Position numbers and translations under genes: made by a program
In this document: piece after piece, positions 1 through 64,000 of the stretch
How positions within the stretch are numbered: the first letter of the stretch is position 1
How the letters are laid out: each line of letters starts with the position of its first letter
The notes under the pieces: generated by a model
The model's database searches: none
Seen by the model: only the letters and a program-made list of their open reading frames with translations
What the model was told of the DNA's origin: nothing
DNA from: Anaerobranca gottschalkii DSM 13577
Lineage (GTDB): Bacteria; Bacillota; Proteinivoracia; Proteinivoracales; Proteinivoracaceae
Direction: 5' to 3'
DNA length: 64,000 bases
Assembly (NCBI RefSeq): GCF_900111575.1
Contig: NZ_FOIF01000007.1
Location: forward strand, 1-64,000

Positions 1-17
1 AAAGTTTAAAATTTGAC

Positions 18-58
18 AAAAAAATATCCTTGTATTTACTGGTATTACAAGGTTTTTT
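18..58. terminator. Intrinsic terminator at the left edge, probably bidirectional
   Basis: Arms CCTTGTA (28-34) and TACAAGG (46-52) form a hairpin. It is followed on the plus strand by T6 (53-58), and on the minus strand by a T7 run (complement of A18-A24). It most likely ends a plus-strand gene lying left of the window. No gene is visible in bases 1-236. Confidence 0.7.
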
Positions 59-93
59 GATTTGTTATTTAGTTTTTTGGTGAAAAACTCGGG

Positions 94-107
94 AAAACAC
101 TTGTTCG
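94..107. promoter_or_regulatory. Distal LexA operator (SOS box) upstream of lexA
   Basis: Read on the minus strand this is CGAACAAGTGTTTT, which keeps the CGAAC-N4-GTT core of Gram-positive LexA (DinR) boxes. It lies 143 bp before the lexA ATG and 76 bp upstream of a second box, so two LexA dimers may bind here. The match is by eye; binding is inferred. Confidence 0.55.
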
Positions 108-169
108 GTCAATAGTTTTGTGAAAAAAGATTTCAAATCTCCAGATCTTCTTTATAGCTAGCAAAAAAC

Positions 170-183
170 AGAACTAACGTTTG
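170..183. promoter_or_regulatory. Proximal LexA operator overlapping the lexA -35 region
   Basis: AGAACTAACGTTTG keeps GAAC-N4-GTT of the Gram-positive SOS box and overlaps the TTGCAT -35 element at 181-186. LexA bound here would block polymerase, the usual autorepression layout. Confidence 0.6.
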
Positions 184-208
184 CATTTATGGAATATTAT
201 GTTATAAT
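181..208 (+). promoter_or_regulatory. lexA promoter (sigma-A type, extended -10)
   Basis: TTGCAT (181-186), a 16-bp spacer, then TATAAT (203-208) preceded by TG at the extended -10 position. The same TGTTATAAT block recurs before mutS, miaB and the FMN lipoprotein gene. Confidence 0.7.
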
Positions 209-236
209 AAATTAAAAGGAGTTGGGAGGTTTTATA

Positions 237-860
237 ATGGAATTATATGAATTAACTGATAGACAAAAAGATATATTGGAATTTATACAGTCTCAAGTTA
301 GATTAAAAGGATATCCTCCTTCTGTTAGGGAAATAGGTCTGGCCGTTGGTTTAAAATCTAGTTCTACAGTCCATGCCCATCTAGCTAAATTAGAAGAATT
401 AGGATATATTAGACGAGATCCTACAAAACCAAGGGCTATAGAATTACTATATGGCCAAGATGATACTATTATCTCAAGTCCAGGGGTGATTCAAGTTCCA
501 GTAGTAGGAAAAGTAACTGCTGGGTTACCTATACTAGCTCAAGAGAATATTGAAGAATATTTTCCTGTCCCTGAAAATTTCATTAAAGGTTCTTACAAGA
601 CCTTTATGTTATCGGTTATTGGTGATAGTATGGTCAATGTTGGAATATTTAATGGTGATCTAGTTCTTGTTCAACAAACTAATCATGCTAATAATGGAGA
701 TATTGTTGTAGCTTTAATTGAAGATGAGGCGACAATTAAAAGATTTTATAAAGAAAAAGATTGCATTAGACTGCAACCTGAAAATGAACATTACGATCCT
801 ATTTTAGTTAAAAATCCTTTAATATTAGGTAAAGTAATAGGTTTATTTAGGAGTCTTTAG
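237..860 (+). CDS. lexA: LexA, SOS-response repressor and self-cleaving protease
   Basis: A 207-aa LexA. The N-terminal winged helix (about residues 1-70) binds SOS boxes. The C-terminal S24 domain carries the self-cleavage site Ala95-Gly96 in KVTAGLP, the nucleophile Ser131 in GDSM and the general base Lys168 in TIKRF. RecA filaments on single-stranded DNA trigger cleavage and derepress repair genes. The ATG at 237 is chosen because GGGAGG (224-229) sits 7 nt before it; an in-frame TTG at 222 abuts that site and is unlikely. It is the only plus-strand gene here, and its last 14 bases overlap the end of the convergent next gene. Two LexA boxes precede it. Confidence 0.97.
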
Positions 861-1182
861 TTACAAAACCTTTGTATTCAAAGGGAAAATTGTATTTTCT
901 ATCTTCTACCCAATCCTCTACCATTTTCTTAAAATATTTAATATGATTTAACTCTTCTACCAAAAAATTAGCTAAGTCAATGTAATCATATTCTGCATGA
1001 ATTAAGTAACTATCTTCCCTGTCATCTACTAATCTTTTTAAAGTCCAATCCCATTGATGTACTTTTATTTCAATGGTGGTTGGATTTTTTAATTTAAATT
1101 CTATCTTAATTTTTCTAGTTCTATATGGATTGTTTTTTTCTATGGAGAAACTCTTAACTCGGGTTAATAATTTTTTAGTCAA
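847..1182 (-). CDS. Hypothetical protein, 111 aa, convergent with lexA
   Basis: I do not recognise a family. The protein is soluble, charged and rich in Lys, Glu and aromatic residues, with no signal peptide or membrane segment. The start is TTG, supported by GGAGGG (1189-1194) 6 nt upstream. The 3' end overlaps the lexA 3' end by 14 bp on the opposite strand, so both reading frames use the same bases. The good ribosome-binding site and full-length frame suggest a real gene of unknown function. Confidence 0.6.
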
Positions 1183-1267
1183 AATAATCCCTCCTTTATA
1201 ACATTGTATTCAGGAGGAATTATTTTCTGACATAAAAATCTATAATTTTTAAGAGGCTAATGTTTTC

Positions 1268-2527
1268 TTATTTAATATTTATTACATTATCAAAGGCTTT
1301 CGCTATAGCAATTTTTCCGTGTTGATAAGTTAAAGCTCCTTGTACATAACCTATATACGGCTCTCTAATGGGGGCATCTGCACTTAGCTCTATAGAAGCC
1401 CCTTGTATAAAAGTACCTGCTGCCATAATCACAGGGTTTTGATATCCAGGTAACTGGTCCGGAATTGGTGTAGAATAGGAATCAATTGGTGAATTGTGTT
1501 GAATTTCTTGACAAAATTTAATTAATTTATCTTCATTATAAAAAATGATAGCTTGCACAATATCTGTTCTCTTAGCATCAAACTTCGGATGAACATCAAA
1601 ACCTAATTTTTCAGCTAAATATGCTGTTAATATTGAAACTTTTAATGAATCAGCTACTACTTTGGGAGCGATGAATAAACCTTGATAAAATGGTAGGTTG
1701 ACATTTAAGGTTGCCCCTACTTCTTTGCCTAGACCCGGTGCCGTTAGTTGTTCTGCCACCTTTTTAATTAACTCTTCTTTACCAACAACATATCCCCCAG
1801 TATAAGCTAATCCCCCGCCGGGATTTTTAATTAAACTACCGGTAATAATATCTGCACCAACATCAGTTGGCTCCAGTTCTTCAGTAAATTCACCATAACA
1901 ATTATCAACAAATATAATTATTTCAGAATTAATTCCTTTTACCCTTTGAATTATTTCTGCCATTTCAGCTATAGTAATAGATTTATTTAGGGAGTATCCT
2001 TTGGATCTTTGAATAGCAACTACTTTAGTATTAGGTGTAATCTCCTTTGTTATTCCTTCAAAGTCTAGATCACCATTAGGCAAAAAATCTACGTGGCTAT
2101 ATTCAACCCCTTTTGCAATAAGTGATTGAGGATGCTCGATAATCCCTATAGTTTTTTCTAAGGTATCATAAGGTTTACCTGTTACATATAGTAGTTTATC
2201 ACCGGGATTTAGTAAAGCGAATAAGCATGTTGAGATACAATGGGTTCCAGATACGAATTGTTGCCTAACCAAAGCCCCTTCTGTGTTGAAAATACTGGCA
2301 TAGACGTTATCTAGACCTTCCCTGCCTAAATCCCCATATCCATATCCGGTACTACCCCAAAGATGACCTTCAGATATTTTATTGTCTTGAAAAGCTTTAA
2401 GAACTTTAAATTGATTATTTTCGGCGATTTCATCAATTTTTTTAAAAATATACCTAAGATCTTCTTCACTTTTATTTAGTAATTCCTTTAATTTATTGCT
2501 TTGTAAAAGTTCTGTCCAATGTTTCAT
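1268..2527 (-). CDS. ynbB: PLP-dependent enzyme, YnbB / methionine gamma-lyase-like (aluminium-resistance family)
   Basis: A 419-aa fold-type I pyridoxal-phosphate enzyme of the family annotated as methionine gamma-lyase-like or aluminium resistance protein (B. subtilis YnbB). Visible features are the N-terminal WGSTGYGYGD loop (about 57-66), the QFVSGTHCIS segment (90-99), Asp208 in FVDNCYGE, which would contact the pyridine nitrogen, and Lys234 in SLIKNPGG, the likely Schiff-base lysine. The exact substrate is not established for the family. The start ATG has GGAGGTAG about 13 nt upstream, a rather long gap. In B. subtilis ynbB also lies next to spoVK; here three small genes separate them and hflX is missing. 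Confidence 0.88.
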   Translation of the reverse strand: MKHWTELLQSNKLKELLNKSEEDLRYIFKKIDEIAENNQFKVLKAFQDNKISEGHLWGSTGYGYGDLGREGLDNVYASIFNTEGALVRQQFVSGTHCISTCLFALLNPGDKLLYVTGKPYDTLEKTIGIIEHPQSLIAKGVEYSHVDFLPNGDLDFEGITKEITPNTKVVAIQRSKGYSLNKSITIAEMAEIIQRVKGINSEIIIFVDNCYGEFTEELEPTDVGADIITGSLIKNPGGGLAYTGGYVVGKEELIKKVAEQLTAPGLGKEVGATLNVNLPFYQGLFIAPKVVADSLKVSILTAYLAEKLGFDVHPKFDAKRTDIVQAIIFYNEDKLIKFCQEIQHNSPIDSYSTPIPDQLPGYQNPVIMAAGTFIQGASIELSADAPIREPYIGYVQGALTYQHGKIAIAKAFDNVINIK

Positions 2528-2627
2528 TTTTTGATTACTACCTCCAAATAATTTATACCTAATTATACCATAATTAGAGTATTGATCACTAGATTATTAT
2601 GGTTTTTTAAAGAAAATATATTATGGT

Positions 2628-2819
2628 TCATAATTTTTTTACATATTGGTTGCAAATAGGACATTGGGAAAATATATTTGCCTTCATTCTTAAGACTGTT
2701 TTACTTTCTTGATAACCAATTTTTTCACCTTGTGCTTTACCAATCCTTCTACCCAAAGCATAACCTAATAAAAAAATGGTATTAACGCTTATAAAGATTA
2801 TAATTATCTTTTCGAACAT
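2628..2819 (-). CDS. Small membrane-anchored protein with a C-terminal CPxC motif, 63 aa
   Basis: Unrecognised. One hydrophobic N-terminal helix (about residues 4-22) is followed by a basic stretch and CPICNQY near the C terminus, which could bind metal or be redox active. The start is the ATG after GGGGGCGG. It overlaps the upstream membrane-protein gene by 38 bp, so it is probably translationally coupled as the last gene of the spoVK operon. Confidence 0.6.
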   Translation of the reverse strand: MFEKIIIIFISVNTIFLLGYALGRRIGKAQGEKIGYQESKTVLRMKANIFSQCPICNQYVKKL

Positions 2820-3345
2820 ATAACCGCCCCCTGTAAATAAAATATGTTTGGATTACAGAGTATGCAATTACAGACATAAAGGCATACTGATAATCAAAAT
2901 AGAACAATAAAAGAAGTAAATTAAGAGTTACTATTCCCACTTCTACAAAGCCAAATTTTTTAGCTAGATTATTCCCAAACTCATCGATCTTATAGTCTAA
3001 TAAATCATCAGAGAGATTGATAAATAACATTAAGATTATATAGTATAAAAAGGTTTTAAATCCGAATACCAAAAAACCGACGATTAAAATTATAATACTT
3101 TCAAAAATACCGTTTAGATTAAATATATAATGGATTTTAAATTTATCTACCATTCCTATAGCATATGCTGCCCACAAACAGGCTATCGAAACATTTTTAT
3201 CAAGGAGTACAGCACAAGTAGTAAGGATTAAATAATAGGGAAAATGTTCAAATTTCCCTTCCCCATCATTGACATCATCCATATATTTTATAACTACACC
3301 GATAAACAAGAAAGCTAAAAAGATTTTAAATAAGTTTATTAACAT
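2782..3345 (-). CDS. Polytopic membrane protein, 187 aa, in the spoVK operon
   Basis: Unrecognised. There are about five hydrophobic segments. Two acidic motifs are visible: YMDDVND near residue 21, and DDLLDYKID near residue 113. The second has the DDxxDxxxD spacing of UbiA-type prenyltransferases, although the protein is far shorter than that family (about 280-300 aa), so this is only a hint. The start ATG has GGGAGGTGA at good distance. The gene overlaps the upstream GTPase by 20 bp and the downstream CPxC gene by 38 bp, which suggests coupled translation and related function. Confidence 0.7.
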   Translation of the reverse strand: MLINLFKIFLAFLFIGVVIKYMDDVNDGEGKFEHFPYYLILTTCAVLLDKNVSIACLWAAYAIGMVDKFKIHYIFNLNGIFESIIILIVGFLVFGFKTFLYYIILMLFINLSDDLLDYKIDEFGNNLAKKFGFVEVGIVTLNLLLLLFYFDYQYAFMSVIAYSVIQTYFIYRGRLYVRKDNYNLYKR

Positions 3346-3913
3346 ATTTTATCACCTCCCTCATTCCTTCACCCGTTTTTGCTGAAACAGGTAAAACAAT
3401 AGCCTTTGAAAAATCATTTTTGATTCGGGGAACTGTTAGTTGTCCTCTCTCTATATCAATTTTATTAGCCAAAATTAAATAGTTATTTTGTTGTAAACCA
3501 AAATCATAAATTTCTTTATCTATAATACTATCACTTACATAGCAACTACTATCTATTACATGGAAAATGGCAGAAGCTTGCTTAAATTGCTGCAAGGTTT
3601 GGGCTATACCCTCCCTTATTGTATCTATGTGATGAATTATAGGTAAAATACCACAAGAGTCCATAACTGATATTTCGATCTTCCCTTTTCCTTTCTTTAT
3701 AGGAATGGTAAAATCATGGATATTTAATGTATGGTTTGCTTTATCACTGACAAGTAAATTTATTCCTTCATCTATAGACAATTTTTTTTTATATTTATGA
3801 CCATTATGGTGAATAAAAGTATAAGTCAAATTATCGACATTGAATTGCTTAATTAATTGAATGATAAATAGTGTTTTACCAACATTAGGTTTACCGACAA
3901 CTAAAATTTTCAT
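3326..3913 (-). CDS. Small Era/TrmE-type GTPase, 195 aa, coupled to spoVK
   Basis: A single-domain P-loop GTPase. Motifs are G1 GKPNVGKT (7-14), G3 DSCG (85-88), G4 NKID (150-153) and G5 SAKTG (177-181). The G3 motif has Ser-Cys in place of the common TxG pattern. No other domain is attached and the substrate is unknown. Its ATG overlaps the spoVK stop by 4 bp (ATGA), and GGAGG lies 6-8 nt upstream, so translation is probably coupled. The pairing of an AAA+ ATPase, a GTPase and membrane proteins in one operon suggests a sporulation-stage complex, but this is inference. Confidence 0.85.
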   Translation of the reverse strand: MKILVVGKPNVGKTLFIIQLIKQFNVDNLTYTFIHHNGHKYKKKLSIDEGINLLVSDKANHTLNIHDFTIPIKKGKGKIEISVMDSCGILPIIHHIDTIREGIAQTLQQFKQASAIFHVIDSSCYVSDSIIDKEIYDFGLQQNNYLILANKIDIERGQLTVPRIKNDFSKAIVLPVSAKTGEGMREVIKYVNKLI

Positions 3914-4839
3914 TTTAAACCTCCTTCTGTAATATCTTCTTTTTCAATGATCATCAATTTTTCTTTGGTGATATTTCTTTCTTTTAACAATCGGACTGCT
4001 TGAAGGCGAATTGCTTTTTCAATGATGTTCCGCACTAATCTAGCATTAGAAAAATTTATAGGATTTTCACTAAAATGTTTTTCTAAAATAGATCTTAGCT
4101 TTAATTCTGCATCTTTACTAAATTTATAGTCCCTTTGTTTTAACATTAATTTACCAATTTCTATTAAATCATCTATTTTATAATTCTTAAAGTTAATATG
4201 AATAGGAAACCTTGATTTAAGGCCAGGATTTGTTTTTAAAAAATATTCCATTTGTTCTTCATATCCTGCCAATATTAATACAAATTGTTCTTTTTTATCT
4301 TCCATTGCTTTTACTAATGTATCAATAGCTTCTTTACCGAAGTCCTTTTCACCCCCTCTTGCTAATGAGTAAGCCTCATCGATGAAAAGTATTCCTCCCA
4401 TTGCTGAATTGATTTTTTCCCTAGTTTTTTGAGCAGTTTGCCCTATATACTCTCCCACTAAATCTGCCCTTTCTACTTCCACTAGATGTCCTTTATCTAA
4501 TATTTCTAAGTGCTTAAAAATCTTTCCTAATATTCTCGCTACTGTGGTTTTTCCTGTTCCAGGATTACCTTTAAAAATCATATGTAAAACTATAGGCTGA
4601 GTTTGCAAACCTTGTTCTTTTCTTTTTTTTTGTATAGTTATAAAAGCTTCTAATTCTCTGATGAAGTCTTTAATTTCCTCAAGACCTATTAATTCATCTA
4701 ATTCTTTAGTAGGATCTATAGAAACTAAATCAATTTTGTTACTTTTTTCTCCTTCAGTATCGCCCTTTAATAATCTAATAGCATCGACAGGGTTTAACCT
4801 TCCCTTTTTTAATTTTTCAAAGATGTCATCATCTCTCAT
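3910..4839 (-). CDS. spoVK: SpoVK, CbxX/CfqX-type AAA+ ATPase of sporulation
   Basis: A 309-aa AAA+ protein, close to the length of B. subtilis SpoVK. Walker A is GNPGTGKT (91-98), Walker B is GILFIDEA (149-156), and a downstream FPIHINF region ends the ATPase core. The DELIGLEEIKDFI segment (48-60) is typical of the CbxX/SpoVK group. Family knowledge ties SpoVK to late spore maturation; its molecular substrate is not known. It is the first gene after the two tandem terminators that end the hfq operon, so it starts a new unit that continues into the GTPase and two membrane genes. Confidence 0.92.
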   Translation of the reverse strand: MRDDDIFEKLKKGRLNPVDAIRLLKGDTEGEKSNKIDLVSIDPTKELDELIGLEEIKDFIRELEAFITIQKKRKEQGLQTQPIVLHMIFKGNPGTGKTTVARILGKIFKHLEILDKGHLVEVERADLVGEYIGQTAQKTREKINSAMGGILFIDEAYSLARGGEKDFGKEAIDTLVKAMEDKKEQFVLILAGYEEQMEYFLKTNPGLKSRFPIHINFKNYKIDDLIEIGKLMLKQRDYKFSKDAELKLRSILEKHFSENPINFSNARLVRNIIEKAIRLQAVRLLKERNITKEKLMIIEKEDITEGGLK

Positions 4840-4895
4840 CTAGTTCCCCTCCCTATGTAAATATATTTATAAAAATTACTATATATAACATAATC

Positions 4896-4926
4896 AAAAA
4901 AGAAAAAGTCTTCCAAAGGAAGACTT
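4896..4926 (-). terminator. Second of two tandem terminators after hfq
   Basis: Arms AAGTCTTCC and GGAAGACTT with an AAA loop (4906-4926). On the minus strand it is followed by TTTTTCTTTTTT. Confidence 0.85.
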
Positions 4927-4932
4927 AAACAG

Positions 4933-4956
4933 AAAAAGCGCCTTAACGGCGCTTTT
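4933..4956 (-). terminator. First of two tandem terminators after hfq
   Basis: Arms AAAAGCGCC and GGCGCTTTT with loop TTAAC. It is followed by T5 on the minus strand and starts 5 nt after the hfq stop. Two terminators in a row isolate the mutS-to-hfq operon from spoVK. Confidence 0.9.
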
Positions 4957-4961
4957 GAGGA

Positions 4962-5204
4962 TTAATTATTACTTGAATTATTTTGGAAATTTAAGTTTAG
5001 GTTCTTATGTGGAACAATTGTAGAAACAGCATGTTTATAAATAAGTTGCTGCTTACCATCGTTTTCTAATAGAATTGTGAAACTATCAAAACCTTTGACA
5101 TAACCTTTTAATTGGATTCCACTAACTAAATATATAGTTACTGGAGCATTATCCTTTCTAATTGAATTTAAGATTAAATCTTGCAAATTAATTCCTTTAC
5201 TCAT
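4962..5204 (-). CDS. hfq: Hfq, RNA chaperone
   Basis: An 80-aa Sm-like protein forming a hexameric ring that binds small RNAs and mRNAs. The Sm1 region ([20 protein letters not shown]) and the Sm2 motif [10 protein letters not shown] are both present. The C-terminal tail is short and Asn-rich. The start at 5204 is chosen because GGAGG (5213-5217) lies 8 nt before it; a frame opening at 5219 would put the site inside the gene. It follows miaA by 47 bp, the classic miaA-hfq pair, and ends the mutS operon before two terminators. Confidence 0.97.
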
Positions 5205-5251
5205 GCTTATAACCTCCATATTATGTTTGAATTGATAAATTTATATATTCG

Positions 5252-6181
5252 CTATAAAATTTGTTTTTCCTTCATCTTTTCCAATATTTTTGTAATAATA
5301 TCTTCTTTTTTCATTTTAGTTATATCTAACCAATAAATACCTTCCATACCTCTAAACCAAGTAAGTTGTCTTTTAGCATATCGGCGAGTATCCCTCTTCA
5401 ATATTTCCACCATTTTATCATAATCTAACCTTCCTTCTAGGTATTCAATAACTTGCTTATAGCCTATTCCCTTCATGGAATTTGCTTCTTTAGAAATACC
5501 TTTAGCTAACAAAGCCCTAACTTCATCAACTAACCCTTGTTTTAACATAATATCTACCCTATCGTTTACCCTCTTGTATAAAATTTCTCTATCCATAGTT
5601 AATCCTATGTATAAGATATTGTTATTAGTATGTTTTTTTTCCTGAAGATTATAAATAGAATTACCTGAAAGCTCATAAACTTCTAGTGCCCTAATAACCC
5701 TTTTATAATCATTAGGATGCAATTTTTCATAGGCTATGGGGTCTTTATCTTTTAAAAGGGAATGTAAATACTCCTTCCCCTTATTTATCATAATCTCATA
5801 ATACTTTTTCCTTACAGCCTCATCTTGTGGTATTTGATTTAAAGTAAAATCCTCCGTTAATGCCCGGATATATAAACCTGTACCGCCAACTACAATAGGT
5901 AATTTACCCCGTTCTTTGATCTCCCTAATTGTTTTTTGTGATAAAATTTGATAATCATAAACACTAAATTCTTCATCAGGTTCTATTATATCTATTAAGT
6001 GGTGGGGTATACCCTCCATTTCTTCTTTAGTTGGTTTCGCTGTACCTATATCCATCCCTTTATAAATTAGCATAGAATCAGCAGAAATAATTTCATCATT
6101 GGTTTGTTTTGCCAACTGGATTGATAGAGCTGTCTTGCCACTGGCAGTAGGTCCTAAAATAACCACATAATTATCTTCCAT
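5252..6181 (-). CDS. miaA: MiaA, tRNA dimethylallyltransferase
   Basis: A 309-aa enzyme that transfers a dimethylallyl group to N6 of A37 in tRNAs reading UNN codons; MiaB, encoded upstream at 11.4-12.7 kb, then adds a methylthio group. Visible are the P-loop GPTASGKT (10-17), the DSMLIYKGMDIGTAKP segment, GGTGLYIRAL and RDTRRYAKRQLTWFRG. Full length. The start ATG follows AAAGGGGGAAAAA. It lies between the methyltransferase gene and hfq in one operon. Confidence 0.97.
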   Translation of the reverse strand: MEDNYVVILGPTASGKTALSIQLAKQTNDEIISADSMLIYKGMDIGTAKPTKEEMEGIPHHLIDIIEPDEEFSVYDYQILSQKTIREIKERGKLPIVVGGTGLYIRALTEDFTLNQIPQDEAVRKKYYEIMINKGKEYLHSLLKDKDPIAYEKLHPNDYKRVIRALEVYELSGNSIYNLQEKKHTNNNILYIGLTMDREILYKRVNDRVDIMLKQGLVDEVRALLAKGISKEANSMKGIGYKQVIEYLEGRLDYDKMVEILKRDTRRYAKRQLTWFRGMEGIYWLDITKMKKEDIITKILEKMKEKQIL

Positions 6182-6193
6182 TTTTTTCCCCCT

Positions 6194-6950
6194 TTAAAGG
6201 CGAATTATTCCATATTTCACATTACTACTTTTTTTAGAAAAGGTTTCGGTGATTCCTAACTGAGAAAAATCGTAGTTACGATTATTTTTTACAATTACGA
6301 ATTTTTTAGCCACCCTTTTCCCTTCATTGATAGTTTCTTTAGTTAGGGAACACCTCTCAGCAAAAAATCTTAATGGTTGAAGATGGGAGGATTTCTCGAT
6401 AGGGGTATCAAACATAGGGTCAAAATACACTATATCATAGGAATTACTTTGACAATTACATAAAAATTGAACATAATCTTCATTTAAAGGTTTTATTCTA
6501 TTGGCAAAACTATTAATTTCTTTCCATTTATTATAATTGCCTTTTAAACCATCGGAAATTATGGCTTTTATTTTTTTCTAAAGAAGTAACCAAACCATTT
6601 TCTCCGCTTAAATAGCTCCAAACCAATGAATCAGCTCCAAATCCCATAGTACAATCTAAAATACTAAATCCATTGATATCACCACAGATAGTTGTAAAAA
6701 TGTCTTCCTTTCCATTAACAATTCCTTTGATCCTTAGCATTGCCATACTAGGATGATAAAATAACTTATGACCTTGATAATGGCATACCAAACCTTCTTT
6801 GGTAACTACTAAGTAGGCAGTATTATCTTTAGAGAGATTACCTATTTTATCTCTCGGTATAAAGGGTAAATCTAAAAATTTACTGTAATTTAACCCTTTA
6901 GATAACAAATTATCATTTGGTCGTTGGGCGGTAGTTATTATTATATTCAA
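6194..6950 (-). pseudogene. RsmJ-like SAM methyltransferase gene interrupted by a one-base frameshift
   Basis: The first part (TTG at 6948-6950 to a stop at 6531) reads as a class I SAM-dependent methyltransferase: DCTMGFGADSLVWSYL is the SAM-binding motif I. The frame is lost at an A7 run (coding strand; T7 at 6571-6577 on the plus strand). Removing one A gives LEKIKAIISDGLKGNYNKW and then continuous sequence through the catalytic-type motif YFDPMFD to the stop at 6194. The repaired product would be about 251 aa, matching the RsmJ/YhiQ-related family (16S rRNA G1516 methyltransferase in E. coli). The start directly abuts the mutL stop. It may be a true inactivation, a sequencing error, or a gene rescued by slippage. 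Confidence 0.85.
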
Positions 6951-8735
6951 TTACGTCACCCTTTTAAATAATTTTTCAATACTGTATTTATCCAAAGAAA
7001 CTATTATTGGCCTTCCGTGGGGGCAACTATAAGGATTACTAATTTTCCCTAAATCTTTTACTAATTGCTCCATTTCTATAATACTTAATTTATGGTTTGC
7101 TTTGATTGCCCCTTTACAGGAAATTAAAGCTAAGACAGCTTCTTTATACTTTTTAATAGTAGTTATATCATCATTAAAAATTAGTTCTTCTAAAGCATCA
7201 AATAATATCTGCAAGGAAACCGTTTTATTAATGAAAAATGGTAAACCCCTTACAATAATATTATTTCCATCAAAGAAATCTAAATCAAAACCTAAACTAT
7301 TAAAAAGTTCAAGGTTTTCTTGTATTTTTTCCCTGTATCCCCTTTTTAGCTCTAAAGTTACTGGCATTATTTGTTGAATTATTGGTTTTGAGTGCATTTG
7401 TGTCAATGCTTTTTCGTAATAGATCTTTTCCTGGGCAGCGTGTTGATCGATTAAATATATTTGTTCACTATCAACGGCAATAATATAAGAGTTAGCATAT
7501 TGACCTAATATTTTTAAGGTATTAAAAAAAGGATGTAGATATTGCTCTTCTTCAGGAAGATCAAATACTTGCTGTAGAGGTTGTTTTTCTAAAACTTTAA
7601 ATTCTTTGGTATCCTTAGGTTCATCTTTTAAAGAATTTGGTATGGTATATTTTACTTCAGTTTTTTCTAAAATTAATGTTTCCCTTTTTGGTGGAGTAAT
7701 ATTGAATTGTTTACTTACATTTGTATGTTTAAATTCAGAAATTAGTGGTTTGTTTGTAAGGGCATTTTCTACCCCCTGTTTAACTAGATAAAAAACAGCT
7801 TTTTCATCTTTAAATTTAATCTCTTGCTTTGATGGATGGACATTGACATCTAAATCTTCAGGCTGAATTTCGATATTTAAAATTCCTTGAGGATAACGTC
7901 CTATAGGAATAAGGGTATTATAACCCGTTTCTAAAGCTTTGGCCAACATTAGTGATTTAACAATTCTGTTATTGATAAAAAACATTTGACCACTTCTAGA
8001 GCTTTTTGTTAATACAGGCTTAATTATTAATCCTGTGACTTTCATATTTTCATATGAGAAATTTACTTCTAAAGAATTTTCTGCAGTTTCCCAGCCCATT
8101 ACCTCAGACAAACAATGTTTAAGATCTCCATCACCACTGGATTTAAGAAGGAGTTTATTATTATGGGTAAGTTGAAAAGAGATATGGGGATGGGACATAA
8201 TAAATCTTCCTACTAAATCAGTTATATAACTTAATTCTGTTGCATTGGTTTTTAAAAATTTTTTCCGTGCAGGGGTGTTATAAAATAAATCTTCTACAAT
8301 AATTCTAGTACCTAGATTAGCAGGGGCTACATCAAATAGTTGTTCCTTACCCCCTTCTATAACGTATTTTATACCAAAATCCTCTCCAACTGTTCTTGTA
8401 ATTAGTGTAACTTTAGAAACCGCTGCAATGGATGGAAGGGCTTCTCCCCTAAATCCTAAAGAAGAAATCTTTTCTAAATCTTTTTCATCTTTAATTTTAC
8501 TAGTTGCATGTCTTAAAAAGGCAACTGGAACATCATCTTTATGAATACCAACTCCATTATCTATAACTTCAATTTTTTCTTTACCAGCATCGACAAGGTT
8601 AATAGTAATATTAGTACTTTTACCATCGATAGAATTTTCGATTAGTTCTTTTACTATAGAGGCAGGTCTTTCAACAACTTCCCCAGCAGCAATTTTATTA
8701 GCTGTTTGAGGGGGAAGAATGTAAATTTTATTCAC
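6951..8735 (-). CDS. mutL: MutL, mismatch-repair ATPase and nicking endonuclease
   Basis: A 594-aa MutL. The N-terminal GHKL ATPase carries ENSID (with the Mg-binding Glu/Asn), DNGVGI, and GFRGEAL. The C-terminal domain keeps the zinc-dependent endonuclease motif DQHAAQEKIYYE (DQHA-x2-E-x4-E) and CPHGRP, so this is the nicking type of MutL found in organisms without MutH. The middle is a variable linker. The GTG start has AGGAGG inside the mutS 3' end, 9 nt upstream; the gap to mutS is only 6 bp, implying coupled expression. Confidence 0.97.
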   Translation of the reverse strand: MNKIYILPPQTANKIAAGEVVERPASIVKELIENSIDGKSTNITINLVDAGKEKIEVIDNGVGIHKDDVPVAFLRHATSKIKDEKDLEKISSLGFRGEALPSIAAVSKVTLITRTVGEDFGIKYVIEGGKEQLFDVAPANLGTRIIVEDLFYNTPARKKFLKTNATELSYITDLVGRFIMSHPHISFQLTHNNKLLLKSSGDGDLKHCLSEVMGWETAENSLEVNFSYENMKVTGLIIKPVLTKSSRSGQMFFINNRIVKSLMLAKALETGYNTLIPIGRYPQGILNIEIQPEDLDVNVHPSKQEIKFKDEKAVFYLVKQGVENALTNKPLISEFKHTNVSKQFNITPPKRETLILEKTEVKYTIPNSLKDEPKDTKEFKVLEKQPLQQVFDLPEEEQYLHPFFNTLKILGQYANSYIIAVDSEQIYLIDQHAAQEKIYYEKALTQMHSKPIIQQIMPVTLELKRGYREKIQENLELFNSLGFDLDFFDGNNIIVRGLPFFINKTVSLQILFDALEELIFNDDITTIKKYKEAVLALISCKGAIKANHKLSIIEMEQLVKDLGKISNPYSCPHGRPIIVSLDKYSIEKLFKRVT

Positions 8736-8741
8736 TGACCA

Positions 8742-11285
8742 CTACCTCCTTTCCAACTTCTTTTTAATTGAAGATAAAAACATCATTGCTTCTATAGGAG
8801 TAATATTGTTTAAATCTAAGTCTTTTAATTCTTCTATGATTACTAGATAATCTTCAAAGGCATGGCTAAACAAATCTTCATCCTTTGTAGTAGCAACTTG
8901 ATTATTGGAATCATATCCATTTTCTAGCTGGTGTAAAATTTCCTTTGCCCTCCGAATTACCTGGGAAGGTACCCCAGCTAACTTTGCTACTTGAATTCCA
9001 TAGCTCTTATCACTTCCACCAGGGATTATTGAATGAAGAAAAGTAATTTGATCATTTTCTTCCTTTACAGCAATGGAATAATTTTTAATACCACTGTATT
9101 TTTCTTCTAAAGAAGTTAATTGATGATAATGGGTAGCAAATAGTGTTTTAGCCCCTAAGATATCTGGATTGAGGATATATTCCACTGCTCCTTGGGCTAT
9201 ACTCATACCATCAAAGGTACTAGTGCCCCTACCAACTTCATCTAAAATAATTAGACTCTTTTTAGTGGCATTTTTGAGGATATTGGCTAATTCATTCATT
9301 TCAACCATAAATGTACTTTGTCCTGATGATAAATCATCACTGGCACCAACTCTAGTAAAAATACGATCGACAATACCTATTTTAGCAGACTTTGCTGGAA
9401 CGAATGAACCAATTTGGGCCATTAAAGTTATTAATGCCACTTGCCGCATATAGGTAGATTTACCTGCCATATTAGGCCCTGTAATGATTAGCATTCTATT
9501 TTCTCTACAATCCATTAATGTATCATTAGATATAAAATTTTCTTTTGCTATCATTTGTTCAATAACAGGATGTCTACCAGCTTTTATTATTATTTCATCA
9601 GATGTATCTACAATTGGTTTTGTGTAATTATTTTCAGAAGCGATAATTGCAAAGGTACAATAACAATCTAATTCTGCAATTATCTCACTGTTTTTCTGAA
9701 TTTCATTTATTTTATCTAAAGCTGCCTGTCGAATATCACAAAATAAGTTATACTCTAGTTGGATTATTTTATCAGCAGCACCTAATATTAGTTCTTCATA
9801 TTCTTTAAGTTCAGCAGTGAAATACCGTTCAGCATTGGCTAAGGTTTGTTTTCTTTGAAAAGATTCTGGAACAAGGTGGGTATTTGTCCTTGTTACTTCT
9901 ATATAGTAACCAAAGACTTTATTATACCCTATTTTTAGTGTTTTTATACCTGTTTCAGACTTTAATTTATGTTCATATTCCCCTAACCATTTACGGCCAT
10001 TTTCCGCTGTGTATTTTAACTTATCTAACTCTTCATTAAAACCCTTTTTAATGATACCTCCTTCTTTAACATGGGTAGGAGGATTGTCTACAATTCCTTT
10101 ATCAATTATATCTACTAAATCATCTAATAAAACAATTTTATTTGCTAAATCATTTAAAGAAGGATGATCTAATTGGAGAAGGCTGTCTTTTATTAACGGT
10201 AATTTACTTAAAGATGTTTTAAGGGCTACCAAATCCTTAGGATTCACTGTATTGTATACTATTTTTGTACCTATCCGTTCTAAATCATAAATGGAGTCTA
10301 TTAACTTAGATAGCTTTTCAGTAGTATACAAATTGTTATATAATTTTTCAACTATATCTAATCGGTAATTGATTTTGTCTTGCTGTAAGAGAGGATTTAA
10401 TATCCACTGTTTTAGTTTACGGCCTCCCATAGGTGATTTAGTTTTATCTAATACCCATAACAGGGAGCCTTCCTTTTTATTATCTTTAATGGTTGTAGTT
10501 ATTTCTAGATTTCTAATGGTACTGTAATCTAAGGCCATGTATTCTTGAGAATTGATAAAATAGATATGATTAATGTGTTTTAATTGGCTTTTTTGAGTAT
10601 CCATTATATAAGATAATAAAAGTTCAACAGCCTTAAGGGCTATTGGGTAATTGTTAACATTGCTCAATAGTTGGTTAAATTGAGTTAAATTTTCCTTTTT
10701 TATCTCATAAATTGAGATATTAGCATTTAATAAGTTGAGTTTCTCTAAAAAAGGATTATCATCAAAAACTATAATTTCTGCCGGGTTGTATTTGACTAAT
10801 AAAGAAAAAATTCCATTTAAGTCTATTTTTCCCTCAGTAAAAAAAAATTCTCCTGTAGAGTTGTCTAGTAGGCTTAAACCATACTTATTTGAATAAGTAC
10901 TTATAGAACAAATAAAATTATTATCTTTAGATTCTAGTAAATTTTCATCAGTTACTGTACCAGGGGTAATCACCCTAACAACTTCCCGTTTTACTATCCC
11001 TTTACATTCTTTAGGATCTTCAACTTGTTCACAAATAGCCACTTTAAAGCCTTTTTTTATCAGCTTTCCAAGATATGAATCCAATGAATGATATGGTACA
11101 CCTGCTAATGGAATGTTCTTATCCCCATCCCTGGCAGTTAAAGCGATTTCTAATGCTTTTGCTCCAATTACAGCATCTTCAAAAAACATTTCATAAAAAT
11201 CCCCAACCCTAAAAAGAAGGAGACAGTCTTTATATTGTTCTTTTATATCTATATATTGTTGAATCATTGGTGTTAATTTTGCCAT
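8742..11285 (-). CDS. mutS: MutS, DNA mismatch recognition ATPase
   Basis: An 847-aa MutS1. The mismatch-wedge motif FYE is at residues 30-32. The ABC-type ATPase has Walker A GPNMAGKST (603-611), the signature region DDLSSGQSTF, Walker B LIILDEVGRGTST (about 678-690) and the switch His in FATHYH. The helix-turn-helix dimerisation region follows. It recruits MutL to mispairs. It is the first gene of the mutS-mutL-methyltransferase-miaA-hfq operon, with its own promoter at about 11311-11316 and a miaB terminator upstream. Confidence 0.97.
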   Translation of the reverse strand: MAKLTPMIQQYIDIKEQYKDCLLLFRVGDFYEMFFEDAVIGAKALEIALTARDGDKNIPLAGVPYHSLDSYLGKLIKKGFKVAICEQVEDPKECKGIVKREVVRVITPGTVTDENLLESKDNNFICSISTYSNKYGLSLLDNSTGEFFFTEGKIDLNGIFSLLVKYNPAEIIVFDDNPFLEKLNLLNANISIYEIKKENLTQFNQLLSNVNNYPIALKAVELLLSYIMDTQKSQLKHINHIYFINSQEYMALDYSTIRNLEITTTIKDNKKEGSLLWVLDKTKSPMGGRKLKQWILNPLLQQDKINYRLDIVEKLYNNLYTTEKLSKLIDSIYDLERIGTKIVYNTVNPKDLVALKTSLSKLPLIKDSLLQLDHPSLNDLANKIVLLDDLVDIIDKGIVDNPPTHVKEGGIIKKGFNEELDKLKYTAENGRKWLGEYEHKLKSETGIKTLKIGYNKVFGYYIEVTRTNTHLVPESFQRKQTLANAERYFTAELKEYEELILGAADKIIQLEYNLFCDIRQAALDKINEIQKNSEIIAELDCYCTFAIIASENNYTKPIVDTSDEIIIKAGRHPVIEQMIAKENFISNDTLMDCRENRMLIITGPNMAGKSTYMRQVALITLMAQIGSFVPAKSAKIGIVDRIFTRVGASDDLSSGQSTFMVEMNELANILKNATKKSLIILDEVGRGTSTFDGMSIAQGAVEYILNPDILGAKTLFATHYHQLTSLEEKYSGIKNYSIAVKEENDQITFLHSIIPGGSDKSYGIQVAKLAGVPSQVIRRAKEILHQLENGYDSNNQVATTKDEDLFSHAFEDYLVIIEELKDLDLNNITPIEAMMFLSSIKKKLERR

Positions 11286-11310
11286 TTTCTAACCCCCTTA
11301 CACAATCAAT

Positions 11311-11319
11311 ATTATAACA
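11311..11319 (-). promoter_or_regulatory. mutS promoter (extended -10)
   Basis: On the minus strand TGTTATAAT (TATAAT complement at 11311-11316, with TG upstream) lies 25 bp before the mutS ATG. A clear -35 is not seen, which is common for extended -10 promoters. Confidence 0.6.
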
Positions 11320-11349
11320 TATTCCTGATGTTTTGAAGGTTAAATTTTT

Positions 11350-11379
11350 AAAAAAAATCAGAGGGGTTATTCCTCTGAT
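11350..11379 (-). terminator. miaB terminator
   Basis: Arms ATCAGAGG (11357-11364) and CCTCTGAT (11372-11379), loop GGTTATT, then a T8 run on the minus strand. It overlaps the last miaB codons and separates miaB from mutS. Confidence 0.88.
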
Positions 11380-12710
11380 AGTAACTCACCTATAAGGGAC
11401 CAGGTTTGAGCTTGTTTTATTTTAACAGGAACAATTTGACCTGTTAAATCTTTATCCTTTGGTGCAGGGAAATTGACTAATTTATTTGTCGTTGTACGAC
11501 CACTTAGGTAATCTTTATTTGTTTTACTTACTCCTTCAACTAAAATAGGATATACTTTACCTACGATGGAGAGATTTTTTTCTTTAGAAATTTCATTTTG
11601 TAATTCTATTAAACGTGTTAATCGACTACTTTTTTCTTCTTTAGATACTTGGTTTTCCATTTTTGCAGCGGGAGTTCCTGCCCTAGGAGAATAGGCGAAT
11701 GTAAAGGCAGAGTCATACTTGACTTTTTTAACTAAATCTAAAGTTTGTTGGAAATCTTCTTCTGTCTCTCCAGGAAAACCAACGATTAAATCAGTAGTGA
11801 TGGAGTATTCAGGAAATTTACTCTCTATCTTTTGTACTAATTCTAAATATTGCTCTCTAGTATATCCCCTATTCATAGCTTTTAAAATTTTATTACTTCC
11901 CGCTTGTACCGGTAGATGGAAATGGTTACATACCTTTTTACTTTGGGCTATTACGTCTATAAGTTTATCAGTAAAATCCCTAGGGTGAGATGTGGTATAG
12001 CGAATTCTTTCGATACCATCTATTTTATCTAACTCTGATAAAAGATCAGCAAAATCATAGGATGTATCAAAATCCTTTCCATAACTATTAACATTTTGTC
12101 CTAATAGAGTAATTTCTTTAAAACCTTGTTTTGCTAATCCTTGTACTTCTTTAATAATATCTTCAGGTTTTCTACTCCTTTCCCTTCCCCTTACATAAGG
12201 TACTATACAGTAGGTACAGAAGTTATTACAACCAAGGGTAATGGTTACCCAAGCAGAAATACCTTCATTCCGGTGTTGGGGTAGACCTTCCACTACTTCC
12301 CCTTCCCTTTCCCAAATTTCAAAGACCCTTTCATTATTCAGCAAGATTTTTTTGATCATTTCTGGCAATTGATGAACATTGTGGGTACCGAATAATAAAT
12401 CTACATGGGGAAAATTAGCTTTTATTTTTTTTGCTACTTCCTCTTGTTGAGACATACATCCACAAATACCAATAATTAAATCTGGGTTTTGATCCTTTAG
12501 TCTTTTTAAAGTACCGATCTTACCAAAAATCTTCTGTTCAGCTTTATCTCTAATGGTACAAGTATTTATGAGAATAATATCAGCCTCTTCTTCATTGGCG
12601 GTAGGGGTATACCCCATTTGTACCAACATACCTGCTAAAATTTCGCTATCATGAACATTCATTTGACAGCCATAAGTATGGATTATGAAATGTTTATTTT
12701 GCATTTCCAT
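11367..12710 (-). CDS. miaB: MiaB, tRNA-2-methylthio-N6-dimethylallyladenosine synthase
   Basis: A 447-aa radical-SAM methylthiotransferase that adds the 2-methylthio group to i6A37 made by MiaA. The N-terminal MTTase domain provides Cys15, Cys51 and Cys85 for the auxiliary 4Fe-4S cluster. The radical-SAM motif CxxxCxxC is Cys161, Cys165 and Cys168, followed by PYVRGRERSR. A C-terminal TRAM domain ends the protein. The start at 12710 is supported by GGAGGAG just upstream; the frame extends further to 12740 without a site. It has its own promoter and terminator. Confidence 0.96.
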   Translation of the reverse strand: MEMQNKHFIIHTYGCQMNVHDSEILAGMLVQMGYTPTANEEEADIILINTCTIRDKAEQKIFGKIGTLKRLKDQNPDLIIGICGCMSQQEEVAKKIKANFPHVDLLFGTHNVHQLPEMIKKILLNNERVFEIWEREGEVVEGLPQHRNEGISAWVTITLGCNNFCTYCIVPYVRGRERSRKPEDIIKEVQGLAKQGFKEITLLGQNVNSYGKDFDTSYDFADLLSELDKIDGIERIRYTTSHPRDFTDKLIDVIAQSKKVCNHFHLPVQAGSNKILKAMNRGYTREQYLELVQKIESKFPEYSITTDLIVGFPGETEEDFQQTLDLVKKVKYDSAFTFAYSPRAGTPAAKMENQVSKEEKSSRLTRLIELQNEISKEKNLSIVGKVYPILVEGVSKTNKDYLSGRTTTNKLVNFPAPKDKDLTGQIVPVKIKQAQTWSLIGELLSEE

Positions 12711-12748
12711 TATTGCTCCTCCTGATATTATGTAATTCAATCGAAGAT

Positions 12749-12757
12749 ATTATAACA
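12749..12757 (-). promoter_or_regulatory. miaB promoter (extended -10)
   Basis: TGTTATAAT on the minus strand (TATAAT complement at 12749-12754), about 40 bp before the miaB ATG. The -35 is weak. Confidence 0.55.
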
Positions 12758-12782
12758 TAATTTACCTCGTAATAAAAGTCGA

Positions 12783-12817
12783 AGAAAAAATAAAGTAGGC
12801 ATTATGCCTACTTTATT
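12783..12817 (-). terminator. Terminator of the FMN-binding lipoprotein gene
   Basis: A 12-bp stem, AATAAAGTAGGC (12789-12800) with GCCTACTTTATT (12806-12817), loop ATTAT, followed by T6 on the minus strand. It includes the stop codon of the gene. Confidence 0.88.
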
Positions 12818-13551
12818 GTAGCTCTTTCAATTAGTTCTTTTACAATTTGAATCCATTTTTCAGATGAGCTAGTTGCTCCAGTATATGTTTCTACATCATA
12901 GCTATTTGCTTCAAGCATTGCTGCAGCAACTGCTTCCCTAGCTTCATGATATGGTTGCCAATTATAATCTTCAGGTTTTTGTTCAAAACCATTTTCAACA
13001 GCTCTCATATCATAAAGGTTTACTTCAACTAGTTTTCCACCTTCAATTTTAATTTCTGCTACAGAATAACCTCTTTCGGTAATTTCAGATCTTCCAAGGT
13101 AAGTACCGTCGATTAAACCAGGTGTAGCATCAACTTTAGCTTTTAATAAAGCACGTTCAACAGCTTGTTTAGCTTTGTTAGAAGTGCTTGTTGCACCTGA
13201 GAAGGCATCAATATCTGTACCATTTGCTTCAACAAAAGCATTTTCTAAGTATTTATGAACTTGTGCAAGTAAACCAATTTCAAATGCACCTTCTCTACCA
13301 TAAGTTTCTGGATCTTTTTCGATGGCATTTCCTTGATATTCAGTAAGTTTTACGGATTTGATTTGATCATTTTCAATGGTTACTTCTGCCTTTACATAAC
13401 CTCTGTTATTATCAGAGTATCCTACAAAAGTACCATTTTTGTAAACATAATTTGGCTCTTCATTTGGTTGTTCTTCTGTTTTTGATGAACAACCAGCAAA
13501 AATAGTTAATGCCATCACTGAAACTAACATTAAAACTAAAAACTTTTTCAC
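12808..13551 (-). CDS. Lipoprotein with two FMN-binding domains
   Basis: A 247-aa exported protein. A hydrophobic signal peptide ends in IFAGC with lipidation expected at Cys21. Two tandem FMN_bind repeats follow, with flavinylation-type motifs SGATSTS (about 118-124) and TGATSSS (about 224-230); the Thr/Ser residue is where the Ftp-type transferase attaches FMN in this family. Such proteins take part in extracytosolic electron transfer. No transferase or redox partner is encoded nearby. It is a single-gene unit with its own promoter and terminator. The start codon is the initiator before KKFLVLML, with GGGAGG upstream. Confidence 0.85.
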   Translation of the reverse strand: MKKFLVLMLVSVMALTIFAGCSSKTEEQPNEEPNYVYKNGTFVGYSDNNRGYVKAEVTIENDQIKSVKLTEYQGNAIEKDPETYGREGAFEIGLLAQVHKYLENAFVEANGTDIDAFSGATSTSNKAKQAVERALLKAKVDATPGLIDGTYLGRSEITERGYSVAEIKIEGGKLVEVNLYDMRAVENGFEQKPEDYNWQPYHEAREAVAAAMLEANSYDVETYTGATSSSEKWIQIVKELIERATIK

Positions 13552-13600
13552 TTTTTATACCTCCCTATTATTATATTGATTATTAGAAAGGGAAAATCCC

Positions 13601-13617
13601 CTATCCACAAGTGATAG
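13601..13617 (-). other. Small hairpin in the 5' leader of the FMN lipoprotein gene
   Basis: Arms CTATC and GATAG with a 7-nt loop, followed on the transcript by a second weak GGGGAT/TTCCC fold. It lies between the likely promoter and the start codon. No known riboswitch class is recognised. Confidence 0.3.
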
Positions 13618-13657
13618 TGAAAACTTTATCTATGTACTAGATATTCTTTCTGAATTT

Positions 13658-13666
13658 ATTATAACA
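13658..13666 (-). promoter_or_regulatory. Promoter of the FMN lipoprotein gene (extended -10)
   Basis: TGTTATAAT on the minus strand (TATAAT complement at 13658-13663), about 107 bp before the start codon, giving a leader of roughly 100 nt. Confidence 0.55.
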
Positions 13667-14015
13667 TATTCTTATACCTATAAAAAGCTCTTTTTCTGGT
13701 AAATATGATCAATTACAAGGATTTTTCTTCCTTTTTCTTCTTTTTTCAGCTAATTAATAAGTTTTTACATATTTGAGGAAATTGCATATTTAAGAAATCA
13801 AAAACAAAATATCTAGATATAGTATTATAGAAAAATAATAAACACAATATATTGATAAATTTAATCTAGAAATTTAATTATGCAATTTCCTCATTTAATA
13901 ATAAATTATTTGTTTTATACAAAAAATAAAGATGTAGGGAAGGCGATAGCAATTCCTTAAGGAAAATATATCTTTTTTGCGAGTCTTACCTACAAATTTA
14001 AAGATAGTAGGTTTT
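13667..14015. other. Non-coding AT-rich interval with an inverted repeat and a second folded segment
   Basis: No gene is seen. Bases 13774-13893 are bounded by a perfect 15-bp inverted repeat (TGAGGAAATTGCATA at 13774-13788 and its complement at 13879-13893) around a very AT-rich core containing the palindrome ATATCTAGATAT (13808-13819). Bases 13933-13994 are bounded by TGTAGG and CCTACA and hold the palindrome TTCCTTAAGGAA (13953-13964). No promoter or known RNA family is recognised. Confidence 0.5.
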
Positions 14016-14031
14016 TTAACCTACTATCTTT
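14000..14031 (-). terminator. Hairpin ending the pduL gene
   Basis: A 12-14 bp stem, AAAGATAGTAGG (14000-14011) with CCTACTATCTTT (14020-14031), T-rich loop. It spans the pduL stop codon. The following T tract is short (TTTAAATTT), so termination strength is uncertain. Confidence 0.65.
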
Positions 14032-14588
14032 ACTTTATCACCATTAGCTAAACCTGCTGCATTAGCCTCATCTGTATCGATATGAAATTCTAAAGCAAAG
14101 GATTCATGTACTCTAACAAGGACATTTTTAAAAATTACTCCTCTTTCACCATCAGCTTCTACTTGTACCAATTGTTTATCTATTAAACCAAGCTCTTCAG
14201 CATCAGTTGTATGCATATGGATATGTCTTTGAGCTAGAATAGCACCTTCTTTAAGTTCTACTTTTCCCTTAGGTCCAATTATTGTTATTGGTGAAGAATT
14301 AGCCAAAGCTCCAGAATCTCTAACAGGAGGTTTAATTCCAAGTACATAACTATCAGTTCTAGAAATCTCTACCTGGGTTTGTTTTCTTGCAGGACCTAAT
14401 ACCCTAACTTTTTCTATAGAACCTTTTGGCCCTTGAAGGGTAACAGTTTCTTCTGCTGCATATTGACCTGGTTGTGAAAGGTCTTTTAGTGGCTTTAATT
14501 CATAACCTTGGCCAAATAATGTATAGATATCTTCTTGTGACAAATGAAGGTGCCTGTTAGATACACCAACAGGAATTAGTTTAGACAT
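14016..14588 (-). CDS. pduL: PduL-type phosphate acyltransferase
   Basis: A 190-aa member of the PduL phosphotransacylase family, which swaps CoA and phosphate on short acyl groups (acetyl or propanoyl). Zinc-binding His motifs NRHLHL (about 11-16), QRHIHMH (about 119-125) and LEFHIDTDEAN (about 167-177) are all present. There is no N-terminal encapsulation peptide: the conserved core starts almost at residue 3. No microcompartment shell genes lie nearby, so it probably acts as a free cytosolic phosphotransacetylase linked to energy metabolism. The start ATG has GGGAGGAATTGTA upstream. Confidence 0.9.
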   Translation of the reverse strand: MSKLIPVGVSNRHLHLSQEDIYTLFGQGYELKPLKDLSQPGQYAAEETVTLQGPKGSIEKVRVLGPARKQTQVEISRTDSYVLGIKPPVRDSGALANSSPITIIGPKGKVELKEGAILAQRHIHMHTTDAEELGLIDKQLVQVEADGERGVIFKNVLVRVHESFALEFHIDTDEANAAGLANGDKVKIVG

Positions 14589-14626
14589 TACAATTCCTCC
14601 CTTGAAATAGATATTTTCTACATATA

Positions 14627-14654
14627 TTATTACATGAAACAGTTATCCTTGCAA
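14627..14654 (-). promoter_or_regulatory. Likely pduL promoter
   Basis: On the minus strand TTGCAA (14649-14654), a 16-bp spacer, then TAATAA (14627-14632). The -35 lies inside the perfect palindrome ATCCTTGCAAGGAT (14645-14658), which could be an operator or the stem of a weak terminator for the upstream gene. Confidence 0.45.
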
Positions 14655-14676
14655 GGATTATTACAGATTTTTTATT

Positions 14677-16056
14677 TTAATCTCCACCATCTTCGTTACT
14701 TTCATCATCATTATCTACTTCTTGGGTATTGTTTTCCCCTTCTGTACTTTTTATTCCAATATAAACAATTTCTTTTACTGGTCGGTAAGTATCTGTTGAT
14801 AATAATTCTTTTCTGGTAATACCATTATGATCAGTAATAAGTTTATATGTCGTTACTTTATATCCCACTTGCCCTTTTTGAATGACCTTCTTTTCTCCAC
14901 TCTTCATATTGGATTTTTCTATTTTTTCAATTTGATATGGAATTATTTCTTCGATAGTTTCAAATTCTATTTGGGGAAAATGGGGTTTATAACTATAAAA
15001 ATCTACTATTAAATGGGTAGAAGTTGTTATAGTATTGATTATTATCCCATAATCGGTATTATTTCTAAACCTTAGATCTAAGTATGGATAGCTTATTGTG
15101 GCATCTAACCCTTTTGGTAAATAACTTACCGGCCGACCATGATTACGCCTTTGTAAAATTTCTAAATTTGCTTTTAATGCTCCTACATAGATGGTAGACG
15201 AAACTTGACAAATACCACCACCTATGCCAGGGACAAATTGACCATCAACTATGATAGTTGCTTCTTTATAGCCTCCTGCTTCGTCAGCAGGTCCTACTAG
15301 TTTATTAAAAGAAAATTCTTCACCAGGGAATAACAAAATGTTTTGGATTTTTTCTGCCGCTAATTTAATATTATGCAACCTATTTTCAGAAGAATCACCA
15401 TAGTATGTTTCTATTGAAAATAGATGGTCTTTAACTTTTAAGCTTTCTAGTTGGCTAGTAGTAACTTGTGGTTTAAGGGGTTTATATATTATCTTTCCTT
15501 TGTATTTTCCTTCACTAATATTTTGATAAATTTCTTCAATAGTTTCCTCAATATTGATGGACTTTCCTTCTTGATGTGGTATAATATTTACCTTTTTGTC
15601 TGATGTAATAAAAAATTCGGCATTTTTCGGAAAAATTTCTACTTCACCTTGTATTTTATCAATAAAATTTAATAAATTTTTACTAAGGGTAAATTCAACA
15701 TTATAATATCGGGGAGAATTCCTCATAAAAAATCCTTTGATAAAATTGTTTTTTTTCTGTTCATTTAAAATAGTTGTTAATGTTTCTTCTATCTTAAAAT
15801 ACACTATTTCTTCCATTGGCAATTCCCATTCTTTATCATTATTTTTCAAGATAAAGCTACCCTTTGTGTTTAACCCAATATTTAAAATTATAGCAGCTTC
15901 CTCTAAAGACAAATTTCCTATTGGCAATTCGTTAACATAGGTTTCTGGGTAAAATGTATTATTAAATCTTTGGTTATCAAGATATAAATATATCATTGAA
16001 CTAATCAGTATCAAAACCAGTATAGAAGTTAATATAACTAGTTTTTTCTTTTTCAA
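14677..16056 (-). CDS. VanW-domain protein with G5-like region, membrane anchored
   Basis: About 459 aa. One N-terminal membrane helix (about residues 5-24) is followed by a peptidoglycan-binding-type YoaR domain, the VanW core (FPGEEFSFNKLVGPADEAGGY and GIGGGICQVSSTIY), and a G5-like C-terminal region, then an acidic tail. Family members are extracytoplasmic and linked to the cell wall; a biochemical activity is not established. I place the start at the TTG at 16054-16056, 6 nt after GGAGGTG. The frame extends to a GTG at 16063-16065, but that GTG is part of the ribosome-binding site itself. The site is buried in a 10-bp hairpin. Confidence 0.85.
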   Translation of the reverse strand: MKKKKLVILTSILVLILISSMIYLYLDNQRFNNTFYPETYVNELPIGNLSLEEAAIILNIGLNTKGSFILKNNDKEWELPMEEIVYFKIEETLTTILNEQKKNNFIKGFFMRNSPRYYNVEFTLSKNLLNFIDKIQGEVEIFPKNAEFFITSDKKVNIIPHQEGKSINIEETIEEIYQNISEGKYKGKIIYKPLKPQVTTSQLESLKVKDHLFSIETYYGDSSENRLHNIKLAAEKIQNILLFPGEEFSFNKLVGPADEAGGYKEATIIVDGQFVPGIGGGICQVSSTIYVGALKANLEILQRRNHGRPVSYLPKGLDATISYPYLDLRFRNNTDYGIIINTITTSTHLIVDFYSYKPHFPQIEFETIEEIIPYQIEKIEKSNMKSGEKKVIQKGQVGYKVTTYKLITDHNGITRKELLSTDTYRPVKEIVYIGIKSTEGENNTQEVDNDDESNEDGGD

Positions 16057-16063
16057 TGAAAAC

Positions 16064-16092
16064 ACCTCCTTCAGTAATATATTGAAGGAGGT
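16064..16092 (-). promoter_or_regulatory. Hairpin masking the VanW-gene ribosome-binding site
   Basis: A perfect 10-bp stem: ACCTCCTTCA (16064-16073) with TGAAGGAGGT (16083-16092), 9-nt loop. In the minus-strand RNA the 3' arm contains the GGAGG of the next gene. It lies between the GntR-regulator stop (16104) and the VanW-gene start. There is no good T tract, so it looks more like a translational switch than a terminator. Confidence 0.6.
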
Positions 16093-16103
16093 TAATAATT
16101 AGA

Positions 16104-17096
16104 CTATAAACTAATTCTTTTTCTTTTAACTTCTAATAAAGTGCTTTTTAAGAGGTTTATAGAAGCTAAATCAGGTTGAAAAACAAATTCTATTATCTCT
16201 TTATTATGTAGATTTCCTAAAATTTTAGCTAATTTCATTTTCTTCCCTGGAGAAGTGATAAAATATTTGTATTTTTGTAAAACCTTTTCAAGGGTTTGAT
16301 CATCGATCTCCTTTGTTAGAAATTCAGTTAATTGTAAATGGTTAATTCCAGCACTTTGTAGACTAGACTTAATTTTATTGGCAAAGGTTTCAGAATGGCA
16401 GATTAAAGCTACATTTTGTTCTGCAGGCAATCTAGCTATTTTTACAATTGTTTCCAACTGAGGTGAAAGGGCTATTGGAATTAATTCTGTATTATGAGGA
16501 ATGGGGAGATTCTTAATTTGTTCAAAATGGAAAAATGTTGTAACTATTATATCAGCTTTTTCACTAATAACAGAATATTGACTGGGATTATTTAAAATTT
16601 CATCTAATAATATTGGTTCTACTAAAATAGACAAAGCTTGAGATAATTGTTTTGAAATATACTCTACTTGCTCTTTATTACATTCTATAAAAAATACCTT
16701 GACAGAATTGAGAATATCCTTTTTTTCTCGGGCTCTGACATACATTATAGCTAGAATTTCATCTATTTTAAAACCTAAAGATAGTCCTTCATCGAGGCAT
16801 AAATCAACAATTTTCATTAATCGTTCTTTTCTACTTTCTTTCTTTAATGCTTCATCGGCTTCCGCCACAAAGGTTCCCCGGCCCTGTTGACAAAACAAAA
16901 TACCCTCACTTACCAGTTCTTGATAAGCTACACTTATTGTATTTCTACTGACATTTAATTCTTTAGACAACTCTCTTTCTGTAGGGATTTTCATACCATG
17001 TTTCCAAATACCTTCATTTATTAATCTTTTAATATTATCTTTAACCTGGACATAGAGTGGAATTTTACTATCTTTATCAAGATAAAAATTAGACAT
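16104..17096 (-). CDS. GntR-family transcriptional regulator, 330 aa
   Basis: The N-terminal winged helix (about residues 8-78) has the GntR signature: IPLYVQVKDNI, TERELSKELNVSRNTIS, and GILFCQQGRGTFV. The C-terminal 240 residues are not a recognised UTRA, FCD or aminotransferase domain. They alternate beta and alpha segments and may form a periplasmic-binding-like ligand domain, but this is a guess. The ATG follows GGGAGGGGAGAAATA and overlaps the PHP gene stop by 8 bp, so it is co-transcribed with the PHP and dipeptidase genes. Confidence 0.82.
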   Translation of the reverse strand: MSNFYLDKDSKIPLYVQVKDNIKRLINEGIWKHGMKIPTERELSKELNVSRNTISVAYQELVSEGILFCQQGRGTFVAEADEALKKESRKERLMKIVDLCLDEGLSLGFKIDEILAIMYVRAREKKDILNSVKVFFIECNKEQVEYISKQLSQALSILVEPILLDEILNNPSQYSVISEKADIIVTTFFHFEQIKNLPIPHNTELIPIALSPQLETIVKIARLPAEQNVALICHSETFANKIKSSLQSAGINHLQLTEFLTKEIDDQTLEKVLQKYKYFITSPGKKMKLAKILGNLHNKEIIEFVFQPDLASINLLKSTLLEVKRKRISL

Positions 17097-17919
17097 TATT
17101 TCTCCCCTCCCATTCTTTATATATCTTTTTAAAATTAGATATATATTCTTTAGGTATTTTTACTGTACCAAGTAGCAGTTCCTTACCCTTACCAATGCCA
17201 TGACAATCTGATCCTCCGGTAACAATTAGGTTATATTGAAGGGCTTTATTTAGATAATAGTTACTATCTTCTTCTGTGTGTTCACTATGAAAAACTTCTA
17301 AACCATCTAAATGGGGTAATAGTTCATTGACAATATCCTCATCTTTTACTAGTCTAGGATGTGCCAAAACTGCAATTCCATTGGCATTACGTATTAACTT
17401 AATGGCATCATAAGGAGAAAGTTTAAATCTTTCAACATAAGCGGGTTTCCCTTGATCTATATATTCATCAAAAATTTCCGCAACTGTTTTACCATACCCC
17501 TTTTTTATCATAGCTAGTGCTATATGGGGCCTTCCTATGGATTCACCTTTACTTTGTTCCAATACCTCTTCAAAGGTTATTGGTATATTTAAATTATTTA
17601 ACTTTGTAATAATTTTTTTGACCCTATTAACCCTCTCATTTCTCAAGTATTCTATGGTTTCTATAAGATTATCATTAAAAATATCGATAAAATATCCAAG
17701 TATATGAACTTCTTTCTTTTTGTATTCTGTGTTTATTTCAATTCCAGGTACTAATTTGATCTCCTTGCCTTTTACTAATTCTATGGCTTCTTGAACTCCT
17801 GAAACTGTGTCATGATCTGTAATGGAAATAATTTCTAAATTTAAACTTTCGGCAATTTCTATAATTTTTTTAATAGACATTGTACCATCAGAATGCAATG
17901 AATGTATGTGCAGATCCAA
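17089..17919 (-). CDS. PHP-domain phosphoesterase (RNase AM / YciV type)
   Basis: A 276-aa PHP metal-dependent phosphoesterase. Metal-binding motifs are DLHIHSLHSDGT (2-13), ITDHDTV (about 37-43), HPRLV and GGSDCHG. This is the layout of YciV/TrpH (RNase AM), which hydrolyses 3',5'-nucleoside bisphosphates and trims RNA 5' ends; substrate assignment is by family. The start is TTG, 8 nt after AGGAGG, which itself lies at the end of the dipeptidase gene 3 bp upstream. Confidence 0.87.
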   Translation of the reverse strand: MDLHIHSLHSDGTMSIKKIIEIAESLNLEIISITDHDTVSGVQEAIELVKGKEIKLVPGIEINTEYKKKEVHILGYFIDIFNDNLIETIEYLRNERVNRVKKIITKLNNLNIPITFEEVLEQSKGESIGRPHIALAMIKKGYGKTVAEIFDEYIDQGKPAYVERFKLSPYDAIKLIRNANGIAVLAHPRLVKDEDIVNELLPHLDGLEVFHSEHTEEDSNYYLNKALQYNLIVTGGSDCHGIGKGKELLLGTVKIPKEYISNFKKIYKEWEGRNNV

Positions 17920-17922
17920 AGT

Positions 17923-18873
17923 TTATTCCTCCTTAAAATAGCGGGATAAGAAATTATAAAAGTTGCTATAAAATACTTTTTCAATATCTTTTAGGGAAAA
18001 ACCCCTTTCTTTCATTCTTTGCAATATTTTAGATAAATCCCTAACATCTCTGATTCCATGAGGTAAAATATCGACACCATCAAAATCACTACCTAAACCT
18101 ACATATTCTATACCAACTAAATCTCCTATATAACTGATATGGTCGATAATATGATCAATACTAGCTTCTTCTGGCTGATCTGTTAAGTGATATGGAACAA
18201 AGTTTACGCCAATTAATCCTCCAGTTTTTGCTATTTCTTTTATTTGATCATCAGATAAATTTCTTTGATGGTTACACAGTTTCTTTACATTAGAATGTGA
18301 TGCTAGTATTGGGTGAGAAAAATGTTCGATACAATCCCAAAAACCCTTTACTGAAATATGGGATACATCCAAAATCATTCCCAGTTCAGACATTCTCTTT
18401 ACGACTTCCTTACCAAAGATTGTTAATCCACCACCCCTTGGTTCTCCAATACCATCACATAACAAATTACTGTAATTCCAAGTTAATCCTATAGCCCTAA
18501 CTCCAAGTTGATAAAAAATGTCGATTAAATGGAGATTTCTATTGAAAACTTCTCCACCTTCTAAACTAATTACTGCCCCTACTTTACCGGGAGTTAAGTT
18601 ACTCAAAGTACTTTTATTTATCACTAGAAATAATCTATCATCTGAATTTATACTCTGTAGTAGTTTACTTACCATAGTTAAGCCTTTTTCCAATGCTTGA
18701 TTTAAATAATGGGGGTCTATATATATTGCAAAAAATTGTAAAAGAACATTAGCAGATATAAGTCTTTCAAGATCTATATGGCCCATATTATTTTTTTTAT
18801 GAAAATTATAATCTTTATTGTCAAATAATAACAAAGTATCACAATGACCGTCAATTATTTTAAGATCTTCCAA
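17923..18873 (-). CDS. Membrane-dipeptidase-family metallopeptidase (M19)
   Basis: A 316-aa renal-dipeptidase-like enzyme. Zinc ligands and neighbours are visible: GHCDTLLLF (8-16), SLEGGEVF with the bridging Glu, DVSHIS, ASHSNV and LGSDFDGVD. There is no signal peptide, so it is cytosolic here. It probably hydrolyses dipeptides, possibly with a D-residue at the second position. The start is TTG, preceded by GGGAGAG at 7 nt. It is the first gene of a three-gene unit with the PHP and GntR genes. Confidence 0.9.
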   Translation of the reverse strand: MEDLKIIDGHCDTLLLFDNKDYNFHKKNNMGHIDLERLISANVLLQFFAIYIDPHYLNQALEKGLTMVSKLLQSINSDDRLFLVINKSTLSNLTPGKVGAVISLEGGEVFNRNLHLIDIFYQLGVRAIGLTWNYSNLLCDGIGEPRGGGLTIFGKEVVKRMSELGMILDVSHISVKGFWDCIEHFSHPILASHSNVKKLCNHQRNLSDDQIKEIAKTGGLIGVNFVPYHLTDQPEEASIDHIIDHISYIGDLVGIEYVGLGSDFDGVDILPHGIRDVRDLSKILQRMKERGFSLKDIEKVFYSNFYNFLSRYFKEE

Positions 18874-18929
18874 TTTAATTCTCTCCCTTTTTTAGTTATT
18901 ATTGCCTAAATATTAACTATTGAATAATA

Positions 18930-18967
18930 AAATTATAAAACCTGTTTACGGAGAGTGTAAACAGGTT
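18930..18967 (-). terminator. spoVS terminator
   Basis: An 11-bp stem, AACCTGTTTAC (18939-18949) with GTAAACAGGTT (18957-18967), then a T-rich run on the minus strand. Confidence 0.85.
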
Positions 18968-18975
18968 CTCTTAGT

Positions 18976-19236
18976 TTACCTAGGTTCAACTATCAATTTG
19001 ATAGCTGTTCTTTCTTCACCGTCAATCTGAATATCAGTGAATGCTGGTATACAGATTAGGTCAACTCCACTAGGTGCAACAAATCCTCTAGCAATTGCTA
19101 CAGCTTTAATAGCTTGATTTAGCGCGCCAGCTCCTATGGCTTGTAGCTCTGCGCCTCCCCTTTCTCTGAGTACTCCTGCTAGAGCACCGGCTACTGAATT
19201 AGGATTTGATTTTGCTGATACTTTTAATACTTCCAT
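18976..19236 (-). CDS. spoVS: SpoVS, sporulation stage V protein S
   Basis: An 86-aa Alba-fold protein, full length and very conserved (MEVLKVSAKSNPNSVAGALA; GAGALNQAIKAVAIARG). SpoVS is needed for normal coat assembly and influences entry into sporulation; the mechanism is unclear. The ATG follows GAGGGGG. It is a single-gene unit with a sigma-H-type promoter upstream and a strong terminator downstream. The order rny-ymdB-spoVS is as in B. subtilis. Confidence 0.97.
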   Translation of the reverse strand: MEVLKVSAKSNPNSVAGALAGVLRERGGAELQAIGAGALNQAIKAVAIARGFVAPSGVDLICIPAFTDIQIDGEERTAIKLIVEPR

Positions 19237-19285
19237 TACTGATTACCCCCTCAAATATAGAGTATTTTGTATTTTCCCTTTATAT

Positions 19286-19314
19286 ATATTCTACATAAAA
19301 ATAAAAATACCTTC
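19286..19314 (-). promoter_or_regulatory. Sigma-H-type promoter of spoVS
   Basis: On the minus strand GAAGGTATT (19306-19314), 11 bp, then GTAGAATAT (19286-19294). This fits the sigma-H pattern RnAGGAWWW-N11/12-RnnGAATWW with one mismatch. B. subtilis spoVS is known to be a sigma-H gene. Confidence 0.72.
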
Positions 19315-19339
19315 TTTTTTTAGAAAAAATTTCTATAAT

Positions 19340-20098
19340 TTAATTAATAATTTTTATAGGGGTAATGATTTTTTCCTCTAAATCAAGGAAAACTCCATTT
19401 AATTGATTGGGTCCTTTTTCTAATACAGAAAATTTTGATGGCATTTTAGTGATAAATTTTTTTATAACTTCTTCTTTTTCAACTCCTAATATTCCATCAT
19501 AGGGACCAGTCATACCGACATCGGTTATGTATAAAGTTCCTTTATTTAGAACTCTATGATCTGCAGTTTGTACATGGGTGTGGGTACCTAATACTGCACT
19601 TACTCTACCATCTAAATACCAACCCATTGCTAGTTTTTCAGAGGTAGCTTCTCCGTGAAAATCAACAATTATATAATCTGAACTGGTAGTTGCTAAAATA
19701 TTATCAATTGTTTTAAAAGGACAATTAAGGTTATCTAAATAAACTGTACCAGATAGATTAATAATCAGCACTTTTTTATTATTAATAGTAACTGTAGTAA
19801 ACCCCTTTCCAGGACAAAAATCAGGATAATTTGCAGGTCTTACAATCCTCAAATCATTTTCTAAAAGGGGATATATTTCCTTTTTATCCCAAACATGATT
19901 TCCCATTGTTATAATATCAATTCCACTTTCAAAAAGCTCATCTGCAATTTTAGGAGTTAATCCTTTACCTCCCGCTGCATTTTCTCCATTAGCAATAATT
20001 AAATCTGGTCTATATTCTTCTATTAAAGTTGCTAGACTTTCCTGTAAAATTTTTCTACCTGGACTTCCTACAATATCACCAATAAAAATAACTTTCAT
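19340..20098 (-). CDS. ymdB: YmdB-type metallophosphoesterase
   Basis: A 252-aa TIGR00282-family enzyme. Metal-site motifs: GDIVGSPGR (7-15), NGENAAGG (37-44), GNHVWD (about 66-71), DFHGEATSEK and GTHTHVQTAD. B. subtilis YmdB is a 2',3'-cAMP phosphodiesterase that affects biofilm decisions and physically connects to RNase Y metabolism. The ATG follows CGGAGGGAAAA. It lies just after the rny terminator, in the conserved rny-ymdB-spoVS order. Confidence 0.93.
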   Translation of the reverse strand: MKVIFIGDIVGSPGRKILQESLATLIEEYRPDLIIANGENAAGGKGLTPKIADELFESGIDIITMGNHVWDKKEIYPLLENDLRIVRPANYPDFCPGKGFTTVTINNKKVLIINLSGTVYLDNLNCPFKTIDNILATTSSDYIIVDFHGEATSEKLAMGWYLDGRVSAVLGTHTHVQTADHRVLNKGTLYITDVGMTGPYDGILGVEKEEVIKKFITKMPSKFSVLEKGPNQLNGVFLDLEEKIITPIKIIN

Positions 20099-20150
20099 TT
20101 TTCCCTCCGAATTAAAGAAAATATTAATAAAAATATTATGGCCAATTTTT

Positions 20151-20182
20151 AAAAAAATAAAGGGAATTTCTCCCTTTATTTT
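20151..20182 (-). terminator. rny terminator
   Basis: A 12-bp stem, AAAATAAAGGGA (20154-20165) with TCCCTTTATTTT (20171-20182), loop ATTTC. It overlaps the rny stop, with T-rich sequence after it on the minus strand. Confidence 0.85.
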
Positions 20183-21726
20183 GCATATTCTACAACTCTA
20201 GTTTCCCTTATTACTGTAACTTTTATTTGACCTGGATATTCCAGTTCATTTTCGATCTTTTTAGTTATTTCTCTAGCAATGTTTACTGCTAAAGTGTCAT
20301 CAATTTTATCTGGTTTTACCATGATTCTAATTTCACGACCTGCCTGTATAGCAAAGGATTTTTCTACACCATCGAAAGATTCTGCAATTTCCTCCAATTT
20401 TTGTAAACGTTTAATATAGTTTTCCAATGTTTCCCTTCTCGCTCCAGGACGGGCAGCAGAAATAGCGTCAGCAGCTTGTACAATAACCGCTTCAATAGTT
20501 TGGGGTTCTTCATCACCATGATGGGCAGCAATACAATGAATAACTTCAGGACTTTCTTTATATTTTTTGGCAAGTTCTGCACCAATAGCCACATGAGGTC
20601 CTTCAACTTCATGATCCACTGCCTTGCCAATATCATGTAATAGTCCACCTCTTTTAGCTAATTTAACATCGGCATTTAGTTCAGCAGCCATTACACCAGC
20701 TAAATGGGCTACTTCTAAAGAGTGTTTTAAAACGTTTTGACCATAACTAGTTCTAAATTTTAAGCGTCCTAATAGTTTTATGAGTTCTGGATGGATTCCA
20801 TGAATACCAGCTTCAAAGGTTGCTTGTTCTCCTTCTTCACGGATCTGAGCTTCCACCTCTTTTTGTGCTTTAGCTACCATTTCTTCTATGCGACCAGGAT
20901 GAATCCTTCCATCAACAATTAGCTTTTCTAAAGCAATCCTTGCAATTTCCCTCCGTATAGGATCAAAACCAGATAAAATAACAGCTTCAGGTGTATCATC
21001 GATAATTAAATCAATACCAGTTAGTGTTTCTAAAGCCCGAATATTTCTACCTTCTCTACCAATAATTCTACCTTTCATTTCATCATTAGGTAGTGGAACA
21101 ACTGAAACCGTTGATTCAGCCACATGATCTGCTGCACAGCGTTGAATAGCTAATGAAATAATATTTCTAGCTTTCTTTTCCGCTTCTTCTTTAGCTTGTT
21201 CCTCTACTTCTTTAATCATCATGGCCATTTCATGTTGAATTTCTTTTTTAACATTAGAAAGTAAAATTTCTTTAGCTTCAGATGTCGTTAATGCGGAAAT
21301 TCTTTCAAGCTCTTTAATTTGTTGAAGTTGTATATCTTCCAAACTTCTTTGTAACTCAGCAATTTCCATTTCTTTCTTATTCAAATTTTCTTCTTTTTTC
21401 TCTAGATTTTCAATTTTCTTATCTAGAGTTTCTTCTTTTTGAATTATTCTCTTTTCAAGCCTTTGAATTTCCAATCTTCTTTCTTTACTTTCTTTTTCAA
21501 ATTCACTTCTTAATTTAAGAATATCTTCTTTAGCTTCAAGTATTATTTCCCGTTTTTTACCTTCAGCTTCTTTTTTAGCTTCTTCAATTATTCTTAGAGC
21601 TTCCTGTTCTGCTGAAGATATTTTAGCTTCAGCTATCAATTTTCTGATTATATAACCAATACCTAGGGCCGCGACCCCTACTGAGATTGTTACTATAATT
21701 TGAGTAGTTTGGTTAATTGTGTTCAC
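20176..21726 (-). CDS. rny: RNase Y, membrane-anchored endoribonuclease
   Basis: About 516 aa. One N-terminal membrane helix, a long coiled coil (about 35-200), a KH domain ([15 protein letters not shown], near 220), and an HD domain ([10 protein letters not shown], near 365) that cuts single-stranded mRNA to start decay. The start is unclear: the frame opens with GTG (21724-21726), but that GTG is inside the perfect ribosome-binding site AAAGGAGGTGA. The only well-spaced candidate, 8 nt after GGAGG, is a non-standard ATT at 21715-21717. Upstream lie a sigma-A promoter and an attenuator-like leader, so expression is probably regulated in cis. Confidence 0.95.
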
Positions 21727-21740
21727 CTCCTTTATAATAT

Positions 21741-21769
21741 AAAAAAATTAACCGAGTAGCCCCAGTTAA
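21741..21769 (-). terminator. Attenuator-like hairpin in the rny leader
   Basis: Minus-strand RNA: TTAACTG, loop GGGCTACT, CGGTTAA (7-bp stem, one G-U pair; plus positions 21748-21769), then T7 (21741-21747). It ends 10 nt before the rny ribosome-binding site, so readthrough is needed for rny expression from this promoter. Confidence 0.6.
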
Positions 21770-21833
21770 ATAGGATAATAACTAATATATTATTAATTAA
21801 AATATCCAATTTTCTTTTATATATAAAAGCACA

Positions 21834-21841
21834 GGGCTACT
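21834..21841 (-). promoter_or_regulatory. Anti-loop segment AGTAGCCC in the rny leader
   Basis: AGTAGCCC in the transcript is perfectly complementary to the 8-nt loop GGGCTACT of the downstream terminator-like hairpin (loop 21755-21762). It lies about 20 nt from the predicted transcript start. Pairing could make a pseudoknot or compete with the hairpin. Confidence 0.5.
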
Positions 21842-21869
21842 GTTTTTTTTCTTAATTTTATACATTAAT

Positions 21870-21898
21870 ATTGTATATTTTTTGAAATACCATGTCAA
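21870..21898 (-). promoter_or_regulatory. rny promoter (consensus sigma-A)
   Basis: On the minus strand TTGACA (21893-21898), a 17-bp spacer and TACAAT (21870-21875). This predicts a leader of about 135 nt before rny. Confidence 0.8.
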
Positions 21899-21950
21899 GT
21901 TGATGTTTAATATTTATCCATGAAATTCCATTAGGCAATTAATCCTAAAT

Positions 21951-22397
21951 TTATTCTTCTTCCTTTAAATTATTGATTACCTTTGATACAACTTCCATTG
22001 GAAAACCCTTACGCAATAAAAAAGCATAGGTTTTCCTTAATGAATTTATATCTTTTTTCCCTTTAAGTTTTTTCTTACCTTGCTCTAAAGCAATTGAATA
22101 ATAATCAGTCTTTTCTTTTTGTTCTATTTGATGATATTTTTCTTTACTTATTCCCTTTTGTTGTAAAATATACTGTATTTTAATTGGACCATTTCCTTTA
22201 CTTTTAGTTTGATTTTTATGAAAGTTAGCTATATAGTCCATATCGTTAATATAATTGTATTCCTTTAGTTTATCGATAACTGCAGTAATTATTTCATCAT
22301 CAAATCCCTTTTTTTCAAGATATTTCTGTATTTCATATTCAGTTCTACCTCTATAAGATAAGTACTTTAATGCTAAGGACATCCCTTTTTCTAACAT
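21951..22397 (-). CDS. recX: RecX, regulator of RecA
   Basis: A 148-aa RecX-family protein made of three-helix repeats: ALKYLSYRGRTEYEIQKYL near the N terminus, then YNYINDMDYIANF, and the C-terminal repeat LLRKGFPMEVVSKVI. RecX binds RecA filaments and limits their activity. It follows recA by 35 bp, with a modest hairpin between them that could lower its expression. The ribosome-binding site is weak (AAGGATTGA), again consistent with low output. Confidence 0.9.
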   Translation of the reverse strand: MLEKGMSLALKYLSYRGRTEYEIQKYLEKKGFDDEIITAVIDKLKEYNYINDMDYIANFHKNQTKSKGNGPIKIQYILQQKGISKEKYHQIEQKEKTDYYSIALEQGKKKLKGKKDINSLRKTYAFLLRKGFPMEVVSKVINNLKEEE

Positions 22398-22423
22398 AGT
22401 AAATCAATCCTTCATATTAAATA

Positions 22424-22443
22424 ACCAGGCCTTTAAGCCTGGT
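22424..22443 (-). terminator. Hairpin between recA and recX
   Basis: Arms ACCAGGC and GCCTGGT, loop CTTTAA. It overlaps the recA stop and has no strong T tract after it, so it may only reduce transcription into recX or protect the recA 3' end. Confidence 0.5.
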
Positions 22444-23449
22444 CTACTTCTACCGATGAGGTAGGTGATTGTAAATTATAATATTCTCTAATTTTATCCT
22501 CTATTTTTTTACAGATTTCAGGGTTGTCTTTTAAAAATTGTTTAGCATTTTCCCTACCTTGTCCTAATCTTTCATTTTCAAAGGAATACCAAGCTCCACT
22601 TTTTGTAATTATATCTATGTTAGCACCGATATCTAAGATACAACCTTCCTTAGATATTCCTTCACCATACATAATATCAAATTCTGCTGATTTAAATGGA
22701 GGGGCTATTTTATTTTTTACTACTTTAATCTTTGTTCTACTTCCAACCATATCTTGGCCTTGTTTTAAAGTATCTGTTTTTCTAACATCTAGCCTTACTG
22801 AGGCATAAAATTTAAGGGCTCGTCCACCAGGTGTTGTTTCAGGGCTGCCGAACATTACACCAACTTTTTCCCTAAGCTGGTTTATAAAAATAGCAATGGT
22901 CCTAGATTTACTAATAGCCCCTGATAGTTTTCTTAATGCCTGGCTCATTAAGCGGGCTTGTAATCCCACATGGGAATCTCCCATTTCACCTTCTATTTCA
23001 GCTTTTGGTACTAATGCTGCAACAGAATCGATAACGATTATATCAATGGCACCACTTCGCACTAAAGCTTCAGCTATTTCTAAAGCTTGTTCACCAGTAT
23101 CAGGTTGTGATACATAAAGCTCTTCTATGTTTACCCCTAATTTTTGAGCATAGACAGGATCTAAAGCATGTTCTGCATCGATGAAAGCAGCAGTGCCACC
23201 AAGTTTTTGAGCTTCTGCTATAGCGTGAAGGGCTACAGTAGTTTTACCAGATGATTCAGGTCCAAAGATTTCAATAATTCTTCCCCTTGGAAAACCACCT
23301 GTTCCTAAAGCTATGTCTAAATCTAAACATCCTGTAGATATTGTAGAAACTGCTAAAGTTGTGTTTTCACCTAATTTCATTATAGAACCTTTACCAAATT
23401 GTTTTTCAATTTGATGTAAGGCCATTTCTAAAGCTTTTTTCTTTTCCAT
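22433..23449 (-). CDS. recA: RecA recombinase
   Basis: A 338-aa RecA that forms filaments on single-stranded DNA, performs strand exchange and stimulates LexA self-cleavage. Walker A is GPESSGKT (63-70); Walker B is [11 protein letters not shown]; the L2 region [20 protein letters not shown] is visible. The start at 23449 is supported by GGGGGAGG (23457-23464) 7 nt upstream; the frame continues to 23512 but that part covers the promoter and LexA box. LexA, its target, is encoded at the left end of the window. Confidence 0.98.
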
Positions 23450-23483
23450 ATGTAAACCTCCCCCGGAGCAATTATTTAATATA

Positions 23484-23512
23484 ATTATAGAACATTTATT
23501 CGGTGTATGCAA
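23484..23512 (-). promoter_or_regulatory. recA promoter
   Basis: On the minus strand TTGCAT (23507-23512), a 17-bp spacer, TATAAT (23484-23489). The spacer carries a LexA box. Confidence 0.8.
23489..23502. promoter_or_regulatory. LexA operator in the recA promoter
   Basis: On the minus strand CGAATAAATGTTCT, close to the Gram-positive SOS box CGAAC-N4-GTTCG (CGAA and GTTC kept). It sits between the -35 and -10, so LexA binding would block transcription. Confidence 0.78.
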
Positions 23513-23532
23513 GTTATTCTGTAAAATATTTT

Positions 23533-24987
23533 TTATTCTATAATACTATTTTCCATATCCCCTTCTGTTTGAATTTCATAACCTTCTTCATTATGAATAA
23601 TCAACTTTCTTTCTAAAATAAAACCAGAACTTAAGTTATAAACTTTTATAATATCTACAGCTGCTAAATATAGAGTTTCATTTTCATTTATTTTAAGATG
23701 CATTAATACAACACTATAAGGTACCTCTTCTCTAGCAAGAAGTCCCCTAATACCTGCTGCTCCAGATGTTCCTGGATTAATAATTATTGAACCATTTTTT
23801 TCATAGATATTTATAGAATGGGTATGTCCTTGGAGTAATACTGGATATTTTCCCGCCAATTCTTCAGAAATAATGGGATGATGAGAAACTACAAAAAAGG
23901 GATTTAAATTACTTTCCTCAATAGTTTTCTCCAACATTTGCACCCGCTCTAAATAAACTTCTTTAGGTGGAACTGCCATAGCTGTAGTTTCTGAAGCAGG
24001 ATCAGCGATACCAGCTATTGTTACTCCAGCAATTTGGATAACGTCATTTATGAGTACGAAAACATTATCTATAGACTCCATAGTTTCAATAATAGCAGGT
24101 GAGTCGTGGTTGCCTGGTATAAAAATATAAGGAACATTTATTGTCTCCAATTTCCGTAACAATTCCCCTTCAAGGGGAGTGCCATAATCGCTAATATCTC
24201 CTGTATCTATAACTAAATCTACAGCGAAATTTTCAACTATTTGTTTAATAAAATCATAGGCTACAGGATGATTATGAATATCTGATACATGCAAGACTTT
24301 AATATCTCCATCAACGGCCCCTAGAGGTTGTAAATATTGAATCCTTTCAAATAATCTATATAAATTTACTATTAACAAATCCATTTGTTCACTAAAATCT
24401 TCTAACTTTTCTAAACTTTCTTCCAAAAGACCAAATATCCAAGGAGCCATTTGAAGAACTCCTTCAAATTCTGGATTTATGAAAAAAGCCGTTTCATCAT
24501 ATGAAGAAAAAGCTGAAAGGAGAATAATTGCAAATATCATTATACCTATTGTTCCCCCTAATAAAATATCTTTAGGTCTTTTATAAAACAAGAAAGTTAA
24601 GAAACTACCCCCTATAAAAGTAAGAAGAAAATTACGGACTATAAAAACCCTTATTCTCCCTGATAAAATATTGATTATGGAACTTAAAATTTCCTCTTGT
24701 TTTTCTCCTAAGGATAGTTCTTCTAACAAATTAAGATTTACATTAGTTAGTGTAATAATAAACTTTAAAGGAGGATTATGGGTTTCAGCCCTTACAATTC
24801 CTAATGGTGGTAAGTATATTTCAGTTAATCCTTTATTAAAAAAATCTAATTTGACATCCAGTTCAAAGGCTAAAACTTTAAAAGAAGTATTGCTAAAAAA
24901 AGAAATAAATAGAATTGATCCTATTAAGGCTAAAATAAATATATGGAGGTATTTATTCCCTAATAATTTAAGTAATTTGTTTTTCAT
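23533..24987 (-). CDS. Membrane-anchored metallophosphoesterase, 484 aa
   Basis: An N-terminal membrane helix (about 15-33) and three more hydrophobic segments (about 115-165) precede a calcineurin-like phosphoesterase domain: [27 protein letters not shown] and QGHTHS, the complete metal-site set. A short beta-rich tail follows. The substrate is unknown. The ATG at 24987 overlaps the cinA stop by 4 bp (ATGA) and has GGGAG 8 nt upstream, so it is translated together with cinA. The layout cinA-phosphoesterase-recA places it beside DNA-repair genes, but a repair role is not implied. Confidence 0.85.
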
Positions 24988-26204
24988 GGACACATCTCCC
25001 TAAGTAAAAGTCGAAGTTGATGTAATGCTGTCATAACACACCTTTCTTTAATATTTTCCCTTGTGCCGTAATAATTAAACTTTTTAGTTATAGATTTATA
25101 ATTATTAACTGTAGATATATATATTTCCCCTACTTCTACCCCCGAGGGTACAGTTGGACCTAAAGCACCTGTAATAGCTAACCCTATATCAGTCCCAGTT
25201 TTTTCAAGAATTGTTTTCGCAAGCTTTTCTGTTAAGTAGTAGTCAATACCACTATTGGGAATATCTGCTATATTACAACTTAAGAACTCACTTTTACTTT
25301 TTAATGTATATAATACTTGACTTTGATCTAATACCATTGAACTCCCCGGTATATCAGTTATAGCAGATGCAATAGCTCCCCCGGTACAAGATTCTACAAG
25401 ACTTAAAGATAATTTATTATCAATCATTGTTTCTACAATCAGTTGGTCTAGTTGGTCATCATCATAACCCCAAATATGATCCTTTAATCTTTGCTGAATT
25501 ATTTTAACTACTTTCTCTAAATCGGAAAAATTCTTTTTTGTAGTTACCCTTATGTGGACACCATCAACTTTTGCTAATGGAGCAATTGTTGGATCACTTT
25601 GATTTTCTAACAAGTCATCTATCAATTTAACTAATCCAGATTCCCCTATACCGTAAGTTTTGATTATTTTTGAAGTTAGCTGGCTATCGGAATAATTTAT
25701 TAATAGATTTTCTACTGAATTTAAAAACATTGGTTGTAATTCTTTAGGAGGACCTGGTAGTAAAAAAATATGTTTTTTATTAAATTGAAGGTAAATACCA
25801 GGAGCAGTTCCATTAGGATTAGGTAAAATCTTTGCCCCTTTAGGTATGAGGGCTTGTTTGATATTATTTCTAGGCATATAGATGCCTCGTTTTTCAAATT
25901 TCCTTTTGATTTCTTGATAACATGGGTAATTGAGAATTAGAGGTATTTTTAAGGTTTTTGCTACTACTTCTTTAGTTAAATCATCCTTTGTTGGGCCTAA
26001 ACCTCCAGTTAAAATAATTAGATTAGATCTTTTTAAAGCGGTTTTCAGGATAGTAGTCAATCTCTCACTATTATCACCTACTACCGTTTGATAATATAAA
26101 TCAATACCTAAATTAGCTAATCTTTCACTTATAAACTTTGCATTAGTATTTATAATATCTCCCAACAATAATTCAGTACCAACATTTATAATTTCTCCAA
26201 CCAT
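24984..26204 (-). CDS. cinA: CinA, molybdopterin-binding/ADP-ribose pyrophosphatase plus nicotinamide-nucleotide amidase
   Basis: A 406-aa two-domain CinA. The N-terminal MoCF-like (COG1058) domain has GTELLLGDIINTNAKF (8-23) and TGGLGPTKDD. The C-terminal PncC-type amidase domain has SLVESCTGGAIASAITDIPGSS and ITGALGP. It recycles pyridine nucleotides; the name reflects competence-linked expression in other species. The ATG follows GGGGAGGTGTAAATA. It is usually next to recA; here one phosphoesterase gene intervenes. The 3' neighbour overlaps by 4 bp. Confidence 0.93.
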   Translation of the reverse strand: MVGEIINVGTELLLGDIINTNAKFISERLANLGIDLYYQTVVGDNSERLTTILKTALKRSNLIILTGGLGPTKDDLTKEVVAKTLKIPLILNYPCYQEIKRKFEKRGIYMPRNNIKQALIPKGAKILPNPNGTAPGIYLQFNKKHIFLLPGPPKELQPMFLNSVENLLINYSDSQLTSKIIKTYGIGESGLVKLIDDLLENQSDPTIAPLAKVDGVHIRVTTKKNFSDLEKVVKIIQQRLKDHIWGYDDDQLDQLIVETMIDNKLSLSLVESCTGGAIASAITDIPGSSMVLDQSQVLYTLKSKSEFLSCNIADIPNSGIDYYLTEKLAKTILEKTGTDIGLAITGALGPTVPSGVEVGEIYISTVNNYKSITKKFNYYGTRENIKERCVMTALHQLRLLLREMCP

Positions 26205-26275
26205 TATTTACACCTCCCCTATTTATATTCTACGTCCTTTTTTTAAATCCTCTATTATATAATATGTATAAAAAA

Positions 26276-26301
26276 AGCCATAATCTATGAAAATTATGGC
26301 T
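26276..26301 (-). terminator. Distal copy of the duplicated terminator hairpin (left repeat of element copy A)
   Basis: Arms AGCCATAAT and ATTATGGCT with an 8-nt loop, followed on the minus strand by a T6 run. It is a perfect 26-bp direct copy of 26573-26598 on the other side of the 271-bp element, and keeps the T tract of the original terminator of the FtsH-like gene. Confidence 0.85.
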
Positions 26302-26572
26302 CAGGTTGTAGACAAAGTCATTTTTTAAAGGCTGTGGTAATTAAACAATCTTACAAAGTTCTGCGTCGAGATTTAAGGCTTCTATCTAAAAGGAAGAAGG
26401 GTACCGCTCTAATTCGCCGTCCATGGCTCAATAGAGCTTTCGGAACGTCCTGTTCCTCACCCCTTCTTCCTTTTATCTAATCAGCTCTTAAATCTATCTC
26501 CTCGACTTAATCGTATCTTTGTTTAATTACCACAGCTAATGGTGACTTTGTCTATAGTTTGTCTTCAGTCTG
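26302..26572 (+). mobile_element. 271-bp non-coding palindromic element, copy A
   Basis: Begins CAG and ends CTG, with no ORF for a transposase. It folds back along its length: TAGACAAAGTCA (26309-26320) pairs with 26543-26554; a perfect 17-bp arm 26331-26347 with 26520-26536; AGATTTAAG (26369-26377) with 26487-26495; a 15-bp arm 26387-26401 with 26461-26475. The centre holds two small hairpins (GCTCTA/TAGAGC and GGAAC/GTTCC). Copy B has the same length and differs at about nine positions by my count. Direct repeats of 26 bp flank it. It resembles a MITE or a bcr-like mobile structured repeat. It fills most of the gap between cinA and the FtsH-like gene. Confidence 0.9.
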
Positions 26573-26598
26573 AGCCATAATCTATGAAAATTATGGCT
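26573..26598 (-). terminator. Proximal copy of the duplicated terminator hairpin (right repeat of element copy A)
   Basis: Identical in sequence to 26276-26301. It lies 16 bp after the FtsH-like gene stop, but is now followed by the element, not by a T tract. Confidence 0.85.
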
Positions 26599-26614
26599 TC
26601 ACAATGAAGATATA

Positions 26615-28087
26615 CTATAAACCTTGAATGATATTTCTAAATTCATCTCCAGAAATTGTTTCATTTTCTAACAAATAATTTGCTAACTTTTCTATTAACC
26701 CTTTTTTATTTAACAGTATTTTTTCTGTTTCTATTTTTACATTTTCTATTATAGTTGTTATTTCTTTATTTAATACCTCTTTAGGCAAAATATTGCAATT
26801 AGTTGTTCCTAAATCACTTAATCCACAATCAATAATTTTTTTTGCCAAACTAATCGCTTGATTAAAATCATTGGTGGCCCCAGTACTGAATTGATCAAAA
26901 AATACCTTTTCTGCCATAGCTCCAGCCACTGTTACAGCTATTGTTTTGAGAAGAGATTCCTTAGTTTCTAATAAATTTTCACTATTAACTTGCCTCATAT
27001 AGCCTAAAGCTTGTCCCCTAGGTGCTACTGTAATAGAAGCTACAGAGTTAGGACGATATAATTCACTAATAAAACCATGACCAACTTCGTGTATAGCAAT
27101 TCTCTTTAATTCTTCTTTTGTAGGAACTCTATCAATTTTTTCACCCATTATTACTTTTTCTATGGCATTTAGAAAATCTTGTTGGGTAATAGTTAGCCTA
27201 TTATTTCTCAAAGCTAATATAGCAGCTTCGTTAGTCACATTTTCAAGGTGTGCTCCAGAAAAACCAAAGGTTTGTGCAGCGACTTTTTCTAAATCTACAT
27301 CATCCCCTAAAGGTTTATTCTTTGTGTGGATACGCAAGATTTCTAAACGGCCCCATTTAGATGGCAAAGGAATATTAACTATCCTATCAAATCTACCAGG
27401 TCTCAATAAAGCATCATCTAATAAATCTAAACGGTTTGTAGCAGCCATTACTAGAATTTGAATATCACTAGATTTTAAACCATCCATTTCTACTAACAAT
27501 TGATTAAGGGTTTGATCATATTCCATATGGGAAGAGTTACTACCTCTTTTTACTCCCAAGACATCGATCTCATCAATAAAAATTACTGCAGAATTCTTTT
27601 TTTCTTTTAATGCTAACCTTTTTGCATCAGCAAATAACTTTCTAACCCTTTTGGCACCAACACCTGCATACATTTCTACAAATTCTGAACCAGAAGTTGC
27701 GATAAAAGCCGAATTAGTGTATTTAGCTGCAGCCTTTGCCAATAAAGTCTTTCCCGTTCCTGGAGGCCCTTGAAGTATTATTCCTTTTAACGGTCTTATA
27801 CCTAATTTCTTTACTAAATCTTTATTAACTACAAATTCTAATGCTTCCAAAAGTTCTTTTTTAGCTGTTTCTTGCCCCCCTATTTGGTCAAAATCGATAG
27901 TCAGTATTTTTTCATTTTTAGGGGACTCTATAGTAGATTCTATAAAGTCGGCAATTTGATTTCTATAAACTAAAAATAAACCAACAGCAGCCAATAAAAC
28001 AAAAGGAAAAATATTAACTCCTTTTATTAATAAAATTATGATAATTGTTAACAAGGTACCAATAGTTAGTTCTTTAATTACCATCAC
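26615..28087 (-). CDS. FtsH-like AAA+ zinc metalloprotease, short form (490 aa)
   Basis: Two closely spaced N-terminal membrane helices (about 8-40) anchor an AAA+ domain: Walker A GPPGTGKT (107-114), pore loop EMYAGVGAKRVRK (138-150), Walker B AVIFIDEIDVLG (167-178) and LLRPGRFDR. The peptidase domain has HEVGH (333-337) and the third metal-ligand region GATNDFNQA. It lacks the extracytoplasmic loop and is shorter than housekeeping FtsH (about 600-650 aa), so it is a paralogue of unknown substrate. It overlaps the upstream membrane-protein gene by 14 bp. Its terminator has been interrupted and duplicated by the 271-bp element. Confidence 0.88.
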   Translation of the reverse strand: MMVIKELTIGTLLTIIIILLIKGVNIFPFVLLAAVGLFLVYRNQIADFIESTIESPKNEKILTIDFDQIGGQETAKKELLEALEFVVNKDLVKKLGIRPLKGIILQGPPGTGKTLLAKAAAKYTNSAFIATSGSEFVEMYAGVGAKRVRKLFADAKRLALKEKKNSAVIFIDEIDVLGVKRGSNSSHMEYDQTLNQLLVEMDGLKSSDIQILVMAATNRLDLLDDALLRPGRFDRIVNIPLPSKWGRLEILRIHTKNKPLGDDVDLEKVAAQTFGFSGAHLENVTNEAAILALRNNRLTITQQDFLNAIEKVIMGEKIDRVPTKEELKRIAIHEVGHGFISELYRPNSVASITVAPRGQALGYMRQVNSENLLETKESLLKTIAVTVAGAMAEKVFFDQFSTGATNDFNQAISLAKKIIDCGLSDLGTTNCNILPKEVLNKEITTIIENVKIETEKILLNKKGLIEKLANYLLENETISGDEFRNIIQGL

Positions 28088-28595
28088 TATTCCCCCCCTC
28101 TATATAATAAACATCAAAAAAGATATTAGAATCTATCTCATATTTAATTAATAATTGATTATTTTCTACTAAAAAATAATAATTGTTTTCTCCTAGTAAT
28201 TCATCTAAGGCCCTCATAGCTCCGGTATAATTTTGGGTATTTAAAGTTTCAGAAATAATACCATTTACTCTCCAATATTTCTCCCATCCTTCAGAATCTT
28301 CTTTAGGAACTGGATTGTTATATTTAATCCTAAAATTATCTTTTAACACTCTTGATAAAGCCTTTTCTATTTCACGATGAATAGTTATAGGATTATTATA
28401 GTTTTCTAAAGTTATTTGTACACTAGTTGAATTGTTTTCTTCTTCTACCTCAAAAGCTAAAATTCCTTGATGTTTTTCCAGGATATTTAAAAGTGGTTTC
28501 TCTACCGTTAACTTTGCAAATATAGTATTAAATAAAAAGAAAATCAGCAACCCTATTAAAGTAATTACTGCAATTAAACCCCAACGAATTTTCAT
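28074..28595 (-). CDS. Membrane-anchored hypothetical protein, 173 aa, paired with the FtsH-like gene
   Basis: Unrecognised. One N-terminal membrane helix (about residues 5-27), then a roughly 140-aa soluble domain with mixed alpha/beta pattern. The start ATG at 28595 has GAGGGG (28603-28608) about 7 nt upstream; the frame extends further but without a site. The 3' end overlaps the FtsH-like gene by 14 bp, so the two are probably coupled. It could be an adaptor or partner of the protease, by position only. Confidence 0.7.
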   Translation of the reverse strand: MKIRWGLIAVITLIGLLIFFLFNTIFAKLTVEKPLLNILEKHQGILAFEVEEENNSTSVQITLENYNNPITIHREIEKALSRVLKDNFRIKYNNPVPKEDSEGWEKYWRVNGIISETLNTQNYTGAMRALDELLGENNYYFLVENNQLLIKYEIDSNIFFDVYYIEGGNSDGN

Positions 28596-28686
28596 AATAT
28601 AACCCCTCTCTAGTTTACATAATATCAAATTTTCTTTTAAATTATAGCACAATTGTAATAAAATTGTAATGTAAACTTTTGGACAT

Positions 28687-28713
28687 AAAAAAAAGAGGAT
28701 TATTTTGATCCTC
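28687..28713 (-). terminator. pgsA terminator
   Basis: Arms GAGGAT (28695-28700) and ATCCTC (28708-28713), 7-nt loop, followed by T8 on the minus strand. Confidence 0.88.
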
Positions 28714-29287
28714 CTTTTTTAATTACCTTTATATTTTTGTAGAAATAGTCAATACCTGAAAATATTGTTAAAAATACGGCAATATACAATGTAATCATAG
28801 CTATTGTATCAATATATAAATTGTTTAATATCCATTTAAACAAAGGTATATCTATTTCTGTTAGTAGACCGGCATGAATAGTAATGGCAGAGATTGCTAC
28901 TATTTGGCTAATAGTTTTTAGTTTTCCCCATTTACTAGCTGATATAACTATTCCTTCTCCTGCTGCGATAACCCTTAATCCTGTAACAGCGAATTCTCTA
29001 CTGAGAATTATAAAAGCAATTAAAGGGCTAATTTCTTTCATCCAAACTAATGCAAATAATGCAGCGGAAATTAACAGTTTATCAGCTAGAGGATCTAAAA
29101 ATTTCCCAAAATTAGTTACTTGTTTGTGCTTTCTTGCGATGTAACCATCTAATCCATCTGTACTGGCAGCTATGATAAAAAAAGCTGCTGCTATAAGTTG
29201 ACCAAAGGGTATTCGCACTACAATTAAGACAATAAATATAGGTGCCAAAAATATTCTAGCTAAAGTAATTTTATTGGCTAGATTCAT
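28700..29287 (-). CDS. pgsA: PgsA, CDP-diacylglycerol-glycerol-3-phosphate phosphatidyltransferase
   Basis: A 195-aa polytopic membrane enzyme making phosphatidylglycerol phosphate. The CDP-alcohol phosphotransferase motif is DGLDGYIARKHKQVTNFGKF then LDPLADK, the D(x)2DG(x)2AR(x)8G(x)3D(x)3D pattern, near residues 44-70. Several hydrophobic helices follow. The start overlaps the rimO end by 17 bp and uses GGGGAG within rimO, so translation is coupled. The rimO-pgsA neighbourhood continues into cinA and recA as in many Firmicutes. Confidence 0.95.
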   Translation of the reverse strand: MNLANKITLARIFLAPIFIVLIVVRIPFGQLIAAAFFIIAASTDGLDGYIARKHKQVTNFGKFLDPLADKLLISAALFALVWMKEISPLIAFIILSREFAVTGLRVIAAGEGIVISASKWGKLKTISQIVAISAITIHAGLLTEIDIPLFKWILNNLYIDTIAMITLYIAVFLTIFSGIDYFYKNIKVIKKGGSK

Positions 29288-30605
29288 TCACAATCTCCCC
29301 TATCAAATCATATTCATTACAATCTGTTATTACCACTTTAATAAAATCCCCAGGTAACTTATCCCCATTCTTTGTCCTTACTATTACCTTTCCATCTATC
29401 TGTGGTGCATCTCCATAAGTTCTTCCAATTATATATCCATTATCATATCCTTCAATAAGAATTTCAAGTACTTTTCCTATTTTTTCTTTGTTAATGGAAT
29501 GGGATATCCTTTTTTGTACTTTCATTAACCGGTGCTGGCGAAGTTTTTTGACCCTTTCCTTTATTTGATCAGGCAATTTTGCTGCAGCTGTTCCTTCTTC
29601 TCTAGAATAGGTAAATACCCCTAATCTGTCTAACTTAATTTCTTGAACGAATTTCAGTAGATTATTAAAATGCTCTTCAGTTTCCCCTGGAAAACCGACA
29701 ATAATAGAAGTTCTAATAACTACATCTGGAATCATTTTTCTTATTTTTTCAATAAGAAGGAGTAATTGTTCCTTTGTCTCTCTTCTCCCCATTTTCTTTA
29801 ATATTTCATTATCACCGTGTTGTAATGGCATATCAATATAATTACAAACTTTAGGTAATTGGCTAATAGTTTGGATTAACTCATCGGTCATATATGTTGG
29901 ATAGCAATATAAGATTCGTATCCACTTTAAACCTTCGATAGCGTTTAATTTTTTCAATAAAGTGGGAAGCATTAGTTTACCATATAAATCTAATCCATAT
30001 ACAGTGGTATCTTGAGCAACTAGAATTATTTCTTTAACTCCATTATCTACGAGTTTATTAGCTTCTGCAATTATTGACTCTATAGATCTGCTGCGATATT
30101 TGCCCCTTAATGCTGGTATAATACAATAGGTGCAATGATTATCACAACCTTCTGCAATTTTTAGGTATGCTGTATATTTAGGAGTAGATAACATCCTAGG
30201 TGTTAAATCATCATATAGGTACTCAAGGTTATCAGTTGCAGTAAACTTATCTCCTTTTAAATTAGTTTGAATACATTGGATAATATTTTCATATTCCCCT
30301 GTACCTATAATACCGTCAATTTCAGGTATTTCTTGTAATAATTCTTCTTTATAACGTTGTACTAAACAACCAGTAACAATTAAAACTTTACAATTTTCAG
30401 CTTTATATCTAGAAAATTCAATAATTGTATCTATTGACTCTTTTTTTGCACTTTCAATAAATCCACAAGTATTAATAATAATAACATCTGCTTGTTTAGG
30501 ATCAGTAGTGATCCCATAACCTTCCTTTGACAAAATTCCTAACATTACCTCTGCATCTACTGTATTTTTAGGACATCCTAAACTAACTGTTGCAATTTTA
30601 ACCAT
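29271..30605 (-). CDS. rimO: RimO, ribosomal protein S12 methylthiotransferase
   Basis: A 444-aa radical-SAM enzyme that methylthiolates an Asp of ribosomal protein S12. The auxiliary cluster ligands are Cys11 (SLGCPKN), Cys47 and Cys80; the radical-SAM CxxxCxxC is Cys154, Cys158 and Cys161, followed by PALRGKYRSR. A TRAM domain ends the protein. SLGCPKN separates RimO from MiaB (TYGCQMN). The start at 30605 is preceded by AAGGGAGGAAGAA; the frame runs on to 30713 across the upstream terminator, which is not coding. Confidence 0.95.
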   Translation of the reverse strand: MVKIATVSLGCPKNTVDAEVMLGILSKEGYGITTDPKQADVIIINTCGFIESAKKESIDTIIEFSRYKAENCKVLIVTGCLVQRYKEELLQEIPEIDGIIGTGEYENIIQCIQTNLKGDKFTATDNLEYLYDDLTPRMLSTPKYTAYLKIAEGCDNHCTYCIIPALRGKYRSRSIESIIAEANKLVDNGVKEIILVAQDTTVYGLDLYGKLMLPTLLKKLNAIEGLKWIRILYCYPTYMTDELIQTISQLPKVCNYIDMPLQHGDNEILKKMGRRETKEQLLLLIEKIRKMIPDVVIRTSIIVGFPGETEEHFNNLLKFVQEIKLDRLGVFTYSREEGTAAAKLPDQIKERVKKLRQHRLMKVQKRISHSINKEKIGKVLEILIEGYDNGYIIGRTYGDAPQIDGKVIVRTKNGDKLPGDFIKVVITDCNEYDLIGEIVNESSQ

Positions 30606-30680
30606 GTTTCTTCCTCCCTTTGCCAATTTAAGTATAATATAAAGTGACAATTTAGTCAAAAAAACTTTTTGTAAACAAAG

Positions 30681-30709
30681 AAAAAGTGGAGAGTTATTCC
30701 CCACTTTTT
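30681..30709 (-). terminator. Terminator of the rodZ-like gene
   Basis: Arms AAAAAGTGG (30681-30689) and CCACTTTTT (30701-30709), with extra pairing in the loop, then T-rich sequence on the minus strand. It overlaps the end of the rodZ-like gene. Confidence 0.85.
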
Positions 30710-31479
30710 TCAAGGGTAATTATAGCGTCTGTACGCCCTTCATTATCTGAAAACTCTACTTGAACACCATTGATAATAATTGTTGCATTTTTAGCTAATC
30801 CAGCTTGTATAATAATTTGATTATCTGCTTCTATTAACAGTTCTTCATCTTCCATTATTCCCCGTTTAATAGAGGTGTTCTGATTATCTACTTTGATATC
30901 AACCCAACATTGCCCTTGTACTATAAATTGTACTTCTAGTTTTTCTTCATCTAAAACTGTATAGTAATATTTATTATTCCTAATTTCTAATTCAATAATT
31001 GTCTCATGTACTTCTTCTATTACATCCTCTTCATCAACTTCATTCTCTTCCTCTTCTGGAATAATTATAGGATGATTATTAGGAATTTCTATATTGTTTT
31101 TAGGTGTTATAATATATCCCACAATTAAGTAAACAGCTAATGCTAAAAAAGTGGCTAAAACGATAAAAAAGATTATACCATTATAGTCAATAGATATTGT
31201 AGATCTTTTAATAGGTTCCCTCTTTTTCCTGCTAGAAACGGGAGAATCTAATGTAGTAGCTGTAGCTGTCTCTTCATAAATTTCTAAATTGACAGCTTTA
31301 GCGTAAAGTTTAATAAAACCCTTAATATAAGGTCCTGGGGGTAATTTTTCAATATTACCTTCCTCAATAGCTATTATTTGATCTTTTCTAAGTTTTGTTT
31401 TGTTAACAATATCTTCTATAGTTAGTCCCTTTAATTCCCTCGATTCTCTTAGTTGCTTACCTATTTCTTTAAAATCCAA
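30694..31479 (-). CDS. RodZ-like cytoskeletal/cell-shape protein (YmfM family)
   Basis: About 261 aa. An N-terminal helix-turn-helix of the RodZ type (IGKQLRESRELKGLTIEDIV; GNIEKLPPGPYIKGFIKLYA), a linker, one membrane helix (about 105-125), an acidic stretch, then a DUF4115-type beta domain outside the cell. RodZ links MreB to the elongation machinery. The start is taken as TTG at 31477-31479, 6 nt after GGGGGAGGTG; the more upstream ATG at 31497 lies within that site. It is next to ymfK, as in B. subtilis (ymfK-ymfM-pgsA). Confidence 0.85.
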   Translation of the reverse strand: MDFKEIGKQLRESRELKGLTIEDIVNKTKLRKDQIIAIEEGNIEKLPPGPYIKGFIKLYAKAVNLEIYEETATATTLDSPVSSRKKREPIKRSTISIDYNGIIFFIVLATFLALAVYLIVGYIITPKNNIEIPNNHPIIIPEEEENEVDEEDVIEEVHETIIELEIRNNKYYYTVLDEEKLEVQFIVQGQCWVDIKVDNQNTSIKRGIMEDEELLIEADNQIIIQAGLAKNATIIINGVQVEFSDNEGRTDAIITLEKSGE

Positions 31480-31501
31480 CTGAAACACCTCCCCCATTTA
31501 A

Positions 31502-32263
31502 TTAACTTATATCAAAGGATGAAAAATTTTGACAAACTAATTCATAATTGATTTCTTCATCTTCAGTTCTTCTCAATTCAATAATATAATCGATGATGTC
31601 GGGAGAAAAATCACCTTCCCTAAGTAAAATGTCTGGATGTTCTATAACCTTAGGAATTGGCATTTTCATAACTTCCCTGAGTAATTCTCTATGTTTTTGA
31701 GATGCTCGGAAGGTAGAAACAATACCATCAATAACTAGTACACAATCATTAGCTAATTCTTCTTCAGTTAGGCTATTTCGCATAACTTGTCTCATTAATG
31801 TTGAAGATACCATAATCCATTTTTTATTAGCATGAACGCAGGCTGCAATAATTGATTCAGTCTTACCTACCCTTGGCATACCCCTAACACCAACTACTGG
31901 ACAAGATTTTTGTAATAAACCTCCTAAAAAATCAACCAACATCCCTAAATCATCCCTGGTAAATCTAAAGGTATTAGGATTTTCAGGGGATCTATGGATC
32001 ATTTTCCCATGTTGAAGGTTAATTCTATCGATCAAAGTAGGTCTTCGCAATGCAGTAACTTCAACGGTAGTTGAATTAGCTAAAGCCCTTTTTAAAGTAA
32101 TTATTTTCGAATGATTATCGGAATGAATAATTAACCCCCTTCTTTGGGGTGCTAGTCCATTAATCATCTTGATATTAATACCTAAAAGACCTAAAAGAGT
32201 TGCAACATCCCCTAATACCCCAGGCCTATTTTGATGAATAATATATTCAAAATACCACTCCAT
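31502..32263 (-). CDS. ymfK: YmfK, DUF3388 protein
   Basis: A 253-aa protein. The N-terminal region (about 1-75; MEWYFEYIIHQNRPGVLGDVATLLGLLGIN) is ACT-like. The remainder is DUF3388, with RGMPRVGKTES near residue 125, which looks like a P-loop (GxxxxGKT/S), and CVLVIDGIVS near 173 as a possible Walker B. Function is unknown. The ATG start follows GGGGGATTTT. It sits 22 bp before the start of the rodZ-like gene and upstream of pgsA, the conserved order in Firmicutes. Confidence 0.85.
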   Translation of the reverse strand: MEWYFEYIIHQNRPGVLGDVATLLGLLGINIKMINGLAPQRRGLIIHSDNHSKIITLKRALANSTTVEVTALRRPTLIDRINLQHGKMIHRSPENPNTFRFTRDDLGMLVDFLGGLLQKSCPVVGVRGMPRVGKTESIIAACVHANKKWIMVSSTLMRQVMRNSLTEEELANDCVLVIDGIVSTFRASQKHRELLREVMKMPIPKVIEHPDILLREGDFSPDIIDYIIELRRTEDEEINYELVCQNFSSFDIS

Positions 32264-32341
32264 AAAATCCCCCCTATTATTTACCCCATTTCATATATAT
32301 TATATCAAAAGGAAGGCTTAAAACCAACTAAATATTTATGG

Positions 32342-32376
32342 AAAAAAACTAAAGAAGTGCCATAAGCACTTCTTTA
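32342..32376 (-). terminator. Terminator of the nupOPQ-like operon
   Basis: An 11-bp stem, TAAAGAAGTGC (32350-32360) with GCACTTCTTTA (32366-32376), followed by G and T7 on the minus strand. Confidence 0.88.
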
Positions 32377-32382
32377 AAATAA

Positions 32383-33285
32383 TTACCTTTCACTTTTATC
32401 GTAAGGTTTTCCTATAGCTTTTGGAGCATGGGCCCTACCGACAAAGGATGCCAATACAATTATCGTTACAACATAAGGGATTGTATTAATTAACTCCCTT
32501 GGTATAAATGGAATATTGACCCCTGAGATAGATACAGCTTGGGAGAAGGCAAAGAGTAAACTAGCTAAAAAGGCTCCTACAGGATTCCACTTTCCAAAAA
32601 TCATTGCTGCCAAAGCGATGTAACCACGGCCAGCAGTCATTTCTTTTTGGAAAATACCCAGTTCACCTAAGGATAAATGGGCACCGGCAAGGCCAGCGAA
32701 AGCACCACTTATTAAAACACAGATAAAGCGGATCCGGTTAACATTAATACCAACTGTATCTGCTGCTTGGGGATGTTCACCTACAGCCCTTATCCTTAAA
32801 CCCCAAGGAGTTCGGTAGAGGATAAACCAAACGATTGGTACCATAGCAAAAGCAATATATACAATTGGATTAAAGGAAAGGGGTCCTATGGTCCAAGTTG
32901 GCAACCTTCCAATTCTCGGGGAGGTACCTGATACTTTCCAAATTACTTCTAATAAAAATTGTGTTAAACCAAGGGCAAAAATATTGATGGCTGTACCACT
33001 AACAACTTGATTTGTTTTAAAGATAACAGTTACCACAGCATGGATACTTGCTATTATTATTCCCACAATAATAGCAAATAGTAATCCGATCCAGGGAGAA
33101 CCTGTGAGGTACATACCATATATAGAAGCAAAGGCTCCTGTAAGCATGATTCCCTCTAAAGCAATGTTAATAACACCAGAACGCTCAGCAAATATACCAC
33201 CTAAGGAGGCAAGGATCAATGGTGTTGCTTGACGTATTGTAGACCATAAGATAGTTAAGCTAAAAATCTGTAATATTACATCCAT
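32383..33285 (-). CDS. nupQ: Nucleoside ABC transporter permease (NupQ/YufQ-like)
   Basis: A 300-aa BPD_transp_2 permease with about eight to nine hydrophobic helices and the cytoplasmic coupling segment RAVGEHPQAADTVGINVNRIRF (about 182-203). With the permease upstream it forms the membrane channel of a BMP-family nucleoside importer. Its ATG overlaps the last base of the upstream permease gene, so the two are translationally coupled. It is last in the operon and is followed by a strong terminator. Confidence 0.9.
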   Translation of the reverse strand: MDVILQIFSLTILWSTIRQATPLILASLGGIFAERSGVINIALEGIMLTGAFASIYGMYLTGSPWIGLLFAIIVGIIIASIHAVVTVIFKTNQVVSGTAINIFALGLTQFLLEVIWKVSGTSPRIGRLPTWTIGPLSFNPIVYIAFAMVPIVWFILYRTPWGLRIRAVGEHPQAADTVGINVNRIRFICVLISGAFAGLAGAHLSLGELGIFQKEMTAGRGYIALAAMIFGKWNPVGAFLASLLFAFSQAVSISGVNIPFIPRELINTIPYVVTIIVLASFVGRAHAPKAIGKPYDKSER

Positions 33286-34361
33286 TATTTAATTGCCTCC
33301 TTTGCTCTTTTCTTAGCTAAATGTTCCCTTAACACTTGACTTAAAGCTATAGCAAATATAACTAAGGCTTGGATAATAACTACAATATCCCTTGGTAAAA
33401 TACGGCCAATAGTGAATCCACCTTGAGCTAAGGCGCCAAATAGAATACCGGAGATTACTACAGTAAAGGGATTATTTTTACCTACTAAGGCAACGGCTAT
33501 ACCGGTAAAACCGTGGTTGGCATTCATCCCTTGAATAAATCTTCCATGGGTTCCTAATACTTCTCCAGCTCCTGCCAATCCAGCTAAAGCACCACTTATA
33601 AACATCGCCAAAATGACGTTCTTAGCCACATTAATTCCACCATATTCAGCACCATGGGGATTAAATCCAACAGCTCTAATTTCATAACCGGATTTGGTTT
33701 TAAAGAGAAAATACCAAACAAAGAAAGCAGCTAGTATGGCTAGAATAAAACCGCCATGGACCCTTACCGCAGGTCTTCCTATTAAAGCTCCTAAACTGGT
33801 TATTCTAGCGGAATCAAGAATGTGGGGTGTTCCTGGCTCTCCAGGGACAGTAGCAAGCCTTCTAATACCATAGACAATTGTTAATGAAAAGGCGATATGG
33901 TTTAACATAATAGTGTTAATTACTTCATTAGCACCTAATTTAGCCTTTAAAACTCCCGCTATACTGGCCCATAAACCTCCAGCAATTACTGCAATAATTA
34001 AAGTTAAGGGCAAATGGATTAGTTTTGGTAAACCAGTGAAGTAAAAACCTGCCCATCCTGCAGCAAATGCACCTATTAAGTATTGTCCTTCAGCTCCAAT
34101 GTTAAACAAGCCGCATCTAAAGGCAAAGGCTACAGAAAGACCAGTTAAAATTATAGGGGTTGACCTAAATAAGGTAGCATAAATATTATCTATACTTCCG
34201 AAGGCTCCGTTGAACATCCGGATATATGCCTCTATAGGTGATACATTAGTAAATAAAATAAATAGAGAACCTACTAATAATGCGGCAATTACTGCCACTG
34301 CACCGTAAAATAACTCTTGGCCTATAGTTTTGAAATATTTAATATAAATATTATTTTTCAT
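33285..34361 (-). CDS. nupP: Nucleoside ABC transporter permease (NupP/YufP-like)
   Basis: A 358-aa permease of the same superfamily, with an N-terminal helix ahead of the core and the coupling motif IRAVGFNPHGAEYGGINVAKN (about 231-251). It pairs with the following permease. The start overlaps the ATPase gene by 11 bp. The substrate is inferred to be guanosine or other nucleosides from the B. subtilis NupNOPQ system; specificity cannot be read from the sequence. Confidence 0.9.
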   Translation of the reverse strand: MKNNIYIKYFKTIGQELFYGAVAVIAALLVGSLFILFTNVSPIEAYIRMFNGAFGSIDNIYATLFRSTPIILTGLSVAFAFRCGLFNIGAEGQYLIGAFAAGWAGFYFTGLPKLIHLPLTLIIAVIAGGLWASIAGVLKAKLGANEVINTIMLNHIAFSLTIVYGIRRLATVPGEPGTPHILDSARITSLGALIGRPAVRVHGGFILAILAAFFVWYFLFKTKSGYEIRAVGFNPHGAEYGGINVAKNVILAMFISGALAGLAGAGEVLGTHGRFIQGMNANHGFTGIAVALVGKNNPFTVVISGILFGALAQGGFTIGRILPRDIVVIIQALVIFAIALSQVLREHLAKKRAKEAIK

Positions 34362-35892
34362 CAGTTACACCCTCCTTTTTAAGGGTTGAACCAGTCATCA
34401 TTGCTCCTAGCTCAAATTCATCGATATTTTTAGCATCGACTATTCCAACAATTTCCCCATCATATATTACTGCAATTCTATCACTTAAAGACATAACTTC
34501 TTGTAATTCAGCAGATACCAATAATACAGCTTTTCCTTGATCCCTCTGTTCAATAATTCGTTTATGGATAAACTCAATAGCACCTATATCAACACCCCTA
34601 GTAGGTTGAGATGCAATGAGAAGATCCGGCTGTTGAGAAATTTCCCTAGCTATAATAACTTTTTGTTGATTACCCCCGGAAAGGGAACGGATTTTAACAT
34701 CAGCACTAGGTGTTCTAACATCAAACTCAGGAATTAATTTATCGGCATTTGCTTTTATTGCTTTGTAATCTAGATAAAAAGGCTTTGCAAAAGGTGGTTT
34801 ATGGTGGAACCCTAAAATTAAATTTTCTGCAATATTATAATCTAAAATAGATCCCCTTTTATGTCTATCTTCTGGAATATGGCCAACACCACTTTCTTTT
34901 ATAGTTCTAGGTGATTGGTTAGTTATATCTTGACCTTTATAGGTAATTTTCCCTTTTGTCGCCTTTCTCAAACCAGTAAGAACTTCTACTAATTCACTTT
35001 GACCATTACCTTCTACCCCTGCAAAACCAAGGATTTCTCCCTTTCTAATGCTAAAACTTATATTCTTTAAAGCCGGTAAACCCCGGTTATCATTTGCACA
35101 TAAGTCTTCTACTTCTAAAATTACATCACCAGGATTTCCTTCTTTTTTCTCTACCCTTAATAGTACTTCCCTACCTACCATCATTTTGGCTATATCATTT
35201 TCATTAACTTCATCGGTATTGACAGTACCAATAGTTTTCCCTTGTCTTAAAACAGTAATTCTATCAGAAATAGCCTTTACTTCTTTTAATTTATGGGTAA
35301 TAAAAATTATAGTTTTCCCTTGTTTTTTTAAAGTTCTAAAAATCTCAAAAAGCTCTTCAATTTCTTGAGGTGTTAGTACTGCTGTTGGTTCATCAAATAT
35401 CAGCAATTCAGCTCCTCTGAAAAGGGTTTTTAGAATTTCTACCCTCTGCTGCATACCTACAGAGATGTTTTCAATTACTTCATCAGGCTTTATCATCAAT
35501 TTATAGCGATCTGAAATCTCTTTTACTTTTTTAGTGGCAGTTTTTATATCTAGCACACCATTAGTAGTAGGTTCAGAACCTAAAATTATATTCTCAACAA
35601 CAGTAAAGGGTTCAACTAACATAAAATGTTGATGAACCATCCCAATTCCTAACTTTATTGCATCATTGGGACCAGATACATTATAAGGTTCTCCTTTATA
35701 GTAAATTTCTCCGCCATCTTGATGATATAAACCAAAAATTATGTTCATCAAGGTAGATTTACCGGCACCATTTTCACCAACTATGGCATGGATTTCTCCC
35801 TCTCTGACTTCTAAATTTACATCATCATTTGCCACTACTCCAGGAAAAACTTTTCGAACATCTACGAGCTTTAAAATGACATTTGAGGACAT
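34351..35892 (-). CDS. nupO: Nucleoside ABC transporter ATP-binding protein (NupO-like, duplicated ATPase)
   Basis: A 513-aa protein with two fused ABC domains. The first has Walker A GENGAGKST (38-46) and signature ISVGMQQR; the second has a degenerate P-loop GVEGNGQSE (near 290) but a complete signature SLSGGNQQK, the pattern of sugar and nucleoside ABC ATPases. It energises import through the two permeases. ATG start after AAGGGGGAAAAAAG. A 98-bp gap with a strong palindrome separates it from the binding-protein gene upstream. Confidence 0.93.
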   Translation of the reverse strand: MSSNVILKLVDVRKVFPGVVANDDVNLEVREGEIHAIVGENGAGKSTLMNIIFGLYHQDGGEIYYKGEPYNVSGPNDAIKLGIGMVHQHFMLVEPFTVVENIILGSEPTTNGVLDIKTATKKVKEISDRYKLMIKPDEVIENISVGMQQRVEILKTLFRGAELLIFDEPTAVLTPQEIEELFEIFRTLKKQGKTIIFITHKLKEVKAISDRITVLRQGKTIGTVNTDEVNENDIAKMMVGREVLLRVEKKEGNPGDVILEVEDLCANDNRGLPALKNISFSIRKGEILGFAGVEGNGQSELVEVLTGLRKATKGKITYKGQDITNQSPRTIKESGVGHIPEDRHKRGSILDYNIAENLILGFHHKPPFAKPFYLDYKAIKANADKLIPEFDVRTPSADVKIRSLSGGNQQKVIIAREISQQPDLLIASQPTRGVDIGAIEFIHKRIIEQRDQGKAVLLVSAELQEVMSLSDRIAVIYDGEIVGIVDAKNIDEFELGAMMTGSTLKKEGVTDEK

Positions 35893-35956
35893 CTTTTTTC
35901 CCCCTTACTATATTTAAGAAGTCTTTATAGTTGCTAATTTTCCTTAGACAGCAAGA

Positions 35957-35980
35957 CTGTCACACCGTACGGTGTGACAG
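35957..35980. other. Perfect 24-bp palindrome between bmpA and nupO
   Basis: CTGTCACACCGT followed directly by its complement; one further A-T pair extends it to 26 bp. There is no T tract on either strand. In RNA it would make an 11-bp stem with a GUAC loop. It is likely a 3'-stabilising or attenuating hairpin that lets the binding-protein mRNA outnumber the transporter mRNA, or alternatively a DNA operator. Confidence 0.7.
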
Positions 35981-35990
35981 TGCCATAAAA

Positions 35991-37076
35991 TTATTCAGGT
36001 CTTCCTTCAGTCATCCAGTCAGGTACTTTAATTGTACCATTGATTATACCAGCTCTAATTTCGTTGATTTTATCAGCATGTTGTGCAGTAACTCTTTGTT
36101 TCATTTCTTTAATAGCATTAAGTTGTGCTTCAGTAATGTCTCCACTGTCTTTAGCAGCTTGCTCATCAATATCGATGTTTACTAAGTCTGTTAAACCAAC
36201 ACCATCAATGGCTAAGTCAAACATTACAGATTGACCACCTTTAAATTCCCCTTCAGTTAAGGCTCTAATTGTCTCAAATACCGCTACATCTACACGTTTT
36301 AACATACTGGCAATACCATAGCCTGGGGCTAGGAAGTTTTGGTTAGAGTCTACACCTATAGCATAGATTCCCCTTTCCATAGCAGCTTCAAATAATCCAC
36401 CACCTGTACCACCAGATGCATGGTAAATCACATCTGCACCAGCGTCAATTTGTGCTAAAGCTATTTCTTTACCAGTAGCTGGGTCACCAAAGCTTCTAGC
36501 ATATTGGGAAAGTACCTGAATGTCTGGATTGATGTGTTTAGCACCTGCGATGAAACCACCTTCAAAACGCTCAATTAATGGGAATTGTATACCTCCAATA
36601 AAACCAATGATATTTGATTCAGTAACTAAAGCCGCTAGTGCACCGGCTAAGAAAGAACCTTCATGCTCAGCAAAAACTAAGCTAGCTACATTTGGTAATT
36701 CCACGACTGAGTCGATTATAGCAAAATTAATATCGGGATACTCTTGAGCTACAGTTTTTAAAGAATCTGCCATTTGGAAACCTACTGCAATAACTAGGTC
36801 AAAACCTTCTGCAGCATATCCCCTTAAGTAATCAGCATCTTCCGCTGAATCCCTTGGCTCTACCCAATCAATTTCAACACCTAATTCTTTTTCAGCCCTT
36901 AAAAGTCCTCTGTGGGCTGAGTCATTGAATGATTTGTCCCCTAAACCTCCAGTGGAGTAAACGATGGCAATCCTTAATTTTTCTTCACCTTCATTTGCCT
37001 TTCCACCTCCACATCCAGTTAGAGCAACTGAAAGTATCATAAGTGATACTAATAAAATAATAAGATTTTTTTTCAC
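35991..37076 (-). CDS. bmpA: BMP-family nucleoside-binding lipoprotein (NupN-like)
   Basis: A 361-aa substrate-binding lipoprotein. The signal peptide ends in VALTGCGGGK, with lipidation at the Cys near residue 22. The BMP domain shows IVYSTGGLGDKSFNDSAHRG (about 38-57), a GYAAEGFDLVIAVGFQ region and DAGADVIYHASGGTGGG, typical of PnrA/Med nucleoside receptors. The start is GTG after GGAGGG. It is the first gene of the transporter operon, downstream of a GntR regulator that may control it. Confidence 0.92.
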   Translation of the reverse strand: MKKNLIILLVSLMILSVALTGCGGGKANEGEEKLRIAIVYSTGGLGDKSFNDSAHRGLLRAEKELGVEIDWVEPRDSAEDADYLRGYAAEGFDLVIAVGFQMADSLKTVAQEYPDINFAIIDSVVELPNVASLVFAEHEGSFLAGALAALVTESNIIGFIGGIQFPLIERFEGGFIAGAKHINPDIQVLSQYARSFGDPATGKEIALAQIDAGADVIYHASGGTGGGLFEAAMERGIYAIGVDSNQNFLAPGYGIASMLKRVDVAVFETIRALTEGEFKGGQSVMFDLAIDGVGLTDLVNIDIDEQAAKDSGDITEAQLNAIKEMKQRVTAQHADKINEIRAGIINGTIKVPDWMTEGRPE

Positions 37077-37105
37077 TAATATGCCCTCCTCTTTTTTTAT
37101 ATAAT

Positions 37106-37124
37106 TTAAGGCTAGATGCCTTAA
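37106..37124 (-). terminator. Hairpin between the GntR gene and bmpA
   Basis: Arms TTAAGGC and GCCTTAA, loop TAGAT. It sits just after the GntR stop and ahead of a short A/T-rich tract. Weak as a terminator; it may reduce readthrough into bmpA. Confidence 0.45.
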
Positions 37125-37127
37125 AAT

Positions 37128-37862
37128 TTAAACCCTTTTTCTCACTACATGAAAAGCAAATTTATCTGCTCGAAAATAATTTTTTGAATAAAGTATTGGT
37201 TGATCATCATTGGTAAAGTGTACTTGCTCTAATAATAACAAGGGTGTTCTTGAAGAAATTCCAAGAGCATCGGCTAATTTAAAATTAGCTAACACAGGAA
37301 CTATTTCTGATACTGCATAGGTAATCTTTTTATTATAATGACTTTCTAAAAGTTCAAAGATTGAGCCTTCTATATTTTCAAATAAATTCTTATCTAAATT
37401 ACTTTGTGGGATTTTATCAATACAAAATACCACTGGTTCACCATCGGCAGTTCTAACCCTCTCTAATTTAATCAAGGGAGCAGGGGAACTCAAGTTTAGC
37501 TTTTGTCCATCTTTATCGTCAGATGTTACAATTTGTACTGATAAAATTTTTGTTCCTGCTTTTAAATTCAGTTGTTCGATGCTTTCTGTAACACTAAGTA
37601 GATTTTCTATTCCACTTTTAATTTTAGTGGGAGTACTGTTTACAAAGGTTCCTACACCATGTTTTTTTACTAAGATGTTTTCTTCTTCTAGTACCCTTAA
37701 TGCCTCCCTAAGTGTTGGCCTGCTGACTCCAAAATCCTTTGCCAACTCAAACTCAGAAGGTAATTTACTTCCATTAGTATAATACCCTTTTTTGATAAGT
37801 TCTAGTAATCTATCTTTTACTATTAGATATAAAGGACGGGGGTCCCTTTTTACATTGTTCAT
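37128..37862 (-). CDS. GntR/HutC-type regulator with UTRA domain (YmfC-like)
   Basis: A 244-aa regulator. The winged helix (about 8-72) has LPSEFELAKDFGVSRPTLREALRVLEEENIL and KHGVGTFV. The C-terminal UTRA ligand domain has IKLERVRTADGEPVVF and PLLLLEQVHF. The start at 37862 is supported by GGGGAG upstream. It lies between spoIIIE and the nucleoside transporter, where B. subtilis has ymfC, and is a good candidate to control the transporter genes; this is by position only. Confidence 0.88.
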   Translation of the reverse strand: MNNVKRDPRPLYLIVKDRLLELIKKGYYTNGSKLPSEFELAKDFGVSRPTLREALRVLEEENILVKKHGVGTFVNSTPTKIKSGIENLLSVTESIEQLNLKAGTKILSVQIVTSDDKDGQKLNLSSPAPLIKLERVRTADGEPVVFCIDKIPQSNLDKNLFENIEGSIFELLESHYNKKITYAVSEIVPVLANFKLADALGISSRTPLLLLEQVHFTNDDQPILYSKNYFRADKFAFHVVRKRV

Positions 37863-37946
37863 TTCTCTTCTCTCCCCTGGTAAGATGTCATACATCTAAC
37901 TTATATATACGACATTAATTTTAAAAATCCTTCTTTTTCAAAAAGA

Positions 37947-40217
37947 TTATTTTAAAATTTCTTCAAGTTGTTTAGAAGTGATTAATACCCTACGAGCTTT
38001 ACTCCCTTCAAAGCCTCCGATAATTCCCATTTTCTCTAAATCATCAATTATTCTAGCTGCTCTGTTATAACCTATTCTAAATCTTCTTTGTAAAAGGGAA
38101 ATAGAAGCTTGTTGAGTATCTACAACCAATTGTGCAGCTTCATTAAAGAGTTCATCTAATTCATAATCCTCTATCTTTTCATTTTCAACCTCAAATTTTT
38201 CGTCATATTCAGGTGTTTGATTTTGTTTAACATATGATACTAACTTTTCCACCTCTTCATCGGTGATGTATGAACTCTGGGCTCTAATTGGTTTAGGGGA
38301 TCCTACAGGATAATATAACATATCTCCCTTACCTAACAGTTTTTCTGCTCCCCCCATATCTAGTATTGTCCTAGAATCAGCTCCAGAAGAAACTGCAAAG
38401 GCAATCCTAGAAGTAATATTAGCTTTAATTACACCTGTTATGACATCTACTGATGGCCTTTGAGTTGCTACTATCAAGTGAATTCCCGATGCCCTAGCCA
38501 TTTGTGCCAATCTACAAATACAATCCTCCACATCGGCAGGAGCCACCATCATCAAATCCGCCAACTCATCAATAATAACAACAATATAAGGGAGTTTTTC
38601 ATCGGGAGTTATGGCATTGTAACGATTGATATCCCTAACCCCAAGTTTTGCAAAGAGTTCATATCGTTGTTCCATTTCTTTTACAACTTTTTTTAAAGCA
38701 TTGGCAGCATTTTTAGGATCAGTAACAACAGGGGATAATAAGTGGGGAATACCGTTATAGACATTTAGCTCAACCACCTTAGGATCAACCATTAAGAATC
38801 TAACTTCATCAGGGGTAGCTTTAAATAAAATACTGGCTATTATGGCATTAACACAAACACTTTTTCCCGATCCAGTAGCCCCTGCTATTAAAATGTGAGG
38901 CATTTGAGTAAAATCAGCTATTAGAGGTTCTCCAGCAATATCTTTACCTAAAGCTACTGTTAATTTTGATGGATTTTCCATGAATTCTTCCCTTTCAATA
39001 ACCTCTCTGAGGTAAACAGTAGCCTTTGTAGCATTAGGGACTTCAATTCCAATAGCTGCTTTCCCTGGAATTGGTGCTTCAATTCTGATACCAGTTGCAG
39101 CTAAGCTTAGTGCTAAATCATCGCTAAGGCTGAGGATTTTACTTACTTTTACACCAACAGCTGGTTGTAGTTCAAACCTAGTAATTGTTGGTCCTCGGTG
39201 AATGTGGGTAATTTTAGCATTGACACCGAAGCTTTGTAAAGTTTCTAAAAGGATTTTTGCTTGTTCTTCGATGTCTTTTTGACTTTTAACTTCTTTTGTT
39301 CTCTGTGGTTTTTGTAAAATAGATAATGGTGGTAAACTATATGGAACCTTCATTTTTTTTATTTCAAAATTTCCCTCTGATTCGTCTAAGGCAATTTTTT
39401 TATTGTTTTTAGGTGGGAATTTAACAACTATGTTTCCTTCTAAGTCTCTAGATATTTTTTTATCCCTTTGTTCTTCCTCTATATTTTCTTCATAATCCTT
39501 AAAGGTGAATTCTAACTGATTTCCATCAATAGAAAATTTATTATCTTTAAAACTATCTTCTATTTTTACAGAGATTAAATTGGTATCCCTTTCTTCGTTA
39601 ATAATGTTTTTGGGAGTTGTTTTTTTACTTTTATATTTTTGATAAATAGAAATTATTCCTTCTAAAATAGATTTATATAATTTTTGTAAACCCTTACCTA
39701 TAACCTTTAAAATTTTTGCTATAGAAATATCCAAAATTAAAATCAGACCGATAATTAAAAAGGAAATAGATGTTATAAAGGTTCCAATAACCCCTAAACC
39801 CTTTAGAAAAATCACTGCCAAAAATGCCCCTAAGATACCTCCACCTTCTCCCCGTAAGCCTAAGCGTAATATTTCAATATTAGACATAGGTTCAGTTATT
39901 GGAAACAAAGCTAAAACATGGTTTGTTAATAAGAACGTCCAATAAAAAATTATAATCCCTATTACTCTATTATTTAATTTAAAGCTGAATTCTTCATCAA
40001 ACATTAACTTGAAACTATAAATTAGTAATAAAAAAGGGATAAATAGAGAACTCTTACCTGCTAATACAAATAATAATTTTTGGATAGTTTGTCCAATTTT
40101 ACCAACTTGATCAGTGAATATCAAGCTGGCTAAACTTAATCCTGCAATTGTAGCAAAGATAATAGACTTAAACTCATTTTTAAATTTATTAGTCTTATTT
40201 ATCGGTTTCCGTGGCAA
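37947..40217 (-). CDS. spoIIIE: SpoIIIE/FtsK DNA translocase
   Basis: A 756-aa membrane-anchored motor. The N-terminal about 165 residues hold four membrane helices; a charged linker runs to about 290; the RecA-like motor has Walker A GATGSGKS (446-453) and Walker [14 protein letters not shown]; the C-terminal gamma winged helix (about 690-750) reads orienting DNA sequences. It pumps chromosome ends across the division or spore septum. The start is TTG after AGGGGGGATAATT. The location between tepA/ylzJ and a gntR gene is that of B. subtilis spoIIIE. Confidence 0.95.
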
Positions 40218-40236
40218 AATTATCCCCCCTTTAGCC

Positions 40237-41061
40237 TTACAGAAAGAGTAAAACTAAAACACCTATAAACCAACAGTAAAAAGAAAAATAATGTAATTTA
40301 CCTTTCTTTAAAAATGCTACTAACCATTTAATAGCTATTATTCCTGAAATTGCAGAAAATATTAAGCCAAATAGATAAGGTAGAGCTAAGCTATGATCAA
40401 AACCTGTTTCTAGTACTTCTTTAACCTCTAAAAGGGTTGCCCCTAAAATAGCTGGTATAGATAGTAAAAAGGAGTACCTCACAGCCGTTTCTTTATCCAT
40501 TTTTCTCAACAGTGCACCTGCAATAGTGGAACCAGAACGGGATATTCCTGGAAATATTGCAAAACTTTGAAAAGCACCAACTATGATAGCATCTATAATA
40601 CCTATCTCCCCTTCTTTTTTATAGCCTGGGTTAAGTTTTTGAGAAATCCATAAAATAAAACCTGTTACTAACAATGCAATACCTATAGCCCTATTGTTAT
40701 GATAGAAATTAACAAAAAAATCTTTAAATAAAACACCTATTGTTCCTGTAACTAAAGTACCTAAAATTAACATAAAAATAAGATTTCTATCATCTTTAGT
40801 TTTTAAAGATTCAAAGGTTTCATTTTTTGTTAAACTTCTTGGCAAGTGTAATGCAGCCTTTAATAATTTAATAATATCAGACCAAAAAATCCAGAATACC
40901 GAAAATAATGTACCTATATGTACCACAACTTCAAAGGTTATTCCTGGTTGTTTTACCCCTAATAAACTTTGAGTTAGTACAATATGGGCTGAACTACTTA
41001 CAGGAATAAATTCTGTAAGTCCTTGTACTATCCCTACGATAATAGCTTCAATTATTGTCAC
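40237..41061 (-). CDS. uppP: UppP (BacA), undecaprenyl-diphosphatase
   Basis: A 274-aa polytopic membrane phosphatase that recycles the C55 lipid carrier for peptidoglycan synthesis. Catalytic motifs are the glutamate-rich [13 protein letters not shown] (14-26) and [14 protein letters not shown] (near 172-185). About eight hydrophobic helices. The GTG start follows AGGAGAGG at 7 nt. It sits 19 bp before spoIIIE and is probably transcribed with it; in B. subtilis this slot lacks uppP, so it is a local insertion. Confidence 0.95.
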
Positions 41062-41115
41062 AATACATCCTCTCCTAAGTCGTTTTTAAATAATTATATC
41101 ACAGATAATGGAAAG

Positions 41116-41158
41116 AAAAAAGAGAAACCTAAGTTACCTTTTAAGGCATCTCAGGTTT
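41116..41158 (-). terminator. Terminator after ylzJ
   Basis: An imperfect hairpin with arms AAACCT...ACCTT and AAGG...AGGTTT (41125-41158), then T6 after a short gap on the minus strand. Confidence 0.65.
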
Positions 41159-41166
41159 TTCTAGTT

Positions 41167-41385
41167 TTAAAAAGGATATAAGTTGATAACAGAACCAGGT
41201 TGGTATTGAGGGTTTAAGTAGTCATAAGCATCGGTACTAATTAGCCTTACAATTTTACATTGGCTATCATTTATTTTTTCAACTATAACTTTTTTGCCAT
41301 TTCCTAAGTCTATTTCCTGATATTGTATATTATTTGTTTCAGAAGGGAAAATTTGTTCCATAGGTACAGTGGTATATAATAGCAT
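41167..41385 (-). CDS. ylzJ: YlzJ-like protein
   Basis: A 72-aa protein of the YlzJ family, with the typical start MLLYTTVPMEQIFP and the central GKKVIVEKI and YLNPQYQPG segments. Function unknown. The ATG at 41385 is chosen because AGGTGG overlapping the tepA stop lies 8 nt upstream; two in-frame GTG codons further up are part of that site. It follows tepA directly and ends the unit. Confidence 0.8.
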   Translation of the reverse strand: MLLYTTVPMEQIFPSETNNIQYQEIDLGNGKKVIVEKINDSQCKIVRLISTDAYDYLNPQYQPGSVINLYPF

Positions 41386-41397
41386 ATTTTTCACCAC

Positions 41398-42102
41398 CTA
41401 ATGTAATTGCTTTTCTGCCCTTTGAATTAATTCTTTTAATTTATTTACACTGTCACCTAACCCACCTACTTCGTCAATCAAACCGTGTTTAACTGCATCT
41501 TTGCCCACTAGTACAGTACCAATATCCCTCGCTAATTCCCCAGTTCTAAACATCAATTCTTTAAATTTTTCAGCTGTCATGTTGGAATTTTCTGCTACAA
41601 ACCTTACTATTCTATCTTGCATTTTATCAAGATATTCATATGTCTGAGGAACTGAGATTACAAGCCCCGTTAAACGGACAGGATGTATAGTCATAGTCGC
41701 CGTTTCCGCAATAAAAGAATAATTGGTAGAAACAGCAATTGGTACACCTATACTGTGTCCACCACCTAGGACCAAAGAAACAGTGGGTTTCGTTAAACTT
41801 TTAATCATTTCCGCAATAGCCAATCCTGCTTCTACATCTCCTCCTACTGTATTTAAAATCACTAATAAACCTTTAACATTTGGGTTTTGTTCAACTGCAA
41901 CTAATTGTGGTATGATGTGTTCATACTTTGTCGTTTTGTTTTGGGGAGGTAAAACAGTATGTCCTTCTACTTGACCGATAATTGTCATAACATGAATACT
42001 ATTATCAACTGCAGGAACATTTAGTTGACCTAGTTGTTGAATATTTACTCTAGTATCTCCTTGATGTGGATTAGGGTTTTGTTGATTTTGTTTAAAATCC
42101 AT
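41398..42102 (-). CDS. tepA: TepA, ClpP-like protease
   Basis: A 234-aa ClpP/crotonase-fold protease of the translocation-enhancing TepA group. The core shows [23 protein letters not shown] (about 79-101), [16 protein letters not shown] with the likely nucleophile Ser near 118, and TMTIHPVRL with the catalytic His. An N-terminal Gln/Asn-rich stretch precedes it. B. subtilis TepA is linked to protein export and spore outgrowth. The ATG follows AAGGAGTGATTATAG. The rnj-tepA-ylzJ-spoIIIE order is conserved. Confidence 0.9.
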
Positions 42103-42161
42103 CTATAATCACTCCTTCTTTTCTATTTTAGTTTTATCAAAAACTTCCCTTTTTAAACAAT

Positions 42162-42195
42162 AAAAAAGAGATTTATTGAACAATCAATAAATCTC
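42162..42195 (-). terminator. rnj terminator
   Basis: A perfect 12-bp stem, GAGATTTATTGA (42168-42179) with TCAATAAATCTC (42184-42195), loop ACAA, then T6 on the minus strand. Confidence 0.9.
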
Positions 42196-42203
42196 GGACA
42201 TTT

Positions 42204-43964
42204 TTATACTTCCATAATAATCGGTAATATCATTGGTCTTCTTCGGGTTTTTTCATATAGGGATTTCCCTAATTGGTCTCTAATGGCTTGTTTTAATTGG
42301 GCCCATTCTTTAATATTTTTATCTCTACATTTTTCTAAAGATTGAGCGACAATAGCTTTAGCTTCTTCAATTAACTGTTCGGATTCTCTAACATAAACAA
42401 AACCTCTAGAAACTATATCAGGACCGGCGATAATTTTGTTTGTACCTTTTTGTAGAGTAACTACAACAACTAAAATTCCATCTAATGAGAGTTGTTTTCT
42501 ATCCCTTAAAACTATGTTACCAACATCACCTACACCAAGGCCATCTATTAAAATATATCCTGAGGGAACACTACCAGTTATTTTTGCCTTTTCCTTTCCA
42601 ATTTCTAAAACATCACCGATTTCTATAGAAAATATGTTTTCTCTACTTATTCCTAAAGCCTCACCAATTTTTGCTAGATGAATACAATGCCTGTATTCTC
42701 CATGGACAGGAACTAAGTATTTAGGTCTAACTAAATTGATCATCATTTTAAGTTCTTCTTGACTAGCATGGCCAGAAACATGGATCCCTGAAACTGATTC
42801 ATATACAACATCTGCTCCCCTTTTAAAGAGATTATTGATAGTTTTAGAAACCAATTTTTCATTTCCTGGGATTGGAGAAGCAGCTATTACCACTGTATCC
42901 CCCGGCGCTATTTCGACCTTTCTATGTTCTGAATTAGCCATCCTAGTTAAAGCAGACATTGGCTCACCCTGACTACCAGTAGTAATCATTACAATTTCAT
43001 CATAATTGTAGCTATCTAAATCATCTAATTCTATTAACATCCCCTTAGGTACATTTAAATAACCAAGTTCCATTGCTGTATTAACTACATTGATCATACT
43101 TCTGCCATTGATACAAACTTTTTTGTTATATTTATAAGCTGCATCTAAAACTTGCTGTATTCTATGAACATTAGAAGCAAATGTCGCAATAATAATACGG
43201 CTTTTAGCTAGTCGGAATATTTCATCGATTGTATTACCAACAACCCTTTCAGACATAGTAAAACCTGGTCTTTCAGCATTAGTACAATCGGCAAATAGTG
43301 CTAATACACCTTTTCGACTAATTTCAGAAATCCTTTGAAAATCAGTTATTTGTCCATCGACAGGGGTTTGATCTATTTTAAAATCACCAGTATGCAAAAT
43401 TGTTCCTACAGGAGTAGTTATTGCCATTCCTACAGAATCCGGGATACTATGGTTTACTCGGAAAAATTCAACTTTAAAGTTTTTCCCAATTTGTATGGTA
43501 CTGTTCGGTTGTATTATATTTAAACTAACAGAATTTAAAATATTGTGTTCCCTTAATTTGTTTTCTAATAGACCTAATGTTAATTTTGTTCCGTAAACCG
43601 GTTTGTTTACATATTTTAAAATATATGGTAATCCACCAATATGATCTTCATGACCATGGGTTAATAAGATTGCCTTTACTTTATCTAAATTATCTGTTAA
43701 ATAAGTAAAGTCCGGAATCACCAAATCAATTCCTAACATGTCTTCTTCAGGAAATTTTAGTCCTCCATCGATAACTAAAATTTCATCTTTGTATTCTACA
43801 ACATACATGTTCTTACCTATTTCGCCGACCCCACCTAAGGAAATAAATTTTATTGTTTCTTCTTTTTGTGTGCGACGTCTTTTAGTACTTTTATTACCAT
43901 TAACTTTATTACCATTTCCATTGCTGGTTTTATTATTTGTTTGTGAAGAATTATTGTTTGTCAT
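42204..43964 (-). CDS. rnj: Ribonuclease J
   Basis: A 586-aa metallo-beta-lactamase RNase with 5'-3' exo- and endonuclease activity. The metal motif HGHEDHIGG is at 103-111, followed by HTGDF and the beta-CASP region; a C-terminal domain ends the protein. A 35-residue Asn/Lys-rich N-terminal tail is unusual and may be disordered. The gene position matches B. subtilis rnjB (ymfA). GGAGGTG is 15 nt before the ATG, a long spacing with a T7 run between, so the true start may be less simple than it looks. Confidence 0.95.
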   Translation of the reverse strand: MTNNNSSQTNNKTSNGNGNKVNGNKSTKRRRTQKEETIKFISLGGVGEIGKNMYVVEYKDEILVIDGGLKFPEEDMLGIDLVIPDFTYLTDNLDKVKAILLTHGHEDHIGGLPYILKYVNKPVYGTKLTLGLLENKLREHNILNSVSLNIIQPNSTIQIGKNFKVEFFRVNHSIPDSVGMAITTPVGTILHTGDFKIDQTPVDGQITDFQRISEISRKGVLALFADCTNAERPGFTMSERVVGNTIDEIFRLAKSRIIIATFASNVHRIQQVLDAAYKYNKKVCINGRSMINVVNTAMELGYLNVPKGMLIELDDLDSYNYDEIVMITTGSQGEPMSALTRMANSEHRKVEIAPGDTVVIAASPIPGNEKLVSKTINNLFKRGADVVYESVSGIHVSGHASQEELKMMINLVRPKYLVPVHGEYRHCIHLAKIGEALGISRENIFSIEIGDVLEIGKEKAKITGSVPSGYILIDGLGVGDVGNIVLRDRKQLSLDGILVVVVTLQKGTNKIIAGPDIVSRGFVYVRESEQLIEEAKAIVAQSLEKCRDKNIKEWAQLKQAIRDQLGKSLYEKTRRRPMILPIIMEV

Positions 43965-44062
43965 TCTAAAAAAATTACACCTCCAAAATTTCTTTGTTAT
44001 TAGTTTAACCCGAACACAACCAATTAAAGTTATTATACACTAATTGGATAAAAAAAACAATT

Positions 44063-44095
44063 AAAAATTAAAGCAGGAACTTAATCCTGCTTTAA
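44063..44095 (-). terminator. dapA terminator
   Basis: An 11-bp stem, TTAAAGCAGGA (44068-44078) with TCCTGCTTTAA (44085-44095), then T-rich sequence on the minus strand. Confidence 0.88.
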
Positions 44096-44959
44096 TTCTT
44101 TTAAAGTCTTTTTGATTAGGTCTACAGTGCTATCACTAGGTGAACATAGTGGTAGTCTACATTGACCTGCATTAAATCCTATCAAATTCATAGCTAATTT
44201 AACGGGGATAGGATTACTTTCTACAAATAAATTTTTAAAAATAGGCATTAATTTTAGATGGATCATTGTAGCTTTTTTTACATCACCCTTTGAAAAACTT
44301 TCTATCATTTCTTTAATTTCTTTACCTACAATATGACTAGCTACAGATACCACCCCAATTGCTCCAACAGAAAGCATTGGTAAGGTCAATGAATCATCTC
44401 CACTCAATACCTGGATTTCATCACCACAAAGTCTAACTATTTCACTAACCTGATTTAAGTCTCCTGAAGCCTCTTTAATAGCCACAATATTTTCTATCTT
44501 AGCTAATTCTTTTACCGTTTGGGGTAATAAATTACAGCCGGTTCTTGAAGGAACGTTGTATAGCATTATAGGTAGTGATGTGCTTTGGGCAATTTTTTCA
44601 AAATGCAAATATAATCCTTTTTGAGTTGGTTTATTGTAATAAGGTGTGACAACCATTATTCCATCTATGCCCTTTTTTTCAAATTCCTTAACAGTTTTTA
44701 TAACTTCTTCTGTGTTATTCCCTCCAACACCTACTACTATTTTACATTGACCTTTTAATTCTTCCATTACCTCTTCTACAAGTTTAATTTTTTCCTCTAA
44801 AGTCAAGGTAGGAGATTCCCCTGTGGTACCAATTAAAACTAAACCATCATTTCCATTTTCCATTAAATGTCTAGCAATTTTTTTTGCCTCTTGATAATTA
44901 ACCCTTCCTTTAGTATCAAAAGGAGTAACCATAGCTGTTAATAATCTACCAAAAATCAT
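44081..44959 (-). CDS. dapA: DapA, 4-hydroxy-tetrahydrodipicolinate synthase
   Basis: A 292-aa aldolase-type enzyme condensing pyruvate with aspartate semialdehyde. Lys in NIVAIKEASGD (near 161) forms the Schiff base; Tyr in MVVTPYYNKPTQKG (near 133) and TTGESPTL (near 44-51) complete the active site. Its product feeds diaminopimelate and lysine, and is oxidised to dipicolinate by DpaA/DpaB, encoded upstream. It is last in the dpaA-dpaB-asd-dapG-dapA operon, 17 bp after dapG. Confidence 0.97.
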   Translation of the reverse strand: MIFGRLLTAMVTPFDTKGRVNYQEAKKIARHLMENGNDGLVLIGTTGESPTLTLEEKIKLVEEVMEELKGQCKIVVGVGGNNTEEVIKTVKEFEKKGIDGIMVVTPYYNKPTQKGLYLHFEKIAQSTSLPIMLYNVPSRTGCNLLPQTVKELAKIENIVAIKEASGDLNQVSEIVRLCGDEIQVLSGDDSLTLPMLSVGAIGVVSVASHIVGKEIKEMIESFSKGDVKKATMIHLKLMPIFKNLFVESNPIPVKLAMNLIGFNAGQCRLPLCSPSDSTVDLIKKTLKELKQD

Positions 44960-44976
44960 TTAATATCACCTCTTTT

Positions 44977-46179
44977 TTAAATTAAATGGTTATGCAATGC
45001 TTTAATACAATCAGTTGCATACTTACTTTCTACTAAGATGGAAATGTTGATATGGGAATCAGCAGTTTGAATAATGGGGACATTTAACTCTACTAAAGGT
45101 TGCAAAATTTTAGCCATTACTCCCGGCTTACCTTTCATAGCTACACCTACAACGGTTATTTTAGTGCAATTTTCCGTGTACTCAAAATCAACTTCTGCTG
45201 CCTTTAAAATTTGAATTACTGTTTCCGTTTCATTACCCTTTACTACAAAGGCTTTAGTATAAGGTGAAATAGAAATCAAATCTAGACTAATACCTTTTGC
45301 AGCTAATTTATCTAGAAGGTCATAATCTTTTTGCAGTTCATAGTTGTTAGTATTAATTTTAAAATGGGTTAGACCATCTATATTAGCAATACCAGTGATA
45401 ATTCTAGAAAGTTCCCATTTATCTTTACTGCTTTGATCATGATGGGTAATTAATGTTCCAATGTGTTGTGATGCTAAAGATTTAATCCACAAATTGACAT
45501 CATGTTGCATTGCAATTTCAACTGCCCGTGGATGAATAACTTTTGCGCCATCATGGGCTAAATTGAAAACTTCCTGATATGTTATTTCATTGATTATTTT
45601 TGCTTCTGGTACTACTCGGGGATCTGCTGTCATTATACCTTCTACATCAGTATAAATTTCTATATCTTTAGCATTCAAAGCTATGCCTAATGCTACAGCA
45701 GTAATATCACTACCTCCCCGTCCTAAAGTAGTAATTTCTCCTTCTTCTGTTATTCCCTGAAAACCAGTAGCTATTACTACTGAATATTCTTTAAAATAAT
45801 TTTCTATTCGAGTAGTATCAATTTTCTTTATTTTAGCATCTGTAAAATTATCATCAGTAAATATTCCCATATTCCATCCTGTTACGATTTTAGCTTTGAT
45901 ACTAAACCTATCGAAATTGCTTCCCAAAATAGCTGCTGAAATAATTTCACCACAGGATAATAGAATATCTTGTTTATCTTTAGAAGTTTTCTTTTTATCA
46001 ATTAACCCCAATAAGGTATCTGTTGCATAAGGAGCCCCTTTTCTTCCCATAGCTGAAACAACTACTAAAAATTTTGTCTGGGGATTTTGAGCTATTTGTG
46101 CAGCTATCTTTTTAACTATCATTTCCCTTTGTTCTGAGGTAGCTAAAGAGGTTCCACCAAATTTCTGAACAATAATCAC
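44977..46179 (-). CDS. dapG: DapG, aspartokinase
   Basis: A 400-aa aspartate kinase, the first step of the DAP/lysine/threonine/methionine branch. The kinase domain shows VQKFGGTS (4-11), GRGGSDITAVALG and the YTDVEGIMTADPR motif. Two C-terminal ACT domains (about 265-400) suggest feedback control; operon position suggests the DAP-sensitive type. The GTG start has AAAGGAGAG upstream. It lies 20 bp after asd. Confidence 0.95.
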   Translation of the reverse strand: MIIVQKFGGTSLATSEQREMIVKKIAAQIAQNPQTKFLVVVSAMGRKGAPYATDTLLGLIDKKKTSKDKQDILLSCGEIISAAILGSNFDRFSIKAKIVTGWNMGIFTDDNFTDAKIKKIDTTRIENYFKEYSVVIATGFQGITEEGEITTLGRGGSDITAVALGIALNAKDIEIYTDVEGIMTADPRVVPEAKIINEITYQEVFNLAHDGAKVIHPRAVEIAMQHDVNLWIKSLASQHIGTLITHHDQSSKDKWELSRIITGIANIDGLTHFKINTNNYELQKDYDLLDKLAAKGISLDLISISPYTKAFVVKGNETETVIQILKAAEVDFEYTENCTKITVVGVAMKGKPGVMAKILQPLVELNVPIIQTADSHINISILVESKYATDCIKALHNHLI

Positions 46180-46199
46180 GGCAAATCTCTCCTTTAGGG

Positions 46200-47234
46200 T
46201 TAAATTAAATTATTTTCTATTAGATAAAGTAAAATTTGAAGGCCATTATAAGCTGCACCTTTTCTAACGTTGTCAGCTACAATCCACATGTTTAATCCAT
46301 GTTCTACTGAATTATCTCTACGGATTCGACCTACAAAAACTTCATTTTTTCCTGAAACATGTAAGGGGGTTGGGTAAACTTGGTTTTTAATATCATCCAT
46401 TACAATAATGGACTGCTGTTTTTTAAGATATTCTTTAAATTCTTCTATGTTTATATCTTTATAGGTTTCTACATTAACAGATTCACTGTGACATCTAAAA
46501 ACAGGTACCCTAACTGTAGTAACAGTAATAGGGAGCTCAGGAATGTTTAAAATTTTCCTAGTCTCATTTATCATTTTGTGTTCTTCTTTAGTGTAACCAT
46601 CATCCTCAAATAAATCTATTTGAGGTAAGATATTATTAAACATCTGATAAAAGACTTTATCTGCTGCTACAGGTAAAACTTTAGGCTCATATGTTGTTCC
46701 TTTTCCATAAGCCAATATTTGATTATTTAATTCGTCTACACCCTTTTGACCTGCTCCAGAAACACTTTGATAGGTAGATACAACTACCCTTTTCAATCCA
46801 TAAAGATCTTCAATGTGTTTTAAGATAACGGCCAATTGTATTGTTGAACAGTTAGGATTTGCTATGATTTTCCCTTTATATCGGTGTAATTCATAACCAT
46901 TTACCTCAGGAACAATCAATGGAATATCTTTATCCATGCGAAAATAACTGCTGTTATCTATGACCATTGTATTTCCCTCGGCAAATAATGGTCCGTACTT
47001 TTTGCTTATTGAAGAACCAGCACAGAAAAATGCCACATCTATCTTTTCCTTTAAAGCTTCTTCTACAGTAATTAGTTTTATTTCTTCATCTTTAAACTGT
47101 ACTTTTTGTCCTTTTGACCTTTCCGATGCTACTAAATAAAGATTAGCTACTATATCCCATTGGGCAAGGGAGTTTAAAAACTCCCTCCCAACTAATCCTG
47201 TAGCACCTACTATAGCAATATTATATTTTTTCAT
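46200..47234 (-). CDS. asd: Asd, aspartate-semialdehyde dehydrogenase
   Basis: A 344-aa NADP enzyme reducing aspartyl phosphate to the semialdehyde used by DapA. The N-terminal NADP motif is GATGLVGREF (10-19); the catalytic Cys is in NPNCSTIQLA (near 127); RVPVFRCHSESVNVE carries the catalytic His. Full length. The ATG lies 8 bp after dpaB and is in the sporulation-linked dpa-asd-dap operon. Confidence 0.97.
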   Translation of the reverse strand: MKKYNIAIVGATGLVGREFLNSLAQWDIVANLYLVASERSKGQKVQFKDEEIKLITVEEALKEKIDVAFFCAGSSISKKYGPLFAEGNTMVIDNSSYFRMDKDIPLIVPEVNGYELHRYKGKIIANPNCSTIQLAVILKHIEDLYGLKRVVVSTYQSVSGAGQKGVDELNNQILAYGKGTTYEPKVLPVAADKVFYQMFNNILPQIDLFEDDGYTKEEHKMINETRKILNIPELPITVTTVRVPVFRCHSESVNVETYKDINIEEFKEYLKKQQSIIVMDDIKNQVYPTPLHVSGKNEVFVGRIRRDNSVEHGLNMWIVADNVRKGAAYNGLQILLYLIENNLI

Positions 47235-47242
47235 GTTATCAC

Positions 47243-47827
47243 CTACTTATATTGAATTAATATTGGTTGTATTTGCTTTTTATTCAATGCAGCTATTATA
47301 GTTTCCTCTAACTTACTTAAATCTGCTACCATAGAGAAAGGTTTAGATTGTGGATCATCTTGACCAAAGGGAACAAAATAAATATTTTTTTGTGATAATA
47401 GTTTACCTAAGTTTACTGCGTTTTGACTTAAGGCATCATTAGTAGCAATTGCTAAAACAACAGGCTTATCATTTCGAAGATGGGCTTTAATAGCCATCAT
47501 AGCTCCATTATCAGTAATGGAATTTGCCAGCTTTGCTAAAGTGTTTCCCGTACATGGTAGTACAATGAGAATATCTAAAAAGTTATTAGGCCCAATAGGT
47601 TCAGCTTCCACAATAGTCTGAATAACCTTTTTACCGGTTATTTCCTCTAGTTGTTTGATCCAATCTTCCCCTTTACCAAATTTGGTATCTGTTTTAATAG
47701 AGTTAGATATTACTGGAAATAGTTCATAGCCCTTATCTAATAATTTTATCAAAGGTTGTATTATTTTGGCAAGGGTACAATGGGAACCTGTTACAACGAC
47801 ACCAATTTTCAAATTATTATTTGTCAT
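47243..47827 (-). CDS. dpaB: DpaB (SpoVFB), dipicolinate synthase flavoprotein subunit
   Basis: A 194-aa flavoprotein of the UbiX/PPC-decarboxylase fold: GVVVTGSHCTLAK near the N terminus and VLPCTGNTLAKLANSITDNG. With DpaA it converts DapA product into dipicolinic acid, the calcium chelator of the spore core. The start at 47827 has GGAGGGGAAAACT upstream and overlaps the dpaA stop by 11 bp, so the two subunits are translationally coupled. Confidence 0.95.
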   Translation of the reverse strand: MTNNNLKIGVVVTGSHCTLAKIIQPLIKLLDKGYELFPVISNSIKTDTKFGKGEDWIKQLEEITGKKVIQTIVEAEPIGPNNFLDILIVLPCTGNTLAKLANSITDNGAMMAIKAHLRNDKPVVLAIATNDALSQNAVNLGKLLSQKNIYFVPFGQDDPQSKPFSMVADLSKLEETIIAALNKKQIQPILIQYK

Positions 47828-48695
47828 AGTTTTCCCCTCCCAAAAAATTAGAATATACATCGGCTAAGATTTTAGCAGCCGTTTTCGGGGCTACTATACC
47901 TGGTAAGCCCGGTGCTAACAAAGCCTTTATTCCCTTTTCTTTTGCATATTCAAAATCTACTCCCCCTGGAGCTGAAGCTATATCGATAATTACTTCACAG
48001 TTTAAACAAAGATCTAGTTTTTCTTTAGGGAGTACAAGACTAGGTGCTGTATTATAAATAAAGTCCATTTTGGGCAATGTTTTATCTAATTCTTCTGAAG
48101 TTACTGGAGTAAAACCCATTTCAAAGGCTCGAGCCAAATTGACTTTATTTCTAGCATATACATATACTTTACTATCTAGTCCTTTTAAGAGTCTAGCCAA
48201 AGTCATACCACATCTTCCTAAACCGATTACCAATGAATTGCTATTATGGATAGTTATTTCACTATTTTCCATAGCCATTTGTATAGCTCCCTCTGCTGAA
48301 GGAATGGAATTTAAAATAGCAAGTTCATCGTCTTCAGCTACTTCTAACAGATTAATTTGGTAAATATTGCAGTAATTTTTAAACCATTGTCTAGCAAATC
48401 CTATAATAATCAGTGAATTTGCAGGTAGAATTTTAAAAAAATCTTCATCTATTACAATTTCTTCAGAAGAATATTTACTTCTCACTCCACCCTTTACATT
48501 AGTCCCTGATAAAGGAAAAATTAGTACTGGATAATCATCTTTAAATAACTGGTCCTTTAATTTTATTAAATCAAATCTCTCATATCCTAATTTATCAAAA
48601 CCCCAGAGGTTAATCTTAAACCCCTTTTCTTCTAGTATTTTTTTTAAATAAATGTCCCGATCATCTCCACCAATAATATGAAGAACTCTATACAT
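47817..48695 (-). CDS. dpaA: DpaA (SpoVFA), dipicolinate synthase dehydrogenase subunit
   Basis: A 292-aa NAD(P)-binding protein. MYRVLHIIGGDDRDIYLKK starts the catalytic domain; the Rossmann loop is LVIGLGRCGMTLARLL (near 154-169). The start at 48695 has GGGGAGGTGAAAATT upstream; the frame extends to 48803 but runs into the mobile element and a terminator. It opens the dpaA-dpaB-asd-dapG-dapA operon, so spore dipicolinate and its precursor are made together. In B. subtilis this operon is controlled by sigma-K in the mother cell; I could not confirm a sigma-K promoter here. Confidence 0.95.
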   Translation of the reverse strand: MYRVLHIIGGDDRDIYLKKILEEKGFKINLWGFDKLGYERFDLIKLKDQLFKDDYPVLIFPLSGTNVKGGVRSKYSSEEIVIDEDFFKILPANSLIIIGFARQWFKNYCNIYQINLLEVAEDDELAILNSIPSAEGAIQMAMENSEITIHNSNSLVIGLGRCGMTLARLLKGLDSKVYVYARNKVNLARAFEMGFTPVTSEELDKTLPKMDFIYNTAPSLVLPKEKLDLCLNCEVIIDIASAPGGVDFEYAKEKGIKALLAPGLPGIVAPKTAAKILADVYSNFLGGENYDK

Positions 48696-48745
48696 AATTT
48701 TCACCTCCCCTTCCATCATATGATTTTTACCCAAAAAAGACACAA

Positions 48746-48769
48746 AAAAAACGCCATCAGGCGTTTTTA
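48746..48769 (-). terminator. Distal copy of the duplicated terminator hairpin (left repeat of element copy B)
   Basis: Perfect hairpin AAAAACGCC/GGCGTTTTT in the minus-strand reading, followed by a T8 tract. It is a 21/24 direct copy of 49041-49064 across the element, and the only one with a T tract. Confidence 0.85.
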
Positions 48770-49040
48770 CAGACTGAAAACAAACTATAGACAAAGTCAT
48801 CATCAGCTGTGGTAATTAAACAAAGATACGATTAAGTTGAGGAGATAGATTTAAGAGCTGATTAGATAAAAGGAAGAAGGGGTGAGGAACAGGACGTTCC
48901 GAAAGCTCTATTGAGCCATGGACGGCGAATTAGAGCGGTACCCTTCTTCCTTTTAGATAGAAGCCTTAAATCTCGACGTAGAACTTTGTTAGAATGTTTA
49001 ATTACTACAGCCTTTAAAAAATGACTTTGTCTACAAACTG
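48770..49040 (-). mobile_element. 271-bp non-coding palindromic element, copy B
   Basis: The same element as at 26302-26572, in the opposite orientation, exactly 271 bp, with about nine substitutions and no indels by my count (about 97% identity). It starts CAG and ends CTG on each strand and contains no ORF of note. It fills the gap between the YflT-like gene and dpaA. Direct repeats of 24 bp flank it, each a terminator hairpin. Near-identity of the copies and imperfect flanking repeats suggest fairly recent movement with some decay since. Confidence 0.9.
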
Positions 49041-49064
49041 TAAAAACGACATTAGGCGTTTTTA
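49041..49064 (-). terminator. Proximal, decayed copy of the duplicated terminator hairpin (right repeat of element copy B)
   Basis: The stem now has a C-T mismatch (CGCC against GTCG), and there is no T tract before the element. It overlaps the stop codon of the YflT-like gene. Confidence 0.75.
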
Positions 49065-49634
49065 ATGTACTTTTACTTCTTTAACATTATTTTCTCTCAA
49101 TATTTTAATTACCTTATCTTTATCTTCTTCTGAACAATTGATTATTGTAATAAAATCCCCTGCATGTAATTGTTGTTCATAGTATTTAGAGTGTTCCTCA
49201 GGTATACCATAGTCCACTAACCCCCCTGCTACTCCCCCCGTCAAAGCACCTGTTAAAATCCCCGCTAAGGGTCCAGCGGCAATAATAGGTCCTGCACCTG
49301 GTATAATGAACAATCCTGCTCCTAAAGCTAAACCTGATAATCCACCTAAAGCACCGCCAATAATTGTTCCATCAGCTAAATTTTGGTCTTCATAAGATAG
49401 TTCCCTATATTGTCCCCCTTCCATTAGAGGTTCAATTCCATCATATGAATATTTAGATAAATATTCCATACCTTCAGCTCGATAATTACTATTATTTTCA
49501 CCACGATATTGCTCTTCAACTTTATGTTTTGCTAAAATAGAAATTTCTCCTTTTATCCCTTTTTCCCTTAACTCTTTAACAGCTTTTTCAGCAGTATGAT
49601 TATCTTTAAAAAAACCAACTATTTTTCTATCCAT
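49062..49634 (-). CDS. General-stress-type protein with glycine-zipper segment (YflT/DUF1269-like)
   Basis: A 190-aa protein. The N terminus (KIVGFFKDNHTAEKAVKELREKGI) and C terminus (HAGDFITIINCSEEDKDKVIKILRENNVKEVKV) match the repeated fold of YflT/GSP17M-like stress proteins. The middle (about 88-145) is a Gly/Ala-rich hydrophobic segment typical of glycine zippers, so it may insert in or contact a membrane. Function unknown. ATG start after AAAGGAGGATTCCC. Its terminator was interrupted by element copy B. Confidence 0.72.
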   Translation of the reverse strand: MDRKIVGFFKDNHTAEKAVKELREKGIKGEISILAKHKVEEQYRGENNSNYRAEGMEYLSKYSYDGIEPLMEGGQYRELSYEDQNLADGTIIGGALGGLSGLALGAGLFIIPGAGPIIAAGPLAGILTGALTGGVAGGLVDYGIPEEHSKYYEQQLHAGDFITIINCSEEDKDKVIKILRENNVKEVKVH

Positions 49635-49692
49635 GGGAATCCTCCTTTGTTTTTTAATAGCATTCCCACGAATATTTAAAATTAAACAAGGA

Positions 49693-49941
49693 TTAATCTG
49701 ATTGAGTTATATCGATAATAATTGTATCTTCTCCAATTTTTTTAATGGATTTCCATGATATACTGCGAGTTTTTTCACTTCCCCATACCCCTTGAAACAA
49801 ACCAATTCTCTCAGGAATTATTATTTCTAGGATTTGACCAGTTTCTAGATCGATGGATAAATCACAATTTCCCACCAGACCTAATTTTCTGCCATCTGAA
49901 TAATTTATTATTTCTTTATTTTCTAATTCAGAAAATCTCAT
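49693..49941 (-). CDS. ymxH: YmxH/YlmC-type PRC-barrel sporulation protein
   Basis: An 82-aa PRC-barrel protein: MRFSELENKEIINYSDGRKLG, then the beta-barrel and ISWKSIKKIGEDTIIIDI. Members of this family are widely conserved in spore formers, and one is a sporulation gene of the YlmC/YmxH group. In B. subtilis ymxH lies directly before spoVFA; here a stress-protein gene and the mobile element come between. The ATG follows GGATAATATATT, a weak site, 6 bp after the spo0E-like gene. Confidence 0.88.
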   Translation of the reverse strand: MRFSELENKEIINYSDGRKLGLVGNCDLSIDLETGQILEIIIPERIGLFQGVWGSEKTRSISWKSIKKIGEDTIIIDITQSD

Positions 49942-49947
49942 AATATA

Positions 49948-50136
49948 TTATCCTCCCTTTTTATTAGTGAGGCGATAATACTCGTTAATCTTACAATCTA
50001 AGGCTTTGCTTATTCTTAAAATTTCTTGACTATTAAGTCCTTTATCTCTATTATTTTTCTCATATTCTGCTAGATTTTTTCTTAATGACTCAATTTCCTT
50101 TAACAAGTCATTTACTTTCTGAGAGTCCTGTATCAC
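49948..50136 (-). CDS. Spo0E-family aspartyl-phosphate phosphatase-like protein
   Basis: A 62-aa, two-helix protein. The second helix carries RISKALDCKINEYYRL, matching the Spo0E signature (S-x2-LD-x2-I-x2-Y). Family members dephosphorylate Spo0A~P and delay sporulation. The first helix is a coiled-coil-like Glu/Lys-rich stretch. The GTG start has GGGGTGG upstream. It occupies the place of mlpA in the B. subtilis order, between ylxY and ymxH. The family call rests on a short motif. Confidence 0.65.
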   Translation of the reverse strand: MIQDSQKVNDLLKEIESLRKNLAEYEKNNRDKGLNSQEILRISKALDCKINEYYRLTNKKGG

Positions 50137-50193
50137 TTTGCCACCCCTTTCTGACTTTAATAATATAATTCTACCTTCCTATAATAAACTCCT

Positions 50194-51240
50194 TTAATTT
50201 TCCAGAAAATCTAGATCAATTTTTTTCTGTAATTTCTTGGCAAAGAAGTCAGGACATAATAATTCATCAATGGTGACTATTTCATACCCTTGTTCTTTTA
50301 TACCTTTTATAATCAGTTTTAACCCCTCTGGTGTTTGTTCAGTATTATGCATTAAAATTATAGCTCCATTATGTAATTTACTTAGTACCCTTTGAGCCAT
50401 TTTTTCCGGACCTGGTCTCATCCAATCTATTGTATCTAAACTCCACAAGACATTTATCATATTATCTTTAAAACTTTGTGTAAATATTTTTTCTTCTTTT
50501 TCACCATAAGGTGGACTAAAATATTTAGGTTTATACCCTGTAATATTAAAGATAATTGCATTAGTTTTTTGAATCTCTTCACTTATAGCTTCTGGGGTTA
50601 ATTTACTCATGTAAGGATCAGAGTAACCATGATTTCCAAACTGATGACCTTTTTGATAAATCTCTAATACTAAATCAGGATATTTTTCAGCCCATTTACC
50701 TACTAAAAAGAAATTACCTTTTACTTCGTTATCCTCTAATATATCTAACATTTCCCTTAGATAATTATTAAACTCATTACCCCATGATACATTAATTACT
50801 AACGCCACTTGTTTTTTTATGGGATGACCTTGATATATTGGTATATTGCCAAAATCAGAAATTGTTTTTTCTGGTTTAATTATATCTATTACTGGCACTA
50901 CTAATTGCCCTTTTTTAGCCTTAACAATTTTATTCTTTGTCTCTTCAATGTTTAAAACTGTACCATTTAAATGGGGTATCAAACTTTTTGTTTCTGGATC
51001 AATATAGGCATTTTGCGGTTCATTATAGAATTCATGGGCAATGGAATTTAAATATTTTTCCACATCATCCTTTTTTAATCCACCAAAATTAATAGTTCCC
51101 ATTGTAACATTTGATTTAACGGTGGTAATAGAATTATGGATTTGATAACTTACAAAAATAACTAAACTTATGCTAGTTATTAATAATAATAGTGAAGTTA
51201 ATAGTCTAGCTAAAGTAATTGATTTTATGTATACAGACAT
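50194..51240 (-). CDS. ylxY: YlxY-type polysaccharide deacetylase-fold protein
   Basis: A 348-aa NodB-fold protein with an N-terminal membrane helix (about 10-32) and a 100-aa extracytoplasmic region before the catalytic fold (about 145-340). The usual first metal motif TFDDG is replaced by INVSWGNE, and the second motif H-x3-H is changed to NHGYSDPY, so the standard metal triad is incomplete. The C-terminal SPPYGEKE and ILMHN motifs are kept. It may be inactive or use a modified chemistry. The start at 51240 has GGGGAGGTGGAC upstream. It follows pnp as in B. subtilis. Confidence 0.87.
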   Translation of the reverse strand: MSVYIKSITLARLLTSLLLLITSISLVIFVSYQIHNSITTVKSNVTMGTINFGGLKKDDVEKYLNSIAHEFYNEPQNAYIDPETKSLIPHLNGTVLNIEETKNKIVKAKKGQLVVPVIDIIKPEKTISDFGNIPIYQGHPIKKQVALVINVSWGNEFNNYLREMLDILEDNEVKGNFFLVGKWAEKYPDLVLEIYQKGHQFGNHGYSDPYMSKLTPEAISEEIQKTNAIIFNITGYKPKYFSPPYGEKEEKIFTQSFKDNMINVLWSLDTIDWMRPGPEKMAQRVLSKLHNGAIILMHNTEQTPEGLKLIIKGIKEQGYEIVTIDELLCPDFFAKKLQKKIDLDFLEN

Positions 51241-51326
51241 TTGTCCACCTCCCCATCTTTTTAGCAAGTACATTTTATCATCAATATATTATATTGTTCT
51301 TCGGGACAAATAGAATTTAATTTAGA

Positions 51327-51364
51327 CAAAAAAATAAAGCATCATATGCCGATGCTCTATTTTT
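51327..51364 (-). terminator. pnp terminator
   Basis: Core stem GCATC (51339-51343) with GATGC (51351-51355), extended by A/T pairs, and a T7 run on the minus strand. Confidence 0.78.
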
Positions 51365-53456
51365 GCTCTCCTTCTCGCTCTTTTAGAACTGCTTTTCTCG
51401 AGAGATTAACTCTACCCTTTTCATCAATTTCAGTACACTTAACTTCAACTATATCCCCAACTTTTACTACATCTTCAGCCTTTGCTACCCTATCGATATC
51501 TAACTGGGAAATATGGATTAACCCTTCTTTACCAGGAATTACTTCGGCAAAAGCACCGAACTTTTCAATTCTAGTAATTTTAGCAAAGTAATTTTCCCCT
51601 ACTACCACTTCTGCAGTGATATCTTTAATCATCTGTAATGCTTTTTCTCCTTGTTCCATATCTACAGTTGCAATAAAGATTTTTCCATCAGGCTCAATAT
51701 CAATTTTTACACCAGTTTGATCAATAATTTTGTTAATTATCTTACCACCTGGACCAATAACATCCCTAATTTTATCAGGATTTATTTGATAAGAGATAAT
51801 CTTAGGTGCATATGGCGAAAGTTGTTTTCTCGGCTCTGAAATTACTGCCAGCATTTTATCTAAAATATACAGATAACCCTGTTTACCTTTTTGGATAGCT
51901 TCTGCTAATATTTCTTTATTAATACCTTGAAGCTTTATATCCATCTGCAATGCTGTTATTCCATCTTTCGTTCCAGCCACTTTAAAGTCCATATCACCTA
52001 AAAAGTCTTCCATACCTTGGATATCAGTTAATATCTTATACTTACCTTCATGGTGAACTAGTCCCATGGCAACACCAGAGACAGGTTTTTTCAAAGGAAC
52101 TCCAGCATCCATAAGTGATAAAGTACTAGCACAAACACTTCCCATAGAAGTAGAACCATTTGATTCTAAAACTTCTGAAACAAGTCTTATGGTGTACGGA
52201 AATTCTTCTTCTGATGGAATTAAAGGTTCTAAAGCCCTTTCTGCTAAAGCACCATGTCCTATTTCCCTTCTACCAGGACCTCTCATAAAGCCAGGTTCAC
52301 CAACACTATATGGTGGAAAATTATAATGGTGGATATACCTTTTTGATTCTTCTAAACCAATACCGTCTAAAATTTGAACATCACCTAAAGGACCTAAAGT
52401 ACAAACACTTAAAACTTGAGTTTGACCCCTAGTAAATAAACCTGATCCATGGGTCCTTGGTAAAATACCTACCTCGCAAGAAATTGGCCTAATTTCATCT
52501 GGTTTTCTTCCATCAGGTCTACTATCGTTTTCGACAATATCTCTTCTTACTTCTTCTTTAACTATATTATAGAGAATTTCTGCTATATCCTTTGTCTGTT
52601 CAGGATACTCTTCGATAAGTTTTTCCATAACCTCTAATTTAACTTTAGCAATATTATCTTCCCGTTCCTGTTTATCAAAGGTTTTAATAGCCTGTTTTAG
52701 AGGTTCGGTAGCCATTTCCCTCACTATTTTATCTAATTCTTCATCTACTTTATATAATTGGACTTCCATTTTTTCTTTGCCCACTTGAGCGACAATTTCT
52801 TCTTGGAACTCTACTATTTTCTTTATTTCTTCATGGGCTAACATTAAAGCATCAATAATGACATCTTCACTAACTTCATTAGCTCCTGCTTCTACCATCA
52901 TAATTGCATCTTTTGTACCTGCTACAACTAAATGTAAATCACTTTTTTCCCTTTGCTCCAAAGAAGGATTAACAATTAATTGATCTCCAACTTTCCCTAC
53001 TAAAACTGCACCTACAGGACCATTAAAGGGAATATCAGATATACATAATGCTAATGATGCTCCATTGATAGCAGCTATTTCCGGCAAGTTTTCTTGGTCT
53101 ACTGACATTACTGTACAAACCACATGGACAGCATTTCTAAAACCCTCTGGAAATAATGGTCTTATTGGGCGATCAACTAAACGGGCAGCTAAAATTGCTT
53201 TTTCAGAAGGTCTACCTTCTCTTTTTATGAAGCCACCAGGTATTTTACCTACTGCATACAACCTTTCTTCATAATCAACAGTAAGTGGGAAAAAATCTAC
53301 TCCTTCTTTGGCTTCTTTAGCTGCAGTGGCATTTACTAAAATTGTTGTTTCTCCATAGAAAATCATGGCAGAACCACCAGCTTGTTTTGAGAACTTACCT
53401 ATATCAACAGTAAAATCTTTTCCTACAAAATTATAAGTAAATCTTTTATGTTCCAA
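51357..53456 (-). CDS. pnp: Polynucleotide phosphorylase
   Basis: A 699-aa 3'-5' phosphorolytic RNase. Two RNase-PH-like domains are joined by a helical domain, with the catalytic region in the second core ([21 protein letters not shown]). KH ([12 protein letters not shown]) and S1 ([19 protein letters not shown]) domains follow. It turns over mRNA with RNase Y, encoded at 20-22 kb, and RNase J. The start is TTG, after GGAGGAAACAAAT. It follows rpsO, from which it is separated by a strong terminator. Confidence 0.97.
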
Positions 53457-53510
53457 ATTTGTTTCCTCCTTTCAAATATATTTTTTCGTTTAATTTAATA
53501 AATATGTAAT

Positions 53511-53542
53511 TAAAAATAAAGCGGGTTAACCCGCTTTATTTA
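53511..53542 (-). terminator. rpsO terminator
   Basis: A near-perfect palindrome, AAATAAAGCGGGTT and its complement (53515-53542), with T-rich sequence beyond on the minus strand. It includes the rpsO stop codon. Confidence 0.88.
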
Positions 53543-53800
53543 TCTTCTTAAGTTTAGTTCATCGATAAGAGTTCTGTAACGGTCAATATCTTTATTTTTT
53601 AAGTAATTTAAAAGTTTACGACGTTGACCAACCATTTTTAAAAGACCACGTCTAGAGTGGTGATCTTTTTTGTGTACTTTGAAATGTTCATTTAGATGAT
53701 TGATTCTCTCTGTTAAAATAGCAATTTGAACTTCAGGAGAACCAGTATCTCCTTCATGTTTTTTGAACTTTTCAATAATTGATTGCTTATTGATAGACAT
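53540..53800 (-). CDS. rpsO: Ribosomal protein S15
   Basis: An 86-aa S15, the primary binding protein for the 16S rRNA central domain. It carries the family segments [32 protein letters not shown] and RRKLLNYLK. Of two adjacent ATG codons, the second (53800) is chosen because it lies 7 nt from AGGAGG. It has its own promoter and a leader of about 70 nt that may carry an S15 autoregulatory fold. Confidence 0.97.
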
Positions 53801-53813
53801 CATTTCACCTCCT

Positions 53814-53875
53814 AAATTTTACTCCTCAAGCCATGAAGATCGTCGGTGAATCGATAAACATAGCATGAGGTCACC
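53814..53875 (-). promoter_or_regulatory. rpsO leader, possible S15-binding autoregulatory RNA
   Basis: In the transcript GGTGACCTCATGC near the 5' end can pair with downstream TTCACC and GGCTTGAGG, giving a branched fold just before the ribosome-binding site. Position and size fit S15 leaders known in Firmicutes, but I cannot confirm the exact motif by eye. Confidence 0.4.
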
Positions 53876-53881
53876 ATAAAG

Positions 53882-53910
53882 ATATTACCATATTAACAGT
53901 TAAATGTAAA
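53882..53910 (-). promoter_or_regulatory. rpsO promoter (sigma-A)
   Basis: On the minus strand TTTACA (53905-53910), a 17-bp spacer, TAATAT (53882-53887), directly after the ribF stop. Confidence 0.7.
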
Positions 53911-53913
53911 GTT

Positions 53914-54828
53914 TTATATTGTAATAATTTGTCTTTTAGCTTCTAAAATGTCTTTTTTCACTTGTTTTGTCAGGCTTTCTATATTAGCAAATTTTTTTTC
54001 AGGGCGAATAAATTTTATTAACTCAATGGTTATTTTTTGACCGTAAATATTTTGATTAAAATCAAATAAATGTACCTCTACATTAAACTTATTTTTCCCT
54101 AAAGTAGGTTTTAAGCCTAAATTTGCTACCCCAAATGTTTTGATGTCACCGATATACCCTTTAACTAAATAGACTCCTCTAGCTGGTTTTACAACATTAA
54201 CAGGAAAGTTAATATTAGCAGTTGGAAAACCTAGTTTATTACCTATACCCATACCAGTAGTAACATGCCCAGAAATTTTAGGGTATTTACCAGCTAATTT
54301 TTTATACAACTGTACATCCCCTAAAAGTAGACAATTACGTAAAACAGTAGAATGTACTACTATATTTTCAACGGTAATAGGCTCAATTACTTCTGTTTCA
54401 AATTCATTATACTTTTGAAGTAATTGAATATTCCCTTGACCTTTATTGCCAAAGGTAAAATCATAGCCAATAATTACTTTAGAAGATTTTAGTTTGTTAA
54501 TAAGTACCTCTTTAACAAAATCATCAGGGTTAGATTCAGCAAATTGTTTAGTAAAAGGTTGTATAATTAAATAATCAATTCCCGTTTCTTTAAAATATTC
54601 CACCTTTTGTTCTAAGGTATTAATGATTTTAAAATCCCTATTAAATAAGCTTTGGGGATGGGGATAAAATGTTAAAACCACTGATCTTTTATTTTCTTTT
54701 TTACTTTCATTTATTACTTTATCAATAATAAATCTATGACCAACATGTAATCCATCAAAATTTCCGATAGTTACTATAGAACTTTGCAAATTATCAGGTA
54801 AATTATTAAAACCAAAAATTAGTTTCAT
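53914..54828 (-). CDS. ribF: RibF, bifunctional riboflavin kinase / FAD synthetase
   Basis: A 304-aa two-domain enzyme making FMN and FAD. The N-terminal nucleotidyltransferase has GNFDGLHVGHRFI (about 21-33) and GYDFTFGNKGQGN; the C-terminal kinase has GKLGFPTANI and the PARGVYLV region. The ATG at 54828 is chosen because GGAG lies 6 nt upstream; the earlier in-frame ATG abuts that site. It is 10 bp after truB. Confidence 0.95.
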   Translation of the reverse strand: MKLIFGFNNLPDNLQSSIVTIGNFDGLHVGHRFIIDKVINESKKENKRSVVLTFYPHPQSLFNRDFKIINTLEQKVEYFKETGIDYLIIQPFTKQFAESNPDDFVKEVLINKLKSSKVIIGYDFTFGNKGQGNIQLLQKYNEFETEVIEPITVENIVVHSTVLRNCLLLGDVQLYKKLAGKYPKISGHVTTGMGIGNKLGFPTANINFPVNVVKPARGVYLVKGYIGDIKTFGVANLGLKPTLGKNKFNVEVHLFDFNQNIYGQKITIELIKFIRPEKKFANIESLTKQVKKDILEAKRQIITI

Positions 54829-54838
54829 AATCATCTCC

Positions 54839-55708
54839 TTAATTAAAAACTTTATGGGGTTTTAACATTCCATTTACATTTTTACAAATAGCTATAAAAT
54901 TGTTAGCTTCATCATATACCCTAACTTCTGATGAATAGAGATTTTCAGTTTTAATACATAACCCATTAGCTATTTTTGTTGCTATATATTTAGGAACAAC
55001 TACCTTATCAAGGTGAGTCAAAACTAAGTCCATAGGCTGTAGATGATTAAGATAGTTTTCTTCAGTTATTTGATGGAGAAAAAGGGCATTTGTTAAATTA
55101 AAAGGACCTACAGCGGTTCTTATAAGATAGGACATTAAAGCCCCTGTTCCCAGCTTTTCTCCAATATCTTGACACAAAGTTCTAATATAGGTACCTTTAG
55201 AGCAATGGATATCAATATACCCTTTATTTGAAGTTAAAGGAAAACCTTCTACTAATTTTAATGAATAAATTGTAACTTCTCGACTAGGAATTTCAACTTC
55301 CAATCCTTCTCTATAGTACTCATATAGTTTTTTCCCTTTAACTTTAATTGCCGATGCTTTAGGAGGTACTTGAGTTATAGTACCTGTCAATTCTTTAAGC
55401 ACACTTTTAAGTTCCTCTTCATCAATTTTAGGATTTTGCTCCAATACCCGTATTTCACCATCTAAATCTCCAGTATCTGATACTAAACCAAAGGTAATTT
55501 CAGCACGATAACTCTTAGTTAAATCTGTAACATATTCACTAACTCTAGTAGCTTTACCAATAGAAATTGGCAAAATCCCTGTAGCCATAGGATCTAAAGT
55601 ACCAGTATGCCCTACCTTTTTTAACTTTAATTTTTTTCTTATATAAGCAACTACCTGATGAGATGTCATATTTGCTGGTTTTAAAACATTTAGTATTCCA
55701 TTTGCCAT
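54839..55708 (-). CDS. truB: TruB, tRNA pseudouridine-55 synthase
   Basis: A 289-aa enzyme forming pseudouridine 55 in the T arm. The catalytic Asp is in GHTGTLDPMATGILP (about 34-48); TYIRTLCQDIGEKLG is a further family motif. The start at 55708 is preceded by GAAGGTGG at 8 nt; an upstream in-frame ATG overlaps that site. It lies between nrnA and ribF. Confidence 0.96.
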   Translation of the reverse strand: MANGILNVLKPANMTSHQVVAYIRKKLKLKKVGHTGTLDPMATGILPISIGKATRVSEYVTDLTKSYRAEITFGLVSDTGDLDGEIRVLEQNPKIDEEELKSVLKELTGTITQVPPKASAIKVKGKKLYEYYREGLEVEIPSREVTIYSLKLVEGFPLTSNKGYIDIHCSKGTYIRTLCQDIGEKLGTGALMSYLIRTAVGPFNLTNALFLHQITEENYLNHLQPMDLVLTHLDKVVVPKYIATKIANGLCIKTENLYSSEVRVYDEANNFIAICKNVNGMLKPHKVFN

Positions 55709-55741
55709 ATAATAATCCACCTTCATTTTAATACTAAACCC

Positions 55742-56698
55742 TTATAGATTTTTAGAGATTTTATTGATTAATTTGGGGATAATTTTTTCTGGATGTTCTA
55801 AAGTACTAAAACCAGCAGCTTTTTTGTGCCCTCCACCACCGTATTCCCTACACAACTGACCAACATCAAACTTTGACGCTGATCTAAAACTAAACTTGAA
55901 TTGACCTTTTTCTTCTTTTACTAAGATAGCAACAGCAGTACCTTCAATATTTCTTAGATAGTCTATCAAACCATCAATTTCGCTGTAGTCCTTTAGTTCA
56001 AAACGTTGCAAATCTCTTTCACTGATGTAAAGATAAGAAATTGTTCCATCATTAAACTGTTTGATATTTTGGAATGCAAAGCTGAGGAATTTTAAGTATT
56101 CATAACTCTTTTTCTCTAAGTTAATTTTAAAGTCAACAGGTGAAGTGCCACACCTTAATAATTCACTGACTATTTCATGGGTTAATGGAGAAGTGTTATC
56201 ATAACCAAAGGCCCCTGAATCAGTATATATTCCTAAATAAAGGGGATCGGCAATTTCTTTGGGAATTTCTTCTAATAATTCTTTAACTATAAAGTAAACT
56301 AATTCTGCTGTAGCTATTTTTTCACTATCGCAAAAATTATAATCACCGAAATTAGTATTAAAAGGATGGTGATCTATATTTATTATTTTGGAAAAGCTTT
56401 TATATTGAATTTCCTGAACAATTAATCGTTTTTCATCACTACAATCTAATACTATTAATATATCATTAAAATCTGTAGGAATATCGATAATTATTTCTTC
56501 AATAGATTGTATAAAATTAAAAAGGGTAGGTATTGGGTCAGAACTATACATCCTGACCCTTTTTCCTAAGAGTTTTAAGGTTAAACCTAATGCCAAAATT
56601 GAACCTACGCTATCTCCATCGGGACCATTATGGGCTACTAAGCTAAATCCATCATTTTCTTTTAAAAATTCTGCTATTTCTTTAGCTTTATTATTCAT
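55742..56698 (-). CDS. nrnA: NrnA, DHH-family nanoRNase / pAp phosphatase
   Basis: A 318-aa DHH/DHHA1 phosphoesterase that degrades very short RNAs and pAp. Metal motifs: AHNGPDGDSVGS (22-33), IVLDCSD, NIDHHPFNTNFG with the DHH triad, and the C-terminal GGGGHKKAAGF. The start overlaps the rbfA stop by 8 bp. In B. subtilis nrnA (ytqI) is elsewhere; many Clostridia keep it here between rbfA and truB. Confidence 0.94.
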   Translation of the reverse strand: MNNKAKEIAEFLKENDGFSLVAHNGPDGDSVGSILALGLTLKLLGKRVRMYSSDPIPTLFNFIQSIEEIIIDIPTDFNDILIVLDCSDEKRLIVQEIQYKSFSKIINIDHHPFNTNFGDYNFCDSEKIATAELVYFIVKELLEEIPKEIADPLYLGIYTDSGAFGYDNTSPLTHEIVSELLRCGTSPVDFKINLEKKSYEYLKFLSFAFQNIKQFNDGTISYLYISERDLQRFELKDYSEIDGLIDYLRNIEGTAVAILVKEEKGQFKFSFRSASKFDVGQLCREYGGGGHKKAAGFSTLEHPEKIIPKLINKISKNL

Positions 56699-57041
56699 TT
56701 TCCTCTTTTTTTAAATCTTTTAGTATTTGGGCGATCTTCGCTCCATGTTCAAATGATTCATCAAATTTAAAATGTAATTCAGGGGTATATCTGATGGTTA
56801 GCCTTTTACCCAACTCTGTTCTAATAAATCCTTTTGCCCGTTCTAGTCCTTCAAATCCTTCTTTACGAGTCTTTTCATCTCCCCAAAAACTTAAATAGAT
56901 TGTACAGTGTTTTAAGTCTTTAGTAAGTTCAACAGAAGTAATCGTTAGAAAACCTATCCGGGGATCTTTTATATTTTTCCTGATAATGTCGTTGATTTCG
57001 TATTTAATATTTTCTGCTAATCTTACAGTTCTTTGTGACAT
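56691..57041 (-). CDS. rbfA: RbfA, 30S ribosome-binding factor A
   Basis: A 116-aa KH-like ribosome maturation factor. Typical segments are RLAENIKYEINDIIRKNIKDPRIGF, with the signature DPRIG, and the C-terminal LHFKFDESFEHGAKI. The start at 57041 is supported by GGGGTGATAATT. It follows infB by only 12 bp; the DUF503 gene ylxP, present between infB and rbfA in B. subtilis, is absent. Confidence 0.95.
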   Translation of the reverse strand: MSQRTVRLAENIKYEINDIIRKNIKDPRIGFLTITSVELTKDLKHCTIYLSFWGDEKTRKEGFEGLERAKGFIRTELGKRLTIRYTPELHFKFDESFEHGAKIAQILKDLKKEENE

Positions 57042-57053
57042 AATTATCACCCC

Positions 57054-59132
57054 TTATTCCCTGTCCATTTCTTTCATAGTGAAACATTCTATGATGTCTC
57101 CTTCTTTAACATCATTAAATTTTTCTAATACAATACCACATTCAAATCCCTGTTGAACTTCTTTAACATCATCTTTAAATCTCTTTAAAGTGCTAAAGCT
57201 TCCCTCATAAATTACAACACCATCACGGATTAATCTAGCCTTTGCATTTCTATTGATAACACCATTGGTAACGTAACATCCTGCAATATTACCTATTTTA
57301 GATGCTCTAAAAATTTGCCTTATTTCAGCTGAACCTAACACCACTTCTTCTAATTTAGGTGTTAGCATACCTTTAATAGCTGCTTCAACATCTTCAATAG
57401 CATTATAGATAATTCTATATAACCTAATATCAACCTTTAGCTCATCATTTAATTTTTTGGCATTTTGGTCAGGTCTCACATTAAATCCAATAATTATTGC
57501 CCCCGATGCCGAAGCTAAGGTTACATCATTTTCGTTTATTGCACCTACTGCACTATGGATTACTTTTACTCTAACTTCTTCATTAGATAACCGTTCAAGA
57601 GAATGTTTTAAAGCTTCTACAGAACCTTGTACATCTGCTTTTAAAATAATATTTAATTCCTTTAACTCACCTTCTTTAATTGACTGGAATAACTCATCAA
57701 GGGTAACAGGAGTATTCTTTTTAAGGGCTTCTTCTTTGCTTTTTTGTAGGTTCTTTTCAGCAATAGTTCTAGCTAATTTATCATCTTTTACTACTCTAAA
57801 TATTTCTCCCGCTACAGGTACCTCTGATAAACCTAATATCTCTACAGGAGTTGATGGACCAGCCTTTTTAATCTGTTTACCTTGATCATTAATCATCGCC
57901 CTTACTTTACCGTAAGCTGTACCACAAACCACAGAATCGCCAATTTTTAATGTTCCCCTTTGTACTAAAACAGTTGCCACAGGCCCCCTACCCTTATCTA
58001 GCTTTGATTCGATAACTGTTCCGCTAGCTAGGGCATCAGGATTAGCCTTTAATTCTTGAACTTCAGCTACTAATAAAATTATTTCAAGGAGGTTATCGAT
58101 ACCTTCACCTTTTAAAGCAGAGATTGGAACAAAGATGGTATCTCCACCCCATTCTTCTGGTACTAGACCATAATTAACTAACTCTTGTTTAACTCTATCG
58201 GGATTAGCAGTTGGTTTGTCCATTTTATTAATAGCAACTACTATTGGTACATTTGCTGCTTTAGCATGATTTAAAGCTTCTACCGTTTGGGGCATAACTC
58301 CGTCATCGGCAGCTACTACTAGAATAGCTATATCTGTTACCTTTGCACCCCTTGCCCTCATGGCAGTGAAAGCAGCGTGACCGGGTGTATCTATAAAAGT
58401 AATTTTTTTGCCATTAACATTTACTTGATAGGCCCCAATATGCTGGGTTATTCCGCCAGCTTCTCCCTTTGTTACATTGGTATGGCGTATTGTATCTAAA
58501 AGGGTTGTTTTACCATGGTCAACGTGTCCTAATACAGTTACAACGGGATGTCTTTCTTTTAAATCCTTTGGATCATCTTGTTCTATAAATTGGAATTCAT
58601 CTTCCTCTTCTTCTTTTTCTAGTGCAATTTCATAGCCAAATTCAAGGGCAATCAATTCAGCTGTTTCCAATTCAATTGTCTGATTTACACCAGCCATTAT
58701 TCCAAGTCCCATTAATTTTTTTATTATATTGGCAGGACTTTCCCCTAATTTTTTTGCTAATTCGCCAACTGAAATCTGTTCTTCTGTCAATTTGATTATT
58801 TTACTCATAGAATCATCCTTTTCTACTCTAGCTTCTTTTTCTGCTAAATTTTTATTTTTCTTCTTTTTATCTTTCTTAGATTTTTTATTTTTCTTTTTAG
58901 AATTTCCTTCAATATCTTCACTAATATCTATGATATCATTATTAACTTCAATAATTTCCTCTATTGGTTGCTCTTTAGGATTGAAGTAATTATATATCTT
59001 TTCAAAATCATCATCATTAATGGAACTCATATGGTTTTTTACTGAAATATTTAATTCTTCCATTTTTTTGATGAGTTCTTTACTTGTGATATTTAAATCC
59101 TTAGCTAATTCATAAACTCTAAATTTACTCAT
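57054..59132 (-). CDS. infB: Translation initiation factor IF-2
   Basis: A 692-aa IF-2. The N terminus has two IF2_N domains ([21 protein letters not shown] at the start; [24 protein letters not shown] near 120-145) separated by a Lys-rich linker. The GTPase domain has [11 protein letters not shown] (near 203), DTPGHAAF, and NKMDK. The C-terminal domains bind fMet-tRNA. The N-terminal linker is short compared with enteric IF-2. Confidence 0.97.
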
Positions 59133-59152
59133 AGTTTATACCCCCATTTTAC

Positions 59153-59476
59153 CTATAATATTTCACCTTCCCACTTTTTTAAGATAGTTGTTGCAAAGTT
59201 CTGGTCATTAATAGAAATTACAGCCCTTAATTCTTTGCCAATATAATGTCCCAATGTCGCTTTTTCTGCAAATTTAATCATGGGAATCCTTTTATACTTA
59301 CATTTATTTATAATTTTTTCGATACTGTTATCACTTATATCATTAGCGATAATTACTAATTTTGCATTGTTTTTTTCTATAGCTTTTAAAACGGCTACTG
59401 TACCTGAACTTAATTTTCTCGCCCTTTGTGCTAAACCCAATAAACTAGCTATGTAATTGTTGTTCGAGCCGTTCAT
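59153..59476 (-). CDS. ylxQ: L7Ae-family ribosomal protein (YlxQ type)
   Basis: A 107-aa L7Ae/L30e-fold protein: SLLGLAQRARKLSSGT near the N terminus and KLVIIANDISDNS. B. subtilis YlxQ binds kink-turn RNA. The frame starts with an ATG that lies 32 bp inside the end of rnpM and lacks an obvious ribosome-binding site, so it likely depends on translational coupling. It is in the standard nusA-rnpM-ylxQ-infB cluster. Confidence 0.9.
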   Translation of the reverse strand: MNGSNNNYIASLLGLAQRARKLSSGTVAVLKAIEKNNAKLVIIANDISDNSIEKIINKCKYKRIPMIKFAEKATLGHYIGKELRAVISINDQNFATTILKKWEGEIL

Positions 59477-59708
59477 AAATTTCTGCAGGTACAGCTGCCT
59501 TTAATGATTTTTCTAAACGTTTAGATTTAAAAGCTATTTTAAAACATTCTACCTTAGGACAAATATAAGCTCCCCTTCCAGCTAGTTTCCCAGTTGGGTC
59601 AATAGTAATGTCTCCTTCTTTTGTCCTAACAACCCTAATCATTTCTTTTTTGAGCTTCATCTCTTGACAACCTACACACATTCTCTCTGGTTTCTTTTTT
59701 ACTTTCAT
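59445..59708 (-). CDS. rnpM: RnpM (YlxR), RNase P modulator
   Basis: An 87-aa YlxR-fold RNA-binding protein: ERMCVGCQEMKLKKEMIRVVR with the CxGC motif, and GRGAYICPKVECFKIA. Its B. subtilis relative modulates RNase P activity. It lies 8 bp after nusA and overlaps ylxQ by 32 bp. Confidence 0.92.
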   Translation of the reverse strand: MKVKKKPERMCVGCQEMKLKKEMIRVVRTKEGDITIDPTGKLAGRGAYICPKVECFKIAFKSKRLEKSLKAAVPAEIYERLEQQLHS

Positions 59709-59716
59709 TGAACCAC

Positions 59717-60760
59717 CTACTCATTCTTAGATTGGGTTTCACTTTTAATATCTATCTTCCAGCCCGTTAATTTTGCAGCGAGACGTGCATTTTGTCCTTC
59801 TTTACCTATAGCCAGGGATAATTGATTATCTGGTACTATAACTTTAGCAATTTTTTCATCTAAATTTACATCTACAGAAATAACTTTTGCAGGGCTTAAA
59901 GCTTGAGATATAAATTCTTTTGGGTCTTCACTCCAATTTACTATATCTATTTTTTCACCCCTTAATTCATTTACAATAGCTTGCACCCTCATTCCTTTTG
60001 GTCCAACACATGCACCTATTGGATCAACTTCAGGATCCTTTGAATAGACTGCAATTTTTGAACGATAACCAGCTTCCCTGGAAACTGATTTTATTTGGAC
60101 AATACCATCAAATATTTCTGGTACTTCCAACTCAAATAAACGTTTTATCATACCTGGATGACTCCGTGAAACAAAGATTTGAGGTCCTTTAGAGGTATTT
60201 TTTACTTCTAATACATAAGTTTTTAACCTATCCCCTTGTTTATATTCTTCATTAGGGGTTTGTTCTGTAGGTGGCAAAATAGCCTCAGTTTTACCTAAAT
60301 CTATATAAATATTTTTATTTTCCATCCTCTGTACTATCCCAGAAATTATATCATGTTCACGATTTATAAACTCTTTATAGACAACATTTCGTTCCGCTTC
60401 CCTAAGTCTTTGAACTACTACACCTTTTGCAGTTTGTGCTGCTATTCTCCCGAACTTTTTAGGTGTAACTTCTACTGTTACTTTATCACCCACTGTAATT
60501 GCCGGGTTAATCTTTAAAGCATCATCTAGAGAAATTTCAAGTCGGGGATCTTGTACATTAGTTACCACTTTTTTTACTGCAAATAACTTAACTATTCCTT
60601 TTTCCTTATCTATTTCTACATGTACATTTTCCGCTGTGGCATTATCTTTTTTATAACCAGCGATTAAAGCTGCTTCTAAAGCTTCATACATTATATCTTC
60701 ATCAACACCTTTTGATTTCACTATTTCCCTCAAAGCTTCTAAAAACTCTACACTGTCCAT
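59717..60760 (-). CDS. nusA: NusA, transcription elongation/termination factor
   Basis: A 347-aa NusA: N-terminal RNA-polymerase-binding domain (about 1-125), S1 (about 135-200), then KH1 and KH2 ([50 protein letters not shown]). It lacks the C-terminal acidic repeats of enteric NusA, as usual in Firmicutes. NusA strengthens pausing and intrinsic termination, which matters for the attenuator-like leaders noted here. It is 13 bp after rimP. Confidence 0.97.
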
Positions 60761-60773
60761 TAGGACACCTCCC

Positions 60774-61241
60774 TTAAAATTTTATTGACAATTTAACATT
60801 TGCTACACTTTCGTATGGTAATTCTATTAACTTATCGGTATCTTCATCTATCAGTTTTAATATACCATCTTCTAATCCTTCTAATATTCCAATAAATACC
60901 TTTTTCCCGTTGATTTTTGCATATGTATTAACTCTAATTAAATGACCTTTAAATCGGGAAAAATCTTCTGGTTTTTTAAGGGGTCTTTCTACCCCAGGAG
61001 AAGAAACCTCCAAAAAGTATTGTTGTTCTATGGGATCTAATTCATCAAGGTAGGCTGATAATTTATTGTTAACGATGGCACAATCTTCTGTATCAACTAA
61101 GCCATCCATTTTATCTATAAAGACCCTTAAAAACCAAACACCTCCCTCTTTATTGAATTGGACATCTACTAATTCTAAACCAGACTCCTTTGCAAATTTT
61201 TCAGCCATCAAAGCTATTTTTTCTAGATGTTCTTTTTTCAA
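60774..61241 (-). CDS. rimP: RimP, 30S ribosome maturation factor
   Basis: About 155 aa: SGLELVDVQFNKEGGVWFLRVFID (near 20-45), LEVSSPGVERPL and a C-terminal Sm-like domain. The start is uncertain. The frame opens with GTG at 61251-61253, but this GTG is inside the ribosome-binding site AGAGGTGA. The next standard start is TTG at 61239-61241 (11 nt spacing); an ATT at 61242-61244 has better spacing (8 nt). It opens the rimP-nusA-rnpM-ylxQ-infB-rbfA operon. Confidence 0.93.
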   Translation of the reverse strand: MKKEHLEKIALMAEKFAKESGLELVDVQFNKEGGVWFLRVFIDKMDGLVDTEDCAIVNNKLSAYLDELDPIEQQYFLEVSSPGVERPLKKPEDFSRFKGHLIRVNTYAKINGKKVFIGILEGLEDGILKLIDEDTDKLIELPYESVANVKLSIKF

Positions 61242-61287
61242 AATTTTGTTCACCTCTTTATTTATCTACATTTTAAAATTTCTATGG

Positions 61288-61308
61288 AAACACATATAGA
61301 ATGTGTTT
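61288..61308 (-). other. Hairpin in the rimP-nusA operon leader
   Basis: Arms AAACACAT and ATGTGTTT, loop ATAGA. It lies between the promoter and rimP, downstream of a GC-richer hairpin (61318-61335). No T tract follows. Confidence 0.5.
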
Positions 61309-61317
61309 ATTAAGAAA

Positions 61318-61335
61318 GAGTGGGTTGCCCCACTC
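61318..61335 (-). terminator. polC terminator that also lies in the rimP leader
   Basis: Arms GAGTGGG and CCCACTC, loop TTGC, followed by TTTCTTAAT on the minus strand. It is downstream of both the polC stop and the rimP promoter, so it acts on both transcripts. Confidence 0.6.
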
Positions 61336-61363
61336 ATAAATACTGTGTCTAATCGCTAAGAAA

Positions 61364-61392
61364 ATTGTACCACTTTACATAACATTTTGCAA
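61364..61392 (-). promoter_or_regulatory. Promoter of the rimP-nusA-infB operon
   Basis: On the minus strand TTGCAA (61387-61392), a 17-bp spacer, TACAAT (61364-61369). The -35 begins 2 bp after the polC stop codon. Confidence 0.72.
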
Positions 61393-61394
61393 CC

Positions 61395-64000
61395 TTAAAA
61401 AAGGGAAAGTTGATTTGTTTCCGGTAATCCATCAAGACATCCTAATTTAGCCATTGCCTCTAATACAGTTTTCGAAACCCCTGTTCTTAATCGTAAATCT
61501 TCTATAGATAAAAACTCTCCATTTTCCCTTGCCTCTACAATGCTTTTTGCAGCATTTTTACCTAGGCCAGCAATAGCAGTAAATGGAGGAATTAAGCCAT
61601 TGTCCTTAATCAAGAAATTAGTATGATGGGAAGTATATAAATCTACATTATGAAAAACAAAACCCCGTAATAACATTTCAAAGATGATTTCTAAAATATT
61701 TAAGGCATTTTTTTCTTTTTGAGTTAAGTTATTACCTTTTTCATTTAAGTTTCTTATTTGTTCCCTTACACCTTTTTCTCCCTTACAAACCATATCTATA
61801 TTAAAATCATCTGCCCTTACTGAAAAATATGCAGCATAAAAAGCAAGGGGATATTTTACTTTGAAATAAGCTATTCTAAAAGCCATAGTAACATAAGCTA
61901 CAGCGTGGGCCTTAGGGAACATGTATTTAATTTTTTGACAAGATTCAATATACCAGTCTGGAACATTATTTTTTTTCATAATTTCTATATGTTCTGGAGT
62001 AAGACCTTTCCCTTTTCTGACATTTTCCATGATCTTAAAGGCTTGAGATGGTTCTAACCCTTTATAAATCAAATAAACCATTATATCATCCCTTGTGGAA
62101 ATAACCTCAGAAAGGGTGGCAATATTATTTTTAACTAATTCTTGAGCATTATTCAACCAAACATCAGTACCGTGGGAAAGCCCACTTATTCGCACTAATT
62201 CAGAGAAAGTTGTAGGCTTAGTATCTTCTAGCATCTGTCTTACAAACTTAGTACCAAATTCAGGTATTCCCAAAGTTGCTACCTTAGAGCCTAACTGTTC
62301 TTCCGTTAAACCAATAGCTTTCGTAGATGAAAAGATTGACATAGTTTCTTTGTCATCAAGGGGGATAGTTCTACTGTTTACCCCTGTAAGGTCTTCAAGC
62401 ATTCTAATGACAGTAGGATCATCATGACCTAGTATATCTAACTTTAACAGCCTACTACTTATGGCATTATAATCAAAATGGGTAGTAATAGTACCTGATT
62501 CCCTATCATCTGCAGGATACTGTATTGGACAGAAATCATAAACTTCTTTGTAATCCGGTACAACCATTAATCCACCTGGATGTTGACCTGTTGTTCTCTT
62601 AATACCTGTACATCCCATAACCATGCGGTTAATTTCAGCGGTCCGCTTTCTCATATTTCTTTCTGAAAAATACTTTTGTACAAAACCATAGGCTGTCTTT
62701 TCTGCTATTGTACCTATTGTACCTGCTCTAAATACATAATCCTTCCCAAACAATTCTTCTGTATATTTATGGGCTTTAGGCTGATAATCCCCAGAAAAGT
62801 TTAAATCTATATCAGGAACTTTATCACCATTAAATCCTAGAAAGGTTTCAAAGGGTATATCATGACCATCTTTTTTTAGTTTTTCTCCACATTTAGGACA
62901 GTTTTTATCAGGCAAGTCTACTCCTGAAGCCACCGAACCATCTTCTATAAACTCTGAATATTTACAATTAGAGCATAGATAATGGGGTGGTAGAGGATTA
63001 ACTTCTGTTATATCACAAAAAGTTGCAACTAAAGATGAACCAACCGAACCCCTAGAACCGACCAAATAACCATCTGCTAAGGATTTAGTAACAAGTTTAT
63101 GTGAAATGTAATAAATTACGCCAAAACCGTTTGTAATAATTGAGTTAAGTTCTTTATCTAAACGGTCTTGTACCGTTTTAGGTAAAGGATTGCCGTATAA
63201 ACTTTCACTTCTTTCTTTACACATCTTTTTAATCATTTCATCGGCATTTTCTATTTTAGGGGTATATAGTTCATCGGGTATTGGTTTGATTTTTTCCACC
63301 TGATCAGCAATTTTTTTAGGATTATTGATTACAACATCTAATCTCTGCCCTTTTGGTAAATATTCAAAATCCTTTAACATTTCCTCCGTTGTTTTGTAGT
63401 ATAACGGGGGTTGATGTTCAGCATCAGTAAATCCTTTACTAGCCATGAGTATTTCTCTAAATATTCCATCATGCTTTTCTAAAAAATGAACATCACCGGT
63501 TGCTACCACATACTTTTGCAATTTTTCTCCAATTGCTATAATCTGTTTATTTATCTCTATCAAATCCCTTTTATCATGTAAGACACCTGAGCGAAGCAAA
63601 AATTCATTATTATCACAAGGCTGAATTTCTAAATAATCATAAAATTTTGCCCTTTCCTCTATTTCATTTAAAGGTTTGTTTTGTAAAAACATTTGAAAGA
63701 TCTCTCCAGCTTCACAGGCAGACCCAATAATCAAACCTTCCCGGAAGTTTTGAACAATAGATTTAGGTATTTTAGGTTGTCTATAAAAATATTTAATATG
63801 GGATAATGAAATCAATTTATATAAATTTTTAAGTCCTGTTTGATTCTTAGCTAATATAATACAGTGATAACTTTCTTGGTTTTTTATCTGACCTTCTACT
63901 GGAATTTTAGTTAAAGATTGAACCGTTGAACATCCTAATTTTTTACATTCCAATAAGAGTTTAAGAAAAATTTGCGCTGTAGCTGTACAATCATCAACTG
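61395..64000 (-). CDS. polC: PolC, DNA polymerase III alpha subunit (Gram-positive type), 5' end outside the window
   Basis: About 867 C-terminal residues are visible; full PolC is about 1400 aa. The right edge reads [15 protein letters not shown], the end of the embedded proofreading exonuclease, so the frame continues past base 64000; a TTG at 63951-63953 is internal. The PHP part (ATGDVHF), a zinc-type CSNC...CPKC pair, GSRGSVGSS and the catalytic [10 protein letters not shown] follow. The C terminus ends QLSLF, the sliding-clamp binding motif. It is the replicative polymerase and is transcribed into the rimP-nusA cluster. Confidence 0.97.

Follow-up and report, generated by a model that had tools for sequence, protein, structure and literature searches.

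A candidate transcription attenuator in the leader of the RNase Y gene, rny, of Anaerobranca gottschalkii and its relatives

RNase Y, a membrane-bound enzyme, starts mRNA breakdown in many Gram-positive bacteria, and the locus considered here raises the question of how the synthesis of this enzyme is set. In the window (the whole stretch of DNA that was analysed, 64,000 nucleotides of Anaerobranca gottschalkii DSM 13577), the rny gene lies on the minus strand (TIGR03319 match, 800 bits) and follows a leader of about 135 nt, at the end of which a terminator and a T7 run stand directly ahead of the rny ribosome-binding site. A first-pass annotation of the window had proposed an attenuator-like leader, and the promoter, hairpin, T7 run, anti-loop, and Shine-Dalgarno (SD) sequence that it named are all in place, base for base. 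On the minus strand, TTGACA (21898-21893) is separated by 17 nt from TACAAT (21875-21870), and transcription of rny probably begins near 21863. As expected of an attenuator, the promoter and then the intrinsic terminator are both found upstream of the start codon in one transcript (Table 1).

Table 1. Features of the rny locus in the window, with what each rests on.
Feature	Position	Strand	Basis or remark
Promoter of rny, TTGACA-17-TACAAT	21870..21898	-	common to relatives
P0, small 5' hairpin, ACAG-UAGCC-CUGU in the minimum free energy (MFE) fold	21831..21843	-	fold; compensatory change in counterpart hairpins of relatives
P1, 5' strand of the putative long-range antiterminator helix, AGUAGCCCUG (the anti-loop of the first-pass annotation)	21832..21841	-	sequence and fold
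AU core, CUUUUAUAUAUAAAAG, a perfect 8-nt inverted repeat with the UUUnnAUAUA motif common to other rny leaders	21814..21829	-	
P2, internal hairpin, GGAUA...UAUCC	21773..21807	-	fold; P2-like helices in relatives
P1, 3' strand, UGGGGCUACU, within the terminator hairpin	21755..21764	-	sequence
Terminator hairpin, UUAACUGGG-GCUA-CUCGGUUAA	21748..21769	-	terminator at the same place in 11 of 13 class genomes
U7 tract of the terminator	21741..21747	-	sequence
Shine-Dalgarno sequence of rny, AGGAGG	21726..21731	-	sequence
Probable AUU start codon of rny, 8 nt past GGAGG	21715..21717	-	
rny (RNase Y) coding sequence, from the AUU start	20176..21717	-	GTG at 21726 in the mechanical ORF list

The hairpin had been read as TTAACTG (21769-21763) and CGGTTAA (21754-21748) around an 8-nt loop, GGGCTACT (21762-21755), ahead of T7 (21747-21741), the loop being perfectly complementary to an upstream anti-loop, AGTAGCCC, at 21841-21834 (all on the minus strand). 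The complement is indeed perfect, but the loop is smaller than claimed: the terminator stem is two pairs longer (TTAACTGGG-GCTA-CTCGGTTAA, with nine pairs, a 4-nt loop, and then seven U), and part of the "8-nt loop" thus belongs to the stem. The partner of the anti-loop (AGUAGCCC, 21841-21834) is GGGCUACU (21762-21755), and two wobbles lengthen this pairing, which we call P1, to 10 pairs reaching 21832/21764. Since the formation of P1 takes away the upper terminator stem, the two structures are mutually exclusive, and the competing helix uses the 5' half of the terminator. The annotation had foreseen either a pseudoknot or a disturbance of the terminator; exclusive folds favor the disturbance, while a pseudoknot, with terminator and loop pairing present together, is less likely because P1 uses stem bases besides the loop. 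We therefore prefer to view the pairing as an antiterminator helix by which the terminator 5' half is opened, rather than as an added pseudoknot.

In RNAfold predictions for the window leader, the MFE structure is the terminator form and the centroid is the anti-loop form, with a z-score of -2.8 against shuffles. An 8-nt exact complement of the hairpin arose in 46 of 3000 dinucleotide shuffles of this leader and the exact anti-loop in 16 of 3000, and the duplex energy of the leader 5' region with the terminator half was not significant in the window alone (z -0.4). A weak match of the leader in its own genome (L002) covers 34 nt and is AT-rich. The single-sequence evidence for the pairing in this AU-rich window is therefore modest and suggestive only, and the case consequently rests on the relatives.

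Within the class, 11 of the 13 sampled genomes carry a promoter, about 80-110 nt, a terminator, and an SD ahead of rny, and the same 11 keep a 5' segment that pairs with the terminator 5' half with compensatory changes, in a set with few independent sequences, of which the window has one of the most divergent. The 5' segment reads UGCCCCUGGUGGCA or AGCCC..GGCU in families f2, f3, and f4, opposite a terminator 5' half of GCCAGGGG or similar; these partners differ from AGUAGCCC/GGGCUACU of the window, but the complementarity is kept. Reading the P1 changes by hand from the alignments, we found one position that is A-U in the window, L005, and L024 and U-A in L016 and L025, and a second that is C-G in f2 and f3, U-A in L024 and L005, and U-G in the window; in L025, the 5' run is one C shorter and the 3' run is one G shorter. 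P0 also shows a compensatory change, from U-A in f2 to A-U in f3 and f4. When the tight pairing segments were exchanged among eight class representatives, the mean energy went from -18.4 kcal/mol for own partners to -15.9 kcal/mol for swapped ones, with 71 of 20000 permutations as good; the corresponding swap of whole 60-nt regions within the class was not significant (4232 of 20000). The first-pass annotation had staked its proposal in part on conservation of the loop and anti-loop in relatives, and there the pairing is preserved by compensatory change, which, together with the mutually exclusive folds, supports an attenuator-like leader. The two remaining genomes, L006 (G004) and L007 (G003), of one genus and the same family, have the promoter and no terminator before rny. 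Their leaders still hold a helix, AGGUUAUA/UAUAACCU.

We then have the wider set of rny upstream regions, 111 loci in all, including some near-duplicates, with named records from Pelotomaculum, Thermincola, Desulforamulus, Dethiobacter, Sporomusa, and Pelosinus. By a permissive scan, a consensus promoter followed by an intrinsic terminator precedes rny at 92 of the 111 loci, 81 of them outside the class. In the 83 leaders that were long enough, the 5' end of the transcript pairs with a stretch running into the 5' arm of the terminator with a mean z-score of -3.1, and for a dereplicated set of 52 leaders outside the class, the energy was -26.1 kcal/mol with own and -16.9 kcal/mol with swapped partners (z -15.9, 0 of 20000). 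RNAalifold on the wide alignment returned the terminator only, and P1 was therefore counted directly, on a structure that we named ourselves, in an alignment of 19 Desulfotomaculum-type leaders. For P1 and the core hairpin in these 19 leaders, 85% of cells were paired, compared with 36-57% when the structure was slid, and eight pairs had changed on both sides, compared with 2.8 in shuffles (0 of 500). The overlap of P1 with the terminator amounts to three alignment columns (211-213) in Desulfotomaculum-type leaders and to about ten nt in the class of the window. The terminator sequence CCGAGnnnnCTCGG before rny (L009-L119) is kept across distant lineages to a degree that intrinsic termination does not require.

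Between the two P1 strands, a small hairpin and the UUUnnAUAUA motif are found. A motif search with random starts in the leaders from outside the class returned a 5' motif close to GGGAGAAAAUAGAAUU and then the motif tgGgUUUaaUAUAUAUa, in about two thirds of these leaders. In held-out class leaders, tgGgUUUaaUAUAUAUa matches beside P0 in the window (p 0.0135), its congener (0.0035), L008 (0.0025), and L033 (0.02); L005 fails, and the other f2 leaders score elsewhere. Across 56 leaders, replacing the upstream sequence by a swapped (0 of 300) or shuffled (0 of 200) one weakens the stem that precedes the motif, and the core sequence is kept beyond what pairing needs. The conserved 5' 16-mer is absent from the window leader, which, judged by its sequence, looks like a compact and divergent member of the wider rny-leader design.

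How closely is this element tied to rny? A covariance model, R1, built solely from four f2 leaders and covering the terminator, P0, and the internal helices while leaving out P1, recovers leaders of f3 (E 5e-7) and f4 (E 1e-6) that had been held out, finds the right place in L005 with an E of only 0.7, and does not match the window leader. Over 299 genomes of the phylum, all strong R1 matches lie before rny, and the weak ones (E 0.01-0.1) have no rny adjoining. The 16-mer has 11 matches in the 299 genomes, seven of them before rny; the other four, which do not adjoin rny, apparently lie inside or opposite other coding sequences, so that all seven matches outside other coding sequence precede rny. 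By both searches, the element was found only before rny. At gathering scores, Rfam 15 gave no match for the window leader or for 20 rny loci, and nothing sensible at a relaxed threshold; a T-box or other known Rfam leader family was thus rejected for want of a covariance model match. Elsewhere in the window, at 48837-48984 on the plus strand and between two minus-strand frames, there is an Rfam TwoAYGGAY match (44.6 bits, cut-off 43). No attenuator before rny was found in the open-licence PubMed Central literature that we searched, and the earlier remark that no rny leader of this design had been described agrees with Rfam 15 and with that part of the literature. As far as sequence comparison goes, the putative switch is conserved across many clostridia-like lineages.

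The promoter, the terminator, the covarying P1, the shared core, and the position before rny are all seen by comparison, and we regard an attenuator architecture for the rny leader as highly probable. By computation, only one of the two folds can form at a time, and their energies lie close together. While the terminator 3' arm has yet to emerge, 9-13 nt of the terminator half are predicted to be paired to the 5' segment in the class leaders examined; in the full leader, the difference between the states ranges from -8.3 to +3.3 kcal/mol in the class and is -2.7 kcal/mol in the window (-0.4 at 55 °C). We propose that the 5' segment would pair with the terminator 5' half once that half exits the polymerase, that the P1 so formed would block the terminator and let transcription enter rny, and that if P1 were prevented or broken, the terminator would form and transcription would stop ahead of the ribosome-binding site. 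We infer that such a leader would be a poised switch, antiterminated by the order of synthesis and terminated once P1 is disturbed. The signal would most likely act on the AU-rich core between the P1 strands, and RNase Y, by binding or cutting that core, might lower its own synthesis; this direction of switching, the signal, and the autoregulation are interpretation on our part. RNase Y is the likeliest single signal because of the exclusive link to rny, because in B. subtilis the cleavage of the rny 5' UTR and early ORF serves autoregulation (PMC10303841), and because RNase Y prefers RNA that is low in GC and little folded (PMC11780869). Against it stands the membrane location of the enzyme, which makes acting on a nascent leader within seconds demanding, and we hold RNase Y as the signal only tentatively. 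Taken together, a cis-acting transcription attenuator with P1 as the antiterminator, the AU core as the signal site, and RNase Y as the likeliest signal is the explanation that we favor, with a measure of confidence well short of certainty. Against it count the weak evidence in the window, the failure of R1 to match it, the absence of a terminator in L006 and L007, and the small overlap of P1 and terminator in the wide set.

The same attenuator might instead answer to another sensor: a small molecule, an RNA-binding protein, or the transcription machinery itself (polymerase speed or pausing) acting on the P0/AU core, in which case the supply of RNase Y would follow mRNA synthesis. Metabolite riboswitches usually recur ahead of several genes, whereas this element is found only before rny, and Rfam offers no riboswitch match; on the other hand, the core is conserved beyond pairing needs, and in B. 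subtilis rny mRNA is bound by RNA polymerase, with a genetic link of rny to RNA polymerase genes also cited (PMC11077062). A different sensor is thus a serious possibility, if not the one that we would choose, and of the rivals to RNase Y as the signal, a link to the transcription machinery is the foremost. The leader might also carry no signal at all: a constitutive partial terminator would only reduce transcription of rny and block read-through arriving from recX, and the 5' pairing would fix how much read-through occurs. A terminator and an antiterminator of near-equal energy would give a fixed fraction, and together with a weak start codon this would suit a gene kept low; however, the promoter sits downstream of recX and upstream of the terminator, and a fixed level needs no long structured leader with a conserved core, so we consider constitutive termination improbable.

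Chance might have produced the loop/anti-loop match of the window, leaving only the terminator as real. Other families of the class retain the pairing with different sequences, L005 retains it with U-G and U-A changes, and the AU core motif derived from outside the class matches at the right spot, all of which weigh against coincidence, despite the frequency of 8-nt complements in the shuffles (46 of 3000), the ordinary whole-region duplex energy (z -0.4), and the R1 miss in the window; we judge it very improbable. Attenuation by translation of a leader peptide, for which the window leader does hold a 22-codon frame (MYKIKKKNSSPVLLYIKENWIF), hardly merits belief: its ATG lies at the inferred transcription start with no SD, and the frame in the congener L004 meets TAG after eight codons. 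We rejected a leader-peptide attenuator, as the frame, broken in L004 and lacking an SD, is not a conserved translated ORF.

A further question is where rny translation begins. In the window, AUU (21717-21715) lies 8 nt past GGAGG, and the sole canonical codon nearby, a GTG, overlaps the SD; as a start, this GTG is formally possible. At the 89 loci with a clear SD, the in-frame codon 6-10 nt past the SD is ATT in 43, ATC in 10, ATA in 8, a canonical start in 20, and none of these in 8, so that AUU, AUC, or AUA stands at normal SD spacing at 61 of the 89. Ten loci lack any canonical start in the interval from the preceding stop to the conserved N-terminal motif, and in rny loci with an ATG, it lies at about the same SD spacing. 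On these counts, rny appears to start at AUU (or AUA or AUC) rather than AUG in most lineages sampled, the window included. The pattern is rare among the long frames of the window, to which this control was limited, and rny is the clearest case. A frame at 28074-28718 on the minus strand has only ATA and ATC as SD-spaced start candidates. The terminator 3' arm and U tract, GGUUAAUU (21741-21753), are complementary to AAUUAACC (21711-21723) over the AUU start region, and therefore the freed arm could cover the start in antiterminated RNA; L004 retains this complementarity via a G-U pair, and it was not seen in other families. We found no report of a non-AUG start of rny in the open-licence PubMed Central literature searched.

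Several genes combine a non-AUG start with a strong SD, among them infC and pcnB of E. coli. In S. aureus, infC, cvfC1, and ccpN do so (PMC13009471), and pcnB of E. coli is cited as such there. Like these genes, whose products are held low (PMC13009471), rny has a strong SD followed by AUU or AUA at normal spacing; unlike them, rny is not named in PMC13009471, and AUU, AUC, or AUA is found in most of its lineages sampled. If confirmed, the non-AUG start would imply widespread mis-annotation of the rny 5' end and a gene whose translation is held weak. It is conceivable, although on balance unlikely, that an undescribed dedicated RNA family attenuates rny in clostridia-like Firmicutes by sensing, on the nascent leader, how active RNase Y is (or how transcription and decay are balanced), with the AUU, AUA, or AUC start as a second brake that couples translation to IF3.

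The logic of terminator and antiterminator is already known, while the RNA family and its target are without description in Rfam 15 and the open-licence literature searched. Riboswitches and T-boxes form mutually exclusive terminators and antiterminators, the latter built with the terminator 5' half, and the rny leader resembles them in both respects; it differs in having no known aptamer, T-box element, or Rfam match, and in that its target is an RNase. In enterobacteria, RNase E controls its own synthesis through hairpins of the rne 5' UTR, acting on the stability and translation of its mRNA. Both leaders belong to the main decay endonuclease and are suspected of reporting the activity of that enzyme, but the rne leader has no terminator switch, the sequences are unrelated, and the rny leader has no Rfam match. 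If our reading is true, a conserved attenuator before rny in many lineages would add conditional transcription to the ways in which the level of the decay enzyme is set; the leader would offer a short RNA for the mutational study of a candidate sensor of RNA-decay capacity, and how cells set the amount of RNase Y would become testable. The closest comparison is B. subtilis rny (PMC10303841), the same gene, likewise with a consensus promoter and a long regulatory 5' UTR (164 nt there). The contrast lies in the mode of control, which in B. subtilis works through cleavage and decay of the gene's own mRNA, with no terminator or attenuator mentioned, whereas here a terminator is set against a competing helix.

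What the first reader, a model, noticed from the sequence alone, without database searches (positions are those of the whole stretch)
48746..49064. Second copy of the same element, also bracketed by duplicated terminator hairpins (copy B)
Seen: an independent site, opposite orientation, exactly the same 271-bp length, about nine substitutions, and flanking 24-bp repeats (21/24 identical) that again are terminator hairpins, unrelated in sequence to those at copy A. The T-tract copy keeps a perfect stem, while the gene-proximal copy has a stem mismatch. This suggests relaxed selection on the proximal copy after the insertion split hairpin from T tract. Two independent cases make terminator targeting much more likely than chance.
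Basis: partly seen in the sequence, partly recalled or inferred. Interest (0 to 1): 0.8.

Follow-up and report, generated by a model that had tools for sequence, protein, structure and literature searches.

The report
Mobile element that duplicates terminator hairpins
A 271-base piece of 'jumping' DNA, present about 40 times in this bacterial genome, lands exactly at the foot of the hairpins that end gene transcripts and copies the whole hairpin as it lands, so a terminator with its T tract is kept; it also carries an RNA motif of unknown function.

Summary
Copy B (48770-49040, +) is 97% identical to copy A (26302-26572, -). About 40 near-complete copies lie in the genome. Of 34 with both flanks readable, 29 sit between two copies of a terminator-like hairpin, a different one at each site. 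Duplication length (16-31 bp) follows the hairpin edges. In the sister species the same two loci hold one hairpin and no element.

The element is a non-autonomous MITE of an IS1182-family (DDE) insertion sequence. Its ends (CAGACTGAAGACAAA / CAGTTTGTAGACAAA) match those of a truncated IS1182-type element in the same genome and of full-length relatives elsewhere, which also duplicate whole terminator hairpins. The best mechanism is insertion at the 5' feet of an extruded cruciform: 'pathway b' of the IS1272 paper, where the hairpin is replaced instead.

The element's tip is Rfam TwoAYGGAY, an orphan RNA with two CsrA-like loops; 39 of 40 genomes carrying it have csrA.

Novelty: new variant of a known kind.

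The parts
48746..48769 (-). Left copy of the duplicated target hairpin; keeps the T tract (minus strand), probably the working terminator of the 190-aa gene
   Evidence: Direct repeat of 49041-49064, 21/24; terminator call at 48768-48747 (-); single hairpin at the orthologous empty site in G001
48770..49040 (+). Copy B of the 271-bp MITE
   Evidence: 97% identical to copy A; about 40 near-complete copies in the genome
48770..48788 (+). Left terminal tail, CAGACTGAAAACAAACTAT here (usual form CAGACTGAAGACAAACTAT)
   Evidence: Matches the left end CAGACTGAAGACAAAGTC of the IS1182-type element on contig C59 and of relatives
48789..49032 (+). Long imperfect hairpin AGACAAAGTC...GACTTTGTCT
   Evidence: RNA fold -99.8 kcal/mol, z -10.6
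48837..48984 (+). TwoAYGGAY RNA (RF01731) at the tip of the hairpin
   Evidence: cmscan 44.6 bits, gathering score 43
48886..48900 (+). TwoAYGGAY hairpin 1, CsrA-like loop (GGAACAGGACGTTCC); in G002 the landing site of another IS1182 element
   Evidence: motif scan, covariation, IS landings
48913..48928 (+). TwoAYGGAY hairpin 2, CsrA-like loop (GCCATGGACGGC)
49033..49040 (+). Right terminal tail ACAAACTG; reverse complement CAGTTTGTAGACAAAGTC is the second terminal repeat
   Evidence: Same 15-nt end as the Tissierellia MAG IS L245
49041..49064 (-). Right, gene-proximal copy of the target hairpin, one stem mismatch, no T tract; overlaps the stop codon of the 190-aa gene
26302..26572 (-). Copy A of the same MITE
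26276..26301 (-). Target hairpin copy at copy A, with the T tract on the minus strand
   Evidence: single hairpin in G001
26573..26598 (-). Second, identical target hairpin copy at copy A

Best explanation
Copy B is one insertion of a 271-bp non-autonomous transposable element (MITE) moved in trans by an IS1182-family DDE transposase of the subgroup with ends CAGACTGTAGACAAA. Shown: the ends, the copy number, the whole-hairpin duplication, the empty sites, and the same behaviour in autonomous relatives. Inferred: the transposase recognises the structure of a terminator palindrome, most likely an extruded cruciform, and joins the element's 3' ends to the 5' foot of each of the two hairpins. Repair of the two gaps then copies the entire stem-loop to both sides. 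The hairpin next to the upstream gene loses its T tract and the far copy keeps it, so the host gene still has a terminator while the element ends up between the gene and that terminator. The TwoAYGGAY hairpin is cargo that this MITE carries.
For: About 40 near-complete copies plus deletion derivatives. 29/34 sites in G000 and 17/17 in G002 have duplicated hairpins, 16-31 bp, 44/46 flush with the palindrome. Empty orthologous sites with a single hairpin at both window copies. In the same genome an IS1182 transposase fragment (NF033551, E 1.7e-62) starts with CAGACTGAAGACAAAGTC at the 3' foot of a hairpin. Full-length relatives in Thermotalea, Fictibacillus, Ureibacillus, Anaerovibrio, Peribacillus, Fenollaria, Rhodanobacter and others share these ends and whole-hairpin duplications. 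IS1272, of the same family, targets terminator hairpins by structure, and its authors drew whole stem-loop duplication as pathway b (PMC5678879, PMC4923244).
Against: The autonomous partner in this genome is seen only as an N-terminal half (next to an IS3-type sequence, short contig), so a complete active copy was not found. No transposition was observed. Cruciform recognition rests on duplication lengths alone. Five of 34 sites lack a recognisable duplication. In G002, which has the same MITE, no IS with the matching ends was found; the four IS1182 types there have other ends.
Confidence: 0.87

Rival explanations
1. Structure is not needed: the transposase binds the terminator as double-stranded palindromic sequence and cuts with its usual stagger.
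For: IS1182-type elements in G002 with short duplications prefer short palindromes such as RACGTY, so sequence symmetry alone can be read by the family.
Against: Duplication length runs from 16 to 31 bp and follows the stem edges; a fixed-stagger dimer should give one length. Target sequences share no primary sequence.
Confidence: 0.2
2. RNA-mediated insertion: a structured RNA, as with group IIC introns that insert behind terminators, is reverse-spliced or reverse-transcribed at the hairpin.
For: The element is a strongly folded RNA motif, and group IIC introns are known to insert behind terminator hairpins (own knowledge).
Against: Ends match a DDE transposase element, and full autonomous IS copies show the same target rule. 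Inserts occur in both orientations relative to the terminator, 10 vs 13. Rfam finds no intron. Intron homing does not duplicate the target (own knowledge).
Confidence: 0.03
3. The double hairpins are old tandem terminators or products of recombination, and the element marks them by chance.
For: A few sites (L004, L032, L265) have different flanks or hairpins on the two sides, as expected after recombination.
Against: The sister species has one hairpin and no element at both window loci; the duplicated hairpin differs from site to site and is usually identical or nearly identical within a site.
Confidence: 0.02
4. The copies are kept by selection as dispersed CsrA-binding RNAs, and the transposon context is secondary.
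For: The loops match the CsrA consensus on the sense strand, with covarying stems; 39/40 TwoAYGGAY genomes have csrA against 246/358 others, p 1.3e-5; CsrA binding was proposed for this family in PMC4333381.
Against: No bias for sense orientation with respect to the terminator, 10 vs 13; copy B is transcribed antisense by its neighbour; some copies have lost the core (L074, L078). The species association is not corrected for relatedness.
Confidence: 0.12

Closest known systems
IS1272 / TnSha1 (IS1182 family, Staphylococcus; PMC5678879, PMC4923244)
   Same: Same transposase family; targets hairpins, often terminators, by structure and not by sequence; either orientation.
   Different: IS1272 deletes or replaces the hairpin and leaves no duplication; here the whole hairpin is duplicated, cut at the opposite feet.
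TwoAYGGAY RNA (RF01731; Weinberg 2010, PMC2864571)
   Same: Rfam hit above the gathering score; two hairpins with GGA loops.
   Different: Described as a candidate RNA of unknown function; here (and in G002 and G042) it is the tip of a transposable MITE.
IS1202 group (PMC10132070)
   Same: Unusually long target duplications (16-28 bp in that paper).
   Different: Different transposase group and ends (TGT...ACA); no target structure reported there.
Group IIC introns
   Same: Insert behind terminator hairpins (own knowledge).
   Different: RNA mechanism, no target duplication, no intron features here.

Membership tests
IS1182-derived MITE | Multi-copy, no coding capacity, moves as a unit | tested here: met
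   About 40 near-complete 271-bp copies at unrelated sites; empty sites
IS1182-derived MITE | Terminal inverted repeats shared with an autonomous IS1182 element | tested here: met
   CAGACTGAAGACAAA in C59, L243, L244, L245; right end CAGTTTGTAGACAAAG as in L245
IS1182-derived MITE | Same target rule as the autonomous element | tested here: met
   Whole-hairpin duplication in full-length relatives and in Fenollaria copies
IS1182-derived MITE | Intact transposase source in the same genome | tested here: inconclusive
   Only an N-terminal half on contig C59; draft genome, some small contigs masked
IS1182-derived MITE | Mobilised by the transposase in an assay | not testable with these tools
   needs an experiment
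TwoAYGGAY (RF01731) | Covariance model score above gathering cut-off | tested here: met
   44.6 vs 43 bits at copy B; several other copies fall just below it
TwoAYGGAY (RF01731) | Two hairpins with covarying stems and invariant GGA loops | tested here: met
CsrA-binding RNA | Binds CsrA | not testable with these tools
   Motif and co-occurrence only
IS1272-type hairpin replacement | Target hairpin removed, no duplication | tested here: not met
   Hairpin present twice with the element, once without it

The most novel reading that the evidence does not exclude
A terminator-seeking MITE family has taken up a CsrA-binding RNA module and, by duplicating the terminator, places it between a host gene's stop codon and a working terminator. 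Each landing in the sense orientation would then add a CsrA decoy to a 3' UTR, making a genome-wide dispersed CsrA sponge; TwoAYGGAY as a whole would be a mobile-element RNA and not a cis-regulator.
Probability: 0.15. Interest if true: 0.85.

Novelty: new variant of a known kind. Interest (0 to 1): 0.62.

Why it matters
Hairpin-seeking transposition was known mainly from IS1272, which destroys its target. Here a sister group of the same family does the opposite at dozens of sites in several phyla, with duplication length set by the hairpin, which makes cruciform recognition directly testable. It also shows how an element can land in terminators without leaving the host gene unterminated, and gives an orphan Rfam family a concrete context.

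Tried and rejected
IS1202-type long duplications: ends differ. IS91-type element as the mover: it lies beside terminators and its end forms the right tail of some G002 copies, but it does not share the window element's ends. The 1657-bp IS1182 element in G002 as the parent: it has other ends and a 4-bp ACGT duplication, and has landed in the TwoAYGGAY loop in both orientations, so it is a guest and not the parent. Masked small contigs gave nothing. The proximal-copy decay test was negative. Automatic detection of duplications at TwoAYGGAY loci in other genomes failed because folding did not recover the outer hairpin; only L302 was settled, by its ends.

Full report
OBSERVATION. The two copies are real: 26302-26572 and 48770-49040 form one inverted pair of 271 nt with nine substitutions. 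Copy B is flanked by 24-bp repeats, 21/24 identical, each a hairpin; the left copy keeps the T tract on the minus strand and is the only terminator called in the region. The right copy touches the stop codon of the upstream minus-strand gene and has one stem mismatch.

HOW GENERAL. The window lies in a 2.3-Mb draft genome (110 contigs). The element occurs there about 40 times nearly complete at 95-100% identity, with more than a dozen truncated, deleted or contig-end copies. Most copies have their own terminator-like hairpin on both sides. With both flanks readable, 29 of 34 distinct sites are duplicated hairpins; in the related complete genome G002 (same family, other genus, about 79% identical element) it is 17 of 17 once G000 copies are removed from the table. 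Lengths are 16-31 bp and follow the palindrome: 44/46 fold flush from edge to edge against 2.3% of random windows.

EMPTY SITES. In G001, of the same genus and without the element, the orthologous dpaA and cinA neighbourhoods hold a single hairpin at exactly both positions: AAAACGCCAAATGGCGTTTT for copy B and AGCCATAATCTATAAAAATTATGGCT for copy A. So the second hairpin came with the element.

WHAT MOVES IT. The element has tails CAGACTGAAGACAAACTAT and ACAAACTG around a long hairpin. The same genome holds an IS1182-family transposase (N-terminal half; contig C59; NF033551 match E 1.7e-62) whose element begins CAGACTGAAGACAAAGTC directly at the 3' foot of a hairpin. A scan of 84,980 genomes with this protein gave 41 loci. 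Full-length relatives in Bacillota, a Rhodanobacter, a Calditrichales bacterium and an Atribacteria MAG carry the same kind of ends and have whole hairpins duplicated on both sides. In Fenollaria timonensis six of seven copies do so; the seventh has two different hairpins. The Tissierellia MAG element L245 matches both ends of the window MITE; Fictibacillus L247 matches the left end of the G002 version.

MECHANISM. IS1182 family members are known to seek palindromes; IS1272 and TnSha1 enter terminator hairpins and remove them (PMC5678879, PMC4923244). The IS1272 authors drew three outcomes of attack on a cruciform: at the 3' feet the hairpin is lost, at the 5' feet the whole stem-loop is duplicated (their pathway b), at the 5' side of the loop only the loop is duplicated (pathway c). 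The window element and its relatives fit pathway b. In G002 another IS1182 type with ends GAGGGCACTG fits loop duplication in several terminators. The steps at the DNA level remain inferred.

CARGO. The tip of the element is TwoAYGGAY, a candidate RNA of unknown function (PMC2864571) for which CsrA binding was suggested (PMC4333381). I find it in 40 of 398 genomes of the phylum. 39 of these have csrA against 246 of 358 others (not corrected for relatedness). Almost all examples examined carry one or two CAnGGAnG loops in the sense strand, all but one none in the antisense, with covarying stems and fixed loops. A third genus (G042, L302) has TwoAYGGAY in a 264-bp MITE with the same IS1182 ends and a duplicated hairpin. 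Elsewhere the outer ends differ. Orientation relative to the terminator is unbiased, 10 to 13, which speaks against strong selection for transcription of the sense strand.

Terminator targeting: supported. Decay of the proximal copy: the T-tract copy is more stable at 5 sites and less stable at 9, so not supported. The left copy is weaker more often than the right, 18 to 7, p 0.04, without an explanation.

NOVELTY. In the open-access library I found no report of whole stem-loop duplication by IS1182 elements as an observed rule; subscription papers and ISfinder notes could not be checked, and from memory ISfinder lists very variable duplications for this family. I therefore call it a new variant of a known kind.

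Noticed in passing
G002, L147-L159 and L167-L195: A 1657-bp IS1182 element (ends CAGACTGTGTG, 4-bp duplication ACGT) has landed repeatedly, in both orientations, in the first TwoAYGGAY loop; about 13 of 20 copies sit there and the rest at RACGTY-like sites.
   Followed up: partly
G002, L234-L238: Another IS1182 element (ends GAGGGCACTG) lies in the loops of terminator hairpins with about 8 bp of loop duplicated.
   Followed up: partly
G000 contigs C9, C14, C38, C45, C52, C55, C64, C76, C85, C92 (L109-L117, L092, L031): An IS91-family element ends ...CTTTCCTAAGCAA directly beside an A-tract plus hairpin at most sites: a second terminator-adjacent mobile element. The same end forms the right tail of some G002 TwoAYGGAY copies (L118-L120).
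   Followed up: partly
L072 about 2500-2600: Minimal derivative hairpin-19 nt-hairpin, explained by deletion between an 11-bp arm of the element and the same sequence in its target hairpin.
   Followed up: partly
G000 contig ends C9, C15, C17, C23, C31, C33, C42, C48, C56, C78, C82, C90 and others: Many contigs end inside or next to MITE copies, so the element is a main cause of the draft's fragmentation.
   Followed up: no
46 duplicated sites in G000 and G002: The hairpin copy left of the element is weaker than the right one in 18 of 25 unequal pairs (p 0.04), possibly a trace of gap repair.
   Followed up: no
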